A stretch of DNA of 32,221 bases, taken from assembly GCA_951801655.1 (NCBI GenBank), contig CATONV010000025.1, forward strand, positions 1-32,221, read 5' to 3'. The notes under the pieces are model-generated. The model did no database searches. It was not told the DNA's origin and was given only the letters and a program-made list of their open reading frames with translations. This stretch comes from an uncultured Oscillospiraceae bacterium. Lineage in GTDB: Bacteria > Bacillota > Clostridia > Oscillospirales > Oscillospiraceae. The translations under genes were made by a program, and so were the position numbers. Shown here piece after piece: positions 1 to 32,221 of this stretch; within the stretch, counting starts at the first letter, position 1; every line of letters begins with the position of its first letter.

Positions 1-895
1 GACCCACAGCCCCCTGGCCGGCGACGTCGATGCCCTCGTAGAGCTGCTGGGCCACTGCCATGGTGCGGGCCGGGGACATGTTCAGCTTGCGGCTGGCCTC
101 CTGCTGGAGGGTGGAGGTGGTAAAGGGGGGCGCGGGCTGGCGGTTTTTCTCCTGCCGGCGGACCTTGGCCACCGACCACTGGCCGGCGGACACCGCGTCG
201 ATAACCGCCTGGGCCTCAGCCTGGCTGCAAAGCTCCATCTTCTTATCCCTGCCGTGGAACTGGGTTTTAAAGGCCCCCAGGTTGGGGGCTACCCTCTCCA
301 GGTCGGCCTCGATGGACCAGTATTCCTGGGGCACAAAGGCGCGGATTTCGTTCTCTCTCTCCACCACCAGCCGGGTGGCCACCGACTGCACCCGTCCGGC
401 GGACAGCCCCCTGCGGATTTTCTTCCACAGCAGCGGGGAGAGCTGATAGCCCACGATCCGGTCCAAAATGCGCCTGGCCTGCTGGGCTTCCACCAGGTTC
501 TGGTCGATGGCCCGCGGGGCGGCAATGGACTGCCTGACCACGTTCTTGGTGATCTCGTTAAAGGTCACCCGGTAGGTCTTGTCGTCGGGGATATGGAGCA
601 GCTCCTTCAGGTGCCAGGAGATGGCCTCCCCCTCCCGGTCAGGGTCGGTGGCCAGATAGACCTTGTCCGACCGCTTGGCCGCCTTCTTCAGGTCGCTGAT
701 GACGTCCTCTTTGCCCTTGATGGGCTGGTAGTCGGGGGTGAAGCCGTTCTCAATGTCCACGCTCAGCTTGCTTTTGGGCAGGTCCCGTACGTGCCCCATA
801 GACGCCTTCACCTCATACCCCGGCCCCAGATACTTGCCGATGGTCTTGGCCTTGGACGGGGATTCTACAATAACTAAGTCTGTTTTATTCGCCAC
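1..895 (-). CDS. topA: DNA topoisomerase I, N-terminal part (runs off the window)
   Basis: Type IA topoisomerase, which relaxes negatively supercoiled DNA through a transient 5'-phosphotyrosine break. About 298 N-terminal residues are present; the C-terminus lies before base 1. The start is a GTG at 893-895 (reads V-A-N-K-T-D-L-V-I-V-E-S-P-S-K-A-K-T), with a GGAGGT ribosome binding site at 905-910. The N-terminal Toprim fold is clear: ESPSKAKTIGKYLG, then LATDPDREGEAISWH with the metal-binding acidic residues, and further on GLSAGRVQSVA, typical of type IA enzymes. The visible sequence stops at LYEGIDVAGQGAVG. In relatives the ITYMRTD motif with the catalytic tyrosine follows at once, so that residue falls just outside the window. 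dprA, the usual upstream neighbour in Firmicutes, lies about 750 bp upstream on the same strand with a regulator module in between. Confidence 0.97.
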   Translation of the reverse strand, partial: MANKTDLVIVESPSKAKTIGKYLGPGYEVKASMGHVRDLPKSKLSVDIENGFTPDYQPIKGKEDVISDLKKAAKRSDKVYLATDPDREGEAISWHLKELLHIPDDKTYRVTFNEITKNVVRQSIAAPRAIDQNLVEAQQARRILDRIVGYQLSPLLWKKIRRGLSAGRVQSVATRLVVERENEIRAFVPQEYWSIEADLERVAPNLGAFKTQFHGRDKKMELCSQAEAQAVIDAVSAGQWSVAKVRRQEKNRQPAPPFTTSTLQQEASRKLNMSPARTMAVAQQLYEGIDVAGQGAVG

Positions 896-946
896 TTTGG
901 ATTTACCTCCAGAGATTGATTACTTCTTCATTCCCGCACCCAAAGC

Positions 947-964
947 CCCCCTTGTCAAAGGGGG
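947..964. repeat. Short hairpin resembling the terminal stems of the multi-hairpin repeats
   Basis: CCCCCTT and AAGGGGG pair around a GTCA loop in the gap upstream of topA. It resembles the CCCC-TTT-CA-AAA-GGGG end hairpins of the 180-bp elements at 9331, 29103 and 31341, and may be a decayed end of one. No T-run follows in either direction, so a terminator role is doubtful. Confidence 0.5.
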
Positions 965-1007
965 ACCTCTTCCGCCTGCGGGCGGGCCGTGGGATTGGCA
1001 GAACATC

Positions 1008-1085
1008 TGTAGGGACGGGTATTACCCGCCCGCGATCACGACATACACGGCATCATCATACGGGCGGATGATATCCGCCCCTACA
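1008..1085. repeat. MITE-like inverted repeat element, 78 bp
   Basis: Two 25-bp arms (1008-1032 and 1061-1085) form an imperfect inverted repeat. Both outer ends are TGTAGGG/CCCTACA, and each arm carries a CGGGCGG-type core. The 28-bp interior is not symmetric. The element sits between the stop codon of the XRE gene (1090) and the topA start. It has the form of a non-coding miniature element or REP doublet with no ORF. Its interior holds a 17-bp word (1041-1057) that is repeated exactly inside the neighbouring small gene at 1441-1457. Confidence 0.75.
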
Positions 1086-1089
1086 GGCG

Positions 1090-1320
1090 TTACGATTTTG
1101 GAAGATTGCCGTCGTTTCGCTGGTCGGTGCGTCCCAGCAGATAATCGGTCGTAACACCATAGAAGTCAGCCAGCGCAATCAGAGACTTGAGCTTCGGCTC
1201 ATTTGTTCCATCCTCATAAAATTGATAGGCGCGAAGAGAAATTCCTAAAAGGTCTGCCAATTCTCTCTGATAATACCTGTGTTCGGCACGCAACAGTTTT
1301 AATCTTTCTGCAAGTAACAT
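1090..1320 (-). CDS. XRE-family helix-turn-helix repressor (module 1)
   Basis: 76-aa protein consisting almost entirely of an XRE/Cro-CI HTH domain (about residues 4-60: RLKLLRAEHRYYQRELADLL, then GISLRAYQFYEDGTNEP as the recognition-helix region). It ends with the ADFYGVTTDYLLGRTD tail common in Firmicutes XRE regulators. The start is ATG with an AGGAG site 8 bp upstream. It is divergent from the 86-aa gene at 1395, and the 74-bp gap between them holds a strong promoter for that gene overlapped by an 11-bp inverted repeat. This suggests the protein represses its partner and perhaps itself. A second HTH of the same type at 9117 is paired with a paralogue of the same partner. The family assignment is secure; the target is inferred from the layout. 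Confidence 0.95.
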   Translation of the reverse strand: MLLAERLKLLRAEHRYYQRELADLLGISLRAYQFYEDGTNEPKLKSLIALADFYGVTTDYLLGRTDQRNDGNLPKS

Positions 1321-1332
1321 ATATTATACTCC

Positions 1333-1381
1333 TTGACATGTATCAATAATCGTGTTACTATGTATCAGAAATACATAGTAA
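1333..1381 (+). promoter_or_regulatory. Sigma-A promoter with overlapping palindromic operator, drives the 86-aa gene
   Basis: TTGACA at 1333-1338, 17-bp spacer, TACTAT at 1356-1361. A perfect 11-bp inverted repeat (TTACTATGTAT at 1355-1365 and ATACATAGTAA at 1371-1381, 5-bp spacer) covers the -10 box and the expected transcription start. The word ATGTATCA also occurs at 1338-1345 and 1360-1367, 22 bp apart or about two helical turns. This fits cooperative binding of a dimeric XRE repressor, presumably the divergent gene at 1090-1320. Confidence 0.8.
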
Positions 1382-1394
1382 GGGAGCATTCACT

Positions 1395-1655
1395 ATGACC
1401 GAACTTACCGATACTCTATTTGAATTTCTGTCCAAGCACTACATACACGGCATCATCCAGGACCCGGAGTATGAAAAGGCCGTCGGCTATGCTGAGGCAA
1501 AGCAGGAGCTTCTCAGCAGCCAGCTGGACGAGGAGCAGCGCAGTCTGCTGAAGGGGATGCTGGATGAAATCAGCCTGGCCCACCACATGGAGCAGCGGCG
1601 GCTGTTTCGGGCCACTCTGTCCCTCAGCCGGGAGCTGTCCAGACTGGTGGGCTAA
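1395..1655 (+). CDS. Small helical protein of unknown function, partner of XRE module 1
   Basis: 86 aa, charged, predicted mostly alpha-helical, with no signal peptide or membrane segment. An AAGGGAG site lies just upstream of the ATG at 1395. It aligns without gaps to the product of 8765-9028 at about 40% identity (my count, 34 of 86). Shared features are the N-terminal L-T-x-x-L-x-E-F-L, D-x-E-Y near residue 24, L-D/N-E-x-Q in the middle, and a C-terminal LFxAxLSLxRELxxLVG. The function is not known to me. It may belong to a small clostridial DUF family (DUF6809 comes to mind, unverified). Both copies are divergent from an XRE repressor gene and carry a strong regulated promoter. The TAA stop overlaps the dprA stop on the other strand (dprA ends at 1652). 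Confidence 0.9.
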   Translation: MTELTDTLFEFLSKHYIHGIIQDPEYEKAVGYAEAKQELLSSQLDEEQRSLLKGMLDEISLAHHMEQRRLFRATLSLSRELSRLVG

Positions 1656-2863
1656 CTCTCCAGCTCCACCATGGCATAAAACCTGCGGCCCGGCCTCTCT
1701 TCCACCGCGCCCTCCACCTGAAGCATGGTGAGGGCGGACAGCACCCGCTTGGCGGGAATCTGGGTTTTTTCCACGATCTCGTCGGCCGTGAGGGCCCTTT
1801 GAGCGGCGGCGGCCAAAATGGCCAGCTCGTCATCGGTAAAGCGGGACTTCTGCTGCGCCCTGGGGACACACTCCCGCCTGCGGGCCGGCCTCTCCGGCTT
1901 TTCCGGTGGAGTAGGCTTGTCCTCCACCCGCGTCAGACGGGCCTCCACCACCGACCGGGACAGAGGGGCCGCCCCCGCAAGCTTTATAGGATACAGGTCC
2001 ACAAAGTCCTCTAAAATATCCTCCGCCCTCTCCACCAGCTTGGCCTTGCGGTCGCGAATAAGGCAGTTGGTGCCCCGGGCGCAGCTCTCATCCAGACCGA
2101 TGGGCACGGCATACACCTCCCGGCCCTGCTCCAGGGCGTGATTCACGGTGAGCATGGTGCCGCTCTGGACCTCGCACTCCACGGCCAGCACACCCAGGCA
2201 CAAGCCACTCAGGATTCGATTCCGGGGGTTGAAATGGTCCCCCTTGTGGGGCGTGCCAGGCGGGTACTCCGAGATCAGGGCCCCCGCAGCGGCCACATCC
2301 TCATACAGCCAGCGGCTCTCCTTGGGAAAGACCCGATCCGCCCCGCCCGCCAGCACAGACACCACCGGTTTGCCCGCCTTCAGCGCGCCGGTGACGGCGC
2401 AGGAGTCGATGCCCTCCGCAATGCCAGACACCACCAGCGCCCCCTTGGCAGCCAGCTCCATGGAAAGCCGTTCTGCCCGCTGCCTGCTGCTGACCGCCGG
2501 GTTTCGGGAACCCACCACGGCGATCGCCGCCTCCTCATCAAACAGGAAGGTCTTTCCTTTCACATACAGCACCGCCGGCGGGTCGGCGATCTGCCGCAGC
2601 CGTTGAGGGTAGTCGGCGTCCTGAAAGGTCATAATTCGCATAGACAGCCGGTCGCAGTCCCCCAGAATCCGGTTTGGCAGGTCCAAACTCTTGTCCAACA
2701 GGGCATTCTTCGCAAAGGGCGGCAGAGGAAGCGTCTCATAATCCTCCTTCTCCGCGTAGAAGGCCCTCTCCGGGGTGGTGAAGTGGTCCAGCACCGTCAG
2801 CGCCCCCACCGCGCCCAGCCCCTTCCGACTGGTCAGCCACAGCCAGTATTTCAGTTCCGCCAT
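1652..2863 (-). CDS. dprA: DNA-processing protein DprA (Smf)
   Basis: 403-aa cytoplasmic protein that loads RecA onto incoming single-stranded DNA in natural transformation. It is widely kept even where competence is unproven. The Rossmann-like core shows AVVGSRNP (about residues 115-122), VVSGIAEGID (145-153) and HFNPRNRILSGL (210-221). A C-terminal winged-helix domain occupies about residues 340-400. An N-terminal helical region of about 60 residues precedes the core. I start at the ATG at 2861-2863 (M-A-E-L-K-Y-W-L) behind a GGGGAGGGG site; an in-frame extension of 31 residues is possible but lacks family similarity. topA, the usual next gene, is displaced by the XRE/small-protein module. 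The 3' end overlaps the convergent 86-aa gene by a few bases. Confidence 0.95.
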   Translation of the reverse strand: MAELKYWLWLTSRKGLGAVGALTVLDHFTTPERAFYAEKEDYETLPLPPFAKNALLDKSLDLPNRILGDCDRLSMRIMTFQDADYPQRLRQIADPPAVLYVKGKTFLFDEEAAIAVVGSRNPAVSSRQRAERLSMELAAKGALVVSGIAEGIDSCAVTGALKAGKPVVSVLAGGADRVFPKESRWLYEDVAAAGALISEYPPGTPHKGDHFNPRNRILSGLCLGVLAVECEVQSGTMLTVNHALEQGREVYAVPIGLDESCARGTNCLIRDRKAKLVERAEDILEDFVDLYPIKLAGAAPLSRSVVEARLTRVEDKPTPPEKPERPARRRECVPRAQQKSRFTDDELAILAAAAQRALTADEIVEKTQIPAKRVLSALTMLQVEGAVEERPGRRFYAMVELES

Positions 2864-2918
2864 GTCCCTATCCCCTCCCCGCAGCAATTTTTCTCCCCGC
2901 GGGCAAGGGAAATCCCTC

Positions 2919-2947
2919 TTTACAAACAGCCCGCGCTCGTGTATGGT
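2919..2947 (+). promoter_or_regulatory. Putative sigma-A promoter of the MFS transporter gene
   Basis: TTTACA at 2919-2924 and TATGGT at 2942-2947 with a 17-bp spacer, in the 112-bp divergent gap between dprA and the transporter. The -35 box is good and the -10 box matches four of six positions. Confidence 0.5.
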
Positions 2948-2975
2948 TAATTTCAAACAGTAAAGGAGTGATCAT

Positions 2976-4190
2976 ATGTCTGTCCGCTTCCGCCCCCACC
3001 GGGCCTGGCTGGTCTGCCTGGGCGGGGCGCTGGCCCTGTCCGCCGTGATGGGCCTTGGGGTAAATGTCTTCTCCATCTATCAGCCGGAGATCGTCCGCCT
3101 GGGCGGCTTTACCGACGCCCAGGGCTCCTGGATCACCACCACCCGCAGCCTGTTCATCCTGGCGGCTCTTCTGTGCGTCAACCAGCTGTGCGCCAAATTC
3201 GGGCTTCGGCTTATTATGACCTCAGGCGTTCTCCTCGTAGGCGCCTCCTGCGTCTGCTTCGCCTGCGCGGGCAATTTTTTTATGTACTGCGCCGCTGCCG
3301 CCCTCACCGGAGTCGGTTACTGCTGGGCGGGAATGGTGCCCATCTCCCTGGCCATCGGCCGGTGGTTTCAGACCCGGCGAGGGCTGGCTCTGGGACTGGC
3401 CTCGGCGGGCAGCGGGGTGTCCACCGTTCTCGCCCCCGTGCTTCTCACCCGGATCATGGACCGCTTCGGCATGACCGCCGCCTTTCTTGCGGAAGGGGCC
3501 GTCGTCTTCCTGTGCGCCGTCCTGGTGTGGTGTCTGGTACGGGACCGCCCCGGCGAATCGGGGCCCTACTGCGGCGCCTCCCCCGCTGGAACGTCCTCGC
3601 CCGCACAGGCGCACGCCGGGCTGTCCCAAGGGCAGTGGGCCCTGCTTCTGCTGGCCTCTCTGTTCGTGGGAGCCACCGGCGGGCCGGGCTTCTCCCACCT
3701 GACGATGCTCTACACCTCGTCGGGTTACGACAGCCTCTTTGTGGCTGGCCTGCTGTCCTATCTCGGAGCCATGATCAGCTTGGGCAAGATCCTGTGCGGT
3801 CACGTCTACGACCGGCTGGGCAGCCGGGGCGGCAACCGCTTCGCCTTTGGCACGCTGCTTCTCTCTTTGGCCCTGTGTACCCTGGCCCCCCTGGGTGGAA
3901 CGCTTCTTCCCATCCTGGCCATCACAGCCTTCGGCCTGGGGATGTCCATCACCGCTGTCTCCCCGGCCCGGTGGGCCGCTGACCTGTGCGCCGATTACGA
4001 GGGCAGCGTGCGCACCATCACCGTGGCCTTTACCGCGGGCGTCTTTGTCTTCGGACCTCTGCCCGGTATCCTGGCCGACTGGCTGGACAGCTACGTCCCC
4101 GCCTATGCGGTCTTTTTTTCTCTTCTGCTGGCGGCCTTTCTCATTGTACATTGTCTGTACAGGAGAAGAGAGTCATCTCCCAGAGGATGA
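2976..4190 (+). CDS. Major facilitator superfamily transporter
   Basis: 404-aa integral membrane protein with about 12 hydrophobic segments in two halves separated by a hydrophilic loop near residues 190-215. The first half has GVNVFSIYQPEI after TM1 and the AIGRWFQTRRGLALGLASAGSG stretch after TM4. This looks like the oxalate/formate antiporter-like (OFA) and monocarboxylate branch, but the substrate cannot be read from sequence. AAAGGAG lies just upstream of the ATG at 2976. It is transcribed alone, divergent from dprA. Its last 50 bp overlap the 3' end of the convergent RNA methyltransferase gene, so the two transcripts are antisense to each other there. The C-terminus is short and basic (YRRRESSPRG). 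Confidence 0.92.
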   Translation: MSVRFRPHRAWLVCLGGALALSAVMGLGVNVFSIYQPEIVRLGGFTDAQGSWITTTRSLFILAALLCVNQLCAKFGLRLIMTSGVLLVGASCVCFACAGNFFMYCAAAALTGVGYCWAGMVPISLAIGRWFQTRRGLALGLASAGSGVSTVLAPVLLTRIMDRFGMTAAFLAEGAVVFLCAVLVWCLVRDRPGESGPYCGASPAGTSSPAQAHAGLSQGQWALLLLASLFVGATGGPGFSHLTMLYTSSGYDSLFVAGLLSYLGAMISLGKILCGHVYDRLGSRGGNRFAFGTLLLSLALCTLAPLGGTLLPILAITAFGLGMSITAVSPARWAADLCADYEGSVRTITVAFTAGVFVFGPLPGILADWLDSYVPAYAVFFSLLLAAFLIVHCLYRRRESSPRG

Positions 4191-4917
4191 CGGCGGCAGC
4201 CACGGCGGCGTTCAGCGACTCGCACCGCTCCCGCATGGGGATTTTAATGGTTTTCTCACTCAGGCGGAGCAGCTCCGGGGACACGCCCCGTCCCTCGCTT
4301 CCGATTACAACGGCGCAGCGGCTGAGCCGCGCTGTTTTGATATCGACGGTGTCCTCCCGCAGCGCGGTGGCGTACAGGGGCAGGCCGGACCTCTCCAGCA
4401 GCCCCGACAGATGTTCCGCCTGCGTCTCATACACAGGCAGGCGAAAGCAGGCCCCCATGGTGGCCCGCACCGTCTTGGGGGAGAAGGGGTCGGCGCAGTG
4501 GTTGGTCAGAATCAGGCCGTCCGCCCCCAGGGCGTCGGCGGTGCGCCAGATGGTACCCACGTTGCCCGGGTCCTGAAGGCCGTCCAGCACCAGCCAGCGG
4601 TCCCCTGTCAGCCTCTCCGGGGGAGCAGTGTCCGGCATTTGGGCCAGAAACAGCACCCCCTGGGGAGTTTTGGTGTCACATAGGCTGTTCAGCAGGTCCG
4701 CCGGCACCTCCGCCCGCCACAGACCGTCAAGCCCGGGCGGGTCCACCCCCTGGGCCGTCACCACCGCCTCAATGGGGATTCCCGCTTTCAGGGCTTCGGC
4801 CAGCAGCTTGGGGCCCTCGCCGAAAAAAAGCCCGCTGCTTCGGCGGTACTCCCGGTCCGATGTCAGCTTGCGGATGTGCTTGATGAGCCGGTTGCTCCGG
4901 CTGGTGATAATTTCCAA
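4141..4917 (-). CDS. TrmH/SpoU-family RNA 2'-O-methyltransferase
   Basis: 258-aa SPOUT methyltransferase that transfers a methyl group from SAM to a ribose 2'-OH in rRNA or tRNA. An N-terminal substrate-binding domain (about residues 1-95, with RSSGLFFGEGPKLLAEAL) is followed by the knotted catalytic domain: LDGLQDPGNVGTIWRTADALG, VIGSEGRGVSPELL, and IPMRERCESLNAAVAAAV, the knot that binds SAM. I choose a TTG start at 4915-4917 because AAAGGAGG sits 9 bases upstream and the alignable protein begins there (L-E-I-I-T-S-R-S-N). A longer ATG frame would swallow the promoter at 4951-4979. It resembles RlmB/YsgA-type enzymes; the exact target nucleotide is unknown. It follows dapF but has its own promoter. 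Confidence 0.93.
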   Translation of the reverse strand: MEIITSRSNRLIKHIRKLTSDREYRRSSGLFFGEGPKLLAEALKAGIPIEAVVTAQGVDPPGLDGLWRAEVPADLLNSLCDTKTPQGVLFLAQMPDTAPPERLTGDRWLVLDGLQDPGNVGTIWRTADALGADGLILTNHCADPFSPKTVRATMGACFRLPVYETQAEHLSGLLERSGLPLYATALREDTVDIKTARLSRCAVVIGSEGRGVSPELLRLSEKTIKIPMRERCESLNAAVAAAVILWEMTLFSCTDNVQ

Positions 4918-4950
4918 GGGAGTCCGCCTCCTTTTGGACACGATTCTTAT

Positions 4951-4979
4951 ATAATAAAGGTATCCCTCCCGGTTGTCAA
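4951..4979 (-). promoter_or_regulatory. Sigma-A promoter of the RNA methyltransferase gene
   Basis: On the minus strand, TTGACA (4974-4979), 17-bp spacer, TATTAT (4951-4956), ending about 34 bp before the TTG start. It lies in the short gap after dapF, so the methyltransferase can be expressed independently. Confidence 0.75.
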
Positions 4980-4996
4980 GGAAAGTTTTTTGTCGA

Positions 4997-5785
4997 TCAC
5001 GGGACTTCCCCCTCAAACACCGTCCGGGCGGGGCCGGTCATAAAGACAGTTTCTCCCCTCCTTTCCAGAGTAAGGACTCCCCCGGGGAGGGCAGCCTCCA
5101 CCCTGGAAGAACACCGGTTTTCCCGCAGAGAGGCAGCAAAGCAGGCGCAGGCCCCGGTGCCGCAGGCCAAGGTAACGCCGCTCCCCCTCTCCCACACCCG
5201 CAGGGTAATGTGCTCCCGGTCTGGGCAGGCGGCAAACTCGATGTTTCGCCTCTCTCCCCCCAGAGAGGGGTGGCACTCTAAAACAGGTCCCAGCTTCTCC
5301 AGGTCCACATTCTCCGGGTCGGGACAGAAAATTACCCCGTGGGGGTTGCCCACATCGGCGGGGATCACAGTAAATTTCTCCCCCGCCGCCTCCAAGGCGA
5401 CGGCTGGGAAGACCCGCACCGGCCCCATGTCCACGGTGACCCGGTCCACCTCTTTTCCCAGGATGTGCAGCTCCAGAGACCTGGGACCGGCCCCGGTGTC
5501 GATGGTAAGGCAGGTTTTTCGGGTGAGTCCCTTGTCCCAGACGTACTTGCCTACACACCGGATTCCGTTGCCGCACATGGTCCCCCGGGAGCCGTCGGCG
5601 TTGTACATCTCCATGGCAAAGTCGCCTCCCCGGCCGGGGCAGATGCAGATGATCCCGTCCGCCCCCACTCCAAAGTGCCGATCGGACAGCCGGACAGCCA
5701 TCCCGGGCAGGTCAGGCGGTGTCCCCTCCAGACAGTTGAGGTAAATGTAGTCGTTGCCCAAACCCTCCATTTTGGTAAAGCGCAT
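4997..5785 (-). CDS. dapF: Diaminopimelate epimerase
   Basis: 262-aa PLP-independent racemase that converts LL-diaminopimelate to meso-diaminopimelate, the last shared intermediate of lysine and DAP-type peptidoglycan synthesis. The two catalytic cysteines are present: Cys71 in TMCGNGIRC and Cys208 in LACGTGACA. The N-terminus FTKMEGLGNDY and the GVGADG motif are typical. Length is normal for the family. The ATG at 5785 has a moderate AAAGGGGG site. It is separated from glnA by an inverted repeat element. It supplies the substrate for lysA (7434) and for the DAP-adding MurE encoded at 17820-19307. Confidence 0.97.
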   Translation of the reverse strand: MRFTKMEGLGNDYIYLNCLEGTPPDLPGMAVRLSDRHFGVGADGIICICPGRGGDFAMEMYNADGSRGTMCGNGIRCVGKYVWDKGLTRKTCLTIDTGAGPRSLELHILGKEVDRVTVDMGPVRVFPAVALEAAGEKFTVIPADVGNPHGVIFCPDPENVDLEKLGPVLECHPSLGGERRNIEFAACPDREHITLRVWERGSGVTLACGTGACACFAASLRENRCSSRVEAALPGGVLTLERRGETVFMTGPARTVFEGEVP

Positions 5786-5867
5786 AGGTGATTCCCCCTT
5801 TCGGTGTCAGCCTATGCGGAAATGTACGCAGAAAGACCGGGGACGTATGCCCCGGCCCTTCTGCAAG

Positions 5868-5932
5868 GGCGGCCTGTGGCCGCCCGTATAAAATCCAACG
5901 GTTTTCCCCAAGGCGGGCGGCCACAGGCCGCC
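5868..5932. repeat. REP-doublet type inverted repeat between glnA and dapF
   Basis: Two 19-bp arms (5868-5886 and 5914-5932) are exact reverse complements, separated by 27 bp. Each arm is itself a palindrome (GGCGGCC around a TGT or ACA loop). The outer flanks also pair imperfectly. This is the arrangement of paired REP sequences or a small MITE, and it differs in sequence from the elements at 1008 and 9331. Folded as RNA it may end glnA transcription, but no T-run follows. Confidence 0.8.
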
Positions 5933-5958
5933 TCTGCACAGAGGGGATGAAATATTTC

Positions 5959-7290
5959 TCAATAAATCACCAGATATTTTTCCAGCTCCCAGCTGGATAC
6001 CCGAGTCTGGTACTCCTCCCATTCCCGCAGCTTGCCCTTGACATAATGATCGGCCACGTGCTGACCCAGTACATCCAGAATGAGAGAGTCCTTTTCCATC
6101 TCCTCCAGGGCGTCCTTCAGGGTGTCAGGCAGCGTGTAGATGCCGTTTTTCTCCCTGGTGGCGTCATCCATGGCGTAAATATCGCCTGTAATCTCCGGAG
6201 GAGGAGTGAGATCCCGGGCAATGCCGTCCAGGCCGGCGGCCAGGCAGACGGCCACCGCCAGGTAGGGGTTGCAGGCGGGATCGGGGGAGCGCAGCTCCAC
6301 CCGAGTGGCCTGGCCCCGGGCGGCGGGGATCCGGATGAGGGCCGACCGATTGGAGGCCGACCAAGCCCGGTAGCGGGGGGCCTCATGGCCAGCGCCCAGC
6401 CGCTTGTAGGAGTTGACCAGGGGGTTGGTGACGGCGGTAAATCCCTGAACATGCTCCAGCAGTCCCGCGATGAAGGAGTAGGCCGTTTTAGACAGGCCCC
6501 TTTCGCCGTTGGGGTCACAGAAAACATTTTTTCCGTCTTTGAACAAAGACATGTTCAGATGCATGCCATTGCCGGCGATGTCGTAGATGGGCTTGGGCAT
6601 AAAGGTGGCATGCAGGTGGTTCTTCTGGGCAATGCTCTTGGCGGTGAGCTTAAAGGTCATAATCTTGTCGGCGCCGTCCAGGGCGTTGTTGTACTTAAAG
6701 TCGATCTCGTGCTGGGCCACGGCGCACTCGTGATGGCTGGCCTCGATCTCAAAGCCCATTTTTTCCAGATTCAGGCAGATTTCCTGCCGGGTGGACTCGC
6801 CGTGGTCCAGGGGGCCCAGGTCAAAATAGGCGGCCTCGTCCTTGGTGACGGTGGTAGCCCGACCGTTTTCGTCGGTCTCGAAGAGGAAGAACTCCAGCTC
6901 CGGACCGATGTTGAACACGTCAAAGCCCATAGACTCCGCCCGGCGCAGCACCCGGCGCAGCACGCCCCGGGGGTCGCCCACGAAGGGGGTGCCGTCGGTG
7001 TTGTACACGTCGCAGAACATGCGGGCCACCTTGCCGCCGGCCACCTTCTCCGGAACAATGAGGAAGCTGTCCAGATCGGGATAGAGGCACTGGTCCGACT
7101 CGTGAATCCGGGTAAAGCCCTCGATGGAAGAGCCGTCGAACATGATCTGGTTGTTCACCGCCTTCTCCACCTGGGAAGCGGTAATGGCCACATTCTTCAT
7201 CTGGCCAAAAATATCGGTAAATTGCATCCGGATAAACTCAATTTCCTTCTCCCGGACGATACGGATGATGTCTTCCTTGGAATAGCCCAT
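5959..7290 (-). CDS. glnA: Glutamine synthetase, type I (GSI-alpha)
   Basis: 443-aa dodecameric enzyme that makes glutamine from glutamate, ammonia and ATP. Visible motifs are MFDGSSIEGF near residue 50, ELEFFLFETD (about 131), NPLVNSYKRLGAGHEAP with the flap glutamate, and the ATP-site stretch NRSALIRIPAARG. Arg61 in SIEGFTRIHESD lines up with the Arg62 of Bacillus GlnA involved in feedback inhibition. The C-terminus WELEKYLVIY is of the GSI-alpha kind. The length and lack of the longer GSI-beta form agree with control by feedback rather than adenylylation. The start ATG at 7288-7290 has GAGAGGA upstream; a 22-residue in-frame extension would overlap the promoter and is rejected. It is divergent from lysA. 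Confidence 0.98.
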   Translation of the reverse strand: MGYSKEDIIRIVREKEIEFIRMQFTDIFGQMKNVAITASQVEKAVNNQIMFDGSSIEGFTRIHESDQCLYPDLDSFLIVPEKVAGGKVARMFCDVYNTDGTPFVGDPRGVLRRVLRRAESMGFDVFNIGPELEFFLFETDENGRATTVTKDEAAYFDLGPLDHGESTRQEICLNLEKMGFEIEASHHECAVAQHEIDFKYNNALDGADKIMTFKLTAKSIAQKNHLHATFMPKPIYDIAGNGMHLNMSLFKDGKNVFCDPNGERGLSKTAYSFIAGLLEHVQGFTAVTNPLVNSYKRLGAGHEAPRYRAWSASNRSALIRIPAARGQATRVELRSPDPACNPYLAVAVCLAAGLDGIARDLTPPPEITGDIYAMDDATREKNGIYTLPDTLKDALEEMEKDSLILDVLGQHVADHYVKGKLREWEEYQTRVSSWELEKYLVIY

Positions 7291-7326
7291 AAGCAAAAAT
7301 CCTCTCTTTCCTGAATTTCGGTTCCT

Positions 7327-7356
7327 AGTATCGCACTGTTTCCCCCGGATTGTCAA
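7327..7356 (-). promoter_or_regulatory. Sigma-A promoter of glnA
   Basis: Minus strand: TTGACA (7351-7356), 18-bp spacer, GATACT (7327-7332), about 36 bp before the glnA ATG. Only 9 bp separate its -35 box from the lysA -35 box on the other strand, so the two promoters are back to back. No clear GlnR/TnrA-type site was recognised. Confidence 0.65.
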
Positions 7357-7365
7357 GGAATTTTA

Positions 7366-7394
7366 TTGACAAATCGACACAAATTAGTTAGACT
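7366..7394 (+). promoter_or_regulatory. Sigma-A promoter of lysA
   Basis: TTGACA at 7366-7371, 17-bp spacer, TAGACT at 7389-7394. The expected transcript leader of about 33 nt is too short for a lysine riboswitch, so none is present here. Confidence 0.65.
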
Positions 7395-7433
7395 GTCTCT
7401 TGCCTTATATACAGAAAAAGGAGCGGACTCCCT

Positions 7434-8693
7434 ATGAAAAAACCATTTGTCACCCTGGCGCAGCTTCAGGAAATTGTGAAGGACTACCCCACCCCCTTTC
7501 ACCTCTATGACGAAAAGGGCATCCGGGAAAATGCCCGGGCCCTGTACCAAGCCTTTTCGTGGAACCCGGGGTTTAAAGAGTATTTCGCCGTAAAAGCCAC
7601 CCCCAATCCGCAGATTTTAAGGCTCCTCCACGAGGAGGGCTGCGGCGTGGACTGCTCCTCCCTCACCGAGCTGATGATGAGTGACCGCTGCGGCTTCAAG
7701 GGCGGGGAGATCATGTTCTCCTCCAACGACACTCCCGCCGAGGAGTTTGTCCTGGCCGACCGGCTGGGGGCCACCATTAATCTGGACGACATCACCCACA
7801 TTGACTTTCTGCAAAAAACCATCGGCCATATCCCCAAAAAAATCTCCTGCCGGTACAACCCCGGCGGTACCTTCACCCTGGGGGAAAGTAAGGAGGGCTT
7901 TCAGGTGATGGACAACCCCGGGGACGCCAAGTACGGCCTCACCCGGCCCCAGATGACCGAAGCTTTTCAGCGCCTGCGCGAGCTGGGGGCGGAGGAGTTC
8001 GGCATCCACGCCTTTCTGGCCTCCAACACCCTGTCCAACGAGTACTACCCCGCCCTGGCCGCCATCCTGTTCCGGACGGCGGTGGAATTAAAGGAAGAGA
8101 CCGGGGCCCACATCACCTTCATCAACCTGTCTGGCGGCGTGGGCGTGCCCTACCGTCCGGAACAGCCCGCCAACGATATCGCCGTCATCGGCGAGGGGGT
8201 GCGCAGGGCCTATGAGGAGATTCTGGTTCCCGCCGGCATGGAGGACGTGTCCATCTGCACCGAGCTGGGCCGGTTCATGCTGGCCCCCTACGGCCATCTG
8301 GTGACAAAGGTTCTCCACCAGAAGCACATTCACAAGGAGTATGTCGGCGTAGACGCCTGCGCCGCCAATCTGATGCGACCGGCCATCTACGGGGCCTACC
8401 ACCACATCACCGTCATGGGCCGGGAGGACGCCCCCCGGGACCGCAAGTACGACGTGACTGGATCCCTGTGCGAAAATTCCGACAAATTCGCCGTGGACCG
8501 TATGCTGCCAGAAATTCACATCGGCGACCTGCTGGTCATCCACGACACCGGCGCCCACGGCCACGCCATGGGCTATCAGTACAACGGCCGGCTCCGCTCC
8601 GCCGAAATTCTCCTCCAGGAGGACGGTTCCGCCCGCCTCATCCGCCGGGCCGAGACCCCCGAGGACTACTTCGCCACGGCGATTTGGGACTAG
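7434..8693 (+). CDS. lysA: Diaminopimelate decarboxylase
   Basis: 419-aa fold-III PLP enzyme that decarboxylates meso-diaminopimelate to L-lysine. The PLP lysine is Lys54 in EYFAVKATPNP. Also seen are GCGVDCSSLTEL, the FINLSGGVGVPY glycine loop that holds the PLP phosphate, CTELGRF, and the C-terminal CENSDKFA and DTGAHGHAMGYQYNGRLR. The last two supply the cysteine and tyrosine that complete the site across the dimer. AAAAAGGAG lies upstream of the ATG. The gene has its own promoter, faces away from glnA, and lies close to dapF. It is of the longer-spaced type (LysA/NspC superfamily) but the motifs fit LysA. Confidence 0.93.
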   Translation: MKKPFVTLAQLQEIVKDYPTPFHLYDEKGIRENARALYQAFSWNPGFKEYFAVKATPNPQILRLLHEEGCGVDCSSLTELMMSDRCGFKGGEIMFSSNDTPAEEFVLADRLGATINLDDITHIDFLQKTIGHIPKKISCRYNPGGTFTLGESKEGFQVMDNPGDAKYGLTRPQMTEAFQRLRELGAEEFGIHAFLASNTLSNEYYPALAAILFRTAVELKEETGAHITFINLSGGVGVPYRPEQPANDIAVIGEGVRRAYEEILVPAGMEDVSICTELGRFMLAPYGHLVTKVLHQKHIHKEYVGVDACAANLMRPAIYGAYHHITVMGREDAPRDRKYDVTGSLCENSDKFAVDRMLPEIHIGDLLVIHDTGAHGHAMGYQYNGRLRSAEILLQEDGSARLIRRAETPEDYFATAIWD

Positions 8694-8728
8694 TCGGAGC
8701 ATTTTCCCGTCCCGCCGCGGCGAAAACG

Positions 8729-8761
8729 CCTCCTTTTGAAAGGAGGTACCCCCGAAGGGGG
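8729..8761. repeat. Truncated multi-hairpin element (copy D) after lysA
   Basis: Two serial stem-loops, CCTCCTTT/AAAGGAGG (8729-8746) and CCCCC-GAA-GGGGG (8749-8761), match the first two hairpins of the element at 31341. The rest is missing: the stop codon of the small gene at 8765 follows at once. On the minus strand the hairpin is followed by CGTTTTCG and could terminate that gene; on the plus strand it may terminate lysA. Confidence 0.75.
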
Positions 8762-8764
8762 CCT

Positions 8765-9028
8765 TTACGCCCCCACGAGGACATTCAGTTCTCTGACCAG
8801 ACTCAGCGCCGCCTGGAACAGGTACGTCTTTTCCATGCTGTCCCGTTCTGCGATGCGGTCCAGAAGCAGGTCCAGTTCTTTCTGCTGTTTCTCGTTTAGG
8901 GAGGATTTCATCTGTTCTTCCTGTAATTTGGCGTTCAAAATACACGCCCTGTATTCGCCGTCATTCCATTGGTGTCCCATGCGCCTCTCCAGTAAAAATT
9001 CGTAGAGGCATTGCGTCAGGTCGTCCAT
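8765..9028 (-). CDS. Small helical protein of unknown function, partner of XRE module 2
   Basis: 87-aa paralogue of the product of 1395-1655, about 40% identical without gaps. It keeps L-T-x-x-L-x-E-F-L, D-x-E-Y, L-N-E-K-Q, D-x-M-E-x-x-x-L-F and the C-terminal LSLVRELNVLVG. Predicted mainly helical and cytoplasmic. The start is the ATG at 9026-9028 with GGAGGT 7 bases upstream; the longer frame would run through the promoter. Its promoter is a perfect consensus with a GC-rich operator in the spacer. The stop codon touches the truncated repeat at 8729-8761. The function is unknown. It is divergent from an XRE regulator exactly as in module 1, but in mirror orientation. Confidence 0.9.
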   Translation of the reverse strand: MDDLTQCLYEFLLERRMGHQWNDGEYRACILNAKLQEEQMKSSLNEKQQKELDLLLDRIAERDSMEKTYLFQAALSLVRELNVLVGA

Positions 9029-9045
9029 TGCGGCACCTCCATGTA

Positions 9046-9100
9046 CCCCAAACGGGGTTTGTTGTACTTCCATTATACAAACCCCAAACGGGGTTGTCAA
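9046..9100 (-). promoter_or_regulatory. Consensus sigma-A promoter with two operators, drives the 87-aa gene
   Basis: Minus strand: TTGACA (9095-9100), 17-bp spacer, TATAAT (9072-9077), a perfect match to consensus. The word CCCCAAACGGGGTT occurs at 9082-9095, inside the spacer, and again at 9046-9059, beyond the expected start of transcription. The inner flanks GGGGTTTGT and ACAAACCCC are also inverted repeats. A protein bound to both sites would shut the promoter. The divergent XRE gene at 9117 is the obvious candidate. Confidence 0.85.
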
Positions 9101-9116
9101 GAGGGAAGGTAAAAAA

Positions 9117-9329
9117 ATGACAAAATTACCGGAACGGCTCCTCTCACTCCGGCAGGAACAAAATTTTTCGCAAAAAGGCCTTGTCAAAGAGATGGGCCTT
9201 GCTTTAAATACCTACGTCCGGTATGAACGTGGTGAACGGGAACCCACCGCCTCCGTCCTGGTCCAAATGGCGGACTTTTACGACGTAACCCTGGATTACC
9301 TGGTAGGACGTTCAGACGAACGCAAATAA
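9117..9329 (+). CDS. XRE-family helix-turn-helix repressor (module 2)
   Basis: 70-aa protein, essentially one XRE HTH domain (about residues 5-60: LPERLLSLRQEQNFSQKGLV, then GLALNTYVRYERGEREP), ending ADFYDVTLDYLVGRSDERK. GGAAGG lies upstream of the ATG at 9117 behind an A-rich stretch. It is divergent from the 87-aa gene, with two direct operator copies between them. It resembles the module 1 regulator in size and tail but not closely in the recognition helix, which agrees with the two modules having different operators. Autoregulation is likely but inferred. Confidence 0.94.
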   Translation: MTKLPERLLSLRQEQNFSQKGLVKEMGLALNTYVRYERGEREPTASVLVQMADFYDVTLDYLVGRSDERK

Positions 9330-9330
9330 G

Positions 9331-9510
9331 GCTCCTTTTGAAAGGAGCTGTCAGCCGAAGGCTGACTGAGGATTGTATTTTGCAAAGCAAAATATACAAA
9401 GTAAACCATGTCTGCACAAGCCCGGCCTATTCCATACATTTCGCCTGCGGCGAAATACAATCCTCCGTCACCGCCCTTCGGGCGGCGCCACCTCCTTTCA
9501 AAAGGAGGCT
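9331..9510 (+). repeat. Multi-hairpin repeat element, copy A (180 bp)
   Basis: Serial stem-loops in order: CTCCTTT/AAAGGAG; GTCAGCC-GAA-GGCTGAC; a conserved core GGATTGTATTTTGC-AAA-GCAAAA followed by ACAAAGTAAAC; TTTCGCC-TGC-GGCGAAA; GCCC-TTC-GGGC; and CCTCCTTT-CA-AAAGGAGG. GGATTGTATTT also pairs over long range with AAATACAATCC near the right end, so the whole forms one branched structure. It lies between the XRE gene and lrgA. The right-hand hairpin is followed by CTTTTC and could act as a terminator. No ORF. Other copies are at 29103 and 31341, with truncated ones at 8729 and perhaps 16760. Confidence 0.88.
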
Positions 9511-9572
9511 TTTCGAGGTGGAGACCCGTGGCCGGGCGGGTCAATTTGTAATAATCATTCGAGGTGACTTCT

Positions 9573-9944
9573 TTGAACATCATGGCGGAGCTCGCCATCA
9601 TTTTTGGCGTCTGTCTGATCTCCGAGGGCATCGCGGCCCTCCTTCCGGTGGCCTTTCCGGCCAGCGTAATCGCCCTGCTGCTTCTGGGGCTGCTGCTGTT
9701 TTCCAAAATAATTAATCCGGAGAACATCCGGCGGTTCAGCGGCTTTCTGGTGGCCAACATGGCCTTTTTCTTTCTTCCCGCCTGCGTGGGCGTCATGGAA
9801 CACGCCCCGGCTATTCTAGGGCAGCTGGTTCCCTTTTTTCTCATCAGCTGTCTTACCACGCCGGTGGTCTATTTTGTTACCGCCTGGTCGGTTCAGTGGC
9901 TCATCCGCCTCTCCAGAGAAAAGGGGGCAAAGAAACATGCTTGA
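9573..9944 (+). CDS. lrgA: CidA/LrgA-family holin-like membrane protein
   Basis: 123-aa membrane protein with about four hydrophobic segments, matching the CidA/LrgA family that influences murein hydrolase export, autolysis and, in some species, overflow-metabolite transport. Typical pieces are GVCLISEGIAALLPVAFPASVIALLLL and FFLPACVGVMEH; the second holds the conserved FFxPAxVG of the family. GAGGTG at 9561-9566 fits a TTG start at 9573 best; ATG at 9582 is an alternative. The last 8 bases overlap the lrgB gene, so the pair is translationally coupled. Whether it is of the Cid or Lrg kind cannot be told from sequence, and no LytSR-type regulator is seen nearby. Confidence 0.88.
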   Translation: MNIMAELAIIFGVCLISEGIAALLPVAFPASVIALLLLGLLLFSKIINPENIRRFSGFLVANMAFFFLPACVGVMEHAPAILGQLVPFFLISCLTTPVVYFVTAWSVQWLIRLSREKGAKKHA

Positions 9945-10617
9945 CACCCTTCTTTCCTCCCCTTTTTTCGGCCTGACCCTCACCGCCGCCGCCTGGTGCT
10001 TTGGCTGCTGGGTCCAAAAAAAGACGGGGATGCTGTTGTGCAACCCGCTGCTCATTGCTGTGGCCCTGATCATTGCGGTGCTGTCCGTCTTCCGCATCCC
10101 CTATGAGACATACTCCGCCGGCGGAAACTTCATCCATCTGATGCTGGGCCCCGTTACCGCCGTGCTGGCCCTGAACATTTACAACCAGCGGGCCATTCTG
10201 CGGGAACATTTTCTTCCCGTTCTGGCCGGCTGTCTGGTGGGTAGCCTCACCAGCCTGGCCAGCGTTTTATCTCTGTGCAAGCTGTTTCACGTGGACGAGG
10301 CCCTCGCCGCCTCTCTCATGCCCAAGAGTGTCACCACCGCCATCGCCATGGGCATCGCCGAAAGTCACGGCGGCGTGGCGGGCATCGCGGCGGCGGCCGT
10401 AATGGTGGCCGGTATCACCGGGGCCATATTCGCCCCTCTGTTCGCCAAACTCTTTCACATCACCGAACCGGCAGCGGAGGGACTGGCCATCGGCGCGTGC
10501 AGCCACGCCCTGGGCACCACTCGAGCACTGGAAATCGGCCCGGTTCAGGGGGCCATGAGCTCCATCGCCATCTGCGTGTGCGGCATCTTAACCTCCATTC
10601 TGTCTCTGTTTCTGTAA
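9937..10617 (+). CDS. lrgB: CidB/LrgB-family membrane protein
   Basis: 226-aa polytopic membrane protein, partner of the gene before it. Family hallmarks are the NPLLIA stretch near residue 30, GGNFIHLMLGPVTAVLALNIY, LMPKSVTTAIAMGIAESHGG, and GACSHALGTTRALEIGPVQGAMSSIAI at the C-terminal end. The start at 9937 overlaps the lrgA stop, with GGGGGC upstream. Length is usual. The transcript ends at the strong hairpin at 10651-10678, which it shares with the convergent ftsZ. Confidence 0.92.
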   Translation: MLDTLLSSPFFGLTLTAAAWCFGCWVQKKTGMLLCNPLLIAVALIIAVLSVFRIPYETYSAGGNFIHLMLGPVTAVLALNIYNQRAILREHFLPVLAGCLVGSLTSLASVLSLCKLFHVDEALAASLMPKSVTTAIAMGIAESHGGVAGIAAAAVMVAGITGAIFAPLFAKLFHITEPAAEGLAIGACSHALGTTRALEIGPVQGAMSSIAICVCGILTSILSLFL

Positions 10618-10650
10618 CCACCCCGCCGCAACCCGCAGCGCTCCATATGA

Positions 10651-10680
10651 AAAGGCCGCCCCCTGTCGGGCGGCCTTTTT
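10651..10680. terminator. Bidirectional intrinsic terminator between lrgB and ftsZ
   Basis: A perfect 11-bp stem (AAAGGCCGCCC at 10651-10661 and GGGCGGCCTTT at 10668-10678) with a 6-nt loop is followed by a T-run on the plus strand. On the minus strand it is followed by fewer T residues (TTTTCATATG) and sits straight after the ftsZ stop. It probably serves both convergent genes. Confidence 0.9.
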
Positions 10681-11820
10681 TCATCTTTTCTTGCTGAAAA
10701 TGCGCTCCAAAATATCCCAGTCGTCGTCGTTGACGGCGGGCTTGGGGGCCTCGGGCTCGACCGCCTCGGGGGCGGCAGGCGTCTCCGCCTCTGGCGCGGC
10801 GGGCTCCGGAGAGGGGGCCACCGGGGCAGTCTCCTCCTTCTGGTGAGGGAAGGGAATGGACTGGTTCTCCTCAAAGCCGGTAGCGATTACGGTAACCCGG
10901 ATCTCGTCCTCCAGCGTCTCGTCAAAGGCGGCGCCGAAGATAATATTGGCGTCAGGGTAGGCGGCCTCCTGCACCAGATTGGCGGCGGTCTCCACCTCCT
11001 CCAAACCGATGTCCATGGAACCGGTGACATTGATCAGTACGCCCCGTGCGCCGTTGATTGAGGTCTCCAGCAGCGGGCTGGAGATAGCCATCTTGGCAGC
11101 CTCCTCAGCCTTGTTCTTGCCGGCGGCCCGGCCCACGCCCATATGGGCCCGGCCGGCGTCCTTCATAACAGCGGACACATCGGCGAAGTCCTGGTTGATG
11201 AAGCCGGTATTTTTGATGAGGTCCGAGATGGACTGGACGGCCTGCTGAAGCACATCGTCAGCAATCTCAAAGGCGTTGAGCATGGTAATTTTCTGATCGC
11301 TGGCCAGCTTCAGCCTCTCGTTGGGGATAATCACCAGGGAATCTACCTTGGCGCGCAGCTCGGCGATGCCCGCCTCAGCCTGACGCATGCGGCGGGGACC
11401 CTCAAATCGGAATGGCTTGGTCACCACACCCACGGTGAGGATGCCCTGTTCCTTGGCGATGTCGGCCACAATGGGGGCCGCGCCGGTGCCTGTTCCACCG
11501 CCCATGCCGGCAGTGATGAACACCATGTCCGTGCCCTCCAGAATCTCGGAGATCTGCTTGCGGTTCTCCTCGGCGGACTTGCGGCCCACCTCCGGATCCG
11601 CCCCAGCGCCCTGGCCATTGGTCAGCTTCTCTCCAATTTGAATCTTATTGGTGGCACTGGAAGCCTCCAGCGCCTGTTTATCCGTATTGACGGCAATGAA
11701 CTCCACGCCTTTGGTTCCGGTGCGCACCATGCGGTTGACCACGTTGTTTCCGCCACCGCCCACGCCGATTACCTTGATGCTGACCACGCTTTCAGGGCCC
11801 ATATCTAATCCGAACGCCAT
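10681..11820 (-). CDS. ftsZ: Cell division GTPase FtsZ
   Basis: 379-aa tubulin homologue that polymerises into the division ring. The N-terminal GTPase domain has [13 protein letters not shown] (about residues 19-31) and the tubulin signature [12 protein letters not shown] (105-116). The T7 loop follows ([10 protein letters not shown], with the catalytic aspartate). After the core comes an acidic Pro/Ala/Glu-rich linker of about 45 residues, then a C-terminal peptide [15 protein letters not shown]. That peptide is the likely docking site for membrane anchors. The start ATG at 11818-11820 has AGGAGG upstream. It is the last gene of the dcw cluster here and has its own promoter. ftsA is not next to it, and the sigE/sigG group that often follows ftsZ in spore formers is absent. 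Confidence 0.98.
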
Positions 11821-11902
11821 TGCTTTTCCTCCTATGTATAAGTGGGGTCCCGCATCAAAGAGTCCTGTGGGGTGGTCCCAGGTTTTAGACATATTATATT
11901 AC

Positions 11903-11931
11903 ATTGTAACGCAGTTTCCCGTTCAGGTCAA
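11903..11931 (-). promoter_or_regulatory. Sigma-A promoter of ftsZ
   Basis: Minus strand: TTGACC (11926-11931), 17-bp spacer, TACAAT (11903-11908), in the 147-bp gap after ftsQ. The leader is about 75-80 nt. It lets ftsZ be expressed apart from the long upstream dcw transcript. Confidence 0.75.
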
Positions 11932-11967
11932 GAGGAAATCACAAATCGACCAAAGTTTCCAAACTTT

Positions 11968-12822
11968 TCAAGGGGAAGTCACCTTATTCGGGGAGTACAC
12001 CGCTTTGGATCGCGTCAGGTCCATGGAACCTGACGCATTCTCTCCGTCCCGCTGCTCCATCTGTTCTCGGATGGCCTGCATCAGCCGCACGTCGTAGCGG
12101 AAGTCGCCGTTCAGTTTCATCTTTACGTCGAAGCGCCCGGCGTAGCGGGCCACCAGCTGGGTGGACTCCAGCCGTATGGCGGAAATTTCCTCCAGAACGC
12201 CCTCCCCCTCCAGCGCCTTCAGCAGCGCGGTGAGCGCCTCCAGACGGGTCTTCTCCTCCTCCGGCACCTCCAGCATGCTGCCCGCCTGGGGGGCAACGGG
12301 AATCAGGCCGGATACCACAATGGCGCCGGAATCGGCTGGGGCAGGCTCCAGCAGCTTCCCGCCCACACTGATCAGCCAAGGTTCCTGGGCTGTTTGGACA
12401 GGCTCTGCGTCCGGGTCCTCCTCCAGACGCGCCGTCTGGAGGGCCGCCACCTGTTCCGGATCGGGAACAGCCACCTGGGCCACCGCTTCCCACTCCGTCA
12501 CGGTAATCAGAATGGTGCTGGGCAGGGCTCGGTTGATGGTCAGGTCCCCCACATAAGGCAGAGTGGTACGGATATTCCGGTCAATTCGCACCTTGTTCAG
12601 GCTGTACAGGTTGTCGCCCAGCTCAATACCCGAGGCGGCAATAATCTCCTCCTGTGTATACCGCTGGCCGCCGGTAACCGTCACCCTCTCCACCCGGAAG
12701 AACACGGTAGCCCCCACCGTCAGCGCCACAATCACCCCGATCACACACAGCAGCTTAAACAGCGGTCCGAACCGACCTCTGTTTCTCCTTCGTGTCCTGC
12801 TGCGGTGACTGTGTCTTGGCAT
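11968..12822 (-). CDS. ftsQ: Cell division protein FtsQ/DivIB
   Basis: 284-aa bitopic membrane protein of the divisome that binds FtsL and FtsB/DivIC. It has a short basic cytoplasmic tail (RHSHRSRTRRRNRGR) and one membrane segment at about residues 20-42 (LFKLLCVIGVIVALTVGATV). A POTRA domain follows (FFRVERVTVTGGQRYTQEEI onward), then the FtsQ beta domain. An acidic Glu/Asp-rich insertion near residues 125-145 is not typical. GGGAGG lies 5 bases before the ATG at 12820-12822. It lies between murA and ftsZ, as expected for ftsQ in a dcw cluster. The C-terminal 30 residues are poorly conserved. Confidence 0.92.
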   Translation of the reverse strand: MPRHSHRSRTRRRNRGRFGPLFKLLCVIGVIVALTVGATVFFRVERVTVTGGQRYTQEEIIAASGIELGDNLYSLNKVRIDRNIRTTLPYVGDLTINRALPSTILITVTEWEAVAQVAVPDPEQVAALQTARLEEDPDAEPVQTAQEPWLISVGGKLLEPAPADSGAIVVSGLIPVAPQAGSMLEVPEEEKTRLEALTALLKALEGEGVLEEISAIRLESTQLVARYAGRFDVKMKLNGDFRYDVRLMQAIREQMEQRDGENASGSMDLTRSKAVYSPNKVTSP

Positions 12823-12931
12823 GTCGTCCTCCCAAACTTCGCTTCACCCGTCTCTCGCCGGTCATCCTCTCCGCTACTCGTACTCTCCAAACGGAATCCT
12901 CCGTTGCTGTCTCCCGTTTGTGTCTTCTCCC

Positions 12932-14191
12932 TTACGGCACCTCCTGGATATCGGCGCCCAAAGTCCGAAGGTTTTTGTCCAGGTCCTGGTAGCCCCTCTT
13001 GATGTGGCGCAGCTCGAACACCTGAGTGGCCCCCTCCGCCCCCAGGGCGGCCACCACTAGGGCGGCTCCGCCCCGCAGGTCGGTGGACCGCAGGCTGGCT
13101 CCATGAAGCCGTCCCACTCCGCTCACCATGGCGGTCCGGCCGGCCACCTGAATGTCCGCACCCATACGGCGCAGCTCATCCACATGTCGGTATCGGCTGT
13201 CGAAGATATTCTCCACAAAGAGGGTGTTTCCCTTCCCGCCGGCCAGGGCGGCCATCAGAATGGCCTGAGCATCGGTGGGAAAACCGGGATAGGGAGCGGT
13301 GCGCACTGGTTCAATTCCCCCGAGCGGGGCGGCGCTGGACAGAGATATGGATTCCCCGCCGGTACGCAGGGTACATCCCGCCCTCTCCAGACAGGCGAGG
13401 ACGGCGGTGAGTGTGTCCGGCGCGACACCGGTAAGCTCTACCTCTCCCCTGGCGGCGGCGGCGGCACACAGGTAGGTGGCAGCCTCGATCCGGTCGCCCA
13501 TTACCCGGTACTCCACCGGGTGCAGGGCGCCGCCACCCTGAATGGTAATTGTGGAGGTGCCCGCCCCCGTCACCTGCGCGCCCGCAGCCCGCAGGAAGCC
13601 CTGCAGGTCTGCAATCTCCGGCTCCTGGGCAGCCCCCACAATGGTGGTTTGGCCGGGACAGCCGCAGGCGGCCAGCATAGCGTTCTCGGTGGCCCCCACG
13701 CTGGGGATGGACAAACAGATCTCCCTCCCCTGCAGCCCCTTCCGGCAGCGGCGGCAGCACAGGGCCCCCTGCTCCTCCAGTATCTCCGCCCCCAGGGCCC
13801 GCAGGGCGGCCAGATGCAGATCGATAGGCCTGGGTCCCAGCTCGCACCCCCCGGGGTAGGACAGCTCCGCCGTCCCCAGCCGGGCCAGCAGCGCCCCGAG
13901 AAAGATCACCGAAGACCGCATTTCCCGCATCAGATGCTCCGGGATACTGCTGCGGATTAGGGCGGAGGCATCCACAACCACGGTGTCCCCTTCCCGTTCC
14001 GCACGGCCCCCCAGCAGACGCAGAATGTCCAAAGTAGCGGACACGTCGGACAGATCGGGGCAATTGTGGAGTACGCACTGCCCCGGCACAAGCAGGCAGG
14101 CGGCCAGAATGGGCAGCACGCTGTTCTTGGCCCCGTGGACCTCCAGGGTCCCGTACAGGGAACGTCCGCCCTGAATTTCATAATAACTCAT
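12932..14191 (-). CDS. murA: UDP-N-acetylglucosamine 1-carboxyvinyltransferase
   Basis: 419-aa EPSP-synthase-like enzyme that adds enolpyruvate to UDP-GlcNAc, the first committed step of peptidoglycan synthesis and the target of fosfomycin. Cys116 in YPGGCELGPRPIDLH is the catalytic, fosfomycin-sensitive cysteine; Lys22-Asn23 in HGAKNSVLP are the substrate residues. PSVGATEN and PYPGFPTDAQ are also as in the family. The start is the ATG at 14189-14191 (M-S-Y-Y-E-I-Q-G-G) behind GGAGGG. That ribosome binding site is buried in a perfect inverted repeat (14193-14228). Firmicutes often have two murA paralogues, and this is the one in the dcw cluster. An additional 12-15 residue stretch around LCCRRCRKGLQG is Cys/Arg-rich and unusual. 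Confidence 0.95.
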   Translation of the reverse strand: MSYYEIQGGRSLYGTLEVHGAKNSVLPILAACLLVPGQCVLHNCPDLSDVSATLDILRLLGGRAEREGDTVVVDASALIRSSIPEHLMREMRSSVIFLGALLARLGTAELSYPGGCELGPRPIDLHLAALRALGAEILEEQGALCCRRCRKGLQGREICLSIPSVGATENAMLAACGCPGQTTIVGAAQEPEIADLQGFLRAAGAQVTGAGTSTITIQGGGALHPVEYRVMGDRIEAATYLCAAAAARGEVELTGVAPDTLTAVLACLERAGCTLRTGGESISLSSAAPLGGIEPVRTAPYPGFPTDAQAILMAALAGGKGNTLFVENIFDSRYRHVDELRRMGADIQVAGRTAMVSGVGRLHGASLRSTDLRGGAALVVAALGAEGATQVFELRHIKRGYQDLDKNLRTLGADIQEVP

Positions 14192-14192
14192 G

Positions 14193-14228
14193 GGATAGCC
14201 CTCCAAATCATTGGAATCTGGGCTATCC
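14193..14228 (-). promoter_or_regulatory. Stem-loop that sequesters the murA ribosome binding site
   Basis: On the murA mRNA strand GGATAGCCC (14228-14220) pairs perfectly with GGGCTATCC (14201-14193). Inside this, TCCAA and TTGGA pair around a TGAT loop. The ribosome binding site GGAGGG (14204-14199) lies wholly in the paired 3' side, and the ATG follows one base after the stem. Folding would block translation initiation of murA. Confidence 0.65.
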
Positions 14229-14299
14229 TATGCAAAAGGAGGGGATTTGGTTTCTGGAAAGCTTCTTCGCCAAAGAAGAGTCCCTGCGGGGGAAGAGGC

Positions 14300-15418
14300 T
14301 TATCTCATAATCTCCCGCAGCGTCTCATAAATCTTCTCCCCCGCATTGGGGACGGCCATCGCCTTCAGCGAGGCCACCATTTTCTCCCGGCGGTCCCGGG
14401 ACTGAAGCAGAAGGGCAGCCTTGTCGTAAAGAGTATTTTCCACGCAGTCGGTCTCCCGCAGCAGGAGGGCCGCCCCCTGGTCGGCCAGCACCCGGGCGTT
14501 TTTCTCTTGGTGATTGGCAGTAACATTGGGGGAGGGCACCAGCACGGCGGGCCTGGCAACGGCGGCAAGCTCTGAGATGGTGGATGCCCCCGCCCGGCAC
14601 AGCACCAGGTCAGCGGCGGCCATCACCAAGGGCATGTCGTAAATATACTCCCGCACCTCGATGCCGTTATCTCCCAGCTTCAGCCCCCGGCGCAGCAGCT
14701 CCTCCTGCATCCAGGGATAGTCCCGCCCTGCGCCGTGGATGTGCCGCCAGGGCGCGCCCTCGTAGCACTCCTTGGCAATGAAGTCTACCATCTTTTGGTT
14801 CATTACCTCGGCCCCCAGGGACCCCCAGTAGGACAGCAGCAGGGGCCTCTCATCGGAAAAGCCCAGCTTTTCCCGGGCCTCCGCCCTGGAGTACTTGAAG
14901 AAGTCCCCCCGGACAGGTGTGCCGGTAACCACCACCTTGCCCGGGTCGTCGTAGTTCTCCCTGCTCTCCTCAAAGCCCACTATCACCCGGTCCACCACCT
15001 TGGACAAGGCCTTGGTCGTCAGGCCAGGCACGGCGTTGGACTCGTGGACAGCGGTTGGGATTCCCCGGTGCGCGGCCTCGTTGACCACAGGGAAGGAGGC
15101 ATAGCCCCCCGTGCCCACCACCAGGTCGGGCTGAAACTCGTCCAGAATAGCCCGGGCCTGCTTTTTGGATTTCTGCATATTGATCAGGGTGCCCAGGTTG
15201 TGGGCAATATCCGCCGGGGCAAAGGAGCGGTGGAAGTTGGTGATGGTCACCGTCTGGATGCGGTAGCCTTCCTTGGGCACCAGCTTGTTCTCCATGCCGC
15301 CGTCCGCTCCCACAAAGAGAACCCGGCAGTCCGGGTGCCTCTGTTGGAAAATATGGGCCAGGGCTACCGCCGGGTTCACGTGTCCGGCGGTACCGCCGCA
15401 GGTAAACAAAACATTCAT
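14300..15418 (-). CDS. murG: UDP-GlcNAc:lipid I N-acetylglucosaminyltransferase
   Basis: 372-aa membrane-associated GT-B glycosyltransferase that turns lipid I into lipid II at the inner face of the membrane. It shows the N-terminal glycine loop FTCGGTAGHVNPAVAL, the GTGGYASFP loop, AVHESNAVPGLTTK, LLSYWGSLGAEVMNQ, and the UDP-GlcNAc site CRAGASTISELAAVARPAVLVP. The expected GGSQGA form is changed to YWGSLGAEVMN. Two start codons in a row (GTG at 15419-15421, ATG at 15416-15418) follow a GAGGG site; spacing favours the ATG. Upstream is ftsW, downstream murA. Confidence 0.95.
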   Translation of the reverse strand: MNVLFTCGGTAGHVNPAVALAHIFQQRHPDCRVLFVGADGGMENKLVPKEGYRIQTVTITNFHRSFAPADIAHNLGTLINMQKSKKQARAILDEFQPDLVVGTGGYASFPVVNEAAHRGIPTAVHESNAVPGLTTKALSKVVDRVIVGFEESRENYDDPGKVVVTGTPVRGDFFKYSRAEAREKLGFSDERPLLLSYWGSLGAEVMNQKMVDFIAKECYEGAPWRHIHGAGRDYPWMQEELLRRGLKLGDNGIEVREYIYDMPLVMAAADLVLCRAGASTISELAAVARPAVLVPSPNVTANHQEKNARVLADQGAALLLRETDCVENTLYDKAALLLQSRDRREKMVASLKAMAVPNAGEKIYETLREIMR

Positions 15419-15498
15419 CACTGTACCCTCTTACATCAAAAATTGATTATCTCTTGTTATGTTCCTTTTCTGTGTAGGCGCACAAAGCGTGGCAGGAT

Positions 15499-16728
15499 TC
15501 AATCCTTTCTTGGGGCCGGGATCTGCCGGGAAATACTCAGGATAATGCCCATCTCCGCCAGATGTATCATCAGGGCGGTGCCGCCGTAGCTGAAGAAGGG
15601 CAGGGAGATTCCGGTATTGGGGATCAGGCCGGTAATAACGCCGATGTTCAAAAACACCTGGGCGGCCAGCAGGGTGATAATCCCCACAGTGGTCAGCATT
15701 CCAAATTTATCTCTGGCGTGAAGGGCAATCCAGTAGCCCCGAAGGATCAGCATAGAAAACAGGAACAGGATCAAAAGCGCCCCTACCAGCCCCAGCTCCT
15801 CCACCACAATGGAAAAAATCATGTCGTTTTCCGGTTCGGGGACAAAGCCGTATTTCTGGTTGCTGTTGCCCAGCCCCCGTCCCAGCAGGCCGCCGGAGGC
15901 GATGGAGTAAATACCCTGCCAAAACTGGTAGCCGCCGTCCTGGGGGTCCACCAGCTCAGGGTGAAGCCAGATGTAGAATTTTCGCTGCACATAGCTGGTT
16001 GTCACATACATGATGCCCACCAGGGCCGCCCCTAAACCGCCGATGCCGATGAACCACCACAGACTGATTCCGGACACCAGCAGCACGGCGGCGGCGCCCG
16101 CCGCCACCAAAAGTGCGCCTGACACATGGGGCTCAAAAACCACCAGACCCAGTACCACCGCCATCACGACGCCATAGGGAACCAGCTCCAAAAAGCCGAT
16201 TTTTTCCAGAAAATTCAGCATTCGGCCCGTGCCGGTGCGCTTGGTAAACCTCTTTTTATGCTCTGTATCCCGCTTGCACAGCCGTGCGGCAAAGAAGAGT
16301 ACCACCGCCACCTTGGCAATCTCCGAGGGCTGGTAGGTCGGCCCGGCTACCAAAAAAATTTTCAGCCAGCGCCGCACGTCGTTGATGGGGGCGTTCAGAC
16401 CGGGGATGTAGCAGAGAATCAGCAGGACAATGGAACCGCCCAGGATCAGGGGGGCCATCCAGCGGAAATGCTGGTAGTTGATGCGGGACACCACATACAT
16501 GGCCGCCACCCCCGCCGCAGCGAAGAGGGCCTGGCGGGTGATGTAGAAGTAGGGATTGTTGCTCACTGGCGGCTTGGAGTCCCGGTAGGCGGTGTAGTAG
16601 GAGGCCGAAAAGAGCATCACCAACCCAATGCCCAGCAGCAGCAGCACCAGCATCAGAAAAGGCAGATCCAGCGGACCCCTGGCCAGCTGCTCCTCCATGG
16701 TCAAATCTCGTTTTGCTTTGCGGGCCAA
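15499..16728 (-). CDS. ftsW: SEDS peptidoglycan polymerase FtsW/SpoVE
   Basis: 409-aa polytopic membrane protein of the SEDS family, which polymerises glycan strands from lipid II together with a class B PBP. About ten membrane segments are visible. Signatures are LNAPINDVRRWLKI, YQPSEIAKVAVVLFFA with the conserved glutamate, VEEELG-like VVEELGLVG, and the C-terminal NTGISLPFFSYGGTALM. A basic cytoplasmic loop of about 30 residues sits near residue 155. The start is TTG at 16726-16728 with GGAGG 8 bases upstream. The likely partner is the SpoVD-type PBP of the same cluster. In spore formers this position holds spoVE or ftsW, and sequence alone does not say whether it serves division, cortex synthesis or both. 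Confidence 0.95.
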   Translation of the reverse strand: MARKAKRDLTMEEQLARGPLDLPFLMLVLLLLGIGLVMLFSASYYTAYRDSKPPVSNNPYFYITRQALFAAAGVAAMYVVSRINYQHFRWMAPLILGGSIVLLILCYIPGLNAPINDVRRWLKIFLVAGPTYQPSEIAKVAVVLFFAARLCKRDTEHKKRFTKRTGTGRMLNFLEKIGFLELVPYGVVMAVVLGLVVFEPHVSGALLVAAGAAAVLLVSGISLWWFIGIGGLGAALVGIMYVTTSYVQRKFYIWLHPELVDPQDGGYQFWQGIYSIASGGLLGRGLGNSNQKYGFVPEPENDMIFSIVVEELGLVGALLILFLFSMLILRGYWIALHARDKFGMLTTVGIITLLAAQVFLNIGVITGLIPNTGISLPFFSYGGTALMIHLAEMGIILSISRQIPAPRKD

Positions 16729-16759
16729 GAGGATGCCTCCCTTCAGGTTTGCTTCATAA

Positions 16760-16780
16760 GGCCCCTTTCAAAAGGGGGCT
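16760..16780. repeat. Single end-hairpin of the multi-hairpin repeat, between mraY and ftsW
   Basis: CCCCTTT/AAAGGGG around a CA loop, the same as the right-hand end of copy C at 31483-31498, with the flank GGGGCCTTATGAA shared on the other strand. It lies in the 57-bp gap inside the dcw operon. On the mRNA strand it is not followed by a T-run, so it need not stop transcription. Confidence 0.65.
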
Positions 16781-16785
16781 TTTCT

Positions 16786-17772
16786 TCACATGGGATACCG
16801 ATACATGACCCCCAAAAAGCCCAAACAGCACAGCACCAGGGTGATGCCGGAGAAAACACAAAACAGCTTGGTCTCGCTCCAGCCGCCCATCTCCAGATGG
16901 TGATGGAGGGGGGCCATACGGAAAAACCGCTTGCCATGCGTCTTTTTAAAATAGACCACCTGGATAATATCGGACAGCACCTCCGCCACATAAATCAGCC
17001 CGATGACCGGGATGATCAGGGGAATATCCAGGGCAAAGGCCAGACCGCACACCATCCCCCCCAGGAATAGGGAGCCCGTATCCCCCATAAACACCTTGGC
17101 GGGGTGGAAGTTGTACAGCAGGAAGGCGGCCAGTCCGCCCGCCAGTGCGGCGGACAGGACGGCCAGATCGTTCCGCCCGAACCAGGCGGCCACCGCCATG
17201 TAGAACAGCGCCACAGGGATGGTCACCCCTGTGGCCAGGCCGTCAATGCCGTCGGTCAGGTTGACCGCGTTCACTGTCGCCACCATAACAAAGGCAGCAA
17301 AGACCATGTACGCCACCCAGGGCAGGGGGAGAGTCACATTCAAAAAGGGAACAAACAGATTGGGGGTGAGGTAGCCCTCCTCCCGCATGAGAACTGTAAA
17401 GGCGATGGCCGCCGCCAGCTGAAGCAAAAACTTCTGCGCGGCGGTAAGGCCCTCGTTGGCGTGGTGGCGCAGCTTTTGAAAGTCATCGATCATGCCGATA
17501 ACACCGAAGACCAGAGCAAAGAGGAACACATACAGATACTTAAAGTTTCCTGCCCGCAGCTCCTCCCATCCAGCCACCACGCAGGCCGCGCCGATGGCCA
17601 CGATGAACATAATCCCGCCCATGGTGGGCGTGCCCTGCTTGGACATATGCCAGGTGGGGCCGTCCGACCGGATGGACTGCCCCGCCTTCAGCCGGCGAAG
17701 CAGCGGAATCAGAAGCTGGCCCACAATGGCGGCCACGCCAAAAGCCACAATAAAGCTGAGAATGAAAATCAT
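16786..17772 (-). CDS. mraY: Phospho-MurNAc-pentapeptide translocase
   Basis: 328-aa membrane enzyme with about ten transmembrane segments that transfers phospho-MurNAc-pentapeptide to undecaprenyl phosphate, giving lipid I. Catalytic motifs are present in order: the GTPTMGG loop near residue 48, GMIDDFQKL with the aspartate pair, NAVNLTDGIDGLA, NFHPAKVFMGDTGSLFLGG, and the C-terminal histidine motif APLHHHLE. I use the ATG at 17770-17772 with GGGAGG upstream; a 17-residue longer reading that overlaps murE has no family similarity. murE ends 47 bp upstream. murF, commonly found between murE and mraY, is missing. Confidence 0.97.
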   Translation of the reverse strand: MIFILSFIVAFGVAAIVGQLLIPLLRRLKAGQSIRSDGPTWHMSKQGTPTMGGIMFIVAIGAACVVAGWEELRAGNFKYLYVFLFALVFGVIGMIDDFQKLRHHANEGLTAAQKFLLQLAAAIAFTVLMREEGYLTPNLFVPFLNVTLPLPWVAYMVFAAFVMVATVNAVNLTDGIDGLATGVTIPVALFYMAVAAWFGRNDLAVLSAALAGGLAAFLLYNFHPAKVFMGDTGSLFLGGMVCGLAFALDIPLIIPVIGLIYVAEVLSDIIQVVYFKKTHGKRFFRMAPLHHHLEMGGWSETKLFCVFSGITLVLCCLGFLGVMYRYPM

Positions 17773-17819
17773 GTTGAAAACCTCCCGGTTTTTTCTCTTT
17801 TGAAGCGCGGGACAAAGTA

Positions 17820-19307
17820 TCATACCACATCCGCAGAAACTTTTCCACCCATTTTTTGTCGGGAGGCATCGGCAGTACGGAAATATTCCGCCACCACCTC
17901 CCTCTCGTCCAGATGGTGCCGAACGCCGCCAATCTCCTGGTAGGTCTCATGGCCTTTGCCCGCCAGAACGATCACATCTCCCGGCCTCCCCTGGTCCAAA
18001 GTCCAGGCAATGGCCGCCCGGCGGTCGCTTTCCACGTGGAGGTCAGCCCCCTCCATGCCGGCCAGAATATCATCGATAATGGCCCGGGGATCCTCGGTGC
18101 GGGGGTTGTCAGAGGTGACTACCGCCAGATCGGCCAGTTCCTCCGCAATGGCTCCCATAATGGGCCGCTTGGTTCTGTCTCGGTCTCCGCCGCAGCCAAA
18201 GACACAGATCAGCCGCCCGGCGGTAAAGTCCCGGGCCGTGGTGAGGATGTTCTCCAGAGCGTTTGGGGTGTGGGCATAATCAATGATAACGGTGTAGGCC
18301 CTCGGGACGGGCACCACCTCCACCCTGCCCTTCACCCCGTGCAGGTTGGGCATAACCCAAGCCATAGACTCCAGGCCCATCCCCAGACACAGCCCGGCCG
18401 ACAGGGCGGCCAAGGCGTTGTAGATGGAGAAGCCCCCGGGGATGGGCAGGTGGATATGGGCCAGATTTCCCAGCGTGAGGGCCTCAAACTCCACATGCCC
18501 GGGGAACAGACGGATATTTTTGGCGGACAGATCGGCCCTGGCGTTGTTCTCTGAGTAGGTGAAGACCGGACAGCTCACCCTCTCCTCATACCATCGCCCC
18601 GCCCCGTCGTCCAGGTTGAGGACCGCCCGTTTGCACTGCTCAAAAAGAAGCCCCTTGGCGTCCCGGTACTCCTCCATGGTGTGGTGGTAGTCCAGGTGGT
18701 CCTGGGTCAGATTGGTAAAAACCCCCACATCAAAGACAAGGCCCGCGGTGCGGTGCTGAACCAGGGCGTGGGAGGAGACCTCCAGTACCACATGGGTACA
18801 GCCCTCGTCTGCCATTTGCCGCAGAAGGGACTGCAGCTCATAACTCTCCGGGGTGGTGCGGTGGGCGGGCAGCTCCCGGTCTCCGATCATGTTCCGATTG
18901 GTGCCGATCAGGCCCACTCTGGCCCCGCCCACCCGTTCCAGCAGCTCCTTGAGCAGGCTGGTAGTGGTGGTCTTTCCGTTAGTGCCGGTAACCGCCGCCA
19001 GCGCCATTCCATCTCCCGGACGGCAAAACCAGTTCGCCGACACCAGGGCCAGGGCCAGACGGCTGTCCTGTGTGGTCAGCCAAGGCCCCGAAAAATCTGG
19101 GACCCGCTGGCACAAAACGGCGGCAGCCCCCTTGTCCAGGGCAGCCTGGAGGTAGAGATGGCCGTCCGTCTTGTCTCCAGGCAGGGCCACGAAGAGGGCG
19201 CCGGGCCGGAGGGTCCGGGTGTCGTAGGATATGGAATAAATTTCCATATTCGGGCTGGGATTTTCCCCCGTGAGGGGGACGCCGGCCAAAAGGTCGCGTA
19301 ATTTCAT
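17820..19307 (-). CDS. murE: UDP-MurNAc-tripeptide synthetase, meso-DAP adding
   Basis: 495-aa cytoplasmic Mur ligase that adds the third amino acid to UDP-MurNAc-L-Ala-D-Glu using ATP. The ATP loop VTGTNGKTTT is at residues 106-115. HRTTPES and LEVSSHAL are present, and the DNPR motif in VTSDNPRTEDP specifies meso-diaminopimelate rather than lysine. This agrees with dapF and lysA nearby. The start at 19305-19307 follows GAGGGG. The order spoVD-murE-mraY is typical of Firmicutes. Confidence 0.97.
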   Translation of the reverse strand: MKLRDLLAGVPLTGENPSPNMEIYSISYDTRTLRPGALFVALPGDKTDGHLYLQAALDKGAAAVLCQRVPDFSGPWLTTQDSRLALALVSANWFCRPGDGMALAAVTGTNGKTTTTSLLKELLERVGGARVGLIGTNRNMIGDRELPAHRTTPESYELQSLLRQMADEGCTHVVLEVSSHALVQHRTAGLVFDVGVFTNLTQDHLDYHHTMEEYRDAKGLLFEQCKRAVLNLDDGAGRWYEERVSCPVFTYSENNARADLSAKNIRLFPGHVEFEALTLGNLAHIHLPIPGGFSIYNALAALSAGLCLGMGLESMAWVMPNLHGVKGRVEVVPVPRAYTVIIDYAHTPNALENILTTARDFTAGRLICVFGCGGDRDRTKRPIMGAIAEELADLAVVTSDNPRTEDPRAIIDDILAGMEGADLHVESDRRAAIAWTLDQGRPGDVIVLAGKGHETYQEIGGVRHHLDEREVVAEYFRTADASRQKMGGKVSADVV

Positions 19308-19382
19308 GGTGTCACCCCTCACGGGTGGAGTTTTATTCTCTATAAGCGTCGACTCTTTCCTATCCCAGAAGAAGCCTTGTGA

Positions 19383-21854
19383 TTACCCCGCCCGACCGTC
19401 CTCCACCACGTTGAAGAACCGGACATCCACCACAGTGCCAATAGCGGCCACATCGCCGCCTGCCACACTCTGGCGCTCGGCAGTGGTGGAGTTGCTGTAG
19501 TAGGTGGACACACCGGAGGCCCGCATGAAGAACCCCGCCTTCTCCAAGGCATTTTTGGCCTTATCATAGGTCATTCCGGTAACGTCGGGGACTTCTGCGC
19601 CGGATTCCGGGGCGGCGTCGCCCAGGTACAGGATCACAGTAGAGCCGCCGGGGATGCTGGTCCCCGCCGCGGGGACCTGGCGGGAGACGGTGTCTCCCTC
19701 ACCGATGGTACGGAATTTCAGATTTTTCTTCTCCAGGTCTTTCTTGGCGTCGTCCGGGGACTTTCCGGTCACTTTGGGCATAGACACGTCCACGGCGGCG
19801 GACTCCTCGGCGCTGTACACCTTCTCGATGCCCATGTAGTCCAGAATCTCCCCTATGAGGGGCCCGGCCTTCTTTGCGGCCATGTTGCCGCCGCTGATGT
19901 AGACGCCGTGGGCGGTTTCGTTGGCCCCGGGCGCCTTGGGCAGAGGGCGGTCGTAGGCGATCAGAACAATCACCTGCGGGTCGTCGGCGGGGGCGTAGCC
20001 CATGAAGGAGACGATGGTGTGGTCCTCCTCCCGCTTGACCTCAGAGGAGCCCGTCTTACCGCCGATGCGGTAGCCCGCCACATAGGCGTTGCCGCCGGTG
20101 CCGTTGGACACCACCTGCTCCAAAATGTCCGCGGCCCGCTGGCTGGTCTGCTGGCTTACCACCTGGCGGATTATCTCCGGCTCGGTATTCTGGACGACGG
20201 TGCCGTCCTGGGTACTCACCGACTGGACCACGTAGGGCTTTACCAGGTAGCCTCCGTTGATCACGGCGGAGAAGCCGCAGATCATCTGGAGAGGGGTAAC
20301 CTCAAATCGCTGGCCGAAGGAGGCGGTGGCCAGTTCCACCTCGCCCATTTTATCTTTGTTCCAGATAGCGTCGACCAGACTGGCCTCGCCGGGCAGGTCG
20401 ATGCCGGTGTTCTCCATCAGACCGAAGGCCTCAAAATACTCGTAAAATTTATCCTTCCCCAGCCGCCTGCCGATCTCAATAAAGGCCGGGTTGCAGGAGT
20501 TGCCCACCGCTTTGGCCAGGGTTTGGTGGCCGTGACCCTGCCGTCTGGAGCACTTGATCTCCCAGTCGGCTATAATGACCTTGCCGGAGCAGTTGAAGGT
20601 GTCGCTCTCGCTCACCACCCCCTCCTCCAGGGCGGCGGCCAGCACCAGGGCCTTGAAGGTGGAACCCGGTTCATAGCGGGAGTCGACGGCCTTGCTGCGC
20701 CACTGGGCGTTCACTGCGTCGGAATACGCCTGGGCCTCCGCCTTGGCCATCAGCTCGCTGTCGGTGAGGTTTTCTGTGTTGTTCTCCTTCAGCCGCTGGA
20801 ACATCTCCTCCTTGTCCTTCTCCATCTGAGTCAGGAGAAGCTCGTTGGTAATCTGGGAGTAGCTGTTGGGGTCGAAGTCCGGTGAGCTGGCAATGCCCAG
20901 GATAGCTCCGGTTTTAGGATCCATGGCAATGCCGAAGGCTCCGTCCTGCACGTCGAACTCCCGAATGCCCTCATCCAGGGTTTTTTCCAGGTAGGACTGA
21001 ATGGTGGCGTCGATGGTAAGGGTCAGATCGTAGCCGTCCACGGCGTCAATGTACTCGGCGTAGGTGTTGTAGGTCTCGGTTCCGCCGGCAGTTCGGGTGG
21101 TGACCACCCGGCCCGGGGTCCCCTCCAGCACATCGTTATACACCGCTTCAATACCGTAGGCCCCGCCATTGGCGTTGACAAAGCCCAGGGCCTGGGCAGC
21201 CAGGCCAGAGTAGGGATAGTACCGTCTGGTATCTGGAATCAGGTAGAGGTAGGATGAGGTCTTGTTGTCCGCAATGTAGGTCCGCAGGGCCTCGGCGTCC
21301 TCCTCCTCGATGTTGGTCTTTACCTCCCAATATGCGTTTTTTGTGTTGTGGACCTGCTTCTCCACCTTCTCCCGGTCCAGCTCAGGGAACAAGGCTGTCA
21401 GCTCGGCCACCATCTGGTCCTGGCGCAGGGCCATGTTGGCCTGGCGGACCTCTTCGGACAGATCCTTGCCCTCGGCGTCCTTTTTGTCCACGCTGTTCAC
21501 CAGATCCCGGGGGGAGAGAATCAGCTTATACACCGTGGCGGACATGGCCATCACGTTGCCGTTGCGGTCATAGATGTTTCCCCGCTGGGCGGAGACGGCG
21601 TAGTCCAGGGTCTGCTGCTTGGCGGCCCGCTTCTGATACTCGTCGTGGTGAAGGATGGAGATATCATACAGCTTCCACCCCAGGGGAATAAACATCAAAA
21701 CCCCGCACACCGCCATCAGTCCCAGAGTTCTTCTCAGGATAGACCGCTTGGAGTGGCTGCCCCGGGTGGCGTTCATGGGGGCGCCGGTCCAGCTGATGCC
21801 CCTCTCGTACCTGCTTCGGTTGGCGGCTCTGTTCCTGTTTGTGGGTCTTCTCAT
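19383..21854 (-). CDS. spoVD: Class B penicillin-binding protein, SpoVD/PBP2b type, with PASTA domains
   Basis: 823-aa transpeptidase that cross-links peptidoglycan, working with the SEDS protein encoded downstream. Basic cytoplasmic tail, one membrane anchor at about residues 43-60, a pedestal domain starting at RGNIYDRNGNV, then the transpeptidase domain. Its motifs are STFK with Ser398, SCN at 453-455 and KTG at 600-602. Two C-terminal PASTA domains lie at about residues 690-823. A charged helical insertion of about 45 residues (about 337-383) precedes the active-site helix. PASTA domains are typical of SpoVD as well as PBP2x-like proteins; a role in spore cortex, division or both is possible. 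The ATG at 21852-21854 has GGGGG upstream; GTG 6 bases earlier is an alternative. A terminator-like hairpin precedes the gene. Confidence 0.94.
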   Translation of the reverse strand: MRRPTNRNRAANRSRYERGISWTGAPMNATRGSHSKRSILRRTLGLMAVCGVLMFIPLGWKLYDISILHHDEYQKRAAKQQTLDYAVSAQRGNIYDRNGNVMAMSATVYKLILSPRDLVNSVDKKDAEGKDLSEEVRQANMALRQDQMVAELTALFPELDREKVEKQVHNTKNAYWEVKTNIEEEDAEALRTYIADNKTSSYLYLIPDTRRYYPYSGLAAQALGFVNANGGAYGIEAVYNDVLEGTPGRVVTTRTAGGTETYNTYAEYIDAVDGYDLTLTIDATIQSYLEKTLDEGIREFDVQDGAFGIAMDPKTGAILGIASSPDFDPNSYSQITNELLLTQMEKDKEEMFQRLKENNTENLTDSELMAKAEAQAYSDAVNAQWRSKAVDSRYEPGSTFKALVLAAALEEGVVSESDTFNCSGKVIIADWEIKCSRRQGHGHQTLAKAVGNSCNPAFIEIGRRLGKDKFYEYFEAFGLMENTGIDLPGEASLVDAIWNKDKMGEVELATASFGQRFEVTPLQMICGFSAVINGGYLVKPYVVQSVSTQDGTVVQNTEPEIIRQVVSQQTSQRAADILEQVVSNGTGGNAYVAGYRIGGKTGSSEVKREEDHTIVSFMGYAPADDPQVIVLIAYDRPLPKAPGANETAHGVYISGGNMAAKKAGPLIGEILDYMGIEKVYSAEESAAVDVSMPKVTGKSPDDAKKDLEKKNLKFRTIGEGDTVSRQVPAAGTSIPGGSTVILYLGDAAPESGAEVPDVTGMTYDKAKNALEKAGFFMRASGVSTYYSNSTTAERQSVAGGDVAAIGTVVDVRFFNVVEDGRAG

Positions 21855-21878
21855 GGACACGTGATCCCCCTTTGTCGG

Positions 21879-21910
21879 AAAAAGGCGCAAGAAAGCCTCT
21901 TTCTTGCGCC
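21879..21910 (-). terminator. Terminator-like hairpin inside the dcw operon, between ftsL and spoVD
   Basis: GGCGCAAGAAAG (21884-21895) and CTTTCTTGCGCC (21899-21910) form a perfect 12-bp stem with a 3-nt loop. On the operon strand it is followed directly by TTTTT (21883-21879). It lies 25 bp before the spoVD start, downstream of ftsL. It could attenuate transcription into the nine genes that follow. Confidence 0.8.
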
Positions 21911-21980
21911 CAAATGTCTCTATTTACCGGCGGGCCCGTGCGCTTTGCCCCTGCCGGACCGTTGCTACATTATGCGCACG

Positions 21981-22544
21981 TCAGCGGAAATATTCCAAAA
22001 TGCTTCCGAAGATATCCCCCACCCCTTGGATCAGACTGCGCAGCGGGGAGGGACCCGTCTCCTGATAGACGGTGACGGTATCCGGTTCGGACAGGTCGAT
22101 ATACACCACCTGACTGTTGGTGGGCCGAACCATGGTGTCCCCTACCGCCTCCTGAATAGAGGCCAGATCGAACACCTTCTCATACTGGGCGGTGAGGGTG
22201 GCGTTGTCTCTCTTCAGGCTGGACAGCTCCTGCCGCAAAGAGACCATCTCGTCGTTTGCCACCGTCAGCTGGGCGTAGCTGGTAATCATCATAATAGCAA
22301 ACACCGCCACCGCCAGAAAGCCCACCACCGCAAAGGGGGCTACCGCTCCCGCCGGCCGAACCTCCGCACGGGCACGCTCCCGCTTGCGGACCTGTATTCG
22401 CCGCTTGGGAAGGGGGGCCGGGGCCCGCCGGAGCTCCTCCCCGCGCCGGGGCGCCCGGACGGCGGAGCCGTCATAGGCCGGGGCATAGGCCACGCTGCCG
22501 TAGGTGCTGTATGCAGTTGTATTACGGCGGCGATACTTGGCCAT
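21981..22544 (-). CDS. ftsL: FtsL-like divisome protein
   Basis: 187-aa bitopic protein at the usual ftsL position between rsmH and the PBP gene. It has a long Arg/Ala/Pro-rich cytoplasmic tail (residues 1-65), one membrane segment at about 66-90 (VAPFAVVGFLAVAVFAIMMI), and a heptad-like coiled coil at about 92-125 (LTVANDEMVSLRQELSSLKR). A C-terminal region of about 60 residues is not conserved in FtsL. FtsL binds DivIC/FtsB and FtsQ and helps activate the FtsW-PBP synthase. Sequence similarity in this family is weak, so the call rests on topology and position. AAGGAG lies upstream of the ATG at 22544. The tail is longer than in Bacillus FtsL. Confidence 0.8.
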   Translation of the reverse strand: MAKYRRRNTTAYSTYGSVAYAPAYDGSAVRAPRRGEELRRAPAPLPKRRIQVRKRERARAEVRPAGAVAPFAVVGFLAVAVFAIMMITSYAQLTVANDEMVSLRQELSSLKRDNATLTAQYEKVFDLASIQEAVGDTMVRPTNSQVVYIDLSEPDTVTVYQETGPSPLRSLIQGVGDIFGSILEYFR

Positions 22545-22569
22545 GTCGGTTCTCCTTATCGTTGGTATT

Positions 22570-23505
22570 TCACAGTTTCTCCGCCACCCTCAGCTTGGCG
22601 CTGCGGGCCCGGGGATTTTCCTCAAGCTCTCTCTGGCTGGGCAGGACGGGTTTTTTGTGAACTAATTTAATGTCCGGCGTCTTTCCGCAGACGCACACCG
22701 GGAAATCAGGCGGGCAGGTGCATCCTCTGGCAAAGCCGGCCAGGCCGGTTTTGACGATGCGGTCCTCCAGCGAGTGGAAGGTGATCACGGCCAGCCGCCC
22801 CCCTCTGTTCAGCCTGGGAACCGCCCGCCGGAGCATCCTCTCCACCGAGGAGAGCTCGTCGTTGACGGCAATGCGGATGGCCTGGAAGGTGCGCTTGGCC
22901 GGGTGCTGCTTCTCCCGCAAGGCTTTCCCGGGCATGGCGCTTTTGATCACCTCCACCAGCTCCAGGGTGGTCTCTATGGGCTTGTCCTCTCTGCGGCGGA
23001 CAATCGCCCCGGCAATCTGAAGGGAGTATCGTTCCTCGCCGTACTGTGATATGATTCTTTGCAGCTCCTCCCGTGGCCAGGTGTTGACCACGTCGGCGGC
23101 GGTCAGCCCCTCTCCCCGATCCATCCGCATGTCCAGCGGCGCGTCGGACATATAGGAGAAACCCCGGGTTCCGTCGTCCAGCTGCGGGGAGGACACCCCC
23201 AGATCAAAGAGCATACCGTCCGCCCCGGGCAGAGACAGACTGTCCAAAATCCGGTCCACCTGATCAAAGTTGCTGTGAACCAGCTCAACTTTGTCCATCC
23301 AGGGGGCCAGCCTCTCCCGGGCGGCATCCAGGGCCGCCTGGTCCCGGTCTACGCAGATGAGGCGGCCGGCGCTCAGCCGTCCGGCAATCTCCCGGCTGTG
23401 GCCCGCCCGGCCCAGGGTGCCGTCCAGATAAATTCCGTCCGGGCGGATGTTCAAAAGCTCGATGCACTCGTCCAGCAGGACGGGGCGGTGGGTAAACTCA
23501 CTCAT
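22570..23505 (-). CDS. rsmH: 16S rRNA (cytosine-1402-N4)-methyltransferase
   Basis: 311-aa SAM-dependent enzyme (MraW) that methylates N4 of C1402 in the decoding centre of 16S rRNA. Family features are THRPVLLDECIELLNI at the N-terminus, DGTLGRAGHSREI as SAM loop, DLGVSSPQLDDGTRGFSY, PAKRTFQAIRIAVNDEL, and AVITFHSLEDRIVK near the C-terminus. A Cys-rich stretch CTCPPDFPVCVCG is common in the family. The ATG at 23505 is one base after the mraZ stop codon, so translation is probably coupled. Confidence 0.97.
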   Translation of the reverse strand: MSEFTHRPVLLDECIELLNIRPDGIYLDGTLGRAGHSREIAGRLSAGRLICVDRDQAALDAARERLAPWMDKVELVHSNFDQVDRILDSLSLPGADGMLFDLGVSSPQLDDGTRGFSYMSDAPLDMRMDRGEGLTAADVVNTWPREELQRIISQYGEERYSLQIAGAIVRRREDKPIETTLELVEVIKSAMPGKALREKQHPAKRTFQAIRIAVNDELSSVERMLRRAVPRLNRGGRLAVITFHSLEDRIVKTGLAGFARGCTCPPDFPVCVCGKTPDIKLVHKKPVLPSQRELEENPRARSAKLRVAEKL

Positions 23506-23506
23506 A

Positions 23507-23923
23507 TCAGAACCCCAGTTCGGCCATGCAGGCCGCCATCTTCTCCGGGGTCATCTCTTCCTCCTCCTGAGCGTTCCAGGCGGCGGTCGACCAGATCTCC
23601 GCCCGGTCGTGTACCCCAATAATCACGGTCTCCTTCTCCAGGCCGGCGTATTTGCGCAGCTTCTGGGGGATGACAATACGGCCCTGGCTGTCCGGCTCGC
23701 ACTTGGCTGCGTTAGCGAACAGGGGGCGCATAGCCTTGGACTGGCTCATGGGCAGGGAGGCAAATTTTTCGGTAAAGCGGTCCCAGGTGGACTGAGGGTA
23801 AATGGCCAGGCAGGCGTCCACCCCCATGGCCAGGTAGAAGGTAACGCCCAGCTCCTCCCGGAGTTTGGCGGGGATGAACAGCCGGCCCTTGGCGTCGATG
23901 CTGTGCTCATATGTGCCGGTCAT
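23507..23923 (-). CDS. mraZ: Transcriptional regulator MraZ
   Basis: 138-aa protein with two AbrB-like SpoVT folds, each marked by a conserved D-x-K-G-R or D-x-Q-G-R: SIDAKGRLFIPAKLRE (about residues 7-22) and EPDSQGRIVIPQKLRK (about 75-90). MraZ forms ring-like oligomers and represses its own dcw operon by binding direct repeats upstream. Such repeats, GTGGG-type words 10 bp apart, are visible at 23927-23941 and 23968-23982. The start is the ATG at 23921-23923; a 6-residue in-frame extension would absorb the ribosome binding region. It is the first gene of the cluster. Confidence 0.96.
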   Translation of the reverse strand: MTGTYEHSIDAKGRLFIPAKLREELGVTFYLAMGVDACLAIYPQSTWDRFTEKFASLPMSQSKAMRPLFANAAKCEPDSQGRIVIPQKLRKYAGLEKETVIIGVHDRAEIWSTAAWNAQEEEEMTPEKMAACMAELGF

Positions 23924-23926
23924 TCT

Positions 23927-23982
23927 CTCACCTTCCCCCACCTTGCCGCTATATTAAGGGATTTCTCCCCACTTTGCTCCAC
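23927..23982 (-). promoter_or_regulatory. MraZ-box-like direct repeats upstream of mraZ
   Basis: On the mraZ strand there are two pairs of pentamers at 10-bp periodicity: GTGGA-N5-GTGGG (23982-23968) and GTGGG-N5-GTGAG (23941-23927). Known MraZ sites are GTGGG-like repeats with 5-bp gaps. The first pair lies just downstream of the expected start of transcription; the second covers the ribosome binding region. Negative autoregulation is the likely outcome. Confidence 0.7.
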
Positions 23983-23993
23983 TCAGCTTTTTC

Positions 23994-24022
23994 AGTATAA
24001 ATCCTGTTGACATAAAAATCAA
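23994..24022 (-). promoter_or_regulatory. Sigma-A promoter of the dcw cluster
   Basis: Minus strand: TTGATT (24017-24022), 17-bp spacer, TATACT (23994-23999). The expected start of transcription is near 23987, right before the first MraZ-box pair, and the leader is about 65 nt. Confidence 0.7.
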
Positions 24023-24140
24023 GAGTTTTTTTCTGTCGTTTTTGTTCTAAACGCAGCATTTTCCTCAAAAAACTTGCATTTTCCGCCCAAAAACATACGT
24101 TCCATTTTAGGTTGGAAAGCAATTTTTCCATCGCCGCGTA

Positions 24141-24182
24141 CAAGATATGCAACATGCAGTCTGCATATCCTTCCATATCTTG
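24141..24182. repeat. Nested inverted repeat in the mraZ-udg intergenic region
   Basis: The 427-bp gap between mraZ and the glycosylase gene is AT-rich and non-coding. In its middle CAAGATATG (24141-24149) is inverted at 24174-24182, and GATATGCA (24144-24151) is inverted at 24162-24169, so two overlapping perfect hairpins compete. No T-run follows. It may be an operator or part of an untranslated RNA. Apart from this and the promoters at either end I see nothing in the gap. Confidence 0.6.
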
Positions 24183-24303
24183 TGGCCCTCTGGAACAGTT
24201 ACCAATCTATCCCCCTCCTGGAAACCGGGGAAAAAGTTGAAAATAAATTTTTTTCTCTCTGCCCTCCCGTCAAAAAGTCCTTTTCGGACGGCGAATCCTA
24301 TGC

Positions 24304-24333
24304 TATACTGAGTATAACGCTGTCGAATTCGAC
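24304..24333 (+). promoter_or_regulatory. Probable -10 box and palindromic operator of the glycosylase gene
   Basis: A TATACT -10 box (24304-24309) without a clear -35 box is followed by a perfect 12-bp palindrome GTCGAATTCGAC (24322-24333), placed about where transcription starts. TATAC-TGA-GTATA (24304-24316) is also symmetric. The arrangement suggests a repressor-controlled promoter. Confidence 0.5.
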
Positions 24334-24350
24334 ATGAAGGAGGAAGCACT

Positions 24351-24926
24351 ATGCTCTTTAACAACTGGGAAGCCCTTGAGGAGGCCTGTCTCTCCTGCCG
24401 GAAATGTGCCCTGGCGGACACCCGCCACAATGTAGTCTTCGGGATGGGGCCCCGGGACGCCGAGGTCATGTGTATCGGGGAAGGCCCGGGGGAGAATGAG
24501 GACCTCCAGGGCAAGCCCTTTGTGGGCCGGGGCGGCAAGCTGCTGGATGACATGCTGGAGATGGTAGACCTGAGTCGGGAGAAGAATGTCTACATTGCCA
24601 ACATGGTCAAATGCCGCCCGCCCCAGAACCGGGACCCTTTGAACACCGAGCAGGACGCCTGTATTGACTATCTCCGCAGTCAGGTGGCACTCATTCGTCC
24701 AAAAATCATCATCTGCCTGGGCCGTATCTCCGCTTGCCGCATCATTAAACCCGACTTCAAGATTACCAAGGAACACGGCCAGTGGTTTGAGAAAAACGGC
24801 GTATGGATGACCGCCCTGTTCCACCCCGCCGCCATTCTCCGGGATCCCCGCCGCCGCCCGGAGACCTTTGAGGACCTGAAGATCATCCAGGCCAAGATTC
24901 TGGAGATCTGCGACCACACCTATTGA
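24351..24926 (+). CDS. Family 4 uracil-DNA glycosylase, iron-sulfur type
   Basis: 191-aa DNA repair enzyme that removes uracil, the product of cytosine deamination, from DNA. Cysteines for a [4Fe-4S] cluster are present: C-x-x-C at 16 and 19 in SCRKCAL, Cys88 in MVKCRPP and Cys104 in QDACIDYL. Active-site motifs are GEGPGENEDLQGKPFVGRGG (about residues 43-62) and the C-terminal HPAAILRDP (158-166). The length is usual for the family 4 enzymes of Clostridia and Thermotoga. GAAGGAGG lies upstream of the ATG. It is divergent from mraZ. A 12-bp palindrome in the leader may be the site of a regulator. Confidence 0.95.
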   Translation: MLFNNWEALEEACLSCRKCALADTRHNVVFGMGPRDAEVMCIGEGPGENEDLQGKPFVGRGGKLLDDMLEMVDLSREKNVYIANMVKCRPPQNRDPLNTEQDACIDYLRSQVALIRPKIIICLGRISACRIIKPDFKITKEHGQWFEKNGVWMTALFHPAAILRDPRRRPETFEDLKIIQAKILEICDHTY

Positions 24927-25050
24927 GACCTCATCCGCCGCTTTGGGGCGCAGCCTCTTGAGTAACCCCTTTTTCCGGACGAAGCAAGCGTGCTAAGGCG
25001 CTATGTATCTTTCATCCGCCTTTGGGACATGCTATCCCTGAGGTGATTGT

Positions 25051-25236
25051 ATGGAATTGAACATGAACGCGGCGGTGACCTTCGGGGAGCTGCTGCAAAA
25101 GAACCCCCAGGCCTCCGCCTTCTACGACCGCTGCACTCCGGAACAGCGCAACGCCATCCTGCTCCAGCTGGGACAGATGACCAGTCAGTCCCAGCTGCGG
25201 GCCTTTGTGGACAACCTGCCCAGCGCATCCCTGTAA
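25051..25236 (+). CDS. Small protein of unknown function, 61 aa
   Basis: GAGGTG lies just upstream of the ATG, and a hairpin with T-run follows the stop, so this is a complete small gene. The protein is predicted helical and soluble (TFGELLQKNPQASAFYDRCT, then PEQRNAILLQLGQM, then SQSQLRAFVDNLPS). Similar short proteins with a NPxAxxxxxxLxPExQ core occur in Clostridia, but I do not know a function. It converges with the cortex-lytic operon at 25279. The 124-bp gap upstream shows no convincing promoter. Confidence 0.72.
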   Translation: MELNMNAAVTFGELLQKNPQASAFYDRCTPEQRNAILLQLGQMTSQSQLRAFVDNLPSASL

Positions 25237-25243
25237 ACCCGGA

Positions 25244-25277
25244 CCGCCCGCCCCCTGTGGGACGGGCGGCGCTGTTT
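25244..25277. terminator. Intrinsic terminator between convergent genes
   Basis: CCGCCCG (25244-25250) pairs with CGGGCGG (25263-25269), with further C/G pairing inside. TTTT follows at 25275-25278 on the plus strand, after the 61-aa gene. The opposite-strand gene ends two bases further on. Confidence 0.7.
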
Positions 25278-25278
25278 T

Positions 25279-25860
25279 CTACCCCCAGCCACCGATAAAC
25301 TCCGGTTGACAGTCGGTATCCTGAACGACAAAAATCTCGTAGAGGTGGGACAGGGCGTCCCAGGTGGCAGTGTCCAGGCAACCCGTTGCGGGCAGGCCGG
25401 CCGCCCGTTGCAGCCAACGGATGTTGTCCGCTGTGGCGGGACCGTTGCAGCCGTCCGCGTCACAGGTGATGATGCCCTCAAAGTGCCCGGCCAGGATGTT
25501 AAACATGGTCTGGGGCACGATCAGGTACTCTTTCGTCTCCCCCTCATGGACTGTAATACCCTCGGAGGGGAAGATCCGGGTAGCCCGGGAGTAGCCGGTT
25601 TTGGACTGCTGGGCCAGCCAGGCGTTTCGAATGGCGTTCCATGTAGCCTGGTCCACCGTCCCGGTGACAGGCAGGCCCGCCTCCTTCTGAAAGCGCATAA
25701 CCGCCTCCAGTGTCCTCTCGCCAAAGTCTCCGTCCACCGCTAGCTCCGGCAGGAATTGATACGTGGACGACAGCTGCCGCAGCATATATTGCAGACTGCT
25801 CACCGGCTTGGAAAGCATCTCCCTCTCCAGCAGCTCCCGCCCCGCCGCAGTGTCTCTCAT
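25279..25860 (-). CDS. Peptidoglycan-binding domain protein of the cortex-lytic operon
   Basis: 193 aa with two PG_binding_1-like domains. The first is at about residues 20-80 (SSLQYMLRQLSSTYQFLPEL, VDGDFGERTLEAVMRFQKEA, GLPVTGTVDQATWNAI). The second, less regular, is at about 110-178 (VPQTMFNILAGHFEGI, NIRWLQRAAGLPATGCLDTATWDAL). There is no signal peptide and no catalytic domain. The start overlaps the stop of the SleC-like gene (ATGA, 25857-25860) behind GAGGAG, so the two are translationally coupled. It probably binds spore cortex or peptidoglycan together with that protein; this is inferred from domain and operon. Confidence 0.88.
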   Translation of the reverse strand: MRDTAAGRELLEREMLSKPVSSLQYMLRQLSSTYQFLPELAVDGDFGERTLEAVMRFQKEAGLPVTGTVDQATWNAIRNAWLAQQSKTGYSRATRIFPSEGITVHEGETKEYLIVPQTMFNILAGHFEGIITCDADGCNGPATADNIRWLQRAAGLPATGCLDTATWDALSHLYEIFVVQDTDCQPEFIGGWG

Positions 25861-27113
25861 ACCTTCACTCCTCTCTGTCCGTTCTGCCCGTCCCTCTGTC
25901 CCTTCTCCAGCGGGCGGCCCTGATACTGGCCCATCCGAGGGGTATTGTCCCACCGGCCCGGACCCTCCCCAGGCAGGCCGCCGGCCATGACCGGGACGGC
26001 GGCCTCCCGCAGGGACTGTGCCCGCACCGTGTCCCGGCGGAGAAAGTAGTCCGCCAGGGCAAAATTTCCATAGATGGAGTTCCAGGTGGTCTCATCCACA
26101 TAGCCGTCAGGCGTCAGCCCCACCAGCTGCTGGTAGGTGCGCACCGCCCGGGTGGTGGCCGGGCCAAACTCGCCGTCCACCGTCATGGGAGACAGAGAAC
26201 TGTCAAACTGGGCCAGCAGGGCCAGCATATATTGGAGGATGCCCACCTCCGGGCCGCTGTCTCCCTCCTCCAGGGGACCGGCAAACTGGAACAGGACGGT
26301 CACGATGGTCTGCCCCTGGCTCACCAGCTCGGCCAACTGGAGGATACCCGTATAGAGATAGACCATCTTGTACCAGGTGGCTTTGCCCACCACCCCGTCG
26401 GGCGTCAGGTTGAAAATCCGCTGGAAGGTGGTCACCGCATCCCGGGTGTCCTCCTCATAGACGCCGGTGACGGGGGAAATTTTGGGAATGGCGGGGTAGT
26501 TTTGGGAGATGCGGTTGAGCATGGTTTGGACCGCCGTTACGCTCACCCCCACGGAGCCCAGACGCAGGGGCGTTTGGGGATATGTGGCGGAGATATCCTG
26601 GATGGGGGCGTCCACCACCAGCTCGATGTCGCTGCCATAGTAATGGCGCAGAATCTCCATGGAGTTCAGGCCGTCCTGGGCCAGCTCCTGACTGCCCCAC
26701 TGAGACAGGCCGTCGCAGGTGGAGGTAGTGCCGTTGCAGAACTTGGCTGCCAGCGGTTCCACATACCCCTGCCGCCGGATATAGTCGTTGAAAATTTCGT
26801 CCACCACCTGACTGATATTTTCAAAAATATTTCGTCCCCGGATAAATTTCTGGTCGTACTGGGTGGTGGAGGTAATCTGAAAGTCATAGCCCCGGCTGGG
26901 ATAAAATTCCGTGTACACCCGGTTCAGGGCGAAGGAAATGATGGCCAGTATGTTGGCCCGGATGGCGGCCGGTTCCCAGGTAGGATAAATCTCGCTGGAG
27001 GCCACATTCTTCACATAGTCGGGAAAGGAGACCGTAACATTCTCCGCCCACTGGTCGGGAAGTCCCAGGTGTACTGTGATGGTGCGGGGCACATATGGAA
27101 TAATCACGGGCAT
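25857..27113 (-). CDS. SleC-like cortex-lytic protein (SpoIID/LytB domain plus two PG-binding domains)
   Basis: 418 aa. Residues about 30-165 form a SpoIID/LytB-type lytic transglycosylase domain: DYVKNVASSEIYPTW with Glu41 as candidate catalytic acid, IRANILAIISFALNRVYTEF, TSTTQYDQKFIRGRNIFENI, and DGLSQWGSQELAQDG-NSMEILRHYYG. Two PG-binding domains follow at about 184-250 and 282-348, then a Gly/Arg/Gln-rich tail. From memory the SpoIID part closely resembles clostridial SleC, which degrades spore cortex in germination. SleC carries an N-terminal domain before this; here that domain appears to be a separate gene, 27126-27527. No signal peptide, as in SleC. The ATG at 27111-27113 has GAGGGGG upstream. 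Confidence 0.88.
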   Translation of the reverse strand: MPVIIPYVPRTITVHLGLPDQWAENVTVSFPDYVKNVASSEIYPTWEPAAIRANILAIISFALNRVYTEFYPSRGYDFQITSTTQYDQKFIRGRNIFENISQVVDEIFNDYIRRQGYVEPLAAKFCNGTTSTCDGLSQWGSQELAQDGLNSMEILRHYYGSDIELVVDAPIQDISATYPQTPLRLGSVGVSVTAVQTMLNRISQNYPAIPKISPVTGVYEEDTRDAVTTFQRIFNLTPDGVVGKATWYKMVYLYTGILQLAELVSQGQTIVTVLFQFAGPLEEGDSGPEVGILQYMLALLAQFDSSLSPMTVDGEFGPATTRAVRTYQQLVGLTPDGYVDETTWNSIYGNFALADYFLRRDTVRAQSLREAAVPVMAGGLPGEGPGRWDNTPRMGQYQGRPLEKGQRDGQNGQRGVKV

Positions 27114-27125
27114 GGCGGCTCCCCC

Positions 27126-27527
27126 TCACAGACTCTGAGCGGAGATATCCCTCTCATCCCGCTGCTGAAGGCTGCACATCCCCTGGGGCAGGGGGATCAG
27201 CTCCATATCCTGCACCGTCTCCACCCCCGGAAACACCTGTACATTCTCCACCTGGAGCATGGCATACCCTGGCTGTTCCGCCCACAGGCTGCACAGAGCA
27301 AAAGGGGCCCCGTCTCCAGGCAGTCCGCCGGGTGAGGTGCTCTCGCCCAGGGCGGGGGTGTCAAGTGTGATTGTTTTGATTTTTCCGCTGCTGTCGGTAT
27401 TTTGTATGGAGAGCAGTTTCCACTTGCCCTCTTTCCCCGGCGCGGCCACCACCACGGTGGCCCCCTCCAGGGGAATCTGCGCCTGGGAGGTGTACACCCG
27501 GACGCTTAATGTTCCTGTTGCTTGCAT
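27126..27527 (-). CDS. Beta-sandwich protein resembling the N-terminal domain of SleC
   Basis: 133 aa, first gene of the cortex-lytic operon. It reads like a carboxypeptidase-regulatory or CnaB-like beta-sandwich: GTLSVRVYTSQAQIPLEGAT-VVV at the start, TDSSGKIKTITLDTP in the middle, and SLWAEQPGYAMLQVENVQVF near the end, then IPLPQ. This matches the plan of the SleC N-terminal domain (GxLTVxIxDxxxxxPIxxAxVxI... GYxxVxxxGxQ), recalled from memory. The ATG at 27525-27527 has AGGAGG upstream; a longer frame would run through a palindrome and has no similarity. The stop is 12 bp before the SleC-like start. It might act as an inhibitor or chaperone of the SpoIID protein in trans (inference). Confidence 0.8.
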   Translation of the reverse strand: MQATGTLSVRVYTSQAQIPLEGATVVVAAPGKEGKWKLLSIQNTDSSGKIKTITLDTPALGESTSPGGLPGDGAPFALCSLWAEQPGYAMLQVENVQVFPGVETVQDMELIPLPQGMCSLQQRDERDISAQSL

Positions 27528-27541
27528 TGTGATACCTCCTG

Positions 27542-27563
27542 AAACGGCACAGCTGCGCCGTTT
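27542..27563. promoter_or_regulatory. 22-bp palindrome upstream of the cortex-lytic operon
   Basis: AAACGGC (27542-27548) and GCCGTTT (27557-27563) flank CAGCTG, with a single mismatched pair. It lies 15 bp before the ATG of the first gene. It may be an operator or a hairpin in the leader; no recognisable sigma-G or sigma-K promoter was found in the surrounding 190 bp. Confidence 0.55.
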
Positions 27564-27653
27564 ATCCCATCCTATGCGGGAAACACCCTCCGCGCCCCAT
27601 GCGTCTCCCGCTGAAGCGGCAGACGGGATTACGCTGCTCCCGCTTTTCCTCTC

Positions 27654-27682
27654 TTGCATTGCGCACATATTTATAGTACAAT
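27654..27682 (+). promoter_or_regulatory. Sigma-A promoter of the DUF512 gene
   Basis: TTGCAT at 27654-27659, 17-bp spacer, TACAAT at 27677-27682, about 32 bp before the ATG at 27714. Confidence 0.65.
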
Positions 27683-27713
27683 GGAGCGATATTGGAAAGA
27701 AGGAGGCCCATCC

Positions 27714-29090
27714 ATGAGCATGACGGCCGTAAAATCAGTGGACCCCCGCAGTCCCGCCCGCCGGGCCGGGGTCCGCGCGGGAGAAACCCTCACCCACATC
27801 AACGGCCATCCTGTTGTGGACGTACTGGACTACAAATTCTACAGCTACGACCCCCGGCTGGAGCTGACCTTGCAGTCTCCGGACGGGACGGTCCGCACCC
27901 TGCGGGTGAAAAAATCCGAGGGGGAGGACCTGGGACTGGAGTTTGAGACCTATCTCATGGACCGGGCCCGGTCCTGCGCCAACCACTGCATCTTCTGCTT
28001 TGTGGACCAGATGCCCCCGGGCATGCGCCCCTCCCTCTACTTTAAGGACGACGACGCCCGGCTCAGCTTCCTGCTGGGCAACTACCTCACGCTGACCAAC
28101 CTCTCCCCCCGGGAGGTGCAGCGAATCATCGACCTGCGCATCTCCCCCATCAACGTGTCCGTCCACACCACCGACCGGGAACTGCGCTCGAAGATGCTGA
28201 AAAATCCCCGGGCGGGGGCGGGCATCGATATCATGGAGAGACTGGCCGCCAACCACATTACCATGAACTGCCAGATCGTCTCCTGCCCCGGCATCAACGA
28301 CGGCCCCGCCCTGGACAGCACCTTGTCCGATCTGGCGGCCATGTTCCCGGCGGTGAACAGCGTATCGGTGGTGCCTGTGGGCGTGACCAAATACCGGGAG
28401 GGGCTCTTCCCTCTGCAAACCTACACCAAAGAGACTGCCGCCGCCCTCATCGACCAGGTAGAGGCCTTCGCCGCCCGTCACCTGGAGGAGAATGGGACCC
28501 GGCTGGTGTGGTCCTCCGACGAATTTTACCTGCTGGCCGGGCGGGAGCCGCCGGTTGAGGACTACTTTGAGGACTTCACCCAGCTGGACAACGGGGTGGG
28601 CATGCTCACTCTCCTCTCCCAGGAGTTTTCCCGGGCCCTGAACCTGATGGAGCCGGACGAGATGGAGGGGACCGTCCCCTTCTCCATCGCCACCGGGGTA
28701 TCCGCCGCCCCATTTTTGGCAAAATTAGTGGGACAAGCCCGGGAAAAATGTGGTACAATAGAGGGGCGGGTCTACCCTATTGTCAACCGCTTTTTTGGGG
28801 AGACCATCACCGTGGCCGGACTGGTTACCGGGGGCGATCTCATTGACCAGCTCCGGGGGAAGGAGCTGGGGCAGCGTCTGCTCATCCCTGCCAGCATGCT
28901 CCGCTCCGGGGAGAACATCTTTCTGGACGACGTGACCACTGCCGACGTGGAGAGGGAACTGGGGGTGCCCGTCATCCCCGTCCCCCAGGACGGCTACGAG
29001 CTGCTGGACGCCATCTGCGGCGTCCGGCTTACCCCCGAGACCCAGAAAGCCGCCTGGGAAAATGAGGAATTTTACCGGTATAATCCGTAG
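27714..29090 (+). CDS. DUF512 family protein (PDZ plus radical-SAM-like)
   Basis: 458 aa. An N-terminal PDZ-like domain (about residues 1-75: VDPRSPARRAGVRAGETLTHINGH) is followed by a radical-SAM core with the cluster motif C-x3-C-x2-C in SCANHCIFCFVDQMPPGMR (about residues 88-95). The DUF512 C-terminal part follows (ETITVAGLVTGGDLIDQL, FLDDVTTADVERELGVP). The reaction is unknown. In Clostridia the gene is often next to der, plsY, gpsA and spoIVA, and here it precedes der-plsY-gpsA. AAGGAGG lies upstream of the ATG at 27714; a 20-residue longer frame overlaps the promoter. It is divergent from the cortex-lytic operon. Confidence 0.93.
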   Translation: MSMTAVKSVDPRSPARRAGVRAGETLTHINGHPVVDVLDYKFYSYDPRLELTLQSPDGTVRTLRVKKSEGEDLGLEFETYLMDRARSCANHCIFCFVDQMPPGMRPSLYFKDDDARLSFLLGNYLTLTNLSPREVQRIIDLRISPINVSVHTTDRELRSKMLKNPRAGAGIDIMERLAANHITMNCQIVSCPGINDGPALDSTLSDLAAMFPAVNSVSVVPVGVTKYREGLFPLQTYTKETAAALIDQVEAFAARHLEENGTRLVWSSDEFYLLAGREPPVEDYFEDFTQLDNGVGMLTLLSQEFSRALNLMEPDEMEGTVPFSIATGVSAAPFLAKLVGQAREKCGTIEGRVYPIVNRFFGETITVAGLVTGGDLIDQLRGKELGQRLLIPASMLRSGENIFLDDVTTADVERELGVPVIPVPQDGYELLDAICGVRLTPETQKAAWENEEFYRYNP

Positions 29091-29102
29091 GGGAGCGAAA
29101 AG

Positions 29103-29283
29103 AGCCCCTTTTGAAAGGGGCTGTCACGGAGAAGCCGTGACTGAGGATTGCGTTTTGCGAAGCAAAACATACGAAGTAAACAAAGTTTTGCAACCTTGCG
29201 TTTGCTTCGCACATTTCGCCTGCGGCGAAATCAATCCTCCGCCCCAGTTTGCGAACTGGGGCACCTCCTTTCTAAAGGAGGCT
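29103..29283 (+). repeat. Multi-hairpin repeat element, copy B (181 bp)
   Basis: Same plan as copy A. End hairpin CCCCTTT-TG-AAAGGGG; then GTCACGG-AGAAG-CCGTGAC in place of GTCAGCC/GGCTGAC; core GGATTGCGTTTTGC-GAA-GCAAAA with ACGAAGTAAAC; TTTCGCC-TGC-GGCGAAA; then GCCCCAGTTTGC-GAACTGGGGC in place of the shorter GCCC/GGGC stem; and end hairpin CCTCCTTT-CT-AAAGGAGG. It lies between the DUF512 gene and der, on the same strand as both. Confidence 0.88.
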
Positions 29284-29324
29284 GGCCCTGCGGGGGACGA
29301 GAGAGTTTAAAAGGAAGTGACCAT

Positions 29325-30650
29325 ATGAAACCCTTAGTTGCCATTGTAGGACGGCCCAATGTGGGCAAGTCCATGCTGTTTAACAAGCTGTGCGGGCAGC
29401 GGCTGTCCATTGTGGAGGACACCCCCGGGGTGACCCGGGACCGGCTGTACGCCCAGTGTGAGTGGCGCAACCGCGTGTTCGACATTGTGGACACCGGCGG
29501 CATTGAGCCGGGCACCGACGACCAGATTCTCTCCTTCATGCGGGAGCAGGCGGAGATCGCTATCGGCACCGCCACGGTAATCGTCTTTGTGTGTGACATC
29601 AAAACGGGCATGACCGCCTCCGACCAGGAGGTGGCCAACATGCTGCTGCGCTCGGGCAAGCCGGTGGTGCTGGCGGTGAACAAGTCCGACCAGACCGGCC
29701 GGGAGAACCCGGACATTTATGAGTTCTACAACCTGGGGCTGGGCGACCCCATCGCCGTCTCCGCCGTCCACGGCCACGGCACCGGCGACCTCCTGGATGC
29801 CTGCTTCGAGCACTTCCCCCCCGAAGAGGAGGAGGAAGAGGATGACGACGTCATCAAAGTGGCGGTCATCGGCAAGCCCAACGTGGGAAAATCCTCCCTG
29901 GTGAACAAAATCCTGGGGGAGGAGAGAGTGATTGTCTCCAACGTGGCGGGCACCACCCGGGACGCAGTGGACAGCTTCTTTGAGAACGAGAAGGGCAAAT
30001 ACCTGTTCATCGACACCGCCGGAATGCGGAAGAAGTCCAGGGTGGACGACCGGATTGAAAAATTCTCCGTCCTCCGGGCGACGATGGCCATTGAACGCAG
30101 CGACGTGTGCCTCATCATGATCGATGCCCAGGAGGGGGTCACAGAGCAGGACACAAAAGTCGCCGGGCTGGCCCACGAGGCGGGAAAGGCCTGCATCATT
30201 GTGGTCAACAAGTGGGACGCCATCGAGAAGGACGGCAAAACCATGGACAAGATGCGTCAGGACGTGATGCGAGACCTTAGCTATATGACCTACGCCCCCG
30301 TCGTGTTCATCTCCGCCCTGACGGGCCAGCGGGTGGACCGGCTCTTTGAGCTCATCAACTACGTGAACAACCAGGCCGCCATGCGGATCACCACCGGCAT
30401 GCTCAATTCCCTTCTGGCCGACGCCACCGCCCGGGTCCAGCCCCCCACCGACAAGGGGCGACGGCTGAAGGTCTACTATATGACCCAGGTGGGCGTCAAG
30501 CCCCCCCACTTCGTCTGCTTCTGCAACGACGCGCGGCTGTTCCACTTCTCCTACCAGCGGTATCTGGAAAATCAGATCCGCTCCACCTTCGGCCTGGAGG
30601 GCACCCCGGTGCGCCTCACCGTCCGGGAGCGGGGCGAGAAGGAGGGGTAA
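29325..30650 (+). CDS. der: Ribosome assembly GTPase Der (EngA)
   Basis: 441-aa essential GTPase with two tandem G domains, needed for 50S subunit maturation. G domain 1 starts with VAIVGRPNVGKSMLFN (about residue 5), with DTGG and NKSD. G domain 2 starts with VAVIGKPNVGKSSLVN (about residue 178), with DTAGM and NKWD. Switch regions and an acidic linker (PEEEEEEDDD) lie between them. The C-terminal KH-like domain ends in RSTFGLEGTPVRLTVRERG. The ATG at 29325 follows AAGGAAG. A longer frame starting in the repeat element is spurious. plsY begins 3 bases after the stop, so the two form an operon. Confidence 0.98.
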   Translation: MKPLVAIVGRPNVGKSMLFNKLCGQRLSIVEDTPGVTRDRLYAQCEWRNRVFDIVDTGGIEPGTDDQILSFMREQAEIAIGTATVIVFVCDIKTGMTASDQEVANMLLRSGKPVVLAVNKSDQTGRENPDIYEFYNLGLGDPIAVSAVHGHGTGDLLDACFEHFPPEEEEEEDDDVIKVAVIGKPNVGKSSLVNKILGEERVIVSNVAGTTRDAVDSFFENEKGKYLFIDTAGMRKKSRVDDRIEKFSVLRATMAIERSDVCLIMIDAQEGVTEQDTKVAGLAHEAGKACIIVVNKWDAIEKDGKTMDKMRQDVMRDLSYMTYAPVVFISALTGQRVDRLFELINYVNNQAAMRITTGMLNSLLADATARVQPPTDKGRRLKVYYMTQVGVKPPHFVCFCNDARLFHFSYQRYLENQIRSTFGLEGTPVRLTVRERGEKEG

Positions 30651-30653
30651 GGG

Positions 30654-31337
30654 ATGCTGACCGATATTTTATACGATGTCACAATGGACCTGATTTTCAG
30701 TTCTGTCATCCTTGCCGTAATCGCTTACTTCTGCGGCTGCTTTAACGGGGCGGTCATTGTCTCCAAATATATCCTTCGGGATGACATCCGCAATCACGGA
30801 AGCGGAAATGCAGGATTAACAAACTTTTTCCGGACTTTTGGCGGACCGCTGACTCTTGTGGTGATTCTTACAGACGTTCTGAAGGCCGTTGTGGCCATTA
30901 TTGCCGGCGTTTGGCTGACAGGACAGCTTATGCGCATAAGCAGCGGAGAGATGGATCTGGCGGTCCGCATCCTGGCGAAATACTGGGCGGCATTGTTCTG
31001 CCTGCTGGGGCACATGTTCCCCTGCATGTTCCACTTCAAGGGGGGCAAGGGCATCCTCTCCGGGGGAACCATCGCCATTATGCTGGACTGGCGCATCGCC
31101 CTGGTGGTGTGGGGGGGCTTTCTGGTGCTGGCAGTACTGACGAAATACGTCTCCCTGGGCTCCTGCTGGGCGGGGGCCTCCTTCCCCTTCGCTACCTGGT
31201 TCGTCTATCGTAACGTAACGCTTACCGTTTTGGCCGTTATCATCGGCGGGCTTATCCTGTACATGCACCGGGCCAACATCCACCGACTGCTCACCGGAAC
31301 GGAGAACAAGTTCAGCCTGCACCACAAGAAAGGGTAA
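30654..31337 (+). CDS. plsY: Acyl-phosphate:glycerol-3-phosphate acyltransferase PlsY
   Basis: 227-aa membrane enzyme that makes lysophosphatidic acid from acyl-phosphate and glycerol-3-phosphate, the first step of phospholipid synthesis in most bacteria. Hallmarks are HGSGNAGLTNFFRTFG (motif 1), HFKGGKGI (motif 2) and the C-terminal HRANIHRLLTGTENKFSL (motif 3), within about 6-7 membrane segments. GGAGGGG overlaps the end of der. It uses the glycerol-3-phosphate produced by GpsA encoded next, which explains the pairing. It is slightly longer than the usual 190-210 residues, mainly at the N-terminus. Confidence 0.97.
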   Translation: MLTDILYDVTMDLIFSSVILAVIAYFCGCFNGAVIVSKYILRDDIRNHGSGNAGLTNFFRTFGGPLTLVVILTDVLKAVVAIIAGVWLTGQLMRISSGEMDLAVRILAKYWAALFCLLGHMFPCMFHFKGGKGILSGGTIAIMLDWRIALVVWGGFLVLAVLTKYVSLGSCWAGASFPFATWFVYRNVTLTVLAVIIGGLILYMHRANIHRLLTGTENKFSLHHKKG

Positions 31338-31340
31338 AAA

Positions 31341-31500
31341 AGCCTCCTTTTGAAAGGAGGTGCCCCCGAAGGGGGCGGAGGATTGCGTTTTGCGAAGCAA
31401 AACATACGAAGTAAACGAGATTTGGATTATTTCATACATTTCGCTTCGCGAAATACAATCCCCACCGCCCTTCGGGCGGAGCCCCTTTCAAAAGGGGCCT
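31341..31500 (+). repeat. Multi-hairpin repeat element, copy C (160 bp)
   Basis: Same plan: CCTCCTTT-TG-AAAGGAGG; GCCCCC-GAA-GGGGGC; core GGATTGCGTTTTGC-GAA-GCAAAA with ACGAAGTAAAC identical to copy B; a shortened TTTCGC-TTC-GCGAAA; GCCC-TTC-GGGC; and CCCCTTT-CA-AAAGGGG. It lies between plsY and gpsA in the direction of transcription, inside an expected operon. Confidence 0.88.
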
Positions 31501-31524
31501 TATGAAAACTGGGAGGTAATCGCT

Positions 31525-32221
31525 ATGAAAATCACAGTTCTTGGCAGCGGCGCCTGGGGGACGGCCCTGGCTCTCTTACTGCTGGAAAACGGCAACGACG
31601 TGATCCTGTGGTCCTACACGGAGGAGGAATCCGCCGTCCTTCGGGAGACCCGGGAGAACCCCATGCTCAAGGGTGTCCCCCTGCCCGAGGAGCTGAAGCT
31701 CACCACCGACATGGCGGCGGTACGCGGCTGCGGGCTGGTGGTGGTGGCCACCCCCTCCTTCGCCGTGCGGTCCACCGCCAAGCAACTGAAGGAGCTGGCC
31801 GACCCTGGGACCATCCTGGTGTCCGTGTCCAAGGGAATCGAGAAGGACTCCTCCCTGCGCCTGAGTCAGGTCATCGAGGAGGAGGTCCAGGGAAAATGTC
31901 CGGTGGTGGTTCTCTCCGGGCCCTCCCACGCCGAGGAGGTGGGCCGGAAGATTCCCACCGGGGTGGTGGTGGCCTCTGAGGACCTGTCCATCGCCGAGAA
32001 GGTCCAGGACTTGTTCATGAATCAGCGGTTCCGGGTGTACACCAGCGACGACAAAATCGGCACCGAGATCTGCGCCGCCCTGAAAAACATCATCGCCCTG
32101 TGCGCCGGCTGCTGCGACGGCATGGGCTGCGGGGACAACACCAAGGCCCTTCTCATGACCCGGGGCCTGGCCGAGATGGCCCGGCTGGGCGTGGCCCTGG
32201 GGGGCCGGAAGGACAGCTTTA
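31525..32221 (+). CDS. gpsA: NAD(P)-dependent glycerol-3-phosphate dehydrogenase, N-terminal part
   Basis: About 232 residues are present; the C-terminus lies beyond the window. The enzyme reduces dihydroxyacetone phosphate to sn-glycerol-3-phosphate for phospholipid synthesis. The Rossmann loop is seen at the start (ITVLGSGAWGTALALLL). Also present are VVVATPSFAVR, SVSKGIEKDSSLRLSQV, LSGPSHAEEVGR, and the catalytic-lysine region ICAALKNIIALCAGCCDGMG. NTKALLMTRGLAEMARLG, found in all GpsA proteins, is there too. GGGAGG lies 8 bases before the ATG at 31525. Upstream is plsY, which consumes its product, with a repeat element between. Confidence 0.97.
   Translation, partial: MKITVLGSGAWGTALALLLLENGNDVILWSYTEEESAVLRETRENPMLKGVPLPEELKLTTDMAAVRGCGLVVVATPSFAVRSTAKQLKELADPGTILVSVSKGIEKDSSLRLSQVIEEEVQGKCPVVVLSGPSHAEEVGRKIPTGVVVASEDLSIAEKVQDLFMNQRFRVYTSDDKIGTEICAALKNIIALCAGCCDGMGCGDNTKALLMTRGLAEMARLGVALGGRKDSF

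Follow-up and report, generated by a model that had tools for sequence, protein, structure and literature searches.

Organisation of the locus

The window (the whole stretch of DNA analysed here, 32,221 nucleotides of contig CATONV010000025.1 from the uncultured Oscillospiraceae genome GCA_951801655.1) carries two modules in which a gene for a short XRE protein diverges from a gene for a small partner protein (Table 1). Module 2, the one under study, lies between a LysA-like decarboxylase gene and genes resembling lrgA and lrgB. The start of its small gene was chosen inside a longer open frame. Aligned with its module 1 counterpart, the encoded protein shows 40% identity, free of gaps, over 86 residues. 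This likeness, the divergent order and the perfect promoter of the small gene had all been claimed in an earlier reading made from the letters alone (the sequence-only reading), and they were confirmed. A promoter scan of positions 8690-9600 gave one site matching at least 9/12, where shuffled sequences averaged 0.4. The operator had been described as lying in the promoter spacer and again downstream. Two identical copies of the 15-mer ACCCCAAACGGGGTT are present (9045-9059 and 9081-9095, spaced 36 nt), but their placement needs small corrections: by our reading of the sequence, the outer copy follows the -10 and precedes the small gene, and the copy in the spacer shares one base with the -35.

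Table 1. Features of the two modules and of the genes flanking module 2 (window coordinates).
Feature	Position	Strand	Remarks
Module 1 XRE gene	1090..1320	-	76 aa
Module 1 control region	1333..1379	.	TTGACA 1333-1338, TACTAT 1356-1361; coordinates read from sequence
Module 1 inverted repeat ACTATGTAT...ATACATAGT	1357-1379	.	read from sequence
Module 1 small partner gene	1395..1655	+	86 aa
Upstream flanking gene, LysA-like decarboxylase	7434..8693	+	best NCBIfam match TIGR01048, 274.5 bits, under cut-off 297.9
Module 2 small partner gene	8765..9028	-	87 aa; predicted fold of three helices; DUF6809 relative below threshold
Putative counterpart of exchanged specificity block	9041..9266	.	operators and XRE codons 1 to about 50
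Operator O1	9044..9059	.	between -10 and small gene
Small-gene promoter TTGACA-17-TATAAT	9072..9100	-	12/12; TTGACA 9100-9095, TATAAT 9077-9072
Operator O2	9080..9095	.	within promoter spacer, most of which it fills
Likely XRE ribosome-binding sequence	9101..9109	+	directly adjoins small-gene -35; read from sequence
Module 2 XRE repressor gene	9117..9329	+	70 aa; HTH only; HTH_3 50.5 bits, cut-off 23
XRE tail, putative counterpart of the part staying with the small gene in exchanges	9267..9329	+	
Downstream flanking gene, CidA/LrgA-like	9564..9944	+	under curated cut-offs
LrgB-like gene	9937..10617	+	under curated cut-offs

The limits of the specificity block in Table 1 were carried over from the exchanges seen at other loci (below) and are putative for this copy. 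The operator of module 1 is of the ATGTAT/ATACAT type, unlike that of module 2, and the two XRE proteins share 46% identity across 67 residues. In the 2.5-Mb own genome, the 16-bp operator of module 2 was found with zero or one mismatch only at its two known places, and no third copy appeared at up to two mismatches. At three mismatches there were five other places, compared with 16 matches for a reversed-pattern control at the same limit. A wide regulator with a regulon was rejected, since the genome holds no near copy of the operator outside module 2.

Copies in the genome and in relatives

The own genome contains 50 matches to the module 2 XRE protein at E up to 10, and by our count the window together with 40 fetched stretches covers 45 of them. 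By our reading there are about 22 pairs, each with a short XRE gene, a small gene pointing away from it and, next to the start region of XRE, a TGTCAA-like box that is the partner's -35; their recognition motifs were read in the same way. The genome is 89% complete in 150 contigs and copies may be missing. The motifs of the 22 pairs are of 21 different kinds, with one common to the copies on contigs C6 and C111. The sequence-only reading had proposed a multi-copy, separately wired family on the basis of two copies, and the full-genome count of pairs, the diversity of motifs and the fact that operators track the XRE protein more than the small protein (below) bear this out. One further XRE gene (C6:25566, locus L035), 60% identical to that of module 2, is without partner or operators and stands at the end of a membrane-protein-like frame.

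Of 61 same-genus genomes, the own one counted, 27 contain a match to the small protein at E up to 1e-3, and 34 matches lie outside the own genome. A divergent XRE gene was present at all 29 of these loci that were fetched, 42-110 nt from the small gene; of the other five, the three examined also show one. A profile search of 200 genomes of the family matched 10, namely the own genome and nine of other genera, and 12 of the 13 loci in these nine have the XRE gene. Among the 11 loci that come from named genomes are some in Lawsonibacter metagenome assemblies, in Flintibacter muris and in Pseudoflavonifractor sp. 60. Thus, the pairs are conserved in other genomes, as the proposal of a family had supposed. 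Among loci fetched via the XRE protein, partly the same places as in the other sets, we read a small partner at 25 of 28, the exceptions being L228, L235 and L246; at L228, two XRE genes face each other over a common control region and no helical partner is seen. Over 31 modules the -35 is exact in 28 and the -10 in 16 (both in 15). Apparent internal stop codons in three small genes of other genera were dismissed because they are ordinary gene ends.

Presence and absence of the module were compared at two sites. For the LysA-like gene 30 loci were fetched, and lrgA lies within 1.5 kb in 24 of them; the module stands between the two genes in 11 (own included) and is absent in 13, in a search that could miss modules with other partner types. 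Two of the module-free loci have lrgA about 6 nt away, and at one further locus a fragment of the small gene remains. At the site of module 1, XRE follows dprA in five of 30 loci, and in 23 others topA follows dprA without XRE at a gap of 18-421 nt.

In nine of the 11 occupied sites next to the LysA-like gene, only 0-14 nt lie between XRE and lrgA, as judged from their aligned ends. XRE usually abuts lrgA here, so the two are probably read together and lrgAB as a whole may be co-read. The same proximity would suit a module that is a local regulator of its neighbour, lrgAB in this case, with the small protein serving as a co-factor or sensor of XRE. We consider this improbable, as the same kind of module occurs at unrelated sites (between dprA and topA, beside valS, beside dgt), more than half of the lysA-lrgA loci do without it in the search described above, and the window has a repeat-containing stretch of 234 nt between XRE and lrgA.

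Operators follow the DNA-reading half of XRE

Operators were compared in 31 pairs, that is 32 less L079, which has lost most of its control region. The 17-nt spacer of the promoter, overlapped by one operator, was taken as a proxy, and its distances were correlated with protein distances in Mantel tests (N=31, ignoring relatedness). The correlation was highest with XRE residues 1-25 (r=0.70), lower with the recognition helix (r=0.54) and the XRE C-terminus (r=0.46), and weak with the small protein (r=0.22, p 0.004). Partial correlations in the same 31 pairs were 0.53 for the helix given the small protein and 0.17 for the small protein given the helix. The expectation that each XRE gene co-varies with its own operator is thus supported, and on this sequence comparison the operator type goes with the N-terminal, putatively DNA-reading half of the protein. 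In many pairs the palindrome of the operator is imperfect: on a crude score for inverted repeats the control regions averaged 5.4 against 3.9 in shuffles, and nine of the 31 exceeded 5, compared with 5.8% of shuffles. An exact ACCCC-n4-GGGGT pair was found in eight of the 61 genomes, at one place in each, and every place is beside a small gene.

Exchange of the specificity block

The strongest feature of the system is one that the sequence-only reading did not contain. In three pairs of sister loci (L064/L065, L087/L088 and L090/L091), a block of about 230 bp comprising the operators and the DNA-reading half of XRE has been replaced, while the small gene and the XRE tail are alike. One breakpoint lies 0 to about 18 nt from the start of the small gene and the other in the last third of XRE. 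L064 and L065 are one chromosomal site in two species, with the LysA-like gene on one side and lrgA on the other. In 40-nt windows the flank on the side of the LysA-like gene is 82-97% identical between them and the small gene 95-100%, its ribosome-binding site still being common to both; identity then falls to 33-55% over the control region and about the first 50 XRE codons, and recovers to 93% in the tail of XRE, with 73-80% near the junction of the genes and 88-100% past that point. In L087/L088 the small gene is 95-100% identical, the block 35-57% and the last XRE window 93%, followed by a mixed flank. L090/L091 is the weakest of the three exchanges, with 72-90% in the small gene, 42-64% in the block, 85% in the XRE tail and mostly 78-100% in the flank. 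L088 adjoins a dgt gene and L090 adjoins valS.

Silent sites in XRE codons 1-45 are saturated and those of the small genes differ less; the block was replaced, not rapidly mutated. In L087/L088 dS is 0.095 in the small gene and 1.68 in XRE codons 1-45, and in L090/L091 it is 0.71 and 3.2; in L064/L065 it is 0.017 in the small gene and not computable in the XRE codons. The small gene has a dN/dS of 0.12-0.32 in seven of eight pairs, the eighth being L064/L065, where dN (0.025) exceeds dS (0.017) on too few changes to judge. Several of the genomes in the exchange pairs are metagenome assemblies. An assembly error is nevertheless an unlikely cause, because the stretch that was replaced, in L065 as in the other cases, forms an entire control region together with its XRE.

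At four of 42 loci, tandem XRE genes stand behind one small gene (three genes in L077, L079 and L250, two in L261). Their recognition helices differ, and in L077 and L079 their tails are nearly alike. Judged from their sequences, these tandem genes look like intermediates, or a store, of the block exchange: DNA loss between two similar tails would yield a clean swap of specificity. By our reading, tails of the LAGR/LTGR type occur in all nine modules of one partner subfamily and in none of the other 32 from that cluster, and L065 has the tail usual for its own partner behind an N-terminus resembling that of the LAGR/LTGR modules. It may be suggested from this that the tail is a partner-specific interface, although a nearest-neighbour test of how well parts of XRE predict the partner family (n=54) did not separate the C-terminus (0.94) from the N-terminus (0.93), with 0.87 for the helix, 0.91 for the tail and 0.61 by chance. 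Conservation of the tail may have reasons of its own, and the breakpoint there may reflect just the homology needed for recombination.

The small partner protein

AlphaFold predicts three helices for the small protein (residues 3-21, 24-42 and 46-86) with a mean pLDDT of 89.9 and a pTM of 0.61, and a fold search found no solved structure resembling the predicted fold. The proteins of module 2 (22.3 bits) and module 1 (25.0 bits) stay below the cut-off of 27 bits for DUF6809 (PF20648). A profile of the small proteins (22 rows) aligned with canonical DUF6809 (14 rows) over 63 columns at a probability of 90% (E 1.5e-6), and by this profile match the small proteins are distant DUF6809 relatives. 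That the two partners might belong to unrelated families, an outcome named beforehand as refuting the proposal, is not what was found; they are homologous and match the same Pfam family below its cut-off. DUF6809 occurs at E up to 1e-4 in 152 of 297 genomes sampled from the order. Among the 29 strongest loci fetched, two have an XRE gene of the module type within 1.5 kb and four have an integrase-like frame. Because 27 of the 29 are without such an XRE gene at that range, the XRE-paired branch looks distinct within the DUF6809 relatives.

With a looser -35 criterion, 65 distinct modules were collected, and their partners fall into clusters of 41, 10, 3 and 2 with nine singles. Partners of group B gave no profile match to the module 2 family (3.0%) or to canonical DUF6809 (4.5%), and C62, which is above the DUF6809 cut-off, clusters with group B by phmmer. 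A single family for all partners was considered and is doubtful given the profile mismatch of group B, although the clustering of C62 points the other way.

Proposed mechanism and alternatives

We propose, tentatively and at close to an even chance, that the module is a self-regulating switch of the repressor/antirepressor type with a swappable specificity block, in which the small protein would act on XRE. The XRE protein would bind both operators, shut off the small gene and limit its own expression, a role as autorepressor suggested by the operator positions and by general knowledge of such repressors. Less certainly, the small protein may be an antirepressor-type partner acting on conserved parts of XRE, which fits the finding that the small gene is left in place when the DNA-reading half of XRE is swapped. 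Brief derepression would then feed back and the pair could flip between two states. As the small protein would be indifferent to the operator that XRE reads, the block could be exchanged with the switch left intact, and new specificities would be favoured by selection for copies that leave the others in the cell undisturbed. A precedent for the antirepressor role is given by the Gifsy prophages, where, in the available portion of the source, small antirepressors inactivate short, non-cleaved repressors, and both GfoA and GfhA can act on two repressors of unlike operator specificity, inactivating them (PMC3121763). The Gifsy antirepressors are phage-borne, whereas the small gene here is the neighbour of the repressor itself and is absent from the phage sets.

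The main rival to such a switch is a transcriptionally locked toxin: the small protein would be harmful in quantity, XRE would merely silence a strong promoter, and an arriving copy would be disarmed by any XRE of its specificity already in the cell, favouring ever new operator types. The consensus promoter guarded by two operators would suit this, as would the patchy presence in the genus. Moreover, among the 42 loci no small gene keeps its control region without XRE. The only locus without XRE, L260, has lost the control region along with the XRE reading half and retains the small gene and the XRE tail. Decay on the side of the small gene with XRE kept is seen at L086, where the small protein is shortened and altered, and in the orphan XRE gene at C6:25566. 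Still, we find a toxin rather unlikely. Classical toxin-antitoxin operons differ from the divergent order and HTH-only XRE protein found here. The small proteins match no known toxin family in Pfam, NCBIfam, PHROGs or PADLOC, where beyond DUF6809 there were only scattered weak matches, and the rarity of such XRE genes at the strongest DUF6809 loci also tells against a toxin held in check by them. The closest analogue, the XRE-DUF397 pairs of Streptomyces, was first predicted to be toxin-antitoxin (PMC2701414), but according to the accessible part of a later paper none of 14 pairs tested behaved in that way (PMC10364602).

Another reading, to which we give little credence, is a chromosomal compatibility system that resembles the heteroimmunity of phages but involves no phage: copies would shut out or disarm each other according to their operator specificity. 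If true, a successful copy would need an operator type unread by any resident XRE, which would drive the block exchange, and the tandem XRE genes would be earlier specificities retained for silencing former types, a small memory of past encounters.

It is very unlikely, in our view, that the modules are remnants of the lysogeny switch of a phage or integrative element and have no present function. The XRE proteins do resemble repressors of the RstR type and of PHROGs. They exceed the HTH_3 (PF01381) cut-off, module 1 with 44.9 bits, and reach 62.5 and 61.1 bits against the RstR family NF041951, below its cut-off of 80. A viral contig (L143, 3636-4351) carries a related XRE gene beside three ACCCC-n4-GGGGT sites, and two DUF6809-like genes of the own genome (L033 and L034, on C18 and C86) abut genes read as tyrosine integrases. 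However, the divergent gene of L143 encodes 117 aa and by eye is unlike the small protein, and L143 is the sole exception among 18 viral stretches with the operator-pair pattern, the other 17 having no XRE of the module type at the score threshold. Relatives of the small protein were absent from 50,697 phage and 72,556 plasmid records, and two pattern-based scans of IMG/VR gave 58 and 69 stretches, none of which was confirmed as a relative. With these results a switch carried by phages was rejected. The low dN/dS of the small gene and the conserved pairing also make decay unlikely, and the flanking genes tested are of the housekeeping type.

Relation to known systems

In copy number and logic, the nearest analogue is the WhiJ/BldB-type XRE-DUF397 family of Streptomyces, as far as the available portions of the cited papers go. 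There, too, a genome has many paralogous pairs in which an XRE regulator is accompanied by a small protein, for the most part of up to 100 aa, and for WhiJ the partner is thought to hold the XRE protein off DNA (PMC6262351, PMC10294661, PMC10364602). The Streptomyces partner gene often comes after the XRE gene and encodes a DUF397 domain, for which domain searches gave no match in the small partner studied here, and the XRE protein is larger (Scr1 is about 34 kDa). In what is accessible of those papers, no exchange of specificity blocks is described.

In the immunity regions of lambdoid phages, repressor and operators are exchanged together and define compatibility. The module differs in being chromosomal, multi-copy and phage-free, and in that the divergent gene stays out of the exchanged block.

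The sequence-only reading had called the pair its best candidate for an undescribed system. A literature search found no description of this system and no mention of DUF6809, which speaks for this claim, but the small proteins are distant kin of DUF6809 and other cases of a short repressor paired with a small protein are known. All the parts belong to known kinds. The novelty, so far as our searches go, lies in a multi-copy family on the chromosome whose operators travel as a block with the DNA-reading half of the repressor, the partner staying behind.

Within one bacterial group, such a family supplies a naturally occurring collection of repressor-operator pairs that are largely insulated from one another. 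The pairing of helix and DNA site can be read over dozens of copies, making a recognition code of short XRE proteins directly testable, and the pairs could be ready parts for gene circuits that do not interfere with each other. It also shows regulatory specificity being exchanged, much as in phages, at places on the chromosome that stay fixed, and provides a first biological setting for relatives of the uncharacterised DUF6809, which is common in this order of gut bacteria.

Other short XRE genes and repeats

A further class of short XRE genes with small divergent frames was seen in the own genome (L041, L046 and L054, on C16, C99 and C23). These frames are of the YKEMY...EEMYLSS or YEKMYHTLF type, about 46-60 aa long, and are without the layout of -35 and operators.

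Repeats with CTCCTTTTGAAAGGAG-like ends flank module 2, one of them between XRE and lrgA, and seem to recur elsewhere in the window. By eye, dispersed repeats with such ends and with GATTGTATTTTGCAAAGCAAAATATACAAAG-like stretches lie at about 8725-8765, 9331-9520, 29060-29310 and 31350-31500.
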